From Streptomyces klenkii (GTDB lineage Bacteria > Actinomycetota > Actinomycetes > Streptomycetales > Streptomycetaceae): a stretch of DNA of 64,000 nt. Shown piece by piece: positions 1 to 64,000 of this stretch. The notes below the pieces were generated by a model. It had not been told where the DNA came from and ran no database searches. It was given only the letters and a program-made list of their open reading frames with translations. Made by a program: the position numbers and the translations under genes. Numbering within the stretch: position 1 is the stretch's first letter; each line of letters opens with the position of its first letter. The stretch covers positions 124,001-188,000 of the forward strand of contig NZ_RBAM01000007.1 of the NCBI RefSeq assembly GCF_003626645.1, in the 5' to 3' direction.

Positions 1-1
1 G

Positions 2-295
2 GGCCTGCGCTTCGCGCTGTTCCTGCTGTCGGAGTACGCGGGCATCGTCGTCCTGTGCGGCCTGACCACGGTCCTTTTCCTCGGCGGCTGGCACGGCCCG
101 TTCGGCGCCGACGGCCTGGGCTGGCTGTGGACCCTGCTGAAGACGGCGGTCCTGGCCTTCGTCGTGATCTGGCTGCGGGTGACCTACCCGCGCCTGCGCG
201 AGGACCAGCTCCAGAAGCTGGCCTGGACCGCCCTCATCCCGCTCGCCCTGGCGCAGATCGCGCTGACGGGCGTCGTCAAGGTGGTGACCCAGTAG
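2..295 (+). CDS. nuoH: NADH-quinone oxidoreductase subunit H, C-terminal part
   Basis: The last 97 residues of NuoH, the membrane subunit of complex I that helps form the quinone-binding site next to the proton-pumping arm. The fragment enters from the left edge in frame 2. It shows the family's final helices, including [10 protein letters not shown], a Trp-rich loop and the [14 protein letters not shown] segment, in which the RxTxPRxRxDQL pattern is a NuoH hallmark. The stop TAG overlaps the GTG start of nuoI by one base, so the two are probably translationally coupled. The N-terminus and any upstream nuo genes lie outside the window. Confidence 0.93.
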
Positions 296-846
296 TGGGC
301 ATTCCCGGCTCGGGCCTCGCGAAGGGCCTCGCCGTCACGCTCCGCACGATGACGCGCCGCGCGCACACCGCGCAGTATCCGGACGTCCAGCCCGAGCTGC
401 CGCCCCGCACGCGCGGTGTGATCGGCCTGTTCGAGGAGAACTGCACGGTCTGCATGCTGTGCGCCCGCGAGTGCCCGGACTGGTGCATCTACATCGACTC
501 CCACAAGGAGACGGTGCCGCCGGCCGCCCCGGGCGGCCGCGAGCGCAGCCGCAACGTCCTCGACCGCTTCGCGATCGACTTCTCGCTCTGCATGTACTGC
601 GGCATCTGCATCGAGGTGTGTCCCTTCGACGCGCTGTTCTGGTCGCCGGAGTTCGAGTACGCCGAGACCGACATCCAGGACCTGGTCCACGAGCGGGACA
701 GGCTCCGCGAGTGGATGTGGACCGTGCCGGAGCCGCCGGCGCTCGACCCCGCGGCCGAGGAGCCGAAGGAGATCGCGGCGGCCCGCAAGACGGCGGAGAA
801 GCTGAAGGCCCAGCAGGCCCAGCAGGACCAGGAGGGAGAGGCATGA
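295..846 (+). CDS. nuoI: NADH-quinone oxidoreductase subunit I (two 4Fe-4S clusters)
   Basis: Carries iron-sulfur clusters N6a and N6b, which pass electrons along the peripheral arm of complex I toward quinone. The 183-residue protein has two CxxCxxCxxxCP motifs, with Cys at 50, 53, 56, 60 and at 99, 102, 105, 109, as expected for two 4Fe-4S clusters. Start chosen at the GTG overlapping the nuoH stop (TAGTG); the frame stays open further upstream, but that part lies inside nuoH. The C-terminus is a charged Glu/Lys/Gln tail of about 40 residues. It ends in ATGA, shared with nuoJ. From memory, the version resembles the NuoI of the second, partial nuo cluster of Streptomyces. Confidence 0.93.
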
Positions 847-1418
847 CCGGCGCCATGACGACGCTCGCCGCGAGCACGGCCCCGCACGGCTTCCTCTCCC
901 CGACCGGCGTGGAGATCGTCTTCCTCCTCGTCGGCCTCGCCACCCTCGGCGCGGCCGTCGTGACGGTCACGACCAAGCAGCTGGTGCACGCCGCCCTCTG
1001 GCTGGTCGTCGCCCTCGGCGGGCTCGCCGTGGAGTACCTGCTGCTGACGGCGGAGTTCATCGCCTGGGTACAGGTCCTGATCTACGTCGGCTCCGTGGTC
1101 GTCCTGCTCCTCTTCGGGCTCATGCTCACCAAGGCCCCCATCGGCCGCTCCCCGGACGCCGACTCCGGCAACCGCTGGGCCGCCCTCGGGGTCGCCGCGG
1201 CCGCGGCCGCCGCCCTCGTGTGGGTGGTCGTGGACGCCTTCCGCACGACCTGGATCGGCCTGGACGGCGACGCCCCCCAGGGCACGACGAAGGTCTCCGG
1301 AGAGATCCTCTTCCGGCACTGGGTGCTGCCCTTCGAGGCGCTGTCCGTGCTGCTGCTCGCCGCGCTCGTCGGCGCGATCGTCCTCTCCCGCAAGAGGGAC
1401 AAGGAGGGGGAGCGCTGA
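843..1418 (+). CDS. nuoJ: NADH-quinone oxidoreductase subunit J
   Basis: Membrane subunit of complex I, 191 residues, with about five hydrophobic helices. The stretch [20 protein letters not shown] is the conserved NuoJ core, whose third helix carries the flexible bulge that links quinone chemistry to pumping. The ATG overlaps the nuoI stop by 4 bases and is preceded by GGAGGGAGAGGC, a good ribosome-binding site. A second ATG five codons in is a less likely start. It ends by sharing an A with the nuoK ATG (TGATG). The C-terminal RKRDKEGER is cytoplasmic. Confidence 0.93.
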
Positions 1419-1789
1419 TGCACCTCGTCTACCCGGCCGTCCTCGCGGCCCTCCTCTTCTGCACCGGCCTGTACGGCGTCCTGGCCCGGCGCAACGCGAT
1501 CCTGGTCCTGATGTCCGTCGAGCTGATGCTCAACGCCGTCAACCTCAACCTCGTCGCCTTCGACGTCTGGCTGCGCGACGAGCTGCACGCGGGCCAGGCC
1601 CTCACCCTCTTCACCATCGCCATCGCCGCCGCCGAGATCGGCATCGGCCTGGCGATCGTGCTCCAGGTCCACCGCAACCGCGGCACCGCCGACGTCGACC
1701 GCCTGCGCGACCTGCGCGACGACGCCCCCGACGCCGGATCCGACACCGAACGCGCAGACCGCGAGGAGAAGGCCGAGGCCGCCGCGTGA
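1418..1789 (+). CDS. nuoK: NADH-quinone oxidoreductase subunit K
   Basis: Small three-helix antiporter-like subunit of complex I, homologous to MrpC. The conserved membrane glutamates of the proton path are present at E35 ([12 protein letters not shown]) and E73 ([12 protein letters not shown]). At 123 residues it is longer than the usual 100 or so because of a hydrophilic C-terminal tail rich in Asp, Glu and Arg after residue 84. An AAGGAGGGGG ribosome-binding site sits 8 bases before the ATG, and the start overlaps the nuoJ stop. The nuoL GTG overlaps its stop by 4 bases. Confidence 0.94.
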
Positions 1790-3777
1790 GCACCACGACC
1801 ACCGCCGTCCTCGTCCCCCTGCTGCCGTTCCTCGGCGCCCTCGCGGGCCTCCTGACGGGCCGCCGCGCGCCCGGCTTCGTACGGCCCCTCGCCGTCCTGC
1901 CGACGCTCGCCGCGGCCGTGCTCGCCGCCGTCGTCGCCTGGCGGCAGGGCGGCGGGGACGCCCTCGACGCCGCCACCCGGCTCACCCCGACCGGCTCCGT
2001 GCCGATCGACCTCGCCCTGCACCTCGACGGCTTCGCCGTCCTCGTCGCGCTCCTCGTCGGCGTCGTCGCCACCTGCGTCCAGCTCTACTCGACGGCCTAC
2101 CTGCGCGACGACCCCCGCTACCCCTCCTACGCCGCCCTCGTCTCCCTTTTCACCGCGGCCATGCTGCTCGTCGTCTACTCGGGCGACCTCATGGTGCTGC
2201 TGGTCGGCTGGGAGATCATGGGCATCTGCTCGTACTTCCTGGTCGGCCACTACTGGGAGACCGAGGCCGCGCGCACCGCCTCCCTCAAGGCCTTCCTGGT
2301 CACCAAACTCGGCGACGTCCCCTTCCTGATCGGCATCCTCGCGCTGGCCGCCGACGCCGGGACCTTCCGGATCAACGGCATCCTCACCGCCGTCACCTCC
2401 GGCGGCATCGACCACCCCACGCTGATCGCGCTGCTGCTCCTGGCGGGCGTCGCGGGCAAGTCCGCGCAGTTCCCGCTGCACACGTGGCTGCCCGACGCGA
2501 TGGCCGGCCCCACGCCGGTCTCCGCGCTGATCCACGCCGCGACGATGGTCGCGGCCGGCGTCTACTTCGTCGCCCGGCTCCTCCCCCTCTTCGCCGCCTC
2601 CACGGCCGCGCTCGTCGTCCTCGCCGTGATGGCCGCCGTCACCATGGTCGGCTCCGGCCTCGCGGCCCTCGCCCAGGACGACATCAAGCGCGTCCTCGCC
2701 TACTCGACCGTCGGCCAGCTGGGCTACATGACCGGCGCCCTCGCCGTCGGCGACCGGAGCGCGGCCGTCTTCCACCTGGTCTCGCACGGCGCGTTCAAGG
2801 CCCTCCTCTTCCTCGGCGCCGGCGTGATCATCCACGCCGCCGGCACGAACTCGCTGGCCGCGATGGCCCGCACCGGCGGCCTCGCCAAGCGCATCCCCGA
2901 CGCGTACTGGACGATGACCGTCGCCCTCCTCGCGCTCGCCGCGATCCCCCCGTTCAGCGGCTTCTTCTCCAAGGAAGCCGTCCTCGGCGCGGCCGAGCAC
3001 GCCGCCTCCGGCGACGCCGAGGGCATCCCCGGCGCGGCCGGCTGGCTCGTCCTCACCGCGGGCCTCCTCACGGCCCTGCTCACCGCCGCGTACGCCACCC
3101 GCCTGTGGCTGATGGCCTTCCGCGGCACGGGCCCCGGGGCCGCCGACCACGGCAAGCAGCCCGCCGCGATGAACACCGTCCTGTGGATCCTGTTCGTCCC
3201 CACGCTCGCCCTCGGCCTCGCCGCCTGGAAGCTCCCCGACTGGTTCGACGGCGGATCGCTCACCCCGACGCTCACCACCTCCGTCCTCTCCACCGGCTGC
3301 GCCCTCGCCGGCGCGAGCGTGATGTACGCGGCCTGGCGCCGCACCGCCGCGCTCGCCGCCCGCACCCCCCTCGGCGCCGTCGCCGCGGACCCGGACGCGG
3401 CCCCGTACGTCTCCGAGGAGGAGAGCATCGCCACCCACGAGGCCGCCTACGGCGACATCGCGGCGGCACCCGACCCGGCCGACCCCGGCCGGACCCTCCT
3501 CGGCCCCCTGCACCGCCACGCCGCGGCCGGCTTCCACCTGGACGCCGTCTACTCGGCCCTGTTCGTCCGGCCCACGCGCGCCGCCGCCCGCCTCGCCCGG
3601 TTCCTCGACCGCGAGGTCGTCGAGACCTACGTGCGCAGCGCGGGCACCGCACCCCGCCTGCTCGGCGAGGCCGTCCGCCGCGCCCAGACCGGCAACGTGC
3701 AGACGTACCTGAGCGCCCTGTTCGCCGGCGCCGTCGTCCTGGCCGTAGCGGCCGTGCTCGTAGCCAACGGAGCCTGA
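1786..3777 (+). CDS. nuoL: NADH-quinone oxidoreductase subunit L
   Basis: Distal proton-pumping subunit of complex I, related to Mrp-type Na+/H+ antiporters. The 663 residues give about 14 core helices plus the C-terminal extension that runs along the membrane arm. Key charged residues are visible: E143 in [13 protein letters not shown]225 in [19 protein letters not shown], and H250. Residues 545-610 form a hydrophilic stretch, followed by the last helix (about 640-660). The GTG start overlaps the nuoK stop (GTGA). nuoM begins 2 bases after the stop. Length and motifs are normal for the family. Confidence 0.95.
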
Positions 3778-3779
3778 CC

Positions 3780-5393
3780 ATGAGTCACACCGTCATGCAG
3801 TACCTCCTCGCTGCGATCGTCGTCCTCCCCCTCGCCGGCGCCGTCGCCGCCCTCCTCCCGGCCCCGCCCGGCCTCAAGGGCAGGAGCCCGGAGCAGGCCG
3901 TGCTCCGCCACGGCGTCACCGTCACCGGCGCCGTCCTCGCGCTGAGCATCGCCCTCGCCGCCGGCTTCGACCACGGCAGCCCGGCCCGCATGCAGGCGAC
4001 CACCGACATCAGCTGGATCCCGGCCCTGAACATCCGGATCCACCTGGGCGTGGACGGCGTCTCGCTCCCCCTCCTCGTCCTGACCGCGCTGCTGACCTTC
4101 CTCTGCGCGCTGTACAGCTACTTCAAGCAGCAACATCAGCGGCTGACGCCGCGGGCGTCGGGCCCGTCTCCCAAGGCATTCGTCGCGCTGCTCCTCGTCC
4201 TGGAGTCCGGCACCCTCGCGACCTTCGCCGTCCTCGACCTGATGCTGTTCTTCCTGGCCTTCGAGATGGTGCTCATCCCGATGTACTTCCTCATCGCCCG
4301 CTGGGGCGGCGAGGGCAGGGAGCGCGCCGCCTGGCGCTTCATCCTCTACACGCTGCTCGGCTCCGTCGTGATGCTGCTCGGCCTCCTCCTGGTCGGGATC
4401 AAGGGCGGCACCTTCGACATGGTGGCACTCGCCACTGACAATGGATCGAAGCTCAGCCACACCACCCAGCTCGTCGCGGTCCTCGCCATCGGCATCGGAC
4501 TGGCCGTCAAGGCCCCCATGTGGCCCCTGCACAGCTGGCTGCCCGACGCGCACACCGCCGCCCCGACCGTCGGCTCGGTCCTCCTCGCGGGCGTGCTGCT
4601 GAAGATGGGCACGTACGGGTTCGTCCGCATCGTCCTGCCGATCGCGCCGGACGGCGCGCACACCTTCGCGCCCTACCTCGCCGCCTTCGCGGCCGTCGGC
4701 ATCATCTACGGCTCGCTGGTGTGTCTCAGCCTCGCCCGCAAGGGCGCCAAGGGTGACTTGAAGCGCCTCATCGCGTACTCTTCCGTCGGCCACATGGGCT
4801 TCGTCCTGCTCGGCATCGCGACGCTCACCCCCACCGGGGTCAACGGCGCCCTCTTCGCCAACATCGCCCACGGCCTCATCACCGGCCTCCTCTTCTTCCT
4901 CGTCGGCGCGGTCAAGGACCGCTACGGCACCAGCGACCTCGACGCCCTCTCCGGCCGCACCGGCGCCGCCCTCTACGGCAAGGCCCCCCGCCTCGGCGGC
5001 CTCCTCGCCTTCGGCGCGGTCGCCTCCCTCGGCCTGCCCGGCCTCGCCGGCTTCTGGGGCGAGATGCTCGCGATGTTCGGCGCCTTCCGCCCGGCGGAGG
5101 GGCTCAGCCGCCCGGCGTTCCTGACGTTCATGGCCCTGGCCGGCTTCGGCACGCTCCTGACGGCCGCCTACATGCTCGTCGTCGTCCGCCGCGTGTGCAT
5201 GGGCGGCGACGGCGGCAGCACCCGTCCGCAGACCGCCGGCGCCGCGGAGAACGCACCCACCGACGTGCTGTCCTACGAGTTCGCCGCCTGGACCCCCCTC
5301 GTCGCCCTCACCGTTCTCGCCGGACTCTGGCCCGCGGCCCTCCTCGGCCTCACCGACCCGGCCGTTCAGCAGCTCCTCCGAGGAGGCAACTGA
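3780..5393 (+). CDS. nuoM: NADH-quinone oxidoreductase subunit M
   Basis: Second antiporter-like proton-pumping subunit of complex I, 537 residues and about 14 helices. The conserved acid E162 (FFLAFEMVLIPMYFL) and membrane lysine K244 (GLAVKAPMWPLHSWLPDAH) are in place. The ATG lies 2 bases after the nuoL stop; the frame is open far upstream through nuoL, but only this start fits the family length. The C-terminus has a hydrophilic loop of about 30 residues before the last helix. Its TGA shares an A with the nuoN ATG. Confidence 0.95.
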   Translation: MSHTVMQYLLAAIVVLPLAGAVAALLPAPPGLKGRSPEQAVLRHGVTVTGAVLALSIALAAGFDHGSPARMQATTDISWIPALNIRIHLGVDGVSLPLLVLTALLTFLCALYSYFKQQHQRLTPRASGPSPKAFVALLLVLESGTLATFAVLDLMLFFLAFEMVLIPMYFLIARWGGEGRERAAWRFILYTLLGSVVMLLGLLLVGIKGGTFDMVALATDNGSKLSHTTQLVAVLAIGIGLAVKAPMWPLHSWLPDAHTAAPTVGSVLLAGVLLKMGTYGFVRIVLPIAPDGAHTFAPYLAAFAAVGIIYGSLVCLSLARKGAKGDLKRLIAYSSVGHMGFVLLGIATLTPTGVNGALFANIAHGLITGLLFFLVGAVKDRYGTSDLDALSGRTGAALYGKAPRLGGLLAFGAVASLGLPGLAGFWGEMLAMFGAFRPAEGLSRPAFLTFMALAGFGTLLTAAYMLVVVRRVCMGGDGGSTRPQTAGAAENAPTDVLSYEFAAWTPLVALTVLAGLWPAALLGLTDPAVQQLLRGGN

Positions 5394-6904
5394 TGGGCTC
5401 CCTGATCCAGTCCGTCGACTGGCTCGCCATCGCGCCGCCCACCGTCACGGCCGTCGTCGCCCTGGTCGTCCTGGTCGCCGACCTCTTCCTCCCCGAGGGC
5501 CGCAAGCCGCTCCTCGGCCGGATCTCCGTCGCCGGGCTGCTGCTCGCGGGCCTGTCCCTGCTGTTCCTCCTCGACGGCGACCGCTCCACCTTCTGCCTCA
5601 CGGGCGTCTCCGGCCGCGACGCGTGCAGCTACACCGCCGACCACTTCACGCTCGTCATCCAGCTCCTGGTCCTCGGCGGCGCCCTCCTGACGGCCCTGCT
5701 GTCCATCAGCGCCGTCCGCGACCAGCGACTCCCCGAAGGGGAGTTCTGGTTCCTGCTGCTGTCCTCCGCGGCGGGCGCCGCCCTGCTGCCCGCCTCCCGG
5801 GACCTCGCGACGCTCGTCGTCGCCCTCGAAGTGGCCTCCCTGCCGGCCTTCGCCCTCGTCGGCATGCGCCGCGGAGACCGCCGCTCCTCCGAGGCGGCCC
5901 TGAAGTTCTTCCTGTCCTCGGTCACCGCGACCGCCGTCACCCTCCTGGGCGTCAGCTTCGTCTACGCGGCCACCGGCACCCTGCACCTCACCGAGGTCGC
6001 CGCGAAGCTCGCCGACGTCGACCCCCGCCTCGACACCCTCGCGCAGGCGGGCGTCGCCCTCACCCTCGTCGGCTTCGCCTTCAAGACCGCGGCCGTGCCC
6101 TTCCACTTCTGGGTGCCCGACACGTACGTGGGCGCGCCGCTGCCCGTCGCCGCCTACCTCTCGGTGATCGGCAAGGCGGTCGGCTTCACCGGCCTCATCC
6201 TGGTGACGGTCGTCGCCTTCCCCTCGTACGCCGAGGTGTGGGCGCCGGCCCTCGCCGTCCTCGCCGCGCTGACCATGACCGCGGGCAACGTGGCCGCGCT
6301 CCGCCAGCGCCCCGAGCGCGCGCACAGCGCGGTGCGCCTGCTCGCCTGGTCCTCCGTCGGCCAGGCGGGCTACCTGCTCGTGCCCATCGCCGCCGCCGGC
6401 TACGCCGACGACCCCGCGCACGCCATCGGCTCCACCGTCGCGTACGCCCTGATGTACGCCGCCGTGAACCTCGGCGCGTTCGCCGTCGCCGCCCTGGTGG
6501 CCCGTACGAGCCCCCGCAACCGCATCACCGACTACCGGGGCCTCTACGCCCGCCGGCCGCTCGCCGCGCTCGCCATGGGCTTCTTCCTGCTCTGCCTGGC
6601 GGGCCTGCCGCCCGGCATCATCGGCCTCTTCGCGAAGGTCACGGTCTTCCGCGCGGCCGTCGACGCGGGGCTGGGCTGGCTGGCCGTCGTCATGGCCCTC
6701 AACGTCGTGATCGCGCTGTACTACTACCTCCAGTGGACGGCGATCCTCTTCCGCCCGGCGGAGGAGGCGGCGGCGGAGACTCCGGCACCCGTACGGATCC
6801 CGCTGCCGCTCGGCGCGGCCATCGCCCTCGCCGCCGTGGCGGGCATCGCCCTGTCGGGCGCCCCCCAACTGGTCCTCCGCTTCGCCTCGGGAACGCTCCT
6901 CTAG
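5393..6904 (+). CDS. nuoN: NADH-quinone oxidoreductase subunit N
   Basis: Third antiporter-like subunit of complex I, 503 residues. The E146 ([16 protein letters not shown]) and K231 ([19 protein letters not shown]) residues expected on the proton path are present. A CCGAGGAGG ribosome-binding site precedes the ATG, which overlaps the nuoM stop by one base. It is the last gene of the operon: a GC-rich hairpin follows 38 bases later and the next gene has a spacer of 256 bases. Order H-I-J-K-L-M-N matches the end of canonical bacterial nuo operons. Confidence 0.95.
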
Positions 6905-6942
6905 GGCCCGCGCAGGGCCTGCTCAGGACCTGCGCGCCGCGG

Positions 6943-6965
6943 TCCGGGGCCCGGCGGGCCCCGGA
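6943..6965 (+). terminator. Candidate terminator hairpin after the nuo operon
   Basis: Perfect 10-bp stem (TCCGGGGCCC / GGGCCCCGGA) with a 3-base GGC loop, 38 bases after the nuoN stop. It has no T tract, which is common for Streptomyces terminators. The flanking GC-rich bases could lengthen the stem. Confidence 0.5.
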
Positions 6966-7160
6966 GGCGCCCGCCGGGACCGGCGCGTACGCCGCTGTCC
7001 GCCGGACGGGCGACCCGCGCGCAAGGGAACCCGGCGCCTTCGTCTGGCGTTGACCGGTCAGGAAGGTTCCACTGGAGACTCCACCGCGAGTCGAAGCGCG
7101 AGCGAGTGGACGCACGACAGCGCAAAGGGTTCCCCTGCCGCACCACTTGGAGGGCGTACC

Positions 7161-8033
7161 GTGCACCGCCGGCACAACGGGCTCAGGACCGCAGTCCTCC
7201 TCGGGGGGCTGTCCGCACTCATCATCGTCATCGGCAGCCTCTTCGGGCGGGCGGGCCTGATCATCGCCGTCCTGGTGGCGCTGGGCACCAACGCCTACGC
7301 CTACTGGAACAGCGACAAGCTGGCCCTGCGGGCCATGCGCGCCCGCCCCGTCAGCGAGTTCGAGGCCCCGGCGCTCTACCGCATGGTCCGCGAGCTCTCC
7401 ACGGCCGCCCGCCAGCCCATGCCCCGGCTGTACATCTCGCCGACCGACGCCCCCAACGCCTTCGCGACCGGCCGCAACCCCCGCAACGCCGCCGTCTGCT
7501 GCACGGACGGCATCCTGCGCCTCCTGGACGAGCGCGAGCTGCGCGGCGTCATCGGCCACGAGCTCAGCCACGTCTACAACCGCGACATCCTCATCTCCTC
7601 GATCGCGGGCGCGCTCGCCTCGGTGGTGATGTTCCTGGTGAACTTCGCGTGGCTGGTCCCCTTCGGCAGATCGGACGACGACGAGGGCCCGGGCATCGTC
7701 GGCATGATCATGATCATGCTGCTGGGCCCGGTCGCGGCGTCCCTCATCCAGCTCGCCGTCAGCCGCTCCCGCGAGTACGAGGCCGACGCCTCCGGCGCTC
7801 GCCTCACGGGCGACCCGCTCGCCCTGGCCTCGGCGCTGCGCAAGCTGGAGGCGGGCACGCAGCGCCTGCCCCTGCCCCCCGAGCCGCGCATCGAGACCGC
7901 GAGCCACATGATGATCGCGAACCCGTTCCGCGCGGGCGAGGGAGGCATGACCAAGCTGTTCTCCACGCACCCGCCGATGGGGGAGCGCATCGCTCGCCTG
8001 GAGCAGATGGCGGGCGGCCACCGGGACCGGTGA
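7161..8033 (+). CDS. htpX: HtpX-like membrane zinc metalloprotease (M48)
   Basis: Membrane-bound M48 peptidase predicted to degrade damaged or misfolded membrane proteins. Two hydrophobic helices (residues 10-30 and 31-48) are followed by the zinc site HELSH (H133, E134, H137) and the third-ligand motif EYEAD (E205, D209); two more helices lie at about 145-168 and 178-200. Length is 290 residues, close to the family norm. The GTG at 7161 was chosen because CTTGGAGGG lies just upstream and the frame upstream (open to 7050) has no family similarity. A TTGACC at 7050-7055 may be a -35 box. I recall an HtpX-like gene beside the second nuo cluster in Streptomyces. Confidence 0.88.
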
Positions 8034-8097
8034 CCGCCCGGCCTTCCTGCCGGCCTTCCCGCTGACCCTCCGATCCTCTGACCGGCCCTCTGACCGG

Positions 8098-8358
8098 TCA
8101 GCCGATGGGGAAGCCGTTGTACGTCCCTCCCTGGCAGACCAGCACGACATCGAAGTCGTCCCCGATCGTCATGCCGACCGTCCCGCCCCCGCCGAAGCAC
8201 TGCGTGGGGCTCACCTCCGTGGACGTGGGCAGGACGGGGAGGGGCGGCAGGGGCGGAGGCTCGGGGTCACCGGCCCGGGCGACCCCCGCGCCGAGTGTTC
8301 CGGCGAGCACCACGGCGGAAACGGCAGCGCCGAGGGCATGTCGCGTACGTATGCGCAT
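8098..8358 (-). CDS. Small secreted protein of unknown function
   Basis: An 86-residue protein with a clear Sec signal peptide: MRIRTR, a hydrophobic core, then cleavage likely after residue 29 in GVARA-GDP. The mature part of about 57 residues begins with a Pro-rich stretch and contains two cysteines (in PTQCFGGGG and VLVCQGG) that could form one disulfide. No family is recognised. The ATG at 8358 is preceded on the minus strand by GTGAGGAGCCCGCC, a good ribosome-binding site, so the longer open frame to 8520 is rejected. It is divergent from the YccF gene. Function unknown; probably extracellular. Confidence 0.7.
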   Translation of the reverse strand: MRIRTRHALGAAVSAVVLAGTLGAGVARAGDPEPPPLPPLPVLPTSTEVSPTQCFGGGGTVGMTIGDDFDVVLVCQGGTYNGFPIG

Positions 8359-8555
8359 GGCGGGCTCCTCACGCTCTCGCGTGTCGGCCGGACGGCGGAC
8401 ACGGCGGACAGCCCACGATGACGGCGAGGCCGGTCCGGGGCACGCGGCGTTAGGCCGTACGGGGGACGCGCAGGTCTTCCCCGTTCCTGGCAACCGCAGG
8501 TCAGAGGCCCTGCGTCCCACTCGCTGAGGGCTACGACGCGTGGGAGGCTGTTTTC

Positions 8556-8951
8556 ATGAGGTTCATCCTGAACATCATCTGGTTGATCTTGTGCGGGTTC
8601 TGGATGGCGATCGGGTACGTGGTCGCCGGCCTGATCTGCTGCGTACTCATCGTGACCATTCCGTTCGGCATCGCGTCGTTCCGGATCGCGAGCTACGCGC
8701 TCTGGCCGTTCGGCCGGACGACCGTGGAGCGGCGGGACGCGGGCGCCGGGTCGCTGATCGGGAACATCATCTGGTTCGTCTTCGCGGGCTGGTGGCTGGC
8801 CCTGGGCCACATCGTCACCGGCGTCGCGCTCTGCTGCACGATCATCGGAATCCCGCTGGGCATCGCGAACTTCAAGCTGATCCCGGTCTCGCTCTTCCCG
8901 CTGGGCCGCGAAATCGTCCCGACGGACCAGGCGTTCGCCGGCTACCGCTGA
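8556..8951 (+). CDS. YccF domain inner-membrane protein
   Basis: A 131-residue membrane protein made of two similar halves, each with NIIWLxxxGxW followed by a hydrophobic helix pair and an IPFGIASFRIA or IPLGIANFKLI segment. That internal repeat is diagnostic of the YccF family, whose function is not established. Four hydrophobic segments are visible. The ATG at 8556 follows GGGAGGCTGTTTTC. It stands alone, divergent from the small secreted protein and convergent with the SnoaL-like gene. Confidence 0.85.
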   Translation: MRFILNIIWLILCGFWMAIGYVVAGLICCVLIVTIPFGIASFRIASYALWPFGRTTVERRDAGAGSLIGNIIWFVFAGWWLALGHIVTGVALCCTIIGIPLGIANFKLIPVSLFPLGREIVPTDQAFAGYR

Positions 8952-8999
8952 ACCGGCGGCAGGCAAAGGTGGGTTGAAGGCGGGTTGACGGCCCGCGGG

Positions 9000-9545
9000 C
9001 TACAGCGACCGCAGCGACCGCAGGGTCTCCTCGGCCTCGGGAGTGAGGACGAGGGGACCTTCGCCGTGCGTCCACACCGCGCGGATGTCGAGGCGCCGGA
9101 AGCGCCAGCCCCCGGCGGTGCGCACGACCTCGCCCGCGAACGTGCCGCCGACGGTGAAGTGGTCCCCGGGGTTGGATCCGCGGACCGCGCGGGTGGAGGC
9201 CAGGTGGACGTGGGTCATCAGGGCGTTCCAGCGCACCGTGGCGCGGTCCCCGGCGATGTCCATGACGTAGTTGGTGCCGATGTGCTGCGTGCGCTCGAAC
9301 TTGGCCATGGTGGCCGCCTGGGAGGCGGCCAGGCCGTCGATGCCCTCCTCCGTCCCGACCGGCGAGGTGATCCGCACGTCCGGCGTGAACAGGCCGCGGG
9401 CCCAGGCGTCGTCGAAGCGGCGGGCGTCGAGGCTCAGCAGGTAGCGGTCGATGAGGTCCGTGAGGGCGGCGCGGTCGGCGAGGGCGTCGATGCGGTCCTG
9501 GAGGCCGGTGGTCCCGGTGGTGAACTCCGGTGCGGTGAGGGTCAT
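9000..9545 (-). CDS. SnoaL-like / NTF2-fold protein
   Basis: A 181-residue protein of the SnoaL-like NTF2-fold superfamily (cone-shaped alpha+beta barrel), which includes small enzymes and binding proteins. An N-terminal helix pair with the LIDRYLLSLDARRFDDAW pattern (residues about 39-58) is typical, followed by alternating strands and a conserved WRFRRLDIRAVWT strand near the C-terminus. The ATG at 9545 follows AGGGAGCGCGCCGCC on the minus strand; the longer frame to 9638 would overlap the predicted promoter. Catalytic role cannot be assigned. The MerR-type promoter upstream suggests induction by a redox or chemical signal. Confidence 0.78.
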   Translation of the reverse strand: MTLTAPEFTTGTTGLQDRIDALADRAALTDLIDRYLLSLDARRFDDAWARGLFTPDVRITSPVGTEEGIDGLAASQAATMAKFERTQHIGTNYVMDIAGDRATVRWNALMTHVHLASTRAVRGSNPGDHFTVGGTFAGEVVRTAGGWRFRRLDIRAVWTHGEGPLVLTPEAEETLRSLRSL

Positions 9546-9607
9546 GGCGGCGCGCTCCCTGGGTCGGTGGACGGGCCCGCCGCGGGCGGGCCGGCCGTAC
9601 GCAGAAG

Positions 9608-9638
9608 ACGCTAAAAGCTCGACATAACTTGAGGTCAA
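9608..9638 (-). promoter_or_regulatory. MerR/SoxR-type promoter with 19-bp spacer
   Basis: On the minus strand a TTGACC -35 (9633-9638) and a TAGCGT -10 (9608-9613) are separated by 19 bp. The spacer holds an imperfect dyad CTCAAGTT/ATGTCGAG (9618-9633). Over-long spacers with a CTC-N-GAG dyad are the hallmark of MerR-family controlled promoters. The regulator gene is not in the window. Confidence 0.5.
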
Positions 9639-9667
9639 GCCCGCCGGACGAACGAACTCCGGGAACG

Positions 9668-9711
9668 CCGAAGGCGGCGCCGGAAGGGATCCCTTCCGGC
9701 GCCGCCTTCGG
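9668..9711 (-). terminator. 44-nt perfect palindrome, terminator of yajQ
   Basis: Perfect 22-bp inverted repeat without a spacer, centred on GGGATCCC, 29 bases after the yajQ stop on the minus strand. It would form an exceptionally strong hairpin and should isolate yajQ from the SnoaL-like gene. Confidence 0.7.
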
Positions 9712-9740
9712 TCTGACTGCCGTCAGCCGTCGTTCCCGGG

Positions 9741-10229
9741 TCAGCGGTAGTTGACGAACTGGATCGCGAAGTCCAGGTCCTTGCCCTTGAGGAGGGCCTG
9801 GACGGCCTGGAGGTCGTCACGGCTCTTGGAGCTGACGCGCAGCTCGTCGCCCTGGACCTGGGCCTTGACGCCCTTGGGGCCCTCATCGCGGATGATCTTG
9901 GCGACCTTCTTGGCGTTCTCCTGGGAGATGCCCTCCTCGATCGAGGCGAAGATCTTGTACTCCTTGCCGGAGGCCTGCGGCTCGCCCGCGTCGAGGGACT
10001 TCAGCGAGATGCCGCGCTTGACCAGCTTGGTCTCGAAGATGTCGAGAACCGCCTTCACCCGCTCCTCGGCGTTGGCGCGCATCTCGATCTTCTCGCCGGA
10101 CCAAGCGATCGAGGCGCCCACGCCCTTGAAGTCGTAGCGCTGCGAGATCTCCTTGGCGGCCTGGTTGAGGGCGTTGTCGACCTCCTGCCGCTCGACCTTC
10201 GAGACGATGTCGAAACTGGAGTCGGCCAT
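9741..10229 (-). CDS. yajQ: YajQ family nucleotide-binding protein
   Basis: A 162-residue YajQ/UPF0234 protein: [11 protein letters not shown] at the N-terminus, two alpha+beta domains, the ISQRYDFKG segment and a VNYR C-terminus are all typical. Members bind nucleotides, and in Xanthomonas a member acts as a cyclic di-GMP effector; whether this one does is inference. The ATG at 10229 is chosen because homologues start here and GAGGAGCC lies 12 bases upstream. The longer frame to 10259 has no support. It is a single-gene unit ending at a strong palindrome. Confidence 0.92.
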
Positions 10230-10441
10230 ATTGAGTTGGCTCCTCGTACGTAGATCCATCGGGGGGTGCGGTCCGGGCTGCCACCGGCTCGGGGCCGGCG
10301 GCGGACCGCCCCGTCAGCCTAGCCACCCTGGGCCCGTTCGCACGGGCGATGAACCGAGTGGCGGACCACCCCAGGTCATCGGGTATGGTTTACGTCGTTG
10401 CCCCGGCGCGAATCGAAAGAGAGCCCGAGGTAGCACCCCAT

Positions 10442-10523
10442 GGCGGTGTGCCCGAGTGGCCAATGGGAGCGGACTGTAAATCCGTCGGCTTAGCCTACCC
10501 AGGTTCGAATCCTGGCGCCGCCA
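10442..10523 (+). tRNA. tRNA-Tyr (GTA)
   Basis: Acceptor arm GGCGGTG pairs with CGCCGCC and A is the discriminator. The anticodon stem GCGGA/TCCGT surrounds loop CTGTAAA (anticodon GTA), a long class II variable arm follows, and the T arm is CCAGGTTCGAATCCTGG. The CCA end is not encoded. Confidence 0.96.
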
Positions 10524-10532
10524 CGGAATGAG

Positions 10533-10558
10533 GCCCCTGACCTGAAAAGGTCAGGGGC
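10533..10558 (+). terminator. Terminator after tRNA-Tyr
   Basis: Stem GCCCCTGACCT/AGGTCAGGGGC (11 bp) with loop GAAA, followed by a T-rich run TTCTTTCGTTTT: a classic intrinsic terminator 10 bases after the tRNA. Confidence 0.9.
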
Positions 10559-10605
10559 TTCTTTCGTTTTCCGCCCCGCCCTTCAGCCGTTTCCCGCCCG
10601 GCCCC

Positions 10606-11268
10606 TCACTCCTCCGCCGCGGCCTTCACCGCCTCCGTCACCGGCGTGTCCCCGCCGATCAGCTCCAGCGTCCGCCCCGCCGTCCCCGGCTCGTCCAGCA
10701 GCGCCACGAGGACCGCCGCGACGTCGTCCCGGGTCACCTCGCCCCGCCCCGTGGACTGCCCGAGCGCCACCCGGCCCGTGCCGGCGTCGTCCGTGAGCCG
10801 CCCCGGCCGCAGGATCGTCCAGTCCAGGCCGGCCCGCGCCCGGACGTCCGCGTCCGCCGCGCCCTTCGCGCGCAGGTACGCGGCGAAGACCGGATCGGTG
10901 CCCTCCGGGGGCTCGCGGTCGGCGCCCATGGAGGAGACCACGAGGAAGCGGCGGACGCCGGCCGCCTCGGCCGCGTCGGCGAAGAGGGAGGCCGCCCCGC
11001 GGTCCACGGAGTCCTTGCGGTCGATGCCGCTGCCCGGCCCCGCGCCGGCCGCGAAGACGGCGGCGTCGGCCGACTCCAGATGCTTCACCAGATCCGCCAC
11101 GGAGGCCGACTCCAGGTCGCACACGACCGGTTCGGCACCGGCCGCCAGGAGGGCGCCGGCCTGTTCCGGCCTGCGGATGACGCCCGCGATCTCGTCCCCG
11201 CGCGCGGAGAGCAGCCGCTCCAGCCGCAGCGCGATCTGACCATGTCCACCAGCGATGACAATGCGCAT
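10606..11268 (-). CDS. NAD(P)-binding SDR-like oxidoreductase
   Basis: A 220-residue Rossmann-fold protein of the atypical short-chain dehydrogenase type (NmrA/YwnB-like, NAD(P)H-binding). The dinucleotide motif GGHGQIA is at residues 7-13, followed by the basic IRRP that favours NADP(H). VSSMGAD (about residue 112) holds the conserved serine region, and LRPGRLTDD is the usual substrate-side motif. No Tyr-x3-Lys catalytic pair in the classical spacing is evident, as in other atypical members. The ATG at 11268 fits the family start. Substrate unknown. It ends near the tRNA-Tyr terminator, convergent with the tRNA. Confidence 0.82.
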   Translation of the reverse strand: MRIVIAGGHGQIALRLERLLSARGDEIAGVIRRPEQAGALLAAGAEPVVCDLESASVADLVKHLESADAAVFAAGAGPGSGIDRKDSVDRGAASLFADAAEAAGVRRFLVVSSMGADREPPEGTDPVFAAYLRAKGAADADVRARAGLDWTILRPGRLTDDAGTGRVALGQSTGRGEVTRDDVAAVLVALLDEPGTAGRTLELIGGDTPVTEAVKAAAEE

Positions 11269-11336
11269 GATCCGACCGTACGCCGATCACCGGAATCCGA
11301 CAGAGGGCCTCGCCGGGCCCCGTCCCCGACCCCGCG

Positions 11337-12611
11337 TCAGGACGGCTCGCCGCCGCCGCGCGAGGACTGCCGGGGCAGCTCCAGGGCCGCGGCGGCCGAG
11401 CCGTCGCAGTACTCCCGCACCGCGCTCGTACGGGCCACGACGCGGCCCTTGTGCACCACGAGGCGGCTGTAGGCCATCGACAGCACGCCCTCGACGCGCT
11501 CGCCCCGTACGGCCAGGAGCTCGGCCGGGAAGCCCGCCTCCACCCGCACCCGCGGCAGCCCCATGGCCGCCCGGGCCCACCCGCTGACCGCCTCGTACGC
11601 CTCCTCGGGCCGCAGCTCGCCGTGCGAGGCCAGCAGGTACGCGGCCTCCAGGGGATCGCCGCGCCCGACCGGATTGGCCGCGTCGCGCAGGGCGCCGCTG
11701 CCGGCCGCCACCCGCACCCCCGCCGCCCGCAGCAGCCGCACCGGGGCGCAGCGCGAGACGCGGGCGCCGCGCTGCTCCAGCGTCCCGCAGTCCCCCTGCG
11801 GCAGGCAGACGACGGTCACGCCGGCCGCGGACAGCTGCTCGGCGGCGCGCACGGCCAGGTCGCGGGGGAGGCGGGCGAGGCCGCCGCAGGGGCCGAGGGT
11901 GACGCGGGGGCGCAAGCCGCCGGCCATGGCGGCCAGCCGGGCGAGCCGGGCCGGGTCGGAGCCGTCGGTGTGCAGGTCGACGGGGCAGCCGTGGGCGGCG
12001 GCCAGGTCGAGGGCGGCCTCGGCGAAGCCGGCGGGGTCGGGGTCGAGGTCGGGGCAGCCGCCGACGGCCGCGCCCATCTTCACGGCGTCCCGCAGCTGGG
12101 CCAGCCCGTCGGCCCCGGCGGCGCCGGTGAGCAGCCGGGGCACGGCGACGGCGGTGAGGTCGGTGAGCCCGCGCAGGGCCCGCCGGGCCTGGAGCACGGC
12201 CTCCAGCGAGCGCAGCCCCTGCACGTCGCCGATGCGCACGTGGCAGCGCAGGGCGGTGGCCCCGTGCCCGAGCTGGAGCAGCGCGGCCTCGGTGGCGCGC
12301 CGCTGGACGTCCTCCGCGGCGTACGAGACGGGTTCGTCGGACTCGGCGGTGAGCGCGGTGGCGCCGTGCGCGTGCGGCTCGGCGGGCGCGGGCAGCAGCA
12401 GATAGCCGCTGAGGTCCACGCGCGGACCGGGCGCGAGGCTGCCGGCGGTGCCCACCGCCTCGATGCGGCCGCCGCTCAGCCGCACGTCCACGGTGCGGCC
12501 GTCGGCGAGGCGGGCGCCGCCGAGCACGAGGGCGCCGTCGCCGGGCGCGGCGGCGGGCCGGGGAGCCTCGCCCCCGGGGTTCGCCGGGGGCTGCGGCTGG
12601 CTGTCGGGCAT
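11337..12611 (-). CDS. Cytosine-deaminase-like amidohydrolase lacking key catalytic residues
   Basis: A 424-residue amidohydrolase-superfamily protein most like cytosine deaminase (CodA). After a Pro-rich N-terminus of about 25 residues come the small beta-domain (DGALVLGGARLADGR), the metal motif HxH (H80, H82) and a third histidine H214 in VDLHTDGSD. My by-eye alignment to E. coli CodA puts Gly where the catalytic Glu217 should be. The VTASH histidine is replaced in VTLGPCGG, and the metal-binding Asp313 position reads AGSGALRD. The protein may therefore be inactive or have altered chemistry. The ATG at 12611 follows CGGAGGAGCGCG; the longer frame to 12812 is not supported. Confidence 0.75.
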   Translation of the reverse strand: MPDSQPQPPANPGGEAPRPAAAPGDGALVLGGARLADGRTVDVRLSGGRIEAVGTAGSLAPGPRVDLSGYLLLPAPAEPHAHGATALTAESDEPVSYAAEDVQRRATEAALLQLGHGATALRCHVRIGDVQGLRSLEAVLQARRALRGLTDLTAVAVPRLLTGAAGADGLAQLRDAVKMGAAVGGCPDLDPDPAGFAEAALDLAAAHGCPVDLHTDGSDPARLARLAAMAGGLRPRVTLGPCGGLARLPRDLAVRAAEQLSAAGVTVVCLPQGDCGTLEQRGARVSRCAPVRLLRAAGVRVAAGSGALRDAANPVGRGDPLEAAYLLASHGELRPEEAYEAVSGWARAAMGLPRVRVEAGFPAELLAVRGERVEGVLSMAYSRLVVHKGRVVARTSAVREYCDGSAAAALELPRQSSRGGGEPS

Positions 12612-12764
12612 CGCGCTCCTCCGGGGGCCGGGGCGTGCATGATCACGCAGCAGGTCCGAGCGTAGGGCGCGGCAGGAACGGCTTCGAGCAAGCGACGAAT
12701 AGTCGTACTGGTGTGGTGCGAGAAGGCTTCCGTGGCGCCGTCGCGGGCGCCGTCCGGATACGGA

Positions 12765-12794
12765 TTTCACCTTCGGCGGCCAACCGTGTAATGT
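12765..12794 (+). promoter_or_regulatory. Candidate promoter for tRNA-Thr/tRNA-Met/rpmG
   Basis: TTTCAC (12765-12770) and TAATGT (12789-12794) are separated by 18 bp. Transcription would start a few bases before the tRNA-Thr gene at 12806. Confidence 0.5.
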
Positions 12795-12805
12795 CTTCCT
12801 CGCTC

Positions 12806-12878
12806 GCCCCAATAGCTCAGTCGGCAGAGCGTCTCCATGGTAAGGAGAAGGTCAACGGTTCGATTCCGTTTTGGGGCT
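12806..12878 (+). tRNA. tRNA-Thr (GGT)
   Basis: Acceptor GCCCCAA pairs with TTGGGGC, with discriminator T. Anticodon stem CTCC/GGAG closes loop ATGGTAA, giving anticodon GGT. D arm AGCTCAGTCGGCAGAGC and T arm ACGGTTCGATTCCGT are normal. CCA is not encoded. Confidence 0.95.
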
Positions 12879-12892
12879 CTGGTGTGAGAGGT

Positions 12893-12912
12893 TCCCCGCC
12901 TTCGGGCGGGGA
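12893..12912 (+). other. Spacer hairpin between tRNA-Thr and tRNA-Met
   Basis: Stem TCCCCGCC/GGCGGGGA (8 bp) closed by a TTCG tetraloop, with flanking GTGTGAGAGG and CCTCCCAC that could extend it. Probably a processing or stability hairpin in the tRNA precursor. Confidence 0.55.
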
Positions 12913-12928
12913 GTCCCTCCCACATCAA

Positions 12929-13001
12929 AGCGGTGTAGCTCAGTCGGTAGAGCAAGCGGCTCATAATCGCTGTGTCACCGGTTCAAGTCCGGTCACCGCT
13001 A
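12929..13001 (+). tRNA. tRNA-Met (CAT), elongator type
   Basis: Acceptor AGCGGTG pairs with CACCGCT, with discriminator A; the first pair is A-T, unlike the mismatched first pair of initiators. Anticodon stem AGCGG/TCGCT holds loop CTCATAA (anticodon CAT). T arm ACCGGTTCAAGTCCGGT is normal. CAT could also mark a lysidine-modified tRNA-Ile, but the placement next to tRNA-Thr and rpmG fits Met. Confidence 0.9.
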
Positions 13002-13007
13002 CACGTA

Positions 13008-13046
13008 GTAGCCGATTGTGGGGTCGGTCCTCCGATCGGCTACTCT
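13008..13046 (+). promoter_or_regulatory. Promoter-overlapping inverted repeat upstream of rpmG
   Basis: A 9-bp perfect inverted repeat (GTAGCCGAT at 13008-13016, ATCGGCTAC at 13035-13043) flanks an 18-nt loop. Its right arm overlaps a TACTCT -10 (13041-13046), with TTGTGG (13016-13021) 19 bp upstream. It could be the terminator of the tRNA transcript or an operator for rpmG. Confidence 0.4.
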
Positions 13047-13089
13047 TGTCTGCGTTAAATCCGTCCATATCCGTCAAGGAGCACTTCAC

Positions 13090-13254
13090 GTGGCTGCCAC
13101 CGACGTCCGCCCGAAGATCACGCTGGCATGCGTGGAGTGCAAGGAGCGGAACTACATCACCAAGAAGAACCGGCGCAACGACCCGGACCGTCTTGAGATG
13201 AAGAAGCACTGCCCCCGTTGCAACTCGCACACCGCGCACCGCGAGACGCGATAA
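13090..13254 (+). CDS. rpmG: Ribosomal protein bL33 (zinc form)
   Basis: A 54-residue large-subunit protein bound near the ribosomal E site. Two CxxC pairs (C14/C17 and C41/C44) make this the zinc-binding C+ type, as opposed to the zinc-free paralogue that bacteria express under zinc shortage. The GTG at 13090, giving [14 protein letters not shown], is the start used by homologues, and AAGGAG lies 12 bases upstream. It follows tRNA-Thr and tRNA-Met, an arrangement conserved in Streptomyces. Confidence 0.95.
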
Positions 13255-13349
13255 CAACAAGGCTCGTTCGCGAGGCCGTCCCCATTCACCGGGGGCGGCC
13301 TCGCGGCGTATCCGCCACCGTTCACCACTGCCGCAGGAGGTACCGGGCC

Positions 13350-13802
13350 ATGGCGCTCGACCAGTCCTTCGTAGGGCGGACCTATCCGGCCACCGAACCG
13401 TACGAGGTCGGCCGGGAGAAGATCCGCGAATTCGCCGAGGCCATCGGCGACACCAATCCGGCGTACACCGACCCGGAGGCCGCCAAGGCGCTGGGCCACC
13501 CGGACGTGATCGCCCCGCCGACCTTCGTGTTCTCCGTCACGTACCGGGCGGCCGGCGCGGTCGTGAACGACCCGCAGCTGGGCCTGGACTACTCGCGCGT
13601 CGTGCACGGCGACCAGAAGTTCGCCTACGTCCGCCCCGTGCGGGCCGGCGACCGCCTGTCGGTGGTCTCCACGATCGAGTCGATCAAGTCCCTCGCGGGC
13701 AACGACGTCCTGTCGATCCGCGGCGAGGTCCGGGACGAGCACGGCGAGCACGTGGTGACCGCGCACACGACCCTGGTGGCCCGCGCGGCCGAGGAGGCGT
13801 AG
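13350..13802 (+). CDS. MaoC-type dehydratase, HadA-like subunit
   Basis: A 150-residue hot-dog-fold protein with a MaoC N-terminal dehydratase domain. By similarity to mycobacterial HadA it would be the substrate-binding partner of a (3R)-hydroxyacyl-thioester dehydratase acting in fatty-acid elongation. Motifs: YEVGREKIREFAEAIGDTNPAY near the start, HPDVIAPPTF (about residue 50) and a VVHGDQKFAYVRPVRAGD segment. The start ATG follows GCAGGAGG. Its TAG directly abuts the ATG of the next gene, so the pair is co-translated and probably forms a heterodimer. Confidence 0.86.
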   Translation: MALDQSFVGRTYPATEPYEVGREKIREFAEAIGDTNPAYTDPEAAKALGHPDVIAPPTFVFSVTYRAAGAVVNDPQLGLDYSRVVHGDQKFAYVRPVRAGDRLSVVSTIESIKSLAGNDVLSIRGEVRDEHGEHVVTAHTTLVARAAEEA

Positions 13803-14234
13803 ATGACTGCCCGGATCTCCTACGACGAGGTCGAGGTCGGCACGGAGCTGCCGGTCCGCTCCTTCCCGGTGACGCGCGCGGACCTGGTCCGCTACGCGGG
13901 CGCCTCGGGCGACTTCAACCCGATCCACTGGAACGAGAAGTTCGCCAAGGAGGTGGGCCTGCCGGACGTGATCGCGCACGGCATGTTCACCATGGCCGAG
14001 GCGGCGCGCGTGGTCACGGACTGGGCGGGCGACCCGGGCGCCGTCGCCGAGTACGGCGTGCGCTTCACCCGCCCGGTCGTCGTGCCCAACGACGACGAGG
14101 GCGCGGTCATCGAGGTCAGCGGCAAGGTCGCGGTCAAGGATGACGAGAACCGCACGGTCCGGGTGGACCTGCTGGTCAAGAGCGGGGGCCAGAAGGTCCT
14201 GGGGATGTCGCGAGCGGTCGTACGCCTCGCCTGA
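13803..14234 (+). CDS. MaoC-type dehydratase, HadB-like catalytic subunit
   Basis: A 143-residue MaoC hot-dog protein. The hydratase-2 motif is visible in GDFNPIHWNEKFAKEVGLPDVIAHG (residues about 37-61), where Asp and His are the catalytic pair of (R)-hydratases; this marks it as the catalytic half. It begins immediately after the HadA-like gene (TAGATG). Streptomyces do not make mycolic acids, so the natural substrate is uncertain; a housekeeping acyl-CoA or acyl-ACP role is inferred. Confidence 0.86.
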   Translation: MTARISYDEVEVGTELPVRSFPVTRADLVRYAGASGDFNPIHWNEKFAKEVGLPDVIAHGMFTMAEAARVVTDWAGDPGAVAEYGVRFTRPVVVPNDDEGAVIEVSGKVAVKDDENRTVRVDLLVKSGGQKVLGMSRAVVRLA

Positions 14235-14284
14235 CGGGAGGGCGCCGCGCAGAAGCCGGCGCCCTCTCTCTTTGACACTGGAAC

Positions 14285-14302
14285 TAAGTAATCACTAACT
14301 TA
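14285..14302 (+). promoter_or_regulatory. Candidate TetR operator upstream of the TetR gene
   Basis: TAAGT and ACTTA form an inverted repeat across an 8-bp spacer AATCACTA, ending 5 bases before the ATG. On the minus strand it reads TTAGTGATTACT, which recurs almost exactly before the exporter gene at 14880. An autoregulatory site is likely. Confidence 0.6.
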
Positions 14303-14307
14303 CTTTC

Positions 14308-14841
14308 ATGGTCAGGATGAGCGCGGAGGAACGGCGCGAGAGTGTGATCCGCGCCGCGGTCACGGAGTTCTCGCGAGCCGGGTACAAGGGCACGTCCACG
14401 GAGGCGATCGCACGCCGCGTGGGCGTCTCGCAGCCGTACCTGTTCCGGCTCTTCCCCACCAAGGAGGCGATCTTCCTGGCGGCGGCCCGCCGCTGCCTGG
14501 AGGAGACCCGCGAGGTCTTCGAGAAGGCCGTCGAGGGCGCGCCGCCCCGTGGAACGCTGCAGGCCATGGCCGCGGCCTACGACCACCTCATCGCCGAGGA
14601 CCCCGAGAAGCTCCAGATGCAGATGCAGATCTACGTCGCGGTGGCCTCGGCGGAGGCGGCGGGGGAGCACGAGTTCGGCAGCTCGATCCGCAAGGCCTGG
14701 ATGGAGCTGTGGGACGGGGTGCATCTGGCGCTCGGCGGGGAAGCGAAGGAGACGACGCTGTTCCTGGCCAAGGGGATGCTGATCAACACGCTGGTATCCC
14801 TGGGCTTCCCGCCGGACCACAGGACGTGGGCAGGCTTCTAA
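14308..14841 (+). CDS. TetR family transcriptional regulator
   Basis: A 177-residue TetR repressor. The N-terminal helix-turn-helix is at about residues 28-50 (TEAIARRVGVSQPYLFRLF), with the preceding AAVTEFSRAGYKG helix of the family; the rest is a helical ligand-binding domain. The ATG at 14308 lies 5 bases downstream of its own putative operator, so no ribosome-binding site fits and the message may be leaderless. It is followed after 76 bases by a 14-TM exporter on the same strand sharing the operator-like sequence. It presumably represses the exporter until a toxic ligand binds. Confidence 0.88.
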   Translation: MVRMSAEERRESVIRAAVTEFSRAGYKGTSTEAIARRVGVSQPYLFRLFPTKEAIFLAAARRCLEETREVFEKAVEGAPPRGTLQAMAAAYDHLIAEDPEKLQMQMQIYVAVASAEAAGEHEFGSSIRKAWMELWDGVHLALGGEAKETTLFLAKGMLINTLVSLGFPPDHRTWAGF

Positions 14842-14879
14842 AGAGAAGCCCCGCAAGCGGGCCCTTGCACCGTGCCAAA

Positions 14880-14898
14880 TTAGTGATTGCTCACTTAA
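14880..14898 (+). promoter_or_regulatory. Candidate TetR operator upstream of the exporter
   Basis: AGTGA (14882-14886) and TCACT (14891-14895) form a perfect inverted repeat with a TTGC spacer. The surrounding TTAGTGATTGCT matches 11 of 12 bases of the site before the TetR gene. It lies about 20 bases before the GTG of the exporter. Confidence 0.6.
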
Positions 14899-14917
14899 CA
14901 AATCTGGGGGGATCTTC

Positions 14918-16294
14918 GTGCGATCCAAGGCCGCTTGGGCCCTGGTCATCACCGGCGTGGCGGGCTTCATGGCCGCGCTGGACAACCTGGTCGTCACCAC
15001 GGCCCTCCCGGCCATCCGCCAGGACCTCGGCGGGGCGCTGGAAGACCTCGAATGGACCGTCAACGCCTACACGCTCACGTACGCGGTCCTGCTCATGTCC
15101 GGCGCGGCCCTGGGTGACCGCTTCGGCCGCCGCAAGCTCTTCGTCGCCGGCCTCACGATCTTCACCGCGGCCTCCGCCGCGGCCGCCCTCGCCCCCGGCA
15201 TCGAGGCCCTGATCGCCGCCCGGGCCCTCCAGGGCGTGGGCGCCGCCATCACGACGCCGTTGTCCCTCACCCTGCTCACCGCGGCCGTCCCCGCCGCCCG
15301 CCGGGGCGTCGTCTACGGCATCAAGGGCGCCGTGGACGGCCTGGCCGTGGCCGGCGGCCCGCTGATCGGCGGCACGCTCACCGAGCACCTCTCCTGGCAG
15401 TGGATCTTCTGGCTCAACGTCCCGCTGGGCCTGGCCCTCATCCCCCTGGCCCGCCTCCGCCTCCAGGAGTCCCACGCCCCGGACGCCCGCCTCGACGTCC
15501 CCGGCACGCTCCTCGTCAGCGGCGGCCTCTTCGGCATCGTCTACGGGCTGGTCAACGCGAACTCGCACGGCTGGACGAGCCCCCAGGTCCTGACGGCCCT
15601 CATCGCGGGCACCGCCCTCATTGGAGGCTTCATCCACCACGGCCTCCACGCCAAGCACCCCGTGCTGCCCCTGCGCATCTTCGGAGTCCGGGCCTTCGCC
15701 GCCGTCAACGCCGCGAGCGTCTTCATGTTCCTGGGCATGTTCGGCTCGATCTTCCTGCTCAGCCAGTTCCTCCAGAACGCCCTCGGCTACTCGCCCACGC
15801 AGGCGGGGCTGCGCATGCTCCCCTGGACCGCGATGCCGATGATCGCGGCGCCGCTCTCCGGCTACCTCGCCGACCGCATCGGCAGCCGCCCGGTCGTCAT
15901 CACCGCCCTAGCCCTCCAGGCGCTGGGCCTGGCCGACTTCGCCCTCATCACGAGCCCAGACATCTCCTACGCGGCCCAGCTCCCGGGCCTGATCGTCAGC
16001 GGCATCGGCATGGGCCTGTTCTTCGCCCCCGCCGCGAACCTGACCATGTCCAGCGTCCGCCCGGCGGAACAGGGGATGGCCTCCGGCGCGAACAGCGCTC
16101 TGCGCGAGGTGGGCGGGGCGCTGGGCGTAGCCGTCCTGGCCGCCCTCTTCTCGGCCCGGGGCGGCTACGGCACGGCCCGGACCTTCGCGGACGGCCTGAT
16201 CCCCGCGCTCTGGGCGGGCGCGGCGGCGGTGGCGCTAGGGGCACTGGCGGCAACGCTGATACCCACCCGGACCGCGACGCGGCAGAGCGCCTGA
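14918..16294 (+). CDS. MFS drug exporter, DHA2 (14-TM) family
   Basis: A 458-residue major-facilitator exporter resembling the EmrB/QacA proton-driven multidrug transporters. Visible signatures: LDNLVVTTALPAIRQDL at the end of helix 1 (motif D1 type), GDRFGRRK between helices 2 and 3 (motif A), and a GPLIGGTL-like helix 5 segment (motif C). About 14 hydrophobic segments can be counted. The GTG at 14918 follows GGGGGGATCTT. The upstream operator-like repeat shared with the TetR gene predicts drug-inducible expression. Substrate unknown. Confidence 0.88.
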   Translation: MRSKAAWALVITGVAGFMAALDNLVVTTALPAIRQDLGGALEDLEWTVNAYTLTYAVLLMSGAALGDRFGRRKLFVAGLTIFTAASAAAALAPGIEALIAARALQGVGAAITTPLSLTLLTAAVPAARRGVVYGIKGAVDGLAVAGGPLIGGTLTEHLSWQWIFWLNVPLGLALIPLARLRLQESHAPDARLDVPGTLLVSGGLFGIVYGLVNANSHGWTSPQVLTALIAGTALIGGFIHHGLHAKHPVLPLRIFGVRAFAAVNAASVFMFLGMFGSIFLLSQFLQNALGYSPTQAGLRMLPWTAMPMIAAPLSGYLADRIGSRPVVITALALQALGLADFALITSPDISYAAQLPGLIVSGIGMGLFFAPAANLTMSSVRPAEQGMASGANSALREVGGALGVAVLAALFSARGGYGTARTFADGLIPALWAGAAAVALGALAATLIPTRTATRQSA

Positions 16295-16391
16295 AGCCGG
16301 CGCGGCGGGGGGTCATGCCCACCCGCCGGCCCATCACGGAAGCCGCAGAGGCGCTGCACCGGGATGCCGCAGGGATGGACGAACGGAGGGG

Positions 16392-16543
16392 GCCGGGGGC
16401 GCAGGGGTGGGGGTCCGGGGCGCTGACGTGTATTTGCGGGTCCGGCAGGAGAAGAGGGCGGGATCACGGCGCCGGGGGCGGGCCCGTAAATATGCGGCCC
16501 CGGACCCCCACCCCGGAGCCCCCGGCACCCGGCCCCGGACCCC
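16392..16543 (+). repeat. Interrupted palindrome upstream of murB
   Basis: Two arms, 16392-16420 and 16498-16526, are inverted copies (26 of 29 positions), including a perfect 17-bp core at 16404-16420 and 16498-16514. Inside them the AT-richer segments around TGTATTTGCGGG and CCCGTAAATATG are also imperfectly complementary. The right-arm core CGGCCCCGGACCCC occurs twice (16495-16508 and 16530-16543), so the left arm has two possible partners. It fills most of the 278-bp space between the exporter and murB. Confidence 0.75.
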
Positions 16544-16560
16544 ACCGCTCAGCCCACCCG

Positions 16561-16566
16561 TACCCT
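16561..16566 (+). promoter_or_regulatory. -10 box of a likely leaderless murB promoter
   Basis: TACCCT fits TANNNT and sits 6 bases before the GTG start of murB, the spacing that puts the transcription start at or next to the start codon. No ribosome-binding site is present. Confidence 0.5.
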
Positions 16567-16572
16567 GGTCGA

Positions 16573-17628
16573 GTGCAGGAACGACACGACGCCCCCCTCG
16601 CCCCCCTGACCACCTTCAGGCTCGGCGGCCCCGCCCGCCGCCTGATCACGGCGACCACCGACGCCGAGGTGATCGCCGCCGTCCGCGAGGCCGACGAGAC
16701 CGGAACCCCGCTGCTGATCATCGGCGGCGGCAGCAACCTCGTCATCTCCGACAAGGGCTTCGACGGCACCGCCCTGCGCATCGCGACGACGGGCTTCACC
16801 CTCGACGGCACCGCCCTCGAACTGGCCGCCGGCGAGAACTGGTCCGACGCCGTAGCCCGCACCGTCGAAGCCGGCCTCGCCGGCGTCGAGTGCCTCGCCG
16901 GCATCCCCGGCTCCGCGGGCGCCACGCCCATCCAGAACGTGGGTGCGTACGGCCAGGACGTCGCGCAGACGATCACGGAGGTCGTGGCGTACGACCGCCG
17001 CACCGGTGAGACGGTCACCATCCCGGCCGCCGACTGCGCCTTCGCGTACCGGCACAGCCGCTTCAAGGCCGACCCCACCCGCTACGTCGTCCTCCGCGTC
17101 CGCTTCGAGCTGGAGGACGCGGACGGCCTGTCCGCGCCCATCCGCTACCCCGAGACGGCCCGCGCCCTCGGCGTCGAGGCGGGCGACCGCGTGCCCGCGG
17201 CGCAGGCCCGCGAGACGGTCCTCAAGCTGCGCGCCGGCAAGGGCATGGTCCTCGACCCCGAGGACCACGACACGTGGTCGGCGGGCTCGTTCTTCTGCAA
17301 CCCGATCCTCACCACCGCCGAGCACGCGGCGTTCCTGGCCCGCGTGGCGGACCGCCTCGGCGCGGACGTGGCGCCGCCCGCGTACCCGGCGGGGGAGGGC
17401 TTCATGAAGACGTCCGCGGCCTGGCTGATCGACAAGGCGGGCTTCACGAAGGGGTACGGGGCGGGCCCGGCGCGCATCAGCACGAAGCACACGCTTGCGC
17501 TGACGAACCGGGGCGAGGCGACCACGGAGGATCTCCTGGCGCTCGCCCGCGAGGTCCGTGCCGGGGTTCACGAGGCGTTCGGTGTGACGCTGGTGAACGA
17601 GCCGGTCACAGTGGGCGTGTCGCTGTAG
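16573..17628 (+). CDS. murB: UDP-N-acetylenolpyruvoylglucosamine reductase
   Basis: FAD-dependent enzyme that reduces UDP-GlcNAc-enolpyruvate to UDP-MurNAc, the second committed step of peptidoglycan synthesis, in the cytoplasm. A 351-residue type I MurB: NTF-like start APLTTFRLGGPARRL, FAD motif IIGGGSNLVI (about residues 52-61), GIPGSAGATPIQNVGAYGQD, the YRHSRFK motif holding the catalytic Tyr/Arg region, the serine motif AGSFFCNP, and a C-terminal EGFMKTSAAWLIDKAG. The GTG at 16573 gives the family N-terminus; the frame is open to 15400 but that region is the palindrome and the exporter. Apparently transcribed alone and leaderless. Confidence 0.94.
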   Translation: MQERHDAPLAPLTTFRLGGPARRLITATTDAEVIAAVREADETGTPLLIIGGGSNLVISDKGFDGTALRIATTGFTLDGTALELAAGENWSDAVARTVEAGLAGVECLAGIPGSAGATPIQNVGAYGQDVAQTITEVVAYDRRTGETVTIPAADCAFAYRHSRFKADPTRYVVLRVRFELEDADGLSAPIRYPETARALGVEAGDRVPAAQARETVLKLRAGKGMVLDPEDHDTWSAGSFFCNPILTTAEHAAFLARVADRLGADVAPPAYPAGEGFMKTSAAWLIDKAGFTKGYGAGPARISTKHTLALTNRGEATTEDLLALAREVRAGVHEAFGVTLVNEPVTVGVSL

Positions 17629-17649
17629 GGCGGGGCAGCGGGCCGGCGC

Positions 17650-18669
17650 TCAGGCGGCCAGCCAAGCGTCGATCCCCGCCAGCAACCCCGCCCGGACGGG
17701 CTCCGGCGCGGCCGACCCCCGTACCGACTGCCGCGCCAGCTCCGCCAGCTCCGCGTCCGTGAAGCCGTGGTGCTGCCGCACCAGCTCGTACTGCGCGGCG
17801 AGCCGCGAGCCGAAGAGCAGTGGGTCGTCCGCGCCGAGAGCTATCGGTACGCCGGCGTCCCAGAGCGCCCGCAGCGGCACGTCGCCCGGCTTCTCGTAGA
17901 CGCCGAGGGCGACGTTGGACGAGGGGCAGACCTCGCACGTCACGCCCCGCTCCGCGAGCTTCCGTAGCAGCCGGGGGTCCTCGGCGGACCGCACACCGTG
18001 CCCGACGCGCGACGCGTGCAGGTCGTCGAGGCAGTCCCGCACGCTGCTCGGCCCGGACAGTTCCCCGCCGTGCGGCGCGGCCAGCAGCCCGCCCTCCCGG
18101 GCGATCTCGAAGGCGCGGTCGAAGTCGCGCGCGAGTCCGCGCCGCTCGTCGTTGGAGAGCCCGAATCCGACCACGCCGCGGTCGGCGTACCGCACGGCGA
18201 GCCGCGCCAGCGTACGGGCGTCCAGGGGGTGTTTCATGCGGTTCGCGGCGACGAGCACCCGCATTCCCAGCCCGGTCTCCTTGGACGCGCTCTCGACCGC
18301 GTCCAGGATGATCTCCAGGGCGGGGATCAGCCCGCCCAGCCGCGGCGCGTACGACGTCGGGTCGACCTGGATCTCCAGCCACCCGGAGCCGTCCCGGACG
18401 TCCTCCTCCGCGGCTTCCCGCACCAGCCGCCGGATGTCCTCCGGCGACCGGAGGCAGGACCGCGCGATGTCGTAGAGCCGCTGGAACCGGAACCAGCCCC
18501 GCTCGTCCGTCGCCCGCAGCTTCGGCGGCTCGCCGCTGCTCAGCGCCTCCGGGAGGTGCACGCCGTACTTGTCGGCGAGCTCCAGCAGGGTGGAAGGCCG
18601 CATCGACCCGGTGAAGTGAAGATGCAGATGGGCTTTCGGTAGCAACCGGACGTCGCGAACACTCTCCAT
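17650..18669 (-). CDS. add: Adenosine deaminase
   Basis: Zinc enzyme converting adenosine to inosine in purine salvage. The 339-residue protein has the full set of ligands: HxH at H16/H18 (KAHLHLHF), HGGE with H199 and catalytic E202, H223 in VGHGVR, and the D280-D281 pair in LGADDP. The ATG at 18669 matches homologues; the open frame to 18768 overlaps the aspC terminator. It lies convergent with murB (21-base gap) and downstream of aspC on the same strand, but separated from it by a terminator. Confidence 0.92.
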   Translation of the reverse strand: MESVRDVRLLPKAHLHLHFTGSMRPSTLLELADKYGVHLPEALSSGEPPKLRATDERGWFRFQRLYDIARSCLRSPEDIRRLVREAAEEDVRDGSGWLEIQVDPTSYAPRLGGLIPALEIILDAVESASKETGLGMRVLVAANRMKHPLDARTLARLAVRYADRGVVGFGLSNDERRGLARDFDRAFEIAREGGLLAAPHGGELSGPSSVRDCLDDLHASRVGHGVRSAEDPRLLRKLAERGVTCEVCPSSNVALGVYEKPGDVPLRALWDAGVPIALGADDPLLFGSRLAAQYELVRQHHGFTDAELAELARQSVRGSAAPEPVRAGLLAGIDAWLAA

Positions 18670-18752
18670 TCGCAGATCCTGCCGCAAGCACCGCCGAAAC
18701 CGGAAGGCACTTTCGCTGAACGCCCGCCAACGAGCGCTGCACCGAAAACGAA

Positions 18753-18783
18753 TACGGGCCCCCGGCAAAGCCGGGAGCCCGTA
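18753..18783 (-). terminator. Terminator of aspC
   Basis: Stem of 13 pairs with one mismatch (TACGGGC-C-CCCGGC with GCCGGG-A-GCCCGTA) and an AAA loop, followed on the minus strand by ATTCGTTTTCG. It lies 30 bases after the aspC stop. Confidence 0.8.
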
Positions 18784-18813
18784 AGCAGCGAACCGCAGGC
18801 GGCCAGGCCCTCG

Positions 18814-20061
18814 CTAGGCCTTCGCCTCCGCCAGCAGCTTCTGGATCCGCGAAACGCCCTCGACCAGATCCTCGTCACCCAGCGCGTAGGACAGCCGCAG
18901 GTACCCCGGCGTGCCGAAGGCCTCGCCCGGTACCACCGCGACCTCGACCTCTTCCAGGATCAGCGCGGCGAGCTCGACGGACGTGGCGGGCCGCTTGCCG
19001 CGGATCTCCTTGCCGAGCAGGGCCTTGACCGACGGGTAGGCGTAGAACGCACCCTCCGGCTCCGGGCAGAGGACGCCGTCGATCTCGTTGAGCATCCGCA
19101 CGATCGTGCGGCGGCGCCGGTCGAAGGCGGTCTTCATCTCGTCGACGGCGGAGAGGTCGCCCGACACGGCGGCGATCGCCGCGCGCTGTGCGACGTTGGA
19201 CACGTTGGACGTGGCGTGCGACTGGAGGTTCGTCGCGGCCTTGATCACGTCCTGCGGGGCGATGACCCACCCGACGCGCCAGCCGGTCATGGCGTACGTC
19301 TTGGCGACGCCGTTGACGACGATGCACTTGTCGCGGAGCTCCGGCACGACGACGGGCAGCGAGGAGAACTCGGCGTCGCCGTAGACGAGGTGCTCGTAGA
19401 TCTCGTCGGTCAGCACCCACAGCCCGTGCTCCGCGGCCCAGCGGCCGACCTCTTCCACCTGCTCGCGCGAGTAGACCGCGCCCGTCGGGTTGGACGGGGA
19501 GACGAAGAGCAGCACCTTCGTCTTCTCCGTACGGGCGGCCTCCAGCTGCTCGACCGACACCATGTAGCCCGTGGTCTCGTCGGCCACGACCTCCACCGGC
19601 ACACCGCCGGCCAGCCGGATCGACTCCGGGTACGTGGTCCAGTACGGGGCGGGGACGATGACCTCGTCGCCCGGGTCGAGGATCGCGGCGAAGGCCTCGT
19701 AGATGGCCTGCTTGCCGCCGTTGGTGACCAGCACCTGCGACGCCTCGACCTGGTAGCCGGAGTCGCGCAGCGTCTTCGCGGCGATCGCGGCCTTCAGCTC
19801 GGGGAGGCCGCCGGCGGGCGTGTAGCGGTGGTTCTTCGGGTCGCGGCAGGCCTCCACGGCGGCCTCGACGATGTAGCCGGGGGTGGGGAAGTCGGGCTCG
19901 CCGGCGCCGAAGCCGATCACCGGGCGCCCGGCGGCCTTGAGGGCCTTCGCCTTGGCGTCGACGGCGAGGGTGGCGGACTCGGAGATCGATCCGACACGGG
20001 TCGACACCCGGCGCTCGGTGGGGGACTGGACGGGGGGCTCGGAAGGAGTCGCAGCGGTCAT
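18814..20061 (-). CDS. aspC: Aspartate aminotransferase (PLP, class I)
   Basis: Transfers the amino group between aspartate and 2-oxoglutarate using pyridoxal phosphate. Sequence of 415 residues with PLP-binding lysine K254 in [13 protein letters not shown]191 in SPSNPTG, D219 in VLTDEIYEH, and a C-terminal arginine region [11 protein letters not shown] typical of the I-gamma subgroup. The ATG at 20061 gives a slightly longer N-terminus than homologues (extra SEPPVQSP); the frame continues to 20247 without a better start. Its place before tRNA-Trp, secE and nusG is conserved in Streptomyces. Confidence 0.93.
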
Positions 20062-20175
20062 GGGGGCATCGTTGCAGACGGGGGACGAAGCGGGCACACC
20101 CGTTTCACGGACGGCTCGCAGTCCCCTCCCGAAGGCCCGGAATGCGACGTTCCGGCATCCCCGCGGCACAAGCTG

Positions 20176-20205
20176 TTCGACGCACGCCCCAGGACCACGT
20201 ACACT
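20176..20205 (+). promoter_or_regulatory. Candidate promoter for tRNA-Trp/secE/nusG
   Basis: TTCGAC (20176-20181), 18-bp spacer, TACACT (20200-20205), about 80 bases before tRNA-Trp. A second -10-like TACGTT at 20273-20278 lies closer to the tRNA but lacks a clear -35. Confidence 0.45.
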
Positions 20206-20290
20206 CATCCACCGTTGGCCCTCACCGGCCGCGATCCGGCTCCGCACACACCGTGCGCACGCTCGGATGCGGTACGTTGGGGAACCACAA

Positions 20291-20363
20291 AGGGTCGTAG
20301 CTCAATTGGTAGAGCACTGGTCTCCAAAACCAGCGGTTGGGGGTTCAAGTCCCTTCGGCCCTG
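20291..20363 (+). tRNA. tRNA-Trp (CCA)
   Basis: Acceptor AGGGTCG pairs with CGGCCCT, discriminator G. Anticodon stem CTGGT/ACCAG closes loop CTCCAAA (anticodon CCA). T arm GGGGGTTCAAGTCCCTT. It directly precedes secE, a widely conserved arrangement. Confidence 0.96.
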
Positions 20364-20472
20364 CTACACGCATCGTCACCAGGGTGCGTGCGTGCGTACG
20401 TAGAGAAATGCACCGCCGTGCGGCTCAACCGGGCGCGGCACGGCTCACGACCCGGATTCAGGTGAGGACGTA

Positions 20473-20763
20473 GTGACGGAAGCCCTTGGCTCCACCGCGA
20501 CGCCTGAGAGCGGTCGTCCCGAGGACGAGGTGGCCGCCAGGAAGGGCCGCCGTGGCGGGAAGCGCGGGAAGAAGGGCCCCTTCGGCCGCCTCGCGCTCTT
20601 CTACCGTCAGATCGTCGCAGAGCTCCGCAAGGTCGTCTGGCCCACCCGGGGCCAGTTGTCGACGTACACCACCGTGGTGATCGTCTTTGTCGTCATCGTC
20701 ATTGGCCTGGTCACCGTGATTGACTATGGGTTCACCAACGCCGTCAAGTACGTCTTCGGCTGA
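20473..20763 (+). CDS. secE: Preprotein translocase subunit SecE
   Basis: Small essential subunit that clamps SecY in the protein-conducting channel. The 96-residue form has a basic Gly/Arg/Lys N-terminus, an amphipathic helix with the signature ELRKVVWPTRGQL (residues about 50-62), and a single transmembrane helix (about 66-86). GTG start at 20473, with GGTGAGGA 5-10 bases upstream. It is followed by nusG in the usual secE-nusG order. Confidence 0.95.
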   Translation: MTEALGSTATPESGRPEDEVAARKGRRGGKRGKKGPFGRLALFYRQIVAELRKVVWPTRGQLSTYTTVVIVFVVIVIGLVTVIDYGFTNAVKYVFG

Positions 20764-20844
20764 ATCCGCGGGTAGGGCGGCTGCCGTGAGGCGAGCCGCC
20801 CCTTTCGCACGTTCCACCCCTTGTAGCCAGGAAGAAGCAGCCAC

Positions 20845-21756
20845 GTGTCTGACCCGAACCTGAACGACGCCGCCGAGAAGGCCGCTGAGGCGGCAGAGGC
20901 CGACGTGGATGCCACTGTCACGGCCGAGGTCGAGGGCGACGACACCGCGCAGGAGATCGTCGAGGGCGCCGACGCCGCCGACGAGCTCGACGCCGAGGAA
21001 GCCGCTGCCGGCGAGCCGGCCGAGGAGGCCGCCCTCCACGTCGAGTCCGACGAGGACGCCGAGTCCGCTGAGGACGACGAGACCGCTGAGGACGACGAGA
21101 CCGCTGAGGAGGCCGAGGAGGCCGCCGAGGAGGAGCCCGTCGACCCGGTCGCCGCCCTCCGCGAGGAGCTCCGCGGCCTGCCCGGCGAGTGGTACGTCAT
21201 CCACACCTACGCCGGTTACGAGAACCGCGTGAAGACCAACCTCGAGCAGCGCGCCGTCTCGCTCAACGTCGAGGACTACATCTTCCAGGCCGAGGTGCCG
21301 CAGGAGGAGGTCGTCCAGATCAAGAACGGCGACCGCCGCACCGTCCGCCAGAACAAGCTCCCGGGCTACGTCCTGGTGCGCATGGACCTGACGAACGAGT
21401 CCTGGGGCGTCGTCCGCAACACCCCGGGCGTCACCGGCTTCGTCGGCAACGCCTACGACCCGTACCCGCTGACGCTGGACGAGATCGTCAAGATGCTCGC
21501 CCCGGAGGCCGAGGAGAAGGCCGCCCGCGAGGCCGCCGAGGCCGAGGGCAAGCCGGCGCCGCAGCGCAAGGTCGAGGTCCAGGTCCTGGACTTCGAGGTC
21601 GGCGACTCGGTCACCGTCACCGACGGCCCGTTCGCGACCCTCCAGGCCACGATCAACGAGATCAACGCCGACTCGAAGAAGGTCAAGGGCCTCGTCGAGA
21701 TCTTCGGCCGCGAGACCCCGGTCGAGCTGAGCTTCGACCAGATCCAGAAGAACTGA
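20845..21756 (+). CDS. nusG: Transcription antitermination factor NusG, long acidic N-terminus
   Basis: Binds RNA polymerase and couples elongation to termination or translation. The 303-residue protein has an acidic, Ala/Glu/Asp-rich extension of about 110 residues that includes short repeats (AEDDET twice, residues 75-86). The NGN domain starts at [12 protein letters not shown] (residue 115), a charged linker follows at about 220-240, and the KOW domain contains [13 protein letters not shown]. The core is canonical; the extension is known from Streptomyces and is absent in E. coli. GTG start, with CCAGGAAGAAG upstream. A strong terminator follows. Confidence 0.95.
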
Positions 21757-21780
21757 CACTTCTGAACAAACGCTTCCGAA

Positions 21781-21815
21781 CAGGTCAGACGGGCTGCTGA
21801 AGCCCGTCTGACCTG
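21781..21815 (+). terminator. Terminator after nusG
   Basis: Perfect 15-bp stem (CAGGTCAGACGGGCT with AGCCCGTCTGACCTG), 5-base loop, then CTCGGTTTTTGG. Ends the secE-nusG unit. Confidence 0.93.
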
Positions 21816-21823
21816 CTCGGTTT

Positions 21824-21851
21824 TTGGCCGTAGCACGTTACCCGTTATCGT
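21824..21851 (+). promoter_or_regulatory. Candidate rplK promoter
   Basis: TTGGCC (21824-21829), 16-bp spacer, TATCGT (21846-21851), leading into a 60-base leader with a small GCGCA/TGCGC hairpin. The -35 overlaps the T tract of the nusG terminator. Confidence 0.35.
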
Positions 21852-21916
21852 GGTGCGGTATGCCTGTGCGCACTGTGCGCGGGCAAAAAAACTCTCACTA
21901 GGACCCGGAGAGAGCA

Positions 21917-22351
21917 ATGCCTCCCAAGAAGAAGAAGATCACGGGGCTTATCAAGCTCCAGATCAGCGCCGGTGCCGCCAACCCGGCCCCGCCGGTCGGC
22001 CCCGCGCTGGGTCAGCACGGCGTCAACATCATGGAGTTCTGCAAGGCCTACAACGCCGCGACCGAGTCGCAGCGTGGCATGGTCGTGCCGGTGGAGATCA
22101 CGGTCTACGAGGACCGTTCCTTCACCTTCGTCACCAAGACTCCGCCGGCCGCGAAGCTGATCCTCAAGGCCGCGGGCGTGGAGAAGGGCTCCGGCGAGCC
22201 GCACAAGACCAAGGTCGCCAAGATCACCGAGGCGCAGGTCCGCGAGATCGCCACGACCAAGATGCCCGACCTGAACGCCAACGACCTGGACGCCGCGTCG
22301 AAGATCATCGCCGGCACCGCCCGTTCCATGGGCATCACGGTCGAGGGCTGA
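21917..22351 (+). CDS. rplK: Ribosomal protein uL11
   Basis: Part of the GTPase-associated centre on 23S rRNA, contacted by EF-G and by the stringent factor RelA. The 144-residue protein has the lysine-rich start [10 protein letters not shown], the proline switch region [21 protein letters not shown] (contact site of thiopeptide antibiotics) and the C-terminal RNA-binding domain ending [24 protein letters not shown] precedes the ATG. First gene of the L11 operon, with rplA 79 bases downstream. Confidence 0.97.
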
Positions 22352-22430
22352 CCTCCACCTCCCTGGCAGTACCCGTGGAAGGGCCAGCGCCGGCCCGCAC
22401 CACGACTCCAATCACCACTGAGGAGTTTCA

Positions 22431-23147
22431 GTGAAGCGCAGCAAGACTCTTCGCAACGCGGACGCGAAGGTCGACCGGGAGCGTCTGTACGCCCCGCTCG
22501 AGGCCGTCCGCCTGGCGAAGGAGACCTCCGCCACCAAGTTCGACGCGACCGTCGAGGTTGCCATGCGCCTGGGTGTCGACCCGCGCAAGGCCGACCAGAT
22601 GGTCCGTGGCACCGTGAACCTTCCGCACGGCACCGGTAAGACCGCCCGGGTCCTGGTCTTCGCGACCGGCGACCGTGCCGAGGCCGCGCGTGCCGCGGGC
22701 GCCGACATCGTCGGCGCCGACGAGCTCATCGACGAGGTCGCGAAGGGCCGTCTGGACTTCGACGCCGTCGTCGCCACCCCGGACCTCATGGGCAAGGTCG
22801 GCCGCCTCGGCCGCGTGCTCGGTCCCCGTGGCCTGATGCCGAACCCGAAGACCGGCACCGTCACCCCGGACACGGCCAAGGCCGTGACCGACATCAAGGG
22901 CGGCAAGATCGAGTTCCGCGTCGACAAGCACTCGAACCTGCACTTCATCATCGGCAAGGTCTCGTTCGACGAGGCCAAGCTGGTGGAGAACTACGCCGCG
23001 GCGCTCGAGGAGATCACCCGCCTCAAGCCGTCCGCCGCGAAGGGCCGCTACATCAAGAAGGCCACCATCACCACCACGATGGGCCCCAGCATCCCGCTGG
23101 ACAGCAACCGCACCCGCAACCTCCTGGTGGAGGACGAGACCGTCTGA
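22431..23147 (+). CDS. rplA: Ribosomal protein uL1
   Basis: Forms the mobile L1 stalk that guides deacylated tRNA out of the E site; in many bacteria it also represses its own operon. The 238 residues include the signature [21 protein letters not shown] (two runs around residues 124-144) and the two-domain order of the family. GTG start at 22431 with GAGGAG upstream. Followed by a strong terminator that ends the rplK-rplA unit. Confidence 0.97.
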
Positions 23148-23190
23148 TCCTGACCGGATCACGACGCCTCGGCGCGTACGCGTAAGCGAA

Positions 23191-23233
23191 CGAGCAGGCC
23201 CCGCATCTCCTGGTGAGATGCGGGGCCTGCTCG
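23191..23233 (+). terminator. Terminator after rplA
   Basis: Perfect 19-bp stem (begins CGAGCAGGCCCCGC, loop CTGGT) followed by CGTTTTA, 43 bases after the rplA stop. Confidence 0.93.
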
Positions 23234-23290
23234 CGTTTTAACGCGGTCCGAACGCTGCCCGTGCACTCGTCCGCCGCATCTGTCAGTGCG

Positions 23291-23306
23291 GTGAACTAAC
23301 GTTCAC
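23291..23306 (+). promoter_or_regulatory. Operator-like inverted repeat upstream of lipoprotein gene
   Basis: GTGAAC-TAAC-GTTCAC: 6-bp perfect arms with a 4-bp spacer, ending 33 bases before the ATG. The compact form suits a TetR-, GntR- or MarR-type dimer binding near a promoter. Confidence 0.45.
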
Positions 23307-23339
23307 ATTGATCGCTTTTGAGTAGAGGGGGGAACGCAC

Positions 23340-24290
23340 ATGCACAAGTCCACCTGGAAGCGCCTGAGCGTGTCGGTGACGGCTGTGGCCCTGCTGGCGG
23401 GCGTGGCGGCCTGCGGGGGCGACGAGAAGGGCGGCAAGGCGGCCTCCGGGGCCGCCGCCAAGTCGGACAGGAAGCCGGCGGCGGGGGTGTCGGTCGAGGC
23501 GCTCAACACGGCCTTCGAGAAGACACGGGCGGCGAAGTCCGCCAAGTTCACGATGACCGTGAAGCTGCCCGGCCTGGGCGACCAGCCCCTCACCCTGCGG
23601 TCCACCGGCGTCATGGGCTGGGACCCCACGGTCGTGGACCAGCGCATGACCGGCGCCGGGCTGCCCGCCCAGGACGGCGCCCCGGCCGAGAGCCACACCA
23701 TCACGATCGGTGCCGTCACGTACACCGACGTGGGCCCGGAGGGCGCCGCCAAGAACGACGGCAAGCGCTGGCTCAAGGTCGATCTCGCCGCGATGGCCAA
23801 GGAGTCCGGCGGCGACTCGAAGGCCATAGCGCAGCTCATGGGCGGCGGTCAGGGCAGCCAGAGCCAGGACCCGGCCAAGCAGATGGCGCTCCTCAAGGAG
23901 TCGCCGGACGTCAAGCTGGTCGGCGAGGAGACGGTCGACGGGAAGAAGGCCCGGCACTACAAGGGCACGCTCTCCCCCGACGAGGCCATGAAGTCCAACA
24001 AGAGCCTCGACGGCCTCGACCAGAAGGACCGGCAGCAGCTGCTGGACACCATCAAGGAGGCCGGCATCACGAAGTACGACATGGACGTCTGGGTGGGTTC
24101 CGACGACCTCCCCCTGAAGCTGGTCATGAACATGGACACCGCCAAGGGCCGGATGGAGATCACCCAGAGCCTCTCCGACTACGGCGCCAAGGCCGACGTC
24201 CAGGCGCCGCCGGCGGACCAGACCGTCGACCTGCTGGAGAAGATCAAGAAGATGAAGGAGACCGGCGACACCCCGGCGCTGGCGTCCTGA
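23340..24290 (+). CDS. Secreted lipoprotein of unknown function, inside the L11/L10 region
   Basis: A 316-residue exported lipoprotein: basic N-terminus, hydrophobic core and lipobox GVAAC with the lipidated Cys at 25. A Gly/Ala/Lys linker (26-48) leads into a mature domain beginning with a helix (VEALNTAFEKTRAAKSAKFTMTV) and a run of beta strands. This pattern resembles the LppX/LprG-like or LolA-like fold that carries lipids across the envelope, but that is only a fold-level guess. The ATG follows GAGGGGGGAACGCAC. S. coelicolor has lipoproteins at this spot too (from memory), so the placement is conserved. Confidence 0.8.
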   Translation: MHKSTWKRLSVSVTAVALLAGVAACGGDEKGGKAASGAAAKSDRKPAAGVSVEALNTAFEKTRAAKSAKFTMTVKLPGLGDQPLTLRSTGVMGWDPTVVDQRMTGAGLPAQDGAPAESHTITIGAVTYTDVGPEGAAKNDGKRWLKVDLAAMAKESGGDSKAIAQLMGGGQGSQSQDPAKQMALLKESPDVKLVGEETVDGKKARHYKGTLSPDEAMKSNKSLDGLDQKDRQQLLDTIKEAGITKYDMDVWVGSDDLPLKLVMNMDTAKGRMEITQSLSDYGAKADVQAPPADQTVDLLEKIKKMKETGDTPALAS

Positions 24291-24321
24291 CCTGCGGGAA
24301 CGCATCCGCCCGGGAGTCGAT

Positions 24322-24351
24322 TTGCTTCCGGGCGCCCCGGTCACGTACTTT
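24322..24351 (+). promoter_or_regulatory. Candidate rplJ promoter
   Basis: TTGCTT (24322-24327), 18-bp spacer, TACTTT (24346-24351). Transcription would start near 24358 and give a leader of about 225 nt before rplJ. Confidence 0.5.
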
Positions 24352-24357
24352 CTTCCA

Positions 24358-24583
24358 GAAGCCAAAGACCGCTGGTCGTTGCTGCGCCTCCATCCGGAAG
24401 CGTGGTGGCCGAAGGATCCGCTAGCTGCGGGCGACCTGCGCAGGTGATTTGAGGAAGCACTCCCGCGACGACTTCGGGTCGAAGCGGTCGAGTTACGCCC
24501 CGAGCGCCTGCGCCGGGGCGTTTCGTTTTGCCCAGGTCCCTTCGCATAGCGGTCCCGAATCACCCGGAAGGAGGCCGAGGCTC
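24358..24583 (+). promoter_or_regulatory. L10-type mRNA leader with attenuator
   Basis: Untranslated leader of the rplJ-rplL operon. It contains AAAGACCGCTGGTCG and CCGAAGGATCCGC segments like those of known L10(L12)4-binding leaders, then an intrinsic-terminator-like hairpin at 24495-24521. That hairpin has 8 bp (ACGCCCCG/CGGGGCGT) plus an inner 3 bp and is followed by TTCGTTTTG, 62 bases before the rplJ start. Predicted to let excess L10-L12 complex stop transcription or translation of its own genes. Confidence 0.6.
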
Positions 24584-25114
24584 ATGGCGACGTCCGCCAA
24601 GGCTGCTGCGGTTGCCGAGCTGACGGACAAGTTCCGTAGCTCGAACGCCGCTGTGCTGACCGAGTACCGCGGTCTCACCGTGGCTCAGCTCAAGACGCTG
24701 CGCCGTTCGCTCGGTGAGAACGCCCAGTACGCCGTGGTGAAGAACACGCTGACCCAGATCGCGGCCCGTGAGGCCGGGATCACGCTGGAGGACCAGCTCT
24801 TCGCTGGCCCGACGGCGGTTGCCTTCGTCACCGGTGACCCGGTGGAGTCGGCGAAGGGTCTCCGTGACTTCGCCAAGGAGAACCCCAACCTCATCATCAA
24901 GGGCGGTGTCCTTGACGGTAAGGCGCTGTCCGCCGATGAGATCAAGAAGCTTGCGGACCTCGAGTCCCGCGAGGTTCTGCTCAGCAAGCTGGCCGGTGCC
25001 ATGAAGGGCAAGCAGTCCCAGGCTGCCTCGCTCTTCCAGGCGCTGCCGACGAAGCTCGTCCGCACTGCGGACGCGCTGCGCGCCAAGCTCGCCGAGCAGG
25101 GCGGTGCCGAGTAA
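24584..25114 (+). CDS. rplJ: Ribosomal protein uL10
   Basis: Base of the ribosomal stalk, anchoring L7/L12 dimers to 23S rRNA. The 176 residues show the RNA-binding N-terminal domain ([18 protein letters not shown], residues about 24-41; VVKNTL) and a C-terminal helix rich in Ala, Leu and Lys that binds L12. The ATG at 24584 follows GGAAGGAGGCCGAGG and matches homologues; the open frame upstream runs through the attenuator hairpin. Co-transcribed with rplL. Confidence 0.96.
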
Positions 25115-25221
25115 TTCGGCTCGCGCATCGACCGGTGCCTCCCGGCACCGGTCGCAGCGGGCCGTACGCCCGCCGACATGTACATCCCGGCACCTGCCGA
25201 TTTAGTGGAAGGACCGCCATC

Positions 25222-25608
25222 ATGGCGAAGCTCACCAAGGACGAGCTGCTCGCGCAGTTCGAGGAGATGACCCTCATCGAGCTGGCCGAGTTCGTCTCCG
25301 CCTTCGAGGAGAAGTTCGACGTCACCGCCGCCGCTGCCGCGCCGGTCGTCATGGCCGGCGGCGTCGCCGGTGGCGCCGCTGAGGCCGCTGAGGAGCAGGA
25401 CGAGTTCGACGTCATCCTCACCGCCGCCGGTGACAAGAAGATCCAGGTCATCAAGGTCGTGCGCGAGCTGACCTCCCTGGGTCTGAAGGAGGCCAAGGAC
25501 CTCGTCGACGGCACCCCGAAGCCGGTCCTCGAGAAGGTCGCCAAGGACGCCGCGGAGAAGGCCGCCGAGGCCCTCAAGGGCGCCGGCGCCTCCGTCGAGG
25601 TCAAGTAA
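25222..25608 (+). CDS. rplL: Ribosomal protein bL12 (L7/L12)
   Basis: Multicopy stalk protein that recruits translational GTPases. The 128-residue acidic protein has an N-terminal dimerisation domain ([16 protein letters not shown]), an Ala/Gly/Val hinge (residues about 36-57) and the C-terminal factor-binding domain with [24 protein letters not shown]. The start at 25222 follows GTGGAAGGACC and fits the family. It lies 107 bases after rplJ in the same unit; a hairpin follows at 25657. Confidence 0.97.
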
Positions 25609-25656
25609 GACCTTGCGAGTCGTCTGACTCTTTCCGCCGGCGGCTGCCGGTAGCCA

Positions 25657-25688
25657 ACGGGCGATCACCCATGCGGGTGGTCGCCCGT
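25657..25688 (+). terminator. Hairpin between rplL and rpoB
   Basis: 14-bp stem with one G-T pair (ACGGGCGATCACCC / GGGTGGTCGCCCGT) and an ATGC loop, followed by CGGCGTTTCC. Either a full terminator or a partial one that lowers rpoBC transcription relative to the r-protein genes. Confidence 0.7.
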
Positions 25689-25963
25689 CGGCGTTTCCCC
25701 GGACGGCTGCGCGGAGCACGTCCCGGGGGCGAGTATGGTGATCTTCGTTGCCCTCCCGGACGGGCCGTGGGCCTTGACGAACGCGACGGGGCGCGCAATT
25801 CTCAGGACGCGTCGCCACATCGGTCCACCGTCCGAGGCATGGATCGAAGGCGAAGAGGGAAGTCTTGCGTCAGGCGATGCCTGCAGGCGTCCGCCGCACG
25901 GCGAGGGACAACAGGATCCCGGAGGGAGAGATTGGTATCGCACCGGTCTCCGCACATCCGCTC

Positions 25964-25992
25964 TGGACATCAGTGGGCCAAGTGGCTACACT
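25964..25992 (+). promoter_or_regulatory. rpoB promoter
   Basis: TGGACA (25964-25969), exact 17-bp spacer, TACACT (25987-25992): the best sigma-70-type match in this gap. It predicts a start near 25999 and a long leader to the TTG at 26154. Confidence 0.6.
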
Positions 25993-26153
25993 GACCCTTT
26001 GCGCTGCCTGTTAGCTGCTCCCTGCCCGTCACCAGGGGCATGCCCACTATCGAGCACTGCTGATGGAAACCCGCTGACCTGGGATTTCTTATCGATGCAC
26101 GGTGTGGGGCCGGTACGCGCGTAGTGAGTCCGAGCCCTCGGAAGGACCCCCTC

Positions 26154-29636
<3,483 letters not shown>

Positions 29637-29733
29637 CGGGTCTGACGGGGGGCTCGGCAAGAGCCCCCCGTCGTCCCCGGACCCCCTCAGACCACTGATG
29701 AAGACACGACCCTGAAAGAGGGATTGACGAACA

Positions 29734-33633
<3,900 letters not shown>

Positions 33634-33652
33634 GCCGCAAGCGGTACGTCCA

Positions 33653-33685
33653 CAGGGCGGTCACCCCACCGGGGTGGCCGCCCTG
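33653..33685 (+). terminator. Terminator hairpin after rpoC
   Basis: 15-bp stem with one G-T pair (CAGGGCGGTCACCCC / GGGGTGGCCGCCCTG), ACC loop, 19 bases after the rpoC stop; no T tract. Confidence 0.75.
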
Positions 33686-33789
33686 CGGCGTACCCGGGCC
33701 GGCGGCGGCGTGGGCGGCGGCGTGATTTCACCCATACGCGCGATACGAACCTCCCGCAGACCCGGGAAACCACCACATATGCAGCACAT
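33661..33789 (-). CDS. Possible small Cys-rich protein divergent from rpsL
   Basis: A 42-codon open frame starting MCCICGGFPGLREV and ending in a Pro/Arg-rich tail, preceded on the minus strand by GCGGAGGACACCCCG, a textbook ribosome-binding site 8 bases before the ATG. Three cysteines in the first five residues (C2, C3, C5) could bind metal. Against it: third-position G+C of about 70%, below neighbouring genes; its 3' end coincides with the rpoC terminator; no family is recognised. It might be a short regulatory peptide or chance. Low confidence. Confidence 0.22.
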   Translation of the reverse strand: MCCICGGFPGLREVRIARMGEITPPPTPPPARVRRRAATPVG

Positions 33790-33817
33790 CGGGGTGTCCT
33801 CCGCGTGTGCATTTGTT

Positions 33818-33846
33818 TTGACCGCAGCCCATGCGCTAGGTAGGCT
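33818..33846 (+). promoter_or_regulatory. str operon (rpsL) promoter
   Basis: TTGACC (33818-33823), exact 17-bp spacer, TAGGCT (33841-33846). Predicts a start near 33853 and a leader of about 217 nt. Confidence 0.65.
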
Positions 33847-33993
33847 CTGACCTTGTGCCTGGGGTGTCCCTGGGCTCTCGTGCGTGCCCACAGTCCGCGC
33901 GGGAGACCGGACCTCACGGATCTTTTCGGTCCGATGCGGTCGAAGACACCGAAATCTGCGCCCTTTCCGACATCGGCAGGGGTTTGCAGCCTT

Positions 33994-34018
33994 CGACACG
34001 CCCGACCGCGTGGGTCGG
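33994..34018 (+). promoter_or_regulatory. Shared r-protein leader element, rpsL copy
   Basis: A 25-nt sequence (CGACACGCCC at its start, GGGTCGG at its end) forming a small CCGACC/GGTCGG hairpin. It is identical to one in the rpsJ leader at 41222-41246 and ends 51 bases before the rpsL start. A GAAATCTGC 9-mer upstream (33951-33959) is also found before the rpsJ copy. Confidence 0.7.
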
Positions 34019-34069
34019 CGGGTTCCAGGTTAGTTTTATCGTGATCGGCACACAGAAACCGGAGAAACG

Positions 34070-34441
34070 GTGCCTACGATCCAGCAGCTGGTCCGGAAGG
34101 GCCGGCAGGACAAGGTCGAGAAGAACAAGACGCCCGCGCTCGAGGGTTCGCCCCAGCGTCGTGGCGTCTGCACGCGTGTTTTCACGACCACCCCGAAGAA
34201 GCCGAACTCGGCGCTCCGTAAGGTCGCGCGTGTGCGTCTGACCTCCGGCATCGAGGTCACCGCTTACATTCCGGGTGAGGGCCACAACCTGCAGGAGCAC
34301 TCCATCGTGCTCGTCCGCGGTGGCCGTGTGAAGGACCTTCCGGGTGTTCGCTACAAGATCATCCGCGGTTCCCTCGACACGCAGGGCGTCAAGAACCGTA
34401 AGCAGGCTCGCAGCCGCTACGGCGCCAAGAAGGAGAAGTAA
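34070..34441 (+). CDS. rpsL: Ribosomal protein uS12
   Basis: Decoding-centre protein controlling accuracy; the target of streptomycin-resistance mutations. The 123 residues keep the wild-type K43 (TPKKPNS), K88 and P91 (GRVKDLPG), so a streptomycin-sensitive ribosome is predicted. GTG start with CCGGAGAAACG upstream. First gene of the str operon; rpsG starts 2 bases after its stop. Confidence 0.98.
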
Positions 34442-34443
34442 GA

Positions 34444-34914
34444 ATGCCTCGTAAGGGCCCCGCCCCGAAGCGCCCGGTCATCATCGACCCGGTTTACGGC
34501 TCCCCTCTGGTGACGTCGCTGATCAACAAGATCCTCCTGCACGGCAAGCGCTCCACCGCCGAGCGCATCGTGTACGGCGCCATGGAGGGTCTGCGCGAGA
34601 AGACCGGTAACGACCCGGTCATCACCCTCAAGCGCGCTCTCGAGAACGTCAAGCCCGCTCTCGAGGTCAAGTCCCGCCGCGTCGGTGGCGCCACCTACCA
34701 GGTGCCGGTCGAGGTCCGTCCGGGCCGCGCCTCCACCCTGGCGCTCCGCTGGGTCGTGGGTTACTCCCGCGCCCGTCGCGAGAAGACCATGACCGAGCGC
34801 CTCATGAACGAGCTCCTGGACGCCTCCAACGGTCTGGGCGCTGCGGTCAAGAAGCGCGAGGACACCCACAAGATGGCCGAGTCCAACAAGGCCTTCGCGC
34901 ACTACCGCTGGTAG
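34444..34914 (+). CDS. rpsG: Ribosomal protein uS7
   Basis: Nucleates assembly of the small-subunit head and contacts E-site tRNA; the repressor of the str operon in E. coli. 156 residues, [10 protein letters not shown] start, [16 protein letters not shown] beta-hairpin and the C-terminal [20 protein letters not shown] are typical. The ATG follows GAAGGAGAAGTAAGA. fusA begins 39 bases later. Confidence 0.98.
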
Positions 34915-34953
34915 TCGCTACCCCCATCGAGATCCGAGAGAAGACTGAGCCAT

Positions 34954-37077
<2,124 letters not shown>

Positions 37078-37115
37078 CGAGCTCCGTCTCCACAGACGAG
37101 GCTCACGCCGTAGGC

Positions 37116-37165
37116 TTGACACCGGCTGTCGGGACATACCACCGCAAAACTGGCGGTGTGTCCCG
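37116..37165 (+). promoter_or_regulatory. fusA-tuf intergenic promoter-like box and hairpin
   Basis: A consensus TTGACA (37116-37121) is followed by a hairpin at 37130-37165 (stem CGGGACATACC-A-CC with GG-C-GGTGTGTCCCG). No -10 sits at ideal spacing; TACCAC at 37137 is 15 bp away. From memory, tuf1 of S. coelicolor is also transcribed from a promoter in this gap. Confidence 0.4.
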
Positions 37166-37239
37166 GCGGGCGGCTTCCCAGCAAAGATCCCTGGCGCCGA
37201 CCCAATCCAGGCGTACAGAAACTCCCCAGGAGGACCCCA

Positions 37240-38433
<1,194 letters not shown>

Positions 38434-38465
38434 GCTCCTGCTTGCTTGAAGGTCTGAAGACCGAA

Positions 38466-38501
38466 AGAAGGCCCGCACATCTTCGGATGTGCGGGCCTTC
38501 T
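38466..38501 (+). terminator. Terminator after tuf
   Basis: 16-bp stem (AGAAGGCCCGCACATC paired with GATGTGCGGGCCTTCT) and TTCG tetraloop, followed by CGCGTTTTC. Confidence 0.95.
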
Positions 38502-38586
38502 CGCGTTTTCCGCCGGGCGGCCGGGGTCCTCGCCGCCGCGTTTTCAGCTGTACGTTTCAGCCGTACGTTTCAGCCGTACGGATGAC

Positions 38587-40713
38587 TTACGTGTGCGGGA
38601 TCTCGGGGCGCCAGAGCCACGGGCGGGCGTCCGGGCTCATTCCGGCGATGCACAGCTGGTGGCCGGCGTCGGTGGTCATGGCGGAGGTGCCCACGGGCAC
38701 GAGCTTGGCGTCCGAGCGCACCGGCTCGGAGTCTCCGGAGGCGCTGGTGACCTGTGCCTCGCCGTTCACCGCCCGCCCGAGCACCATGACCGTGTCCTGG
38801 CCGCCCCGGGCGGCCAGGGTGTGCGCGGCGAGCGGCCCGTAGCCCGCGAAGTCCTGGAGGCCGGTGGTGCGGACGTCCCCCGTGCCGTCGGACCCCGGCG
38901 TGAAGGTGTGGACCGCCGGCTGGACGGCCGCGGGGGAGCGGTAGACGAGGGTCAGGGCGCCCTCGGGGCCGAGGGCCGCACCAGGGAGCCCGCCGGGCTG
39001 CGGCAGCCCCTTCAGGGGCACGTAGCGGACCGGCTTGCCCGGTTCGTCCTGCGTCCAGTGGTGGACGGTGTCGCGGCCGGTGCCGAAGACGTGGACGCGC
39101 TTGTCCCGGTCGAGGACGGCGACCAGGCCGTCCTGGATCTCCTGCCCGTGCAGGCTCTGCCACTTCCCCCAGGTGCCGTCGGCCTCGCGCACCCGGCTGG
39201 AGACGCCCTTGCCCGCGTTGCGGACGAAGAGGTGGACGCGCCCGTCGGGGGCGGCGACGGCGGCGGGCATGCCGACGCGGCGGCCGCGGTCGGGGCGGTG
39301 CTCGGGGTTGCCCAGGCCCTGCCAGGCCTTGAAGCCGCCGCCGGGGGAGCGCTCCTGGAGGACGACGATCTCGCGGGTGTCGGGGCGGCCCTGGCCCGCG
39401 AGGGCGGAGAACCGCAGGGCGAACAGCAGCCGGCGGCCCTCGGAGTCCTGGACGGACGCCAGGGCGGGCGCCAGCGGGCCGCCGCCCAGGTTCTGCGGCT
39501 CGCTCCAGCGGCCGCTGCCGGGCCGGGTCTCCTGCCAGCGCACGGCCTGCGTGCCCAGCACGCCGAAGGCCTCCAGCCGGCCGTCCTTGCCGGTGCCGGG
39601 GGCGGCGACGGGGCCCTCGTAGCGGTAGTGGGTGGAGCGGATCCAGCCCTTGCGGTTCTTCATCGGGCGGTCGCCGCCCTGGCCGTAGTCGCCGCAGCCG
39701 GCGGGGTTGCCGCACTCCCACGCGGGGTCGCCGCCGTACGCCTCGACCAGCCGGTGCTTCTGCTCGATCACCTCGGGCGGCAGGTTGTGCGGCCAGCGCT
39801 GGTTGTAGTACCCGCGGAAGGCCGTGGTCACGAAGCGGGGCGGGTGGCCGTCGCGCTTGGAGGCGTCGGCCACCCACTGCGAGAGCGCCTTCCAGGTGAA
39901 GAGCGCGGTCGGGGTGTGGTCGCGGTGGTCGGAGCAGGCGCCGTAGTCGTTGTCCTTGGGGTGGGTGGCGTCGTGGACCTGGTAGTCGGGGTCCGGGTCC
40001 ATGGTGTGGATCACCGTGGGCCGGTACCGGTCCATGATCGTGGCGAGGGTGTCCACGAGCGTGCCGTGCCGGTACGTGCTGGAGGTCGTGCACGGCGAGC
40101 CGGTGGCGACGAGGGACTGCATCTCGCCCTCCGGCCGCTCCCACAGCAGGGGCAGGCGCATCTCGCCCGCCGAGAGCATGGCGATGTTGAGGAAGATCAG
40201 CCGGGCCTTGCGGTCGCCGTTGCTGAGCTCGTTGGTCTCGGCCTTGACGCCGTTGCCCAGGTCCAGGACGGACTTCCGCCAGCCCGTGAACTTGTCCAGG
40301 CCGATCATCTCGGCGTACGCCTGGCGCAGGCCCTGGTGGCGCGCGGAGGAGTAGGCAGCCTTGTCGGGCGCGGCCTTGGGCATGCCCTCGATCCAGTTCT
40401 GCCCCACGGCCTCGCCGGCCGTGACGTAGACCGAGACGACGGGGACCCCGGACCGCACGATGTGCTCGGCGTCGGGGTTCATGAAGTACAGGTCGTCGTC
40501 GGGGTGCGCCATGACCTGGAGCAGCAGGGCGTCGCCGGCGTTGCTGAACGACTGCGTGGCGCTGGGGTCCACCGCTCTTATGGGGTCGGGGGAGGCCTTG
40601 GGCTTCTTCTTGCCGCCCTCCCCGCTGCACCCCGCCGCGAGGGCCGCGGTCGTGGCGGCCAGTCCGGCGAGGGCGGTCCGGCGGGATATCACCATGCGCT
40701 GTGAGATGTTCAA
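38587..40713 (-). CDS. PIG-L family deacetylase-like Tat lipoprotein with propeller domain
   Basis: A 708-residue exported protein. SRRTALAGL (residues 10-18) is a twin-arginine signal and AAGC gives a lipobox with Cys at 29. The PIG-L/LmbE domain follows: AHPDDD (H70, D72, D73), with a further metal-histidine region CSDHRDHTPT; family members remove acetyl groups from GlcNAc derivatives using zinc. From about residue 380 to the end the sequence has repeated strands like RVHVFGTGRDTVHHWTQ, typical of a beta-propeller lectin-like domain. TTG at 40713 follows GGACGGAGTCATGTAG; an ATG six codons in lacks such a site. Likely surface-anchored and acting on a glycan. It is the only gene between tuf and rpsJ. 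Confidence 0.83.
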   Translation of the reverse strand: MNISQRMVISRRTALAGLAATTAALAAGCSGEGGKKKPKASPDPIRAVDPSATQSFSNAGDALLLQVMAHPDDDLYFMNPDAEHIVRSGVPVVSVYVTAGEAVGQNWIEGMPKAAPDKAAYSSARHQGLRQAYAEMIGLDKFTGWRKSVLDLGNGVKAETNELSNGDRKARLIFLNIAMLSAGEMRLPLLWERPEGEMQSLVATGSPCTTSSTYRHGTLVDTLATIMDRYRPTVIHTMDPDPDYQVHDATHPKDNDYGACSDHRDHTPTALFTWKALSQWVADASKRDGHPPRFVTTAFRGYYNQRWPHNLPPEVIEQKHRLVEAYGGDPAWECGNPAGCGDYGQGGDRPMKNRKGWIRSTHYRYEGPVAAPGTGKDGRLEAFGVLGTQAVRWQETRPGSGRWSEPQNLGGGPLAPALASVQDSEGRRLLFALRFSALAGQGRPDTREIVVLQERSPGGGFKAWQGLGNPEHRPDRGRRVGMPAAVAAPDGRVHLFVRNAGKGVSSRVREADGTWGKWQSLHGQEIQDGLVAVLDRDKRVHVFGTGRDTVHHWTQDEPGKPVRYVPLKGLPQPGGLPGAALGPEGALTLVYRSPAAVQPAVHTFTPGSDGTGDVRTTGLQDFAGYGPLAAHTLAARGGQDTVMVLGRAVNGEAQVTSASGDSEPVRSDAKLVPVGTSAMTTDAGHQLCIAGMSPDARPWLWRPEIPHT

Positions 40714-40935
40714 CTACATGACTCCGTCCCGTTGTGCAGCACGCGGTCGCCCGCCCCTGCTGCCCCAGCGTGATAGGGGACGATCGAGGGGGTGCGGCGG
40801 TTGCCCAGGCCTCGGCAAACCCCGGCAAAGGCCGGATTTCCCGGCCCTGTGACGGCAAGCACTGTAGTGACCGGGGGGACCGGAGCGTCGGCCGAGGTGT
40901 AAGAGCCATAGTGTCCCGTATGTCGGCGGGGTGGT

Positions 40936-40963
40936 TTGACAACTGAGCCGGTCGGAGTACCGT
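40936..40963 (+). promoter_or_regulatory. Candidate S10 operon promoter
   Basis: TTGACA (40936-40941), 16-bp spacer, TACCGT (40958-40963). Confidence 0.45.
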
Positions 40964-41221
40964 CTTCGGCCACGATTGGCGTCCCTCCGTGCGCGTATGG
41001 CACACTGTTCAGGTTGCTCGGTTGAGTGCCGATGCTGCGCGCCTCCCGCCGGGAGGACTGGAAGCGAGTCCCGCAGTACTCGTCGTCCCTTCTCAGGGGC
41101 GGAAGTACGGGAATCTTCCGGGAAGTGTCAGCGGGGCCCCAGCCAGGCACTCGGTGGGTGTCTTTCCCCCACAACCCCCTTCATCAGGGAATTTCCTTAG
41201 GGAAATCTGCTGGAAGGGGCG

Positions 41222-41246
41222 CGACACGCCCGACCGCGTGGGTCGG
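41222..41246 (+). promoter_or_regulatory. Shared r-protein leader element, rpsJ copy
   Basis: Identical over 25 nt to the element in the rpsL leader (33994-34018), 94 bases before the rpsJ ATG. Forms the same CCGACC/GGTCGG hairpin. GAAATCTGC occurs just upstream at 41202-41210, as before the rpsL copy. Confidence 0.7.
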
Positions 41247-41340
41247 AGGTGGAGCGGGGAGAGACCGCGTTCGGAAGAGATTTCCGGGCGCAGCCGGCCG
41301 AGTCCCAGAGCGTTACGAGAGACAGGACTACTGAGTAGCC

Positions 41341-41649
41341 ATGGCGGGACAGAAGATCCGCATCCGGCTCAAGGCCTACGACCACGAGGTCATCGACTCC
41401 TCGGCGAAGAAGATCGTCGAGACGGTGACGCGCACTGGTGCGTCGGTCGCGGGCCCGGTGCCGCTGCCCACTGAGAAGAACGTGTACTGCGTCATCAAGT
41501 CGCCGCACAAGTACAAGGACTCGCGCGAGCACTTCGAGATGCGCACGCACAAGCGCCTCATCGACATCCTCGACCCCACGCCGAAGACGGTTGACTCGCT
41601 TATGCGTCTCGACCTGCCGGCGGGCGTCGACATCGAGATCAAGCTCTGA
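41341..41649 (+). CDS. rpsJ: Ribosomal protein uS10
   Basis: Small-subunit head protein that also partners NusB in antitermination. 102 residues starting [19 protein letters not shown], with the loop [19 protein letters not shown] that carries the NusB-binding region. First gene of the S10 operon. Only a weak ribosome-binding site (CAGGACTACTGAGTAGCC) precedes the ATG. Confidence 0.97.
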
Positions 41650-41662
41650 GGTGACGCGCGAG

Positions 41663-42307
41663 ATGGCTAAGAACATTAAGGGCGTCCTGGGCGAGAAGCT
41701 CGGCATGACCCAGGTCTGGGACGAGAACAACCGGGTTGTCCCGGTGACCGTCGTCAAGGCCGGGCCCTGCGTCGTCACCCAGGTCCGCACCAACGACAGC
41801 GACGGCTACGAGTCGGTCCAGATCGCCTTCGGCGAGATCGACCCGCGCAAGGTGAACAAGCCCCTCAAGGGTCACTTCGCCAAGGCCGACGTCACCCCGC
41901 GCCGCCACCTGGTGGAGCTGCGTACCGCTGACGCCAGCGAGTACACGCTCGGCCAGGAGATCACCGCTGCCGTGTTCGAGTCGGGCGTCAAGGTTGACGT
42001 CACCGGCAAGAGCAAGGGCAAGGGCTTCGCCGGTGTCATGAAGCGTCACAACTTCCGTGGCCTCGGCGCCGGGCACGGCACCCAGCGCAAGCACCGCTCC
42101 CCCGGTTCCATCGGTGGCTGCGCCACCCCGGGCCGTGTGTTCAAGGGCCTCCGCATGGCGGGCCGTATGGGCAACGAGCGGGTCACCACCCAGAACCTGA
42201 CCGTCCACGCCGTTGACGCGGAGAAGGGCCTGCTCCTGATCAAGGGCGCGGTTCCTGGTCCGAACGGCGGCCTCGTCCTGGTCCGTACCGCGGCCAAGGG
42301 GGCCTGA
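41663..42307 (+). CDS. rplC: Ribosomal protein uL3
   Basis: Early assembly protein whose extended loop reaches the peptidyl-transferase centre. 214 residues; [12 protein letters not shown] at the start and the loop [22 protein letters not shown] are diagnostic. The ATG at 41663, with GAGGTGACG upstream, fits homologues; a GTG four codons earlier is a weaker alternative. It lies 13 bases after rpsJ. Confidence 0.97.
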
Positions 42308-42314
42308 GGTAACG

Positions 42315-42965
42315 ATGAGCACCATTGACATCCTTTCGCCGGCAGGCGACAAGGCCGGGACCGTCGAGCTCCCCGCGGAGATCTTCGACGCGAAGGTCAG
42401 CGTTCCGCTGATCCACCAGGTCGTCGTCGCGCAGCTGGCCGCTGCCCGTCAGGGCACGCACAAGACCAAGACCCGTGGCGAGGTCCGCGGCGGTGGCAAG
42501 AAGCCGTACCGCCAGAAGGGCACCGGTCGCGCCCGTCAGGGTTCGACCCGCGCGCCGCAGTTCGCCGGTGGTGGCGTCGTGCACGGTCCCGTGCCGCGTG
42601 ACTACTCGCAGCGCACCCCGAAGAAGATGAAGGCCGCCGCCCTGCGCGGTGCCCTCTCGGACCGCGCGCGTCACTCCCGCATCCACGTCGTCTCCGACGT
42701 GGTCGAGGGTGCGGCGTCCACCAAGGCCGCCAAGAGCCTGTTCGGCAAGATCAGCGAGCGGAAGAACCTGCTCCTGGTCGTCGAGCGCGCCAACGAGGCC
42801 GCGTGGCTGTCCGCCCGCAACCTGCCCCAGGTTCACATCCTGGAGCCGGGCCAGCTGAACACGTACGACGTGCTCGTCTCCGACGACGTGGTCTTCACCC
42901 AGGCCGCCTTCGAGTCCTTCGTGTCTGGCCCCAAGGCCGTTGAGACCGAAGGGAGCGAGGCCTGA
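42315..42965 (+). CDS. rplD: Ribosomal protein uL4
   Basis: Lines the peptide exit tunnel with a long loop ([21 protein letters not shown], in two runs around residues 63-83); in E. coli it represses the S10 operon. 216 residues. The ATG follows GAGGTAACG. Its stop overlaps the rplW start (TGATGA). Confidence 0.97.
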
Positions 42966-43288
42966 TGACTGAGGCCGTCGTCACCAGCAAGACGTTCTCG
43001 GACCCGCGCGACCTCCTGGTCAAGCCGGTCGTCTCCGAGAAGAGCTACGCGCTGCTGGACGAGAACAAGTACACGTTCATCGTCGACCCGCGCGCCAACA
43101 AGACCCAGATCAAGCAGGCCGTCGAGGCGGTCTTCTCGGTCAAGGTCACCGGGGTCAACACGATCAACCGTCAGGGTAAGCGCAAGCGCACCAAGACCGG
43201 TTTCGGCAAGCGTGCCAACACCAAGCGCGCCATCGTGACCCTCGCCGAGGGCGACCGTATCGACATCTTCGGCGGTCCGACCGCCTAA
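42965..43288 (+). CDS. rplW: Ribosomal protein uL23
   Basis: Sits at the tunnel exit and docks trigger factor and SRP. 107 residues with [19 protein letters not shown] and [19 protein letters not shown]. The start overlaps the rplD stop, so translational coupling is expected. A 40-base gap separates it from rplB. Confidence 0.97.
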
Positions 43289-43328
43289 GGGCGGTCTGGA
43301 TCGTCCGAAATCGGACGAGGACTGAGAA

Positions 43329-44165
43329 ATGGGTATCCGCAAGTACAAGCCGACGACCCCGGGCCGTCGTGGCTCCAGCGTCGCCGACTTTGTCGAGATC
43401 ACGCGGTCCACGCCGGAGAAGTCGCTGGTCCGCCCCCTGCACAGCAAGGGCGGCCGTAACAACGCCGGTCGTGTGACCGTTCGCCACCAGGGCGGTGGCC
43501 ACAAGCGCGCCTACCGCGTGATCGACTTCCGTCGTCACGACAAGGACGGCGTGCCGGCCAAGGTCGCTCACATCGAGTACGACCCGAACCGCACCGCTCG
43601 CATCGCGCTGCTGCACTACGCAGACGGCGAGAAGCGCTACATCATCGCCCCGGCGAAGCTGAACCAGGGCGACCGGATTGAGAACGGCCCCGGCGCCGAC
43701 ATCAAGCCGGGCAACAACCTCCCGCTCCGCAACATCCCGGTCGGTACCACGATCCACGCGATCGAGCTCCGTCCCGGTGGTGGCGCCAAGTTCGCCCGCT
43801 CTGCCGGTTCCTCCGTGCAGCTGCTGGCGAAGGAGGGCCAGTACGCCCACCTGCGCATGCCGTCCGGCGAGGTCCGCCTGGTCGACGTCCGCTGCCGCGC
43901 CACGGTCGGCGAGGTCGGCAACGCCGAGCAGTCGAACATCAACTGGGGCAAGGCCGGCCGTATGCGCTGGAAGGGCGTTCGCCCGACCGTCCGCGGTGTC
44001 GCGATGAACCCGGTTGACCACCCGCACGGTGGTGGTGAGGGCAAGACCTCCGGTGGTCGCCACCCGGTCTCCCCGTGGGGTCAGAAGGAGGGTCGTACTC
44101 GTTCTCCCAAGAAGGCGAGCAACAAGTACATCGTCCGCCGCCGCAAGACGAACAAGAAGCGCTAG
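43329..44165 (+). CDS. rplB: Ribosomal protein uL2
   Basis: Large-subunit protein required for subunit joining and peptidyl-transferase integrity. 278 residues, start [15 protein letters not shown], and the C-terminal [23 protein letters not shown] motif, whose histidine is the conserved functional residue. CGAGGACTGAGAA precedes the ATG. Confidence 0.98.
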
Positions 44166-44177
44166 GAGCGGGTTTAG

Positions 44178-44459
44178 ATGCCGCGTAGTCTCAAGAAGGG
44201 ACCCTTCGTCGACGACCACCTCATCAAGAAGGTGGACGCTCAGAACGAAGCCGGTACCAAGAACGTCATCAAGACCTGGTCCCGTCGCTCCATGATCGTG
44301 CCGGCCATGCTCGGCCACACGCTCGCGGTGCACAACGGCAAGACGCACGTCCCGGTGTTCGTCACCGAGTCGATGGTCGGCCACAAGCTCGGCGAGTTCT
44401 CGCCGACCCGCACCTTCCGCGGCCACGTCAAGGACGACCGCAAGTCGAAGCGCCGCTAA
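44178..44459 (+). CDS. rpsS: Ribosomal protein uS19
   Basis: Head protein of the 30S subunit forming an intersubunit bridge. 93 residues; [15 protein letters not shown], the [23 protein letters not shown] motif and C-terminal basic KDDRKSKRR are typical. Preceded by AGGAGCGGG 12 bases after rplB. Confidence 0.97.
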
Positions 44460-44500
44460 GCGGGGTGCGAACGACTATGACTGACACCGAAGGGACAACC

Positions 44501-44848
44501 ATGGAAGCCAGGGCCCAGGCGCGGTACATCCGCGTCACGCCCATGAAGGCCCGCCGCGTGGTGGACCTCATCCGTGGCATGGATGCCACGGAGGCTCAGG
44601 CGGTCCTGCGTTTCGCCCCGCAGGCCGCTAGCGTGCCGGTCGGCAAGGTGCTGGACAGCGCCATTGCCAACGCCGCGCACAACTACGACCACACGGACGC
44701 TTCGTCGCTGTACATCAGCGAGGCGTTCGTGGACGAGGGCCCGACCCTGAAGCGGTTCCGTCCGCGTGCCCAGGGCCGTGCCTACCGGATCCGCAAGCGG
44801 ACCAGCCACATCACCGTGGTCGTCAGCAGCAAGGAAGGAACCCGGTAA
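44501..44848 (+). CDS. rplV: Ribosomal protein uL22
   Basis: Its beta-hairpin lines the exit tunnel near the macrolide site. 115 residues; [20 protein letters not shown], and [20 protein letters not shown] with [20 protein letters not shown]. The ATG at 44501 is chosen because AAGGGACAACC lies directly upstream and homologues start here; an in-frame GTG at 44465 would add 12 residues. The stop overlaps the rpsC ATG (TAATG). Confidence 0.96.
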
Positions 44849-45678
44849 TGGGCCAGAAGGTTAACCCGCACGGGTTCCGGCTCGGCATCACCACGGACTT
44901 CAAGTCCCGTTGGTACGCCGACAAGCTGTACAAGGACTACGTCAAGGAAGACGTTGCCATTCGTCGCATGATGACGAAGGGCATGGAGCGCGCCGGTATC
45001 TCGAAGGTTGAGATCGAGCGCACCCGCGACCGCGTCCGCGTTGACATCCACACCGCTCGCCCGGGCATCGTCATCGGCCGCCGCGGCGCCGAGGCCGACC
45101 GCATCCGCGGTGAGCTGGAGAAGCTGACCGGCAAGCAGGTCCAGCTGAACATCCTCGAGGTCAAGAACCCCGAGGTTGACGCTCAGCTGGTGGCCCAGGC
45201 CGTCGCCGAGCAGCTGTCCTCCCGCGTCTCCTTCCGTCGCGCCATGCGTAAGAGCATGCAGTCGACGATGAAGGCCGGCGCCAAGGGCATCAAGATCCAG
45301 TGCGGTGGCCGTCTCGGCGGCGCCGAGATGTCCCGCTCGGAGTTCTACCGCGAGGGCCGTGTGCCCCTGCACACGCTCCGCGCGAACGTCGACTACGGCT
45401 TCTTCGAGGCCAAGACGACCTTCGGTCGCATCGGCGTCAAGGTCTGGATCTACAAGGGCGACGTCAAGAACATCGCCGAGGTCCGCGCCGAGAACGCTGC
45501 CGCCCGTGCGGGCAACCGCCCGTCGCGTGGTGGCGCCCAGGACCGCCCGGCCCGTGGTGGCCGTGGTGGCGAGCGTGGCGGCCGCGGCCGCAAGCCGCAG
45601 CAGAGCGCCGCTGCCGAGGCCCCCAAGGCCGAGGCCGCTGCCGCTGCTCCGGCTGAGTCCACCGGAACGGAGGCCTGA
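44848..45678 (+). CDS. rpsC: Ribosomal protein uS3 with Arg/Gly-rich tail
   Basis: Forms part of the mRNA entry channel and helicase of the 30S subunit. 276 residues: N-terminal domain, KH domain with [16 protein letters not shown] (about residues 70-85), and C-terminal domain to about residue 210. Beyond that is a low-complexity tail with [19 protein letters not shown]-type repeats and an Ala/Glu end, absent in E. coli (233 residues). The start overlaps the rplV stop. Confidence 0.97.
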
Positions 45679-45683
45679 CCGAC

Positions 45684-46103
45684 ATGCTGATCCCTCGCAG
45701 GGTCAAGCACCGCAAGCAGCACCACCCCAAGCGGAACGGCATGGCCAAGGGTGGCACCGAGCTCGCCTTCGGTGAGTACGGCATCCAGGCCCTGACCCCG
45801 GCCTACGTGACGAACCGTCAGATCGAGTCCGCTCGTATCGCCATGACGCGTCACATCAAGCGTGGCGGCAAGGTGTGGATCAACATCTACCCGGACCGTC
45901 CGCTGACCAAGAAGCCGGCCGAAACCCGCATGGGTTCCGGTAAGGGTTCTCCGGAGTGGTGGATCGCGAACGTCAAGCCCGGTCGGGTGATGTTCGAGCT
46001 GTCTTTCCCGAACGAAAAGGTCGCTAAGGAGGCGCTCACCCGCGCCGCCCACAAGCTTCCGATGAAGTGCCGCATTGTTCGGCGCGAGGCAGGTGAGTCG
46101 TGA
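45684..46103 (+). CDS. rplP: Ribosomal protein uL16
   Basis: Organises the A-site region of the 50S subunit. 139 residues, [19 protein letters not shown] start, then [14 protein letters not shown] and the conserved loop [23 protein letters not shown]. It starts 5 bases after rpsC, and its stop overlaps the rpmC start by one base. Confidence 0.97.
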
Positions 46104-46327
46104 TGGCCGCTGGTATCAAGGCGACCGAGCTGCGTGAGCTGAACGACGAGGACCTCGTCGCGAAGCTCCGTGAGGCCAAGGAAGAGCTGTTCAACCTCCG
46201 CTTCCAGGCGGCGACCGGGCAGCTTGAGAACCACGGTCGGCTCAAGTCCGTCCGTAAGGACATCGCCCGGATCTACACCCTGATGCGCGAGCGTGAGCTG
46301 GGCATCGAGACGGTGGAGAGCGCCTGA
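46103..46327 (+). CDS. rpmC: Ribosomal protein uL29
   Basis: Small two-helix protein near the tunnel exit. 74 residues with [27 protein letters not shown] and [22 protein letters not shown] 46103 shares its A with the rplP stop (TGATG); a GTG one codon earlier is possible. The stop overlaps the rpsQ ATG. Confidence 0.96.
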
Positions 46328-46608
46328 TGAGCGAGAAGAATGTGACTGAGACGAACCAGCGCGGTTTCCGCAAGACCCGTGAGGGTCTCGTCGTCAGCGA
46401 CAAGATGGACAAGACCGTCGTCGTCGCTGTCGAGGACCGTGTCAAGCACGCTCTGTACGGCAAGGTCATCCGCCGTACGAACAAGCTCAAGGCGCACGAC
46501 GAGCAGAACGCTGCCGGCGTCGGCGACCGCGTCCTCATCATGGAGACGCGTCCGCTGTCGGCGAGCAAGCGCTGGCGCATCGTCGAGATCCTCGAGAAGG
46601 CCAAGTAA
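46327..46608 (+). CDS. rpsQ: Ribosomal protein uS17
   Basis: Primary 16S rRNA-binding protein with an OB fold. 93 residues with the signature [29 protein letters not shown] and a C-terminal [25 protein letters not shown] overlaps the rpmC stop. Last gene of the S10 operon; 105 bases with two hairpins follow. Confidence 0.97.
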
Positions 46609-46611
46609 TTA

Positions 46612-46680
46612 CCTGAGGGGATTCCCTCTCAGGCCAGTTCCGCCAGGCTCGGCGTGGGGCCCTCACTCCGGTGAGGCCCC
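46612..46680 (+). other. Two hairpins between rpsQ and rplN
   Basis: First hairpin 46612-46633: CCTGAGGGG/CCTCTCAGG with one G-T pair and ATTC loop. Second 46656-46680: GGGGC-(C bulge)-CTCAC with GTGAG-GCCCC and TCCG loop. No T tract follows. They mark the S10/spc boundary and may be processing sites or a weak attenuator. Confidence 0.6.
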
Positions 46681-46713
46681 CGCCGGGAACCGGCAGACGA
46701 TCAGGAGATAGAC

Positions 46714-47082
46714 GTGATCCAGCAGGAGTCGCGACTTCGGGTCGCCGACAACACTGGTGCCAAGGAGATCCTTTGCATCCGTGTTCTCGGTGGTTCGGGT
46801 CGCCGCTACGCGGGCATCGGTGACGTCATCGTCGCCACCGTCAAGGACGCGATCCCCGGTGGCAACGTGAAGAAGGGTGACGTCATCAAGGCCGTCATCG
46901 TTCGCACCGTCAAGGAGCGCCGCCGTCCGGATGGCTCGTACATCCGTTTCGACGAGAACGCCGCTGTCGTTCTCAAGAACGACGGTGACCCCCGCGGCAC
47001 CCGTATCTTCGGCCCCGTGGGCCGAGAGCTGCGCGAGAAGAAGTTCATGAAGATCGTCTCGCTCGCGCCGGAGGTGCTGTAA
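46714..47082 (+). CDS. rplN: Ribosomal protein uL14
   Basis: Large-subunit interface protein next to L19. 122 residues, [18 protein letters not shown] start and [20 protein letters not shown] end. GTG start with CAGGAGATAGAC upstream. First gene of the spc segment; rplX starts 3 bases after its stop. Confidence 0.97.
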
Positions 47083-47085
47083 CCG

Positions 47086-47409
47086 ATGAAGATCAAGAAG
47101 GGCGACCTGGTCCAGGTCATCACCGGTAAGGACAAGGGCAAGCAGGGCAAGGTCATCGTGGCCATGCCCAGCGAGAACCGCGTCCTCGTCGAGGGTGTCA
47201 ACCGGGTCAAGAAGCACACCAAGGCCGGCCAGACCGCTCGCGGTTCGAAGACCGGCGGCATCGTGACGACCGAGGCCCCGATCCACGTGAGCAACGTTCA
47301 GCTCGTCGTGGAGAAGGACGGCAAGAAGGTCGTCACCCGCGTCGGTTACCGCTTCGACGACAACGGCAACAAGATCCGCGTTGCCAAGCGCACCGGTGAG
47401 GACATCTGA
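47086..47409 (+). CDS. rplX: Ribosomal protein uL24
   Basis: Assembly initiator of the 50S subunit with a KOW domain ([20 protein letters not shown], residues 4-23). 107 residues. Its stop overlaps the rplE ATG (TGATGA). Confidence 0.97.
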
Positions 47410-47969
47410 TGACTGCCACCACCAACGCGCCGCGTCTGAAGCTGCGCTACCGCGAAGAGATCATCGGCAAGCTGCGTGAGGAGTTCTCCTACGAGAACAT
47501 CATGCAGGTTCCCGGCCTCACCAAGATCGTGGTCAACATGGGTGTGGGCGACGCCGCCCGCGACTCCAAGCTGATCGAGGGCGCCATCCGCGACCTCACC
47601 ACGATCACCGGCCAGAAGCCCGCCGTCACCAAGGCTCGCAAGTCCATCGCGCAGTTCAAGCTGCGTGAGGGCCAGCCGATCGGCGCCCACGTCACCCTCC
47701 GCGGTGACCGCATGTGGGAGTTCCTGGACCGCACCCTGTCGCTCGCGCTGCCGCGCATCCGCGACTTCCGTGGTCTGTCCCCGAAGCAGTTCGACGGTCG
47801 GGGCAACTACACCTTCGGTCTCACGGAGCAGGTCATGTTCCACGAGATCGACCAGGACAAGATCGACCGCGTCCGGGGTATGGACATCACCGTGGTGACC
47901 ACGGCGACCAACGACGACGAGGGCCGCGCCCTCCTTCGTCACCTCGGCTTCCCGTTCAAGGAGGCGTAA
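47409..47969 (+). CDS. rplE: Ribosomal protein uL5
   Basis: Binds 5S rRNA and contacts P-site tRNA. 186 residues; [23 protein letters not shown]-type segment [16 protein letters not shown], and [20 protein letters not shown] are diagnostic. Start overlaps rplX. rpsN starts 5 bases after its stop. Confidence 0.97.
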
Positions 47970-47974
47970 GCGAG

Positions 47975-48160
47975 ATGGCGAAGAAGTCTCTGATTGCCAA
48001 GGCTGCTCGCAAGCCCAAGTTCGGTGTGCGCGCGTACACCCGCTGCCAGCGCTGCGGCCGTCCGCACTCCGTGTACCGCAAGTTCGGCCTCTGCCGCGTG
48101 TGCCTTCGTGAGATGGCTCACCGTGGCGAGCTGCCGGGCGTGACCAAGAGCTCCTGGTAA
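47975..48160 (+). CDS. rpsN: Ribosomal protein uS14, zinc-binding short form
   Basis: Small-subunit head protein, 61 residues, type Z: zinc-binding Cys pairs C24/C27 (TRCQRCGRP) and C40/C43 (GLCRVCLRE). Actinobacteria usually keep a longer zinc-free paralogue elsewhere. [16 protein letters not shown] start; upstream AAGGAGGCGTAAGCG gives a good ribosome-binding site. Confidence 0.97.
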
Positions 48161-48422
48161 TACCCACCCGTCGCCCAACCACCGCCCCTCAAGGGCGTTC
48201 TGGCGAACGGCGACATTTTCGGTGGGTTGACCAGGGCTCTCGGTAAGCATCAAGGACGGTGGGGCCCGGCCCGGCACTCGCGTAGAGTTGCAGGGTTGGG
48301 TGCCCGCCGCCCATGACCGTCTTACTACGCCGTAGGTCCCCGCACCGCACCCGCCCCGACTCAGTTCGGGGAGAGGGATGGCGCACATAGGAAACCCCGG
48401 CGAGAGAGGCCGAAGGCCAAAC
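48161..48422 (+). other. Unusually long spc-operon gap rpsN-rpsH
   Basis: 262 bases where neighbouring genes are separated by a few bases or overlap. Contains a small CGCCC/GGGCG hairpin after rpsN, a TTGACC at 48227-48232, a TAGAGT -10-like box at 48283-48288 (without a paired -35) and a CGAACTGA-type GC-rich leader. No gene is supported. An internal promoter for rpsH onward is possible. Confidence 0.5.
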
Positions 48423-48821
48423 ATGACCATGACCGATCCGATCGCAGACATGCTGACCCGTCTGCGGAACGCGAACTCGGCTTACCACGACACCGTGGCC
48501 ATGCCCCACAGCAAGATCAAGGCGCACATCGCCGAGATCCTGCAGCAGGAGGGCTACATCGCCGGCTGGAAGGTCGAGGACGCCGAGGTTGGCAAGAGCC
48601 TCGTCATCGACCTGAAGTTCGGTCCGAACCGCGAGCGCTCCATTGCGGGCATCAAGCGGATCTCGAAGCCGGGCCTGCGTGTCTACGCAAAGTCCACCAA
48701 CCTGCCGAAGGTCCTCGGCGGCCTGGGCGTGGCGATCATCTCCACGTCCCACGGTCTCCTGACCGGCCAGCAGGCCAGCAAGAAGGGCGTGGGTGGGGAA
48801 GTCCTCGCCTACGTCTGGTAA
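48423..48821 (+). CDS. rpsH: Ribosomal protein uS8
   Basis: Central-domain assembly protein; in E. coli the repressor of the spc operon. 132 residues, [18 protein letters not shown] start, and the C-terminal [34 protein letters not shown] 48423 follows GAGGCCGAAGGCC; a second ATG two codons in is possible. Confidence 0.97.
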
Positions 48822-48843
48822 CCAGGGAACGGAGGAATAGCCA

Positions 48844-49383
48844 ATGTCGCGTATTGGACGGCTGCCCATCCAGGTTCCCGCTGGTGTGGACGTCACCATC
48901 GATGGCCGTACGGTGCACGTGAAGGGCCCCAAGGGTTCCCTCACGCACGCCGTTGCCGCGCCCATCGAGATCGCTAAGGCCGAGGACGGCACCCTTGTCG
49001 TCTCTCGTCCGAACGACGAGCGTCAGAACAAGGCCCTGCACGGCCTGTCCCGCACGCTGGTGGCGAACATGATCACCGGCGTGACCGCGGGCTACAGCAA
49101 GGCTCTCGAGATCAGCGGTGTCGGTTACCGCGTCCAGGCGAAGGGCTCCAACCTGGAGTTCTCCCTGGGCTACAGCCACCCGATCCTGATCGAGGCGCCC
49201 GAGGGCATCACCTTCAAGGTCGAGTCGCCCACGAAGCTCAGCGTCGAGGGCATCGACAAGCAGAAGGTCGGCGAGGTCGCGGCGAACATCCGCAAGCTGC
49301 GGAAGCCCGACCCGTACAAGGCCAAGGGCGTCAAGTACGCCGGCGAGGTCATCCGCCGCAAGGTCGGAAAGGCTGGTAAGTAA
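48844..49383 (+). CDS. rplF: Ribosomal protein uL6
   Basis: Near the factor-binding site of the 50S subunit. 179 residues, two similar domains; [17 protein letters not shown] start, C-terminal signature [32 protein letters not shown] precedes the ATG. Confidence 0.97.
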
Positions 49384-49386
49384 GCC

Positions 49387-49770
49387 ATGGCATACGGTGT
49401 GAAGATCGCCAAGGGCGACGCTTACAAGCGTGCCGCCAAGGCCCGCCGCCATGTCCGCATTCGCAAGAACGTGTCGGGTACGGCGGAGCGTCCGCGCCTC
49501 GTCGTGACCCGCTCGAACCGCGGTATCACCGCTCAGGTCATCGACGACATCAAGGGTCACACCCTGGCGTCGGCGTCGAACCTGGACGCTTCGATCCGTG
49601 GTGGCGAGGGCGACAAGTCCGCGCAGGCCAAGCAGGTCGGTGCCCTGGTCGCCGAGCGTGCGAAGGCCGCCGGTGTCGAGGCCGTCGTGTTCGACCGTGG
49701 TGGCAACAGGTACGCCGGGCGCATTGCCGCTCTGGCTGACGCCGCCCGCGAAGCCGGGCTGAAGTTCTAA
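49387..49770 (+). CDS. rplR: Ribosomal protein uL18
   Basis: Binds 5S rRNA with uL5. 127 residues with basic N-terminus ([19 protein letters not shown]) and [27 protein letters not shown] end. It lies 3 bases after rplF, with GGTAAG overlapping the rplF end. Confidence 0.97.
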
Positions 49771-49816
49771 GCCCCGGTTCCGGAGCTAGCGGACGTAACA
49801 GAGAGAGGTAAATCCA

Positions 49817-50419
49817 ATGGCTGGACCCCAGCGCCGCGGAAGCGGTGCCGGTGGCGGCGAGCGGCGGGACCGGAAGGGTCGCGACGGTGGCGCTGCCGCC
49901 GAGAAGACCGCGTACGTTGAGCGCGTAGTCGCGATCAACCGCGTCGCCAAGGTTGTCAAGGGTGGTCGTCGCTTCAGCTTCACCGCGCTCGTCGTGGTGG
50001 GTGACGGTGACGGCACCGTGGGTGTCGGTTACGGCAAGGCCAAGGAAGTTCCGGCTGCCATCGCCAAGGGCGTGGAAGAGGCCAAGAAGAACTTCTTCAA
50101 GGTCCCCCGTATCCAGGGCACCATCCCGCACCCGATCCAGGGCGAGAAGGCCGCGGGCGTCGTCCTGCTCAAGCCGGCTTCCCCCGGTACCGGTGTTATC
50201 GCCGGTGGCCCGGTGCGTGCCGTGCTCGAGTGCGCCGGCGTTCACGACATCCTGTCGAAGTCGCTCGGTTCTTCGAACCCGATCAACATCGTGCACGCCA
50301 CGGTGACGGCCCTCCAGGGACTCTCCCGTCCCGAGGAGATCGCCGCCCGTCGTGGCCTGCCGCTGGAGGACGTTGCTCCCGCCGCTCTGCTGCGGGCGCG
50401 TGCAGGGGCGGGTGCGTAA
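49817..50419 (+). CDS. rpsE: Ribosomal protein uS5
   Basis: Accuracy (ram) protein of the 30S subunit and classical spectinomycin-resistance locus. 200 residues: Gly/Arg-rich N-terminus, [40 protein letters not shown] and [16 protein letters not shown]. The spectinomycin loop ([10 protein letters not shown]) is wild-type. AGAGAGGTAAATCC precedes the ATG. Stop overlaps rpmD. Confidence 0.97.
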
Positions 50420-50601
50420 TGGCTCGCCTCAAGGTCACGCAGGTCAAGTCCTACATCGGTAGCAAGCAGAACCACCGCGACACCCTGCGTTCGCTCGGGC
50501 TCAAGCGCCTGAACGACGTGGTTGTCAAGGAGGACCGTCCCGAGATCCGCGGCATGGTGCAGACCGTCCGCCACCTCGTGACGGTTGAGGAGGTCGACTG
50601 A
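50419..50601 (+). CDS. rpmD: Ribosomal protein uL30
   Basis: 60-residue large-subunit protein: [52 protein letters not shown] overlaps the rpsE stop (TAATG); rplO begins 1 base after its stop. Confidence 0.96.
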
Positions 50602-50602
50602 C

Positions 50603-51058
50603 ATGGCGGAGAACAACCCGCTGAAGGTCCACAACCTCCGTCCTGCCCCGGGCGCCAAGACCGCCAAGACCCGTGTGGGTCGTGGTGAGGCGTCCAAGGG
50701 TAAGACCGCAGGTCGTGGTACCAAGGGCACCAAGGCCCGTTACCAGGTTCCGCAGCGCTTCGAGGGTGGGCAGATGCCCCTCCACATGCGCCTGCCGAAG
50801 CTCAAGGGCTTCAAGAACCCGTTCCGCACCGAGTTCCAGGTCGTGAACCTGGACAAGCTGGCCGCGCTCTACCCGCAGGGTGGCGAGGTCACGGTGGCCG
50901 ACCTGGTCGCCAAGGGTGCGGTGCGCAAGAACCAGCTCGTCAAGGTCCTGGGCCAGGGCGAGATCTCCGTGGCGCTGCAGGTTTCGGTTGACGCCGTTTC
51001 CGCCTCCGCCAAGGAGAAGATTGCCGCTGCCGGCGGCACCGTCACCGAGCTCGTCTGA
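50603..51058 (+). CDS. rplO: Ribosomal protein uL15
   Basis: Late assembly protein with a long basic N-terminal extension ([21 protein letters not shown], in two runs around residues 20-40) and a globular C-terminal domain ending in [10 protein letters not shown]. 151 residues. The ATG follows TTGAGGAGGTCGACTGAC. Last r-protein gene before the terminator that separates it from secY. Confidence 0.97.
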
Positions 51059-51072
51059 GCTCGTTGAACTGA

Positions 51073-51108
51073 CAACCGGGGATGTCCCAAAAGGGGCATC
51101 CCCGGTTG
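51073..51108 (+). terminator. Terminator between rplO and secY
   Basis: 16-bp stem with one G-T pair (CAACCGGGGATGTCCC / GGGGCATCCCCGGTTG) and AAAA loop, 14 bases after rplO; only a weak T run follows. secY therefore probably has its own promoter. Confidence 0.85.
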
Positions 51109-51159
51109 GTCGTTCCAAGGGGGGCACGGTCGCCGGTAAGGTGGCGTGCACTGTTAACC

Positions 51160-51247
51160 TCCGCGCGGCCTGTGTCCGCGCGGATTTTGACTGATAAGTA
51201 ATCGTCGATCCTCAAGACCGTCACCTCTCGCGTGGCAACGTGAGAGG
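51160..51247 (+). promoter_or_regulatory. secY leader hairpins
   Basis: Hairpin 1 (51160-51184) is TCCGCGCGG/CCGCGCGGA with a 7-base loop followed by TTTTG, terminator-like. Hairpin 2 (51224-51247) is a 10-bp stem, CCTCTCGCGT with ACGTGAGAGG and GGCA loop. It ends 3 bases before the AGGAGG ribosome-binding site of secY. Suggestive of attenuation or translational control of secY-adk-map. Confidence 0.5.
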
Positions 51248-51260
51248 CGCAGGAGGCACC

Positions 51261-52574
51261 GTGCTCACCGCGTTCGCCCGGGCGTTCAAGACGCCCGACC
51301 TGCGCAAGAAGCTGCTGTTCACGCTGGGCATCATGGTGCTCTTCCGGCTCGGTGCTCATGTACCGGTGCCGGGCGTCGACTACCGCAATGTCCAGATGTG
51401 CATGGACCAGACCAAGAGTGGTCAGGGACTCTTCGGCCTCGTGAACATGTTCAGTGGTGGCGCGCTGCTGCAGATCACGATCTTTGCGCTCGGGATCATG
51501 CCGTACATCACGGCGAGCATCATCCTGCAGCTCCTGACCGTCGTCATCCCACGGCTGGAAGCCCTCAAGAAGGAGGGTCAGTCGGGACAGGCAAAGATCA
51601 CGCAGTACACGCGTTATCTGACCGTGGCTCTTGCGATCCTTCAGGGCACCGGCCTGGTCGCCACGGCCCGCAGCGGTGCTCTGTTCGGGGGCTGCACCGT
51701 CGGGAACCAGATCGTTCCCAACCAGTCGATCTTCACCACCGTCGTCATGGTCATCACCATGACCGCCGGTACCGCGCTGATCATGTGGCTCGGTGAGCTC
51801 ATCACCGACCGCGGCATCGGCAACGGCATGTCGATCCTGATGTTCACCTCCATCGCCGCCGGCTTCCCGACCGCCCTGTGGGCGATCAAGCTGCAGGGCA
51901 GCCTGATGGGCGGCTGGCTGGAGTTCTCGCTGGTCATCCTCTGCGGCCTGGCCATGGTCGCGCTCGTCGTCTTCGTCGAGCAGGCCCAGCGCCGGATCCC
52001 CGTGCAGTACGCCAAGCGCATGATCGGCCGCCGTTCCTACGGCGGCACGTCCACCTACATCCCGCTCAAGGTGAACCAGGCGGGTGTGATCCCCGTCATC
52101 TTCGCTTCGTCGCTGCTCTACATCCCGGCGCTGCTCGTGCAGTTCACCGGGTCGAAGGCGGACTGGGCGGAGTGGATCCAGCGCAATCTGGTCAAGGGTG
52201 ACCACCCGATCTACATGGTCACCTACTTCCTGCTGATCGTTTTCTTCGCCTTCTTCTACGTCGCCATCTCCTTCAACCCCGAAGAAGTTGCCGACAACAT
52301 GAAGAAGTATGGTGGGTTCATCCCGGGCATCCGGGCGGGTCGTCCCACCGCGGAGTACCTGAGCTACGTGCTGAACCGCATCACGTGGCCGGGCTCTCTC
52401 TACCTGGGCCTGATCGCCCTGGTGCCCACGGTGGCGCTGGTCACACTCAACGCGAACCAGAACTTCCCGTTCGGCGGAACCAGCATCCTGATCATCGTGG
52501 GTGTCGGTCTGGAGACTGTGAAGCAGATCGAGAGCCAGCTTCAGCAGCGCAACTACGAAGGGTTCCTCCGCTGA
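51261..52574 (+). CDS. secY: Preprotein translocase subunit SecY
   Basis: Channel-forming subunit of the Sec translocon, ten transmembrane helices. 437 residues with the family motifs FRLGAHVPVPGVD, GGALLQITIFALGIMPYITASIILQLL, the cytosolic loop VFVEQAQRRIPVQYAKRM and the C-terminal GGTSILIIVGVGLETVKQIESQL. The GTG at 51261 follows GCAGGAGGCACC; the frame upstream adds only a short non-homologous piece. Its stop overlaps the adk ATG. Confidence 0.97.
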   Translation: MLTAFARAFKTPDLRKKLLFTLGIMVLFRLGAHVPVPGVDYRNVQMCMDQTKSGQGLFGLVNMFSGGALLQITIFALGIMPYITASIILQLLTVVIPRLEALKKEGQSGQAKITQYTRYLTVALAILQGTGLVATARSGALFGGCTVGNQIVPNQSIFTTVVMVITMTAGTALIMWLGELITDRGIGNGMSILMFTSIAAGFPTALWAIKLQGSLMGGWLEFSLVILCGLAMVALVVFVEQAQRRIPVQYAKRMIGRRSYGGTSTYIPLKVNQAGVIPVIFASSLLYIPALLVQFTGSKADWAEWIQRNLVKGDHPIYMVTYFLLIVFFAFFYVAISFNPEEVADNMKKYGGFIPGIRAGRPTAEYLSYVLNRITWPGSLYLGLIALVPTVALVTLNANQNFPFGGTSILIIVGVGLETVKQIESQLQQRNYEGFLR

Positions 52575-53224
52575 TGCGAATCGTCCTCGTCGGGCCGCCC
52601 GGCGCCGGCAAGGGTACGCAGGCCGCGTACCTTGCCAAGAACCTCGCGATCCCGCACATCTCGACGGGCGACCTCTTCCGGGCGAACATCAGCCAGGGCA
52701 CGCCCCTGGGCCAGAAGGCCCAGGAGTACATGCGGGCCGGCCAGCTCGTGCCGGACGAGGTCACCATCGGCATGGCCAAGGACCGCATGTCGCAGCCGGA
52801 CGCCGGCCACGGCTTCCTGCTCGACGGCTTCCCGCGGAACCTCGCCCAGGCCGAGGCGCTGGACGCCATCCTCAAGGCCGACGACCTCAAGCTGGACGCC
52901 GTCCTGGACCTGGAGGTCCCGGAGGACGAGGTCGTCAAGCGGATCGCCGGTCGCCGGATGTGCCGCAAGGACAGCTCGCACATCTTCCACGCGATCTACA
53001 ACCCGCCGGCCGTGGAGGGTGTCTGCGACACCTGCGGCGGCGAGCTGTACCAGCGCGAGGACGACAGCGAGGAGACCGTCCGCCGTCGGCTGGAGGTCTA
53101 CCACAGCGAGACCGAGCCGATCATCGACTACTACAAGGCCCAGGGCCTCGTGGTGACGATCTCGGCCCTCGGCAAGGTCACCGAGGTCACGGAGCGGGCG
53201 ATGAGCGCGCTCGACCGCGGCTAA
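52574..53224 (+). CDS. adk: Adenylate kinase
   Basis: Interconverts ATP+AMP and 2 ADP. 216 residues, long-lid form: P-loop GPPGAGKGT (residues 7-15), AMP-binding ISTGDLFRANI, DGFPRNLAQAEAL, and a lid with C-x10-20 and CDTCGGELYQRED. The lid keeps the second Cys pair, but the first has one Cys plus His (MCRKDSSHIFH). ATG overlaps the secY stop. Followed by a terminator. Confidence 0.97.
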   Translation: MRIVLVGPPGAGKGTQAAYLAKNLAIPHISTGDLFRANISQGTPLGQKAQEYMRAGQLVPDEVTIGMAKDRMSQPDAGHGFLLDGFPRNLAQAEALDAILKADDLKLDAVLDLEVPEDEVVKRIAGRRMCRKDSSHIFHAIYNPPAVEGVCDTCGGELYQREDDSEETVRRRLEVYHSETEPIIDYYKAQGLVVTISALGKVTEVTERAMSALDRG

Positions 53225-53240
53225 GCCTTTTGCAGCCAGG

Positions 53241-53280
53241 ACTACGGCCGCGGTGCCCCCAGGGGCACCGCGGCCGTAGT
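53241..53280 (+). terminator. Terminator after adk
   Basis: Perfect 19-bp inverted repeat (ACTACGGCCGCGGTGCCCC and its complement) separated by CA, then GTTGTTACC; 17 bases after adk. Confidence 0.9.
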
Positions 53281-53324
53281 GTTGTTACCCGAGTCGGACC
53301 GCAGTCCCAGAAAGGCACCACCCC

Positions 53325-54161
53325 ATGGTCGAGATCAAGACCGCCGAGCAGATCGCGAAGATGCGCGAGGCGGGGCTGGTCGTGGCCGCCATCCACGCGG
53401 CCACCCGGGAGGCGGCCGTGCCGGGTGCCACGACCAAGGACCTGGACGAGGTCGCCCGCAAGGTGATCGCCGAGCACGGCGCCAAGTCGAACTTCCTCGG
53501 GTACGGCGGCTTCCCCGCCACCATCTGCACCTCGGTGAACGAGGTCGTCGTCCACGGCATCCCGGACGAGAAGACGGTCCTCAAGGACGGCGACATCATC
53601 TCGATCGACGCCGGCGCCATCATCGACGGCTGGCACGGCGACGCGGCCTTCACGGCCTTCGTGGGCACCGGTCACGCTCCGGAGCTGCTGGAGCTCTCCC
53701 GGGTGACCGAGGAGTCCATGTGGGCCGGCATCGCCGCCGTGAAGAACGGCAACCGCCTGGTGGACATCTCCCGGGCCATCGAGGGCTACATCCGCCGCCA
53801 GCCCCGCCCGGCCACCGGCAAGTACGGGATCATCGAGGACTACGGCGGCCACGGCATCGGCTCCGAGATGCACATGGACCCCCACCTGCTGAACTACGTC
53901 TCCCGCAAGCGCGGCAAGGGCCCCAAGCTCGTCCCGGGATTCTGCATCGCCATCGAGCCCATGGTGAGCCTCGGCACGGCCCGTACGCACGTCCTGGAGG
54001 ACGACTGGACGGTCCTCACGGACGACATGTCCTGGTCCTCCCACTGGGAGCACTCCGTCGCCCTGACGGAGGAAGGCCCGCTCGTCCTGACGGCCGTGGA
54101 CGGCGGCAAGGCGAAGCTGGCGGAATACGGCGTCACGGCGGCTCCCGACCCCCTGGCGTGA
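53325..54161 (+). CDS. map: Methionine aminopeptidase, type I
   Basis: Removes the initiator methionine from nascent proteins. 278 residues with metal ligands D95 (SIDAGAI), D106 (WHGDAAF), H176 (GGHGIGSEMH), E211 (AIEPM) and E249/E250 (TEEGP). The ATG follows CCAGAAAGGCACC. It lies after the adk terminator and before infA. Streptomyces usually have more than one map gene; this is the ribosomal-cluster copy. Confidence 0.96.
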   Translation: MVEIKTAEQIAKMREAGLVVAAIHAATREAAVPGATTKDLDEVARKVIAEHGAKSNFLGYGGFPATICTSVNEVVVHGIPDEKTVLKDGDIISIDAGAIIDGWHGDAAFTAFVGTGHAPELLELSRVTEESMWAGIAAVKNGNRLVDISRAIEGYIRRQPRPATGKYGIIEDYGGHGIGSEMHMDPHLLNYVSRKRGKGPKLVPGFCIAIEPMVSLGTARTHVLEDDWTVLTDDMSWSSHWEHSVALTEEGPLVLTAVDGGKAKLAEYGVTAAPDPLA

Positions 54162-54203
54162 CCGCCGGTTAAGGATCACTGCGGCCGGGCAGTCACCCCT
54201 GGA

Positions 54204-54233
54204 TTAGTCTTTCGGGTTGCCCTGACGTAGACT
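54204..54233 (+). promoter_or_regulatory. Candidate infA promoter
   Basis: TTAGTC (54204-54209), 18-bp spacer, TAGACT (54228-54233). A start near 54240 would give an 85-nt leader. Confidence 0.45.
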
Positions 54234-54324
54234 GACGCGTCGGCTCTCGTGTATCCGCATGCCTTCGTACTGATGGCACGCACATACGAGAGTTGATCAA
54301 GGTAGCCGATTCGAAAGGCGAAGC

Positions 54325-54546
54325 GTGGCCAAGAAGCAAGGTGCCATCGAGATCGAGGGCACCGTGATCGAGTCTCTGCCGAACGCAATGTTCAAGGTGG
54401 AGCTCCAGAACGGTCACAAGGTCCTCGCGCACATCAGCGGCAAGATGCGTATGCACTACATCCGCATCCTTCCGGATGACCGGGTCGTCGTGGAGCTCTC
54501 TCCGTACGACCTGACGCGTGGCCGGATCGTCTACCGCTACAAGTAG
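54325..54546 (+). CDS. infA: Translation initiation factor IF-1
   Basis: Small OB-fold factor occupying the A site during initiation. 73 residues; [41 protein letters not shown] and [15 protein letters not shown] start, with CGAAAGGCGAAGC upstream. Starts the infA-rpmJ-rpsM-rpsK-rpoA-rplQ segment. Confidence 0.98.
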
Positions 54547-54603
54547 ATCTTGTCGCCGCCCCGGTTTTCGGGGTGACGGCACTGACCCGGAGAACCTCAC
54601 ACC

Positions 54604-54717
54604 ATGAAGGTCAAGCCGAGCGTCAAGAAGATCTGCGACAAGTGCAAGGTGATCCGCCGTCACGGCCGGGTCATGGTCATCTGCGACAACCTGCGCCACA
54701 AGCAGCGCCAGGGCTGA
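54604..54717 (+). CDS. rpmJ: Ribosomal protein bL36, zinc form
   Basis: 37-residue large-subunit protein: [29 protein letters not shown] in family order, with zinc ligands C11, C14, C27 and H32 (C+ type). CCGGAGAACCTCACACC precedes the ATG. Zinc-free paralogues in Streptomyces are under Zur; this one is the constitutive type. Confidence 0.97.
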
Positions 54718-54895
54718 CGCAGAACCTGCACTTCGCAGTTTCTTCGCGCGACGCGAGCAAAAATCGTACATACGCAGAACCCGTCCAGTGATCACTGGCG
54801 ATACCTCCGGCGGGGGCCGGGGACCCGGAACGTACCTAGTACGGCGGCCGGGATCGGTTCTGTGTCAGACCCCCGAGAACATCTGGAGCCATTGA

Positions 54896-55276
54896 ATGGC
54901 ACGCGTTTCCGGTGTTGACATCCCGCGCGACAAGCGCGTGGAGGTTGCACTCACCTACGTCTTCGGTATCGGCCGCACCCAGTCGCAGGCGACCCTCGCC
55001 GCCACCGGTGTGAACCCGAACACCCGCGTTCGTGACCTTCCCGAAGAGGACCTGGTCAAGATCCGCGAGTACGTGGACGCCAACCTCAAGACCGAGGGTG
55101 ACCTCCGTCGCGAGATCCAGGCCGACATCCGCCGCAAGGTCGAGATCGGCTGCTACCAGGGTCTGCGTCACCGTCGTGGCCTGCCGGTCCACGGTCAGCG
55201 CACCAGCACGAACGCTCGTACCCGCAAGGGCCCGCGTCGCGCCATCGCCGGCAAGAAGAAGCCGGGCAAGAAGTAG
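54896..55276 (+). CDS. rpsM: Ribosomal protein uS13
   Basis: Head protein forming intersubunit bridges and contacting P-site tRNA. 126 residues, [27 protein letters not shown] start, [28 protein letters not shown] and a Lys-rich C-terminus. CTGGAGCC precedes the ATG. A 178-base gap follows rpmJ. Confidence 0.98.
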
Positions 55277-55381
55277 TCCACAGCGGACGCTGCGGTGCAC
55301 CGGGGGGCGACCCCCGAGACGCCCGCAATCCAGCGGTCTTCGCTGTAGGACCGACCACCTCCCTCCATTCAGGAGTAAGAC

Positions 55382-55786
55382 ATGCCCCCCAAGGGTCGTC
55401 AGGGCGCTGCCAAGAAGGTGCGCCGCAAGGAAAAGAAGAACGTCGCTCACGGCCACGCGCACATCAAGAGCACGTTCAACAACACGATCGTGTCCATCAC
55501 GGACCCGACCGGCAACGTGATCTCCTGGGCCTCCGCCGGCCACGTCGGCTTCAAGGGCTCGCGCAAGTCCACGCCGTTCGCCGCGCAGATGGCTGCCGAG
55601 TCGGCCGCCCGCCGCGCGCAGGAGCACGGCATGCGCAAGGTCGACGTATTCGTCAAGGGCCCGGGTTCCGGTCGTGAGACCGCCATCCGTTCGCTCCAGG
55701 CGACCGGTCTCGAGGTCGGCTCCATCCAGGACGTCACCCCGACCCCGCACAACGGCTGCCGTCCCCCGAAGCGCCGCCGCGTCTGA
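55382..55786 (+). CDS. rpsK: Ribosomal protein uS11
   Basis: Platform protein of the 30S subunit. 134 residues; Lys-rich N-terminus, [52 protein letters not shown] and C-terminal [27 protein letters not shown] precedes the ATG. The last 35 bases, including the stop, are copied almost exactly 68 bases downstream. rpsD, which often follows rpsK, is absent here. Confidence 0.98.
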
Positions 55787-55825
55787 CGCTGCGCTGAGCT
55801 TCGGCGGTGCGGCACCGGCTGGGGG

Positions 55826-55845
55826 TGCGGGGGTTATCCCCCGCA
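55826..55845 (+). terminator. Hairpin between rpsK and rpoA
   Basis: 8-bp stem TGCGGGGG/CCCCCGCA with TTAT loop, between the two copies of the rpsK tail. No T tract; may be a weak terminator or processing hairpin. Confidence 0.5.
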
Positions 55846-55854
55846 TGTCGCAGC

Positions 55855-55889
55855 ACGGCTGCCGTCCCCCGAAGCGCCGTCGCGTCTGA
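55855..55889 (+). repeat. Duplicated rpsK 3' end
   Basis: 35 nt matching 55752-55786 at 34 positions. It encodes the same [10 protein letters not shown]-stop if read in frame, and the single difference (55880) is a silent CGC/CGT change. There is no start codon with a ribosome-binding site in front, so it is a gene remnant or a non-coding element. Confidence 0.85.
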
Positions 55890-56035
55890 TCCGTCGGGCC
55901 GCGAGGCCCGCTGATCATCTTCGCGCCGCTTCGTACGGCACACGGGCGGTACGGCTCCTCGGGGCCGTATCGCCCGTACCCTTGTAGTACTCAGGACATC
56001 AAATAGTGGGTGTCCATGACTGAAGGATTCATCGC

Positions 56036-57058
56036 ATGCTGATCGCTCAGCGCCCCTCGCTGACCGAAGAGGTCGTCGACGAGTTCCGCTCGCGGTTCGT
56101 GATCGAGCCGCTCGAGCCGGGCTTCGGCTACACCCTCGGCAACTCCCTGCGTCGTACGCTCCTCTCCTCGATCCCGGGTGCGGCGGTCACGTCCATCCGC
56201 ATCGACGGTGTCCTGCACGAGTTCACCACCGTGCCGGGCGTCAAGGAGGACGTCACCGACCTCATCCTGAACATCAAGCAGCTGGTCGTCTCCTCGGAGC
56301 ACGACGAGCCGGTCGTGATGTACCTGCGCAAGCAGGGCCCGGGTCTGGTCACCGCCGCCGACATCGCCCCGCCGGCCGGCGTCGAGGTGCACAACCCCGA
56401 CCTGGTCCTGGCGACCCTGAACGCCAAGGGCAAGCTGGAGATGGAGCTGACCGTCGAGCGCGGTCGCGGCTACGTCTCCGCCGTCCAGAACAAGCAGGTG
56501 GGCCAGGAGATCGGCCGTATCCCGGTCGACTCCATCTACTCGCCGGTTCTCAAGGTCACCTACAAGGTCGAGGCGACCCGTGTCGAGCAGCGCACCGACT
56601 TCGACAAGCTGATCGTCGACGTCGAGACCAAGCAGGCCATGCGCCCGCGCGACGCCATGGCGTCCGCCGGTAAGACCCTGGTCGAGCTGTTCGGTCTGGC
56701 CCGCGAGCTCAACATCGACGCCGAGGGCATCGACATGGGCCCGTCCCCGACGGACGCCGCCCTGGCCGCCGACCTGGCGCTGCCGATCGAGGAGCTCGAG
56801 CTCACCGTTCGCTCGTACAACTGCCTCAAGCGCGAGGGCATCCACTCCGTGGGTGAGCTCGTCGCCCGCTCCGAGGCCGACCTGCTCGACATCCGCAACT
56901 TCGGTGCGAAGTCGATCGACGAGGTCAAGGCGAAGCTGGCCGGCATGGGCCTGGCCCTCAAGGACAGCCCGCCCGGATTCGACCCGACCGCTGCCGCGGA
57001 TGCCTTTGGCGCCGACGACGACGCGGACGCGGGTTTCGTGGAGACCGAGCAGTACTGA
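56036..57058 (+). CDS. rpoA: RNA polymerase alpha subunit
   Basis: Assembly platform of RNA polymerase and docking site for UP elements and activators. 340 residues: N-terminal dimerisation domain with [22 protein letters not shown], linker at about 233-245, C-terminal domain ([41 protein letters not shown]) and an acidic tail of about 30 residues typical of actinobacteria. ATG at 56036. Followed by rplQ after 145 bases. Confidence 0.98.
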
Positions 57059-57100
57059 TCGGTCTTCGGCTGCCGGCCCGCTGTGGCTGGTGGCGCAGTT

Positions 57101-57125
57101 CCCCGCGCCCCTTTGGGGTGCGGGG
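57101..57125 (+). repeat. REP-like hairpin between rpoA and rplQ
   Basis: 11-bp stem (CCCCGCGCCCC / GGGGTGCGGGG, one G-T pair) with TTT loop, preceded by GTGGCGCAGTT. From memory, GGCGCAGTTCCCCGCGCCCC is a very frequent intergenic sequence in Streptomyces genomes, so this looks like one copy of a dispersed element. Confidence 0.55.
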
Positions 57126-57203
57126 TCTCCGACGGGCAACCGCCCGCTCGGATACTGACTCCGGTACCTGATACGGCCGGGGCAGACACCTAGGAGAAAC
57201 ACC

Positions 57204-57668
57204 ATGCCGCGTCCCACCAAGGGTGCCCGTCTGGGCGGCGGTGCCGCGCACGAGAAGCTGATGCTGGCGAACCTCGCCAAGTCGCTCTTCGAGCACGGCC
57301 GCATCACGACGACCGAGGCCAAGGCCCGCCGCCTGCGTCCGGTCGCCGAGCGCCTGATCACCAAGGCGAAGAAGGGCGACATCCACAACCGTCGCCAGGT
57401 GCTGCAGACGATCACGGACAAGGGCATCGTGCACGTGCTCTTCACCGAGATCGCTCCGCGCTTCGCCGAGCGTCCGGGTGGCTACACCCGCATCACCAAG
57501 ATCGGCAACCGTCGTGGCGACAACGCCCCGATGGCCGTGATCGAGCTGGTCGAGGGCGAGATCGCCAAGAAGGCGACCGTCGCCGAGGCCGAGGCCGCCA
57601 CCAAGCGTGCGGTCAAGGAGTCCGAGGCTGCTGCCGAGGCTCCGGCCGAGGAGTCGAAGGACGCCTGA
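57204..57668 (+). CDS. rplQ: Ribosomal protein bL17 with acidic tail
   Basis: Large-subunit protein at the tunnel exit. 154 residues: [21 protein letters not shown] start, [48 protein letters not shown], then an Ala/Glu-rich tail of about 35 residues longer than in E. coli. CCTAGGAGAAACACC precedes the ATG. Ends the alpha operon; a hairpin separates it from truA. Confidence 0.97.
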
Positions 57669-57688
57669 CCACGCTGATGCGTGTCAGT

Positions 57689-57721
57689 GACGGGCCCGCC
57701 CCTTTCGGGGGCGGGCCCGTC
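57689..57721 (+). terminator. Hairpin between rplQ and truA
   Basis: 14-bp perfect stem (GACGGGCCCGCCCC / GGGGCGGGCCCGTC), 5-base loop, followed by CCGCATTTCTG. Likely partial terminator; truA starts 26 bases later. Confidence 0.75.
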
Positions 57722-57747
57722 CCGCATTTCTGTGAGAGGAACTCTCG

Positions 57748-58602
57748 GTGAGTGACGAGGTGGCACCCGGTTTCGTGCGGGTGCGGCTGGACCTGTCGTA
57801 CGACGGCAAGGACTTCTCCGGCTGGGCCAAGCAGCGCGAGGGCCAGCGCACGGTGCAGGGTGAGCTGGAAGCCGCGATCCGGACCGTGACCCGGTCCAAG
57901 GAGACGTACGAGCTGACGGTCGCGGGCCGTACGGACTCCGGGGTGCACGCGCGGGGCCAGGTCGCGCACGTCGACCTGCCGGCCGAGGTGTGGGCCGAGC
58001 ACGAGGAGAAGCTGCTGCGCCGGCTCGCCGGCCGGCTGTCCCACGACGTACGGGTGTGGAAGGTCGCCGAGGCGCCGGCCGGTTTCAACGCGCGCTTCTC
58101 CGCGATCTGGCGGCGCTACGCCTACCGGGTGACGGACCATCACGGTGGTGTCGATCCGCTGTTGCGCGGTCATGTCCTGTGGCACGACTGGCCGTTGGAC
58201 GTGGCGGCGATGAACGAGGCGTCGCAGGCGCTGCTCGGCGAGCACGACTTCGCCGCGTACTGCAAGCGGCGCGAGGGCGCGACGACCATCCGGACGTTGC
58301 AGCAGCTGAGTTGGGAGCGGGACGCTTCCGGCGTCATCACGGCGACCGTGCGGGCGGACGCGTTCTGCCACAACATGGTGCGCTCGCTGGTGGGTGCGCT
58401 GCTGTTCGTCGGTGACGGGCACCGGCCGGTGGACTGGCCGGGGAAGGTCCTGGCGGCGCGGGTGCGGGATTCCGCCGTGCATGTGGTGCGGCCGCACGGG
58501 CTGACGCTGGAGGAGGTCGGGTACCCGGCCGATTCCGAGCTGGCGGCGCGGAATATCGCGGCGCGGAACAAGAGGACGCTGCCCGGCGCGGGCTGCTGCT
58601 GA
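57748..58602 (+). CDS. truA: tRNA pseudouridine(38-40) synthase
   Basis: Modifies uridines 38-40 in the anticodon stem of many tRNAs. 284 residues with the catalytic aspartate D63 in [10 protein letters not shown], plus [16 protein letters not shown] and the conserved [18 protein letters not shown] at 57748 follows GAGAGGAACTCTCG. Placed after rplQ as in other actinobacteria. Ends at a bidirectional terminator shared with the convergent glycosyltransferase. Confidence 0.95.
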
Positions 58603-58616
58603 CAGAACGAAAACGA

Positions 58617-58646
58617 AGTGGGGCCCGGCTTTCGCCGGGCCCCACT
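58617..58646. terminator. Bidirectional terminator truA / glycosyltransferase
   Basis: 13-bp perfect stem (AGTGGGGCCCGGC / GCCGGGCCCCACT), TTTC loop, between convergent genes. The minus side is followed by TCGTTTTCGTTC, so it works best for the glycosyltransferase transcript. Confidence 0.88.
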
Positions 58647-58659
58647 CACGCTTCGAGGC

Positions 58660-60783
58660 TCAGACGGAGCAGCTGATCGCCAGGTCGCTGTTGACCGTGA
58701 AGTACGGCTTGATGCCGTCGATCTTCGGGTACAGGTCCGTCTTGTTGCGGTCGACGATGTCGCCGATGAGGCGGGCCACCTTGACCGGCTCGCCGTCCGG
58801 GGTCAGGCGCAGGGCCAGGTCCCAGACGGTGTTCTCCTCGCCGGTGCCGCGGGCGTGCCGCAGGTCGGCGTAGGGGACGGTCACGCGGAAGGTCGTGCTG
58901 TCGACGGCGGTGACCTCGGCGGTCACCCGGTCGGCGGTGTCCGCGCGCGGGGTGGCGACGAGGACCGGCTCGGCGCCGTCGGCGAACTCGGCGCCGTGCA
59001 GGGTGCCTTCGACGGTGACGGTGGTGTCGTCCTGGTGGACGGCGCGGGCCTCGGCGTGGACGGGGCGGTTCCAGGCGCGCAGGGCGAGGAAGCCGTCGAC
59101 CGTCGGGTAGGGCACCCACCAGGTGAAGGGGGCGCCGGGCAGGGCCTCCAGCTCGACGAGGCCGCGGCCTTCGGCGAGGTGGGAGACGACGCGGCGGCGG
59201 GCGTTGTCGTCGCCGCGGACGACGTGGAGGTCCCAGCGGCCCTCGCCGAGGCGGAGCTGCTTGCGGTCGAGGACGGCGGTGTACGGGGCCCGGGGGCCGG
59301 CCGGTGCCTTGAGGGGCACGCTGACGGGCTTGCCCTCCTTGCGGCGGGTGACCGTGAGGGAGAGCTTCTCGCCGGAGAGGCCCTTGCGGTCGACGAAGAC
59401 GTGGATGTTGCCGTCGGCGTCGACGCGGCAGGAGGCGGTGCAGCGCAGCGGCTTGCGGACGATCTCCTTGAGCGCGGCCTTCACCGGCGGGGTGGCGGGC
59501 TTGGCGACGCCGCGGCGCAGCGGGCGCAGCAGCTTGCCGGCCGTGCGGCGCAGCATCTTGGAGAGGGGGACGGGCGCGGGCTTGCGCTCGGCCGTCCCGG
59601 AGCCGGTGCCCGTGGGGGCGGCGGCCGGGGCGGAGCCGTCGCGGACGCCGCCGAGGCTCTCGATGAGCTCCTCGTAGCGGCGGGCGATGGCGTCCGGGTG
59701 GTAGCGCTCGGCGGAGACCAGGGCGTTCTTGCCCATGGTGTGCCGCAGCTCGTCGTCCTCGATGAGCTTGAGGAGGCCCTTGGCGATGGCGTCGCTGTCG
59801 AGGTTGGTGACGAGGAGGCCGTCGTGGCCGTCCTTGATGATCTCGCCGGGGCCGTGCGGGCAGTCGGTGGCGACGACGGGGACGCCGCAGTTCATGGCCT
59901 CCACGATCGTCATGCCGAAGGACTCCTCGCGGGAGGTGACGGCGGCGATGGAGCCCTTGGCCCACTCGGTCTCGATGGGGGAGTGGGCGCCCATGAGGGT
60001 GATGTGCCCGGCGAGGCCGAGCTGGTCGATCTGCTCGCGGAGCTTGGCCTGCTGGGGGCCGCGGCCGTAGATGCGCAGCTTCCAGTCGGGGCGGGCGGCG
60101 GCGACGGTGGCCCAGGCCTTGACGAGGAGGTCGTAGCGCTTGACGGGGATGAGGCGGCCGGCGGCGACGACGAGCTTGGCGTTGCCGTCGGAGGGCTCGA
60201 CCTCGGAGGCGGGGACGCCGTTGGGCAGCGCGATGAGCTTGGTCTTGATGCCGGGGAACTGCTCGCGGTGGGTCGCGGCGTCGGCGTCGGAGACGGCGGT
60301 GTGGGCGTCGAGGTGCGGGATCGCGAGGTCCTGGGCGGCGCGGATGTTCGGCTCGTGGGTGCCGTAGATCCGGTGTTCCTGGCCGATCCGCAGGTAGCGG
60401 TCCTGCCCGAACTCGGCCAGGTACATGACCAGGCCGGGGCGGGTGGCGACGACGACGTCGGCGTCGGTGCGGGCGAGGTGCTCGGCGACGCGCTTGTCGG
60501 TCAGGGCGCTGAAGTGGGCGCCCTTGGCCTCGACGGGCGGGATGTGGGCGCTGTCCTGCTCCAGCAGGGGGTTGTCCCGGTCGGCTCCGGTCTCGGCGCG
60601 GGTGTCGATCAGGTGGACCAGCTTCACCTTGCGGTCCAGGGGGAGCTTGGGTGTGCCGCCCGTCCTGTGGATCGACACGATCTCCACGTCGTGCCGGGCG
60701 GCGAGCGCGCCGGCGACGTTGAAGGTGGAGCGGATCGTGCCGCCGATGCCGTAGGCGTTCTGCAAAAGGAAAGAGATCTTCAT
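58660..60783 (-). CDS. GT4 glycosyltransferase fused to C-terminal beta-rich domains
   Basis: A 707-residue protein. Residues 1-385 are a GT-B glycosyltransferase of family 4: N-terminal GIGGTIRSTFNVA loop, VVAAGRLIPVKRYDLL at the start of the second Rossmann domain, and the EX7E motif in EESFGMTIVEAMNCGVPVVA. After a Pro/Ala/Thr linker (about 386-405) and a basic segment rich in Arg and Lys (410-450, possibly membrane-associating), about 250 residues of predicted beta strands follow with no enzyme motif. The layout recalls teichoic-acid-type polymer glycosyltransferases. Acceptor unknown. ATG at 60783; no clear ribosome-binding site. Confidence 0.82.
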   Translation of the reverse strand: MKISFLLQNAYGIGGTIRSTFNVAGALAARHDVEIVSIHRTGGTPKLPLDRKVKLVHLIDTRAETGADRDNPLLEQDSAHIPPVEAKGAHFSALTDKRVAEHLARTDADVVVATRPGLVMYLAEFGQDRYLRIGQEHRIYGTHEPNIRAAQDLAIPHLDAHTAVSDADAATHREQFPGIKTKLIALPNGVPASEVEPSDGNAKLVVAAGRLIPVKRYDLLVKAWATVAAARPDWKLRIYGRGPQQAKLREQIDQLGLAGHITLMGAHSPIETEWAKGSIAAVTSREESFGMTIVEAMNCGVPVVATDCPHGPGEIIKDGHDGLLVTNLDSDAIAKGLLKLIEDDELRHTMGKNALVSAERYHPDAIARRYEELIESLGGVRDGSAPAAAPTGTGSGTAERKPAPVPLSKMLRRTAGKLLRPLRRGVAKPATPPVKAALKEIVRKPLRCTASCRVDADGNIHVFVDRKGLSGEKLSLTVTRRKEGKPVSVPLKAPAGPRAPYTAVLDRKQLRLGEGRWDLHVVRGDDNARRRVVSHLAEGRGLVELEALPGAPFTWWVPYPTVDGFLALRAWNRPVHAEARAVHQDDTTVTVEGTLHGAEFADGAEPVLVATPRADTADRVTAEVTAVDSTTFRVTVPYADLRHARGTGEENTVWDLALRLTPDGEPVKVARLIGDIVDRNKTDLYPKIDGIKPYFTVNSDLAISCSV

Positions 60784-61231
60784 GGCGGTGTGTGCGCGGC
60801 GCGAGCGGGCGGCGCGTCCGTCCTTCCCCCTGGCCTGGGTGTACGGGTCTCCCCTCGGCCGGACGTCTCGTCGGTCCGGTCCGATCCGTCGGTTAAGACC
60901 GTTGGGAGGGATTTCGGTTGCCTGTGCAGGCTACATTGTGGCTTGAGTCACATCGTCTACGTCAAGGGTGAGATCGTTCTCCGGGTCGGTCTACGCCCTC
61001 GCCCGTGAGACGCCCGGGCGGGATGTGCGGTTCCACGGGTGCGGGGCGCTGCATGGGTGTGCGCTCCCCTCTCCCGCTGGTCCGGTGTCGCCCGCTTGTT
61101 CGGGCGAGCGAACTGTAGGGGCAGTCGCGAAGCCCCTGTCAAGCCGTACGTCGAACGGCAGTCCCGAGGGTAACCGTGTGGACTGGCGTGGCGCGGGGAC
61201 GGACCCCCCGGGCGCTGGGAGGCTGTGCCCT
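60784..61231. other. Divergent intergenic region
   Basis: 448 bases between the glycosyltransferase (minus) and the lipoprotein (plus). Contains a GCCTG/CAGGC mini-palindrome, a 7-bp hairpin (61088-61107, TCGCCCG with CGGGCGA) and a minus-strand promoter candidate at 61112-61142. No gene is supported; the open frame here is an upstream extension of the lipoprotein. Confidence 0.6.
61112..61142 (-). promoter_or_regulatory. Candidate promoter for the glycosyltransferase gene
   Basis: On the minus strand TTGACA (61137-61142) and TACAGT (61112-61117) are 19 bp apart. The leader would be about 320 nt. The long spacer makes it tentative. Confidence 0.35.
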
Positions 61232-62047
61232 GTGAAGGCGATGGTGGCGGTCTCCGCGGTCGTGGCCCTCGGGCTGACGGCCGGATGCGGCGGCAGTGGC
61301 GGCGGCAACGGCGGTACCGGTGGCGCGGGGAGCCGCGGCGGCTCCCGGGGCGAGGCCAAGGGGCTGCGCAGTGCCGTGCGGATACTGAGCCCTGCGCAGC
61401 TGCGGCACGTCGAGCTGGGGGCGCGTGAGGTGCCCGGCTTCCAGATCGAACGCGCCGGCAGCAGTGCGGCGGGCGGCGGGCGGCCCCGTACCGACGCCGA
61501 CGCCTGCCGGCCGCTCGTCGAGGCCCTCGGCTCCGAGCCGCGGCCCGAGCCGGCCGCGTCCGTCGTCAACACCTTCGCCAAGGCCGGCGAGGACAGCGAC
61601 TTCCAGGGGCTCATGGGCATGATCCGCGTCTCCGCGTACCGCGGTGACGGCGCGGCCGCGACGCTCCGCGGGCTGCGCTCCGCCGCGGGCCGCTGCGCGG
61701 GCGGCTTCGCGATGCTCACGGGCGAGGGCGAACCGCAGGAGTTCCGGGCCGTACGGACCGTCGCCGCGCCGCGGCTGGGCGACGAGGCCGTCTCCTACCG
61801 CCTGGAGAACGCGGCGGAACGGGCGCCGAGCCTGATCACGGTCGTCCGCTCCGGCGCGACGCTCGCGATGTTCTTCGCGACGAGCCTGGGTGACCCCGAG
61901 GACGTCGAAATCCCGCCGGACCTGGTGGCCGCGCAGGTGAAGAAGGTCGAGCAGGCGGAACAGAAGGCCCCCACGGCGCCGCCGCCGTCGTCGCCGATGG
62001 CGGCGGGGGAGGGCGGGGAGGCGGGGGACGGCGGGGACGGGGGCTGA
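61232..62047 (+). CDS. Secreted lipoprotein of unknown function
   Basis: A 271-residue predicted lipoprotein: short signal (VKAMVAVSAVVALG) and lipobox LTAGC with Cys at 19, then a Gly/Ser-rich linker (residues 20-45). The mature domain has conserved-looking pieces ARExPGFQIER, DACRPLVEAL and RLGDEAVSYRLEN, a pattern I recall from actinobacterial secreted proteins without known function. The C-terminus is Pro/Gly-rich. GTG at 61232 is chosen because GGGAGG lies 9 bases upstream; the open frame to 60968 would bury the signal. Convergent with the next gene. Confidence 0.78.
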   Translation: MKAMVAVSAVVALGLTAGCGGSGGGNGGTGGAGSRGGSRGEAKGLRSAVRILSPAQLRHVELGAREVPGFQIERAGSSAAGGGRPRTDADACRPLVEALGSEPRPEPAASVVNTFAKAGEDSDFQGLMGMIRVSAYRGDGAAATLRGLRSAAGRCAGGFAMLTGEGEPQEFRAVRTVAAPRLGDEAVSYRLENAAERAPSLITVVRSGATLAMFFATSLGDPEDVEIPPDLVAAQVKKVEQAEQKAPTAPPPSSPMAAGEGGEAGDGGDGG

Positions 62048-62054
62048 GCCCGGC

Positions 62055-62069
62055 GGGTGCTCCGCACCC
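62055..62069. terminator. Small hairpin between convergent genes
   Basis: 6-bp stem GGGTGC/GCACCC with TCC loop, in the 36-base gap between the lipoprotein and membrane-protein stops; no T run on either side. Confidence 0.35.
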
Positions 62070-62083
62070 CCCCCCGCGAGGGC

Positions 62084-63178
62084 TTACGCCTGCTTCTTCG
62101 CCCCCGGCGACGGTGTCGCCACCGATGCCGCCGCCTGGGCGTTCGCCCGGGCCATGATGCGGCGGAACGTGTAGCCCGCCACGTCGCGGCCCGCCTGGAG
62201 GGCGTCCTTGTCGTCGTCGGGGACGGCCTTGCCGTTCGTGTACCCCGCGACCGTGAAGTACGCGTAGCGCCCCTCCGCATTGGCGGTGAGGCGGCAGGCC
62301 GTGGCCCGGCAGAAGGACGGGCCGTCGCCCGCGAAGGACTCGATGTTGCCCGTGGACTGCTCCTTGGCCTTGTCCGCCGCGGCCTTCGTGTCGAAGACGG
62401 CGACGCCGACCGTCACCGCGACCCCGTCCCGTACGTACGTGGCCCGCAGGACCTCGCGGCAGCCGTTGCCGGTGAGGACGGCGCCGAGGCCGCCCTGCGC
62501 CGCCGAGGCGCAGTCGTTGTTGGTGGTCGTGGCCGTGCGGTCGTACTTGCGCTTGTCCAGGGACGGCTTGCTGTGCGGGAACAGCGTCTTCGTGCTCAGC
62601 GGGGCCTTGTCCTTGTCCGCACTGGCTATGAAGTCCCGCGGATTGGGCGGGGGCGGCGGGGCGACCTGCGAGAACGACGGCTCGGGCGAGCCCGGGGAGC
62701 TGGGGAGCTTCTGCGGCGAGGGCAGGCCGGCGGCCTTGCCGCTCTTGCCGGAGCCGACGACGAGGGCCGCCACGGTGCCGGCGACGGCGATCGTGGCCAG
62801 CGCGCCGCCGCCGATCAGCAGCCACTTGCGGCGGCGGCCGCGGGAGGCGGTGGTGTCGGCGAGGGCGTCCCAGTCGGGGGTCTGCGAGGCGGCCTGGCCC
62901 TGGCCCGGGACGGGCCCCCAGGGAGCCGGCTGCTGGGGCAGCGGCTGAGGCTGAGAGGGAGCCTGGGACGGGGCCTGGGGCTGCTGGGGAGCCTGCGGCA
63001 GCAGCACCGGCGGCGGACCGAACTGCCCGGCCGGCGGCATCGGCTGCCCGCCCGGCGCCGGAGCGGGCGCAGGAGCCGGAGCCGGACCCGGCGGCGGTCC
63101 CGAGGGCGGCCCCGGCGGCGGTCCCGGCTGCTGCGGATCACCCGGGGCCCCGTGCGGCCCTCCCTGCCCAAAGTTCAT
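62084..63178 (-). CDS. Single-pass membrane protein with Pro-rich cytoplasmic domain
   Basis: A 364-residue protein. Residues about 5-100 are almost wholly Pro, Gln, Gly and Ala (runs such as PPGPPSGPPPGPAP). A basic RGRRRK stop precedes one transmembrane helix (about 117-140), then an extracellular Pro/Ser-rich linker and a domain of about 150 residues with four cysteines (NNDCASAA, GNGCREV, SFCRATACR), probably two disulfides. No catalytic family is recognised. ATG at 63178 is preferred because TACGAT lies 7 bases upstream, suggesting a leaderless start; another ATG three codons earlier is possible. Divergent from the ABC-F gene. Confidence 0.75.
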   Translation of the reverse strand: MNFGQGGPHGAPGDPQQPGPPPGPPSGPPPGPAPAPAPAPAPGGQPMPPAGQFGPPPVLLPQAPQQPQAPSQAPSQPQPLPQQPAPWGPVPGQGQAASQTPDWDALADTTASRGRRRKWLLIGGGALATIAVAGTVAALVVGSGKSGKAAGLPSPQKLPSSPGSPEPSFSQVAPPPPPNPRDFIASADKDKAPLSTKTLFPHSKPSLDKRKYDRTATTTNNDCASAAQGGLGAVLTGNGCREVLRATYVRDGVAVTVGVAVFDTKAAADKAKEQSTGNIESFAGDGPSFCRATACRLTANAEGRYAYFTVAGYTNGKAVPDDDKDALQAGRDVAGYTFRRIMARANAQAAASVATPSPGAKKQA

Positions 63179-63243
63179 GGCGTGCATCGTAAACCGCGGA
63201 AACTGGTTGGTCGCCCCCTGTGGAAACAGGGAGAATCCCGCCC

Positions 63244-64000
63244 ATGGGACATGTCGAAGCGGGCCACCTGGAGTACTACCTCCCCGACGGGAGGGTGCTC
63301 CTCGGCGATGTCTCCTTCCGCGTGGGCGAGGGGACCGCGGTCGCCCTCGTCGGCGCCAACGGCGCGGGCAAGACCACGCTGCTGCGCCTGATCGCGGGCG
63401 AGCTCCAGCCGCACGGCGGCGCGGTCTCGGTGAGCGGCGGGCTCGGCGTGATGCCGCAGTTCGTCGGCTCGGTCCGCGACGACCGTACGGTCCGTGACCT
63501 GCTGGTTTCCGTCGCCCAGCCCCGCATCCGCGAGGCCGCGAAGGCCGTCGACGAGGCCGAGACCGCGATCATGGAGCGGGACGACGAGGCCGCGCAGATG
63601 GCGTACGCGCAGGCGCTCTCCGACTGGGCCGAAGCCCGTGGCTACGAGGCCGAGACGGTGTGGGACATGTGCACCACGGCCGCGCTCGGCGTCCCGTACG
63701 AGAAGGCGCAGTGGCGCCGGGTGCGCACGCTCTCCGGCGGCGAGCAGAAGCGGCTGGTCCTGGAGTCCCTGCTGCGCGGCCCGGACGAGGTCCTGCTGCT
63801 GGACGAGCCGGACAACTACCTCGACGTCCCCGGCAAGCGCTGGCTGGAGGAGAAGCTGCGCGAGACGAAGAAGACGGTGCTCTTCGTCTCCCACGACCGC
63901 GAGCTGCTGGCCCGCTCCGCCGAGAAGATCATCAGCGTGGAGCCGGGCCCGGCGGGCAGCGACGTCTGGGTGCACGGCGGCGGCTTCGCCACGTACCACG
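63244..64000 (+). CDS. ABC-F family ATPase, N-terminal part
   Basis: First 252 residues of an ABC-F protein; these soluble tandem-ATPase proteins bind the ribosomal E site and act in translation rescue or antibiotic resistance. Walker A GANGAGKT (37-44), signature LSGGEQ (163-168), Walker B VLLLDEPDNYLD (about 183-194), and the switch histidine VSHDRE are all intact, so the first ATPase domain is functional. The ATG follows CAGGGAGAATCCCGCCC. The gene runs off the window; the second ATPase domain and the linker that would define the subfamily are not seen. Confidence 0.9.
   Translation, partial: MGHVEAGHLEYYLPDGRVLLGDVSFRVGEGTAVALVGANGAGKTTLLRLIAGELQPHGGAVSVSGGLGVMPQFVGSVRDDRTVRDLLVSVAQPRIREAAKAVDEAETAIMERDDEAAQMAYAQALSDWAEARGYEAETVWDMCTTAALGVPYEKAQWRRVRTLSGGEQKRLVLESLLRGPDEVLLLDEPDNYLDVPGKRWLEEKLRETKKTVLFVSHDRELLARSAEKIISVEPGPAGSDVWVHGGGFATYH

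Follow-up and report, generated by a model that had tools for sequence, protein, structure and literature searches.

An amidohydrolase-like protein of Streptomyces that keeps three metal-binding histidines of cytosine deaminase and has lost other catalytic residues

What becomes of an amidohydrolase when residues essential to its parent's chemistry are replaced? We describe an amidohydrolase-like protein encoded in a window of 64,000 nucleotides from Streptomyces klenkii (contig NZ_RBAM01000007.1, positions 124,001 to 188,000 of the forward strand; the window is the whole stretch of DNA that was analysed). Compared with E. coli cytosine deaminase, CodA, it retains three histidine metal ligands and lacks a glutamate, a histidine and an aspartate of the active site. 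Catalytic residues are lost in this way throughout a maintained orthologous clade, which is the sense in which we use the word pseudoenzyme. Since key residues have gone, three histidines are kept and a constant cysteine has been gained, the protein has probably been maintained for a new role other than deamination. As far as sequence allows a judgement, the balance tips slightly towards a maintained, metal-holding pseudoenzyme that would serve a binding or regulatory role and would not be a deaminase.

The gene, recognized by its open frame and by matches in Pfam, NCBIfam and the PDB, occupies positions 11337..12611 of the window and encodes 424 amino acids plus a stop. The first-pass annotation had given these limits and named no strand; the limits stand, and the gene lies on the minus strand, with its ATG at 12611-12609 and its stop codon at 11339-11337. 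That annotation had also described an intact frame behind a ribosome-binding site. Both are borne out: the 424-aa frame is open, and GGAGGAG (12616..12622, minus strand), read from the sequence, lies four bases ahead of the ATG. Among 74 aligned upstream regions, that of the window included, GGAGCGCGATG next to the start is more than 90% conserved at each base. A second upstream element, ACCACACCAGTACGACTATT (12698..12717, minus strand), has most of its bases more than 90% identical in 74 aligned upstream regions, and its conservation marks it as a possible promoter or operator. The plus strand carries a 404-aa open frame over the same bases, which we think is a shadow of the high G+C content. 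The source genome measures 8.23 Mb.

To which family does the protein belong? Pfam Amidohydro_3 matches residues 168-392 at 49.9 bits, above its cut-off of 29.7. The best NCBIfam model, PRK05985 amidohydrolase, aligns its positions 92-394 (of 398) with residues 97-398, but at 151.7 bits the match falls far below the subfamily cut-off of 408. With phmmer, the window sequence alone finds 6nbo (E = 8.6e-15) and CodA (1k6w, E = 3.1e-8) in the PDB; with a profile of 39 orthologues these values become 1e-20 and 2.2e-17. Every one of the 13 PDB sequences found at E ≤ 0.01 is either an AtzC-like protein or a cytosine deaminase. Judged by these scores, the homology to CodA and AtzC is beyond chance, at an identity to CodA of 23%. 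The nearest named relatives are those of S. roseoverticillatus (96%) and S. hiroshimensis (95%). A profile search of the window's own genome (E ≤ 1e-10) for other CodA-like proteins gave no full-length match, only a 79-position piece, and two scans of viral contigs, meant to find divergent rows, yielded a single partial locus and no relative. AlphaFold models were poor, with a mean pLDDT of 47.2 from 39 rows and of 50.8 (pTM 0.49) from 80 rows, we think because the input consisted of close orthologues only. Against the PDB the 80-row model placed 6nbo, cytosine deaminases and AtzC at the top, at TM-scores of 0.32-0.36 and an rmsd of 17-19 Å, and is therefore uninformative on the geometry of the active site.

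Which active-site residues remain? We aligned CodA of E. coli MG1655 with the orthologues and canonical relatives by one profile. The first-pass annotation had used a manual alignment, from which it reported the HxH pair and H214 as kept and Glu217, the VTxSH histidine and Asp313 as lost; the profile alignment returned the same kept and lost residues. CodA H61 and H63 correspond to H80 and H82 of the H80-A81-H82 motif on β1 (12366..12374), and CodA H214 to H214 on β5 (11970..11972). The acid/base Glu217 of CodA is replaced by G217 (11961..11963), the water-handling His246 by P241 (11889..11891) and the metal-binding Asp313 of β8 by G306 (11694..11696), all of these codons lying on the minus strand. 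Four further CodA residues, on which that annotation was silent, have changed: Q156 to R159, F154 to V157, D314 to A307 and W319 to A312. Of these, Q156, D314 (Asn304 in AtzC) and W319 are substrate residues.

Are these substitutions general? The joint profile matched 216 stretches (loci L009-L222), 182 of them distinct and at least 300 aa long. We took as the clade the 134 sequences, the window protein included, that score above 300 bits against the orthologue profile, and as the outgroup the other 48, CodA included; selected by that cut, the clade is therefore a defined one and no blind sample. Its 134 distinct members share the substitutions that had been noted in one protein: glutamate, histidine and aspartate are lost jointly in 134/134, while an acid, the histidine and Asp or Asn are kept jointly in 47/48 of the outgroup. 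Each of the histidines at 80, 82 and 214 is present in 134/134, even in L160-L162, whose identity to the window protein is just 45-47%. At position 217 the clade has Gly in 84 sequences, Ala in 47, Leu in two and Ser in one; at 241, Pro in 133 and Ser in one; and at 306, Gly in 134/134. The Q156 place is taken by Arg in 126/134, the D314 place by Ala in 128/134 and the W319 place by Ala, Ser or Gly in 122/134. The outgroup has Glu in 36, Asp in 11 and Phe in one at the E217 place, His in 48/48 at the H246 place, Asp in 43 and Asn in five at the D313 place, and His214 in 47/48. Two outgroup rows deviate: L145 has Phe at 217, and L215 has Leu at 214. Four loci (L143, L175, L176 and L177) combine Asn at the Asp313 place with Asp at the Glu217 place and keep His246.

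One divergent clade member, L159, stands outside the 134, its match being split in two. It reads PHTH, DLHAD, LPQSGRC and AAGSGALRD, with no VTxSH motif visible, and so agrees with the clade. In the genus of the family to which it belongs (L159-L162), the β5 and β6 active-site motifs are eroded further; HxH, the β5 histidine and the tail stay.

Has the clade gained residues as well? At the end of β7 there is a new cysteine, C275 (11787..11789, minus strand), within LPQ-x(2,3)-C. The motif LP[QA]-x(2,3)-C is present in 133/134 clade members, the remaining one reading MPQGGC, and a cysteine near this place occurs in 1/48 outgroup rows. We consider C275 a candidate fourth metal ligand. It aligns with CodA I280, between V278 and L282, two residues named where the AtzC paper compares the active sites of CodA and AtzC (PMC4577212). 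In the loop after β4, position 188 (Asp in the window protein) is acidic in 132/134 clade members and in 0/48 of the outgroup, where His is commonest; the most divergent genus departs from this, with Gly in L161, Thr in L162 and Ala in L159. S305 is found in 131/134 members. H387 and SAVRE (396-400) are constant in the 22 clade representatives, and in most rows displayed PRQ follows SAVRE at the C-terminus. Cys186 and Cys242 were considered as newly gained metal ligands and set aside, since 38% and 52%, respectively, of the 48 outgroup sequences also have Cys there. The first-pass annotation had held that other acidic or histidine residues in the active site would refute its reading. Asp188 and C275, the latter in the pocket region, are candidates for such a part, and both AlphaFold models were too poor to place them.

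Do the three losses carry equal weight? AtzC has His219 at the E217 place, where it is dispensable: according to Table 2 of the AtzC paper, the mutant H219A is active on ammelide (kcat 16.8 versus 26.2 per s), as is D303A, altered at the D313 place (35.8 versus 26.2 per s), and H249A, altered at the H246 place, is folded with activity not detectable (PMC4577212). Because H249A alone of these three lost activity in that table, the case for inactivity rests mainly on the change of H246 to Pro, and it is owing to this change that the clade is most likely unable to carry out the parent hydrolysis. The activity of D303A means that three histidines can serve without the aspartate; presumably it is these three that hold the metal in that mutant. 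The earlier suggestion of a maintained pseudoenzyme, or of an enzyme with new chemistry, thus gains from losses common to 134/134 members and from purifying selection, but its three losses prove unequal, H246 to Pro weighing most.

How has the gene evolved? A maximum-likelihood tree was built from 22 clade representatives and 48 outgroup rows, 70 in all, and drawn with a midpoint root. A branch supported at 100/100 separates the clade, as a monophyletic group, from everything else, and the stem of the clade measures 0.83 changes per column. With CodA-like rows as the outgroup, the clade falls inside canonical actinobacterial homologues. Two other genera of the family, g2 and g5, were considered as intermediates at the same locus and rejected. 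Their loci, L169-L173, have no marker genes alongside, except for a distant MFS match in L173, and their homologues retain His246 and Asp313 and have Asp where CodA has Glu217 (DLHLDD or similar).

Pairwise dN/dS, computed for 11 pairs, is 0.16-0.38. This is comparable with maoC1 and maoC2 and above htpX; strong codon bias probably makes dS an underestimate and dN/dS an overestimate. By this comparison of coding sequences, the gene is under purifying selection. Where does the constraint fall? Among the 22 clade representatives the β-sandwich is more conserved than the barrel (AUC 0.64, p = 4.3e-5), and so it is among 13 divergent clade members (AUC 0.66, p = 1.8e-6). The barrel is the more conserved part in the near canonical set (17 rows; AUC 0.39, p = 0.0013), in the CodA-like set (12 rows; AUC 0.32, p = 5e-7) and in all canonical representatives (36 rows; AUC 0.42, p = 0.023). 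Within 117 Streptomyces-like sequences sandwich and barrel do not differ significantly (p = 0.12). Conservation of the active-site shell still exceeds that of the average column, with a ratio of 0.69 in the clade versus 0.45 and 0.54 in two canonical sets. Read from these columns, constraint in the clade has moved from the barrel to the β-sandwich and the C-terminal tail.

The gene's position is conserved: it sits between tRNA-Thr (12806-12879), which is divergent from it, and the gene for an NAD(P)H-binding, NmrA-like protein (10606..11268, minus strand; Pfam NAD_binding_10, 150.2 bits). The latter is next downstream on the same strand and possibly a co-transcribed partner. It runs in the same direction in 80/80 Streptomyces loci, and the alignment gap spans 28 to 372 bases in 74 of these loci and 479 to 1987 bases in the other six; in the stretches fetched for loci of other genera (L149-L157, L159-L163) nmrA was not found. 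Both maoC1 and maoC2 are present in 79/80 Streptomyces stretches. Between yajQ and nmrA lies tRNA-Tyr (10442-10524). In L090 and L073, yajQ is about 3 kb further off, as if elements had integrated beside tRNA-Tyr; SLP1 of S. coelicolor uses a tRNA-Tyr. In S. coelicolor this locus may bear the numbers SCO4632-SCO4635.

How widespread is the gene? A match (E ≤ 1e-15) was obtained in 289/295 Streptomyces genomes. Four of the six without one are assemblies of 790 to 1420 contigs; of the others, G167 has no match for maoC1 either, and G179 reads N beside maoC1. G179, a two-contig genome, was considered as a demonstration that the gene is dispensable and is unusable for that reason. Locus L237 has a long run of N adjoining maoC1, and the ARAGORN call of a tRNA-Ser inside its maoC1 is probably false. 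G291, a Streptomyces genome, has both the orthologue and a homologue of canonical appearance (L174). Across the family 116/121 genomes match (E ≤ 1e-20), some in pieces, and five of the 116 (G295, G311, G313, G321 and G329) have only a distant, non-syntenic, canonical-looking homologue. Outside the family, 1/15 genomes of the order matches, weakly (E = 8.9e-34). At class level 31/197 genomes give a match, with scores above 300 bits confined to the 16 that belong to the same genus. A genome can lack the gene: in G308, of another genus of the family (locus L238), the order yajQ, tRNA-Tyr, nmrA, tRNA-Thr, tRNA-Met is preserved, and nmrA and tRNA-Thr have no amidohydrolase-like gene between them. 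In loci L239-L242, which come from g5, g2 and a neighbouring family, the maoC genes and the two tRNAs are present; the 12 kb covered contain no amidohydrolase-like gene.

Could the protein be an ordinary amidohydrolase whose apparent losses reflect an alignment out of register? The low identity to CodA and the poor structure models leave room for such an error. However, canonical homologues of about 40% identity align in register, pairing TDET with TDG, ASHC with GPC and GGDN with GSGA with the neighbouring residues kept, and no clade member has a histidine at the H246 place or an acid at the D313 place (0/134). We regard misalignment as very improbable, and decay into a pseudogene as scarcely credible. 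The loss of key residues and the empty place in G308 would suit decay, but the listed matches in the genus are open frames, bar twelve rows with one TGA. The eight of those twelve that were inspected have open frames of 428-488 aa, and the TGA therefore falls at the upstream edge of the match. The low dN/dS, the residues invariant across genera and the conservation of the upstream element and ribosome-binding site likewise speak against decay.

Might the protein still be an enzyme? The three histidines, with or without C275, would then coordinate a metal, and protons would be shuttled by Asp188 or a different newly acquired residue of the pocket, in place of His246 and Glu217, on some other substrate. 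A bare scaffold needs no three histidines; their retention, like the near-constant C275 motif, fits an active enzyme too. So do the acid gained at position 188, S305, R159 (in 126/134), an active-site shell conserved above the rest and, in the AtzC mutant table, the tolerance of losses equivalent to E217 and D313. Against this, the equivalent of H246 is indispensable in that same table and is Pro in 133/134 clade members; Q156, D314 and W319 have all been replaced; constraint has shifted off the barrel; and the most divergent genus is without Asp188, its R159 and its β6 GPC motif eroding. On the sequences at hand a rebuilt active site is a real but doubtful possibility. We think it rather unlikely that the ligands were simply swapped, C275 having replaced both the lost water-handling histidine and the metal aspartate so that a His3-Asp site became a closed His3-Cys site in a metal or redox regulator or a metal-thiolate enzyme. 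Were that so, it would be a clear example of a catalytic metal site repurposed.

How, then, might the maintained pseudoenzyme that we favour operate? It would have arisen a single time, in the ancestry of most Streptomycetaceae, and its forebear would be a mononuclear metal amidohydrolase of the CodA/AtzC type. Its three histidines would still bind Zn or Fe, in a site perhaps closed by C275, and hydrolysis of heterocycles would be absent. The folded protein would act by binding or regulation, its sandwich face and RTSAVRE(Y/F) tail docking a partner; that this partner is the NmrA-like protein encoded next to it is guesswork. The metal site might stabilize the fold, or it might sense a metal or the redox state.

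How does the protein compare with systems already described? The canonical Actinomycetota amidohydrolases (L135-L142, L174 and L191-L197) are homologous over their whole length, form the nearest branches of the tree and share with the clade motifs resembling PHxH, DLH, RxHV, GGxP and RDxxxPxGRxD. Unlike the clade, they keep Glu217, His246 and Asp313, and none has the cysteine of LPQ-x(2,3)-C. Those of their rows that were displayed lack the RTSAVRE..PRQ tail, although L174 reads RTSVVRE. With CodA and AtzC, mononuclear amidohydrolases of subtype III, the clade shares a fold class, judged by sequence, and three metal histidines, whereas the remaining catalytic and substrate residues that were checked are replaced in the window protein. 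A label of amidohydrolase or cytosine deaminase taken from homology alone is thus likely to mislead for this clade. The protein is a candidate for a free-standing bacterial pseudoenzyme, present in nearly all examined genomes of a genus of great practical importance. Because sequenced relatives flank the transition, they allow a side-by-side study of how catalysis was lost, the metal site retained and a new conserved surface gained.

Amidohydrolase-fold proteins without the activity of their parents are already known. What appears to be new is a free-standing, Streptomyces-wide protein that keeps three metal histidines with the other active-site residues replaced; among the papers listed by open-access searches, none was on this Streptomyces clade. 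The CRMP/DPYSL proteins, known from animals, belong to another branch of the amidohydrolase superfamily. They are relatives of dihydropyrimidinase without that activity and, like the clade described here, are maintained in the amidohydrolase fold with essential residues of the parent gone. By the account in PMC4051505, CRMP-4 keeps two of six metal residues; our clade keeps the three histidines of a mononuclear site. The dihydroorotase-like domain of the fungal CAD of Chaetomium (5NNL) is described in PMC12524618 as inactive and was solved without metal. That domain is part of a fusion protein, whereas the Streptomyces protein is bacterial, stands free and retains its three histidines.
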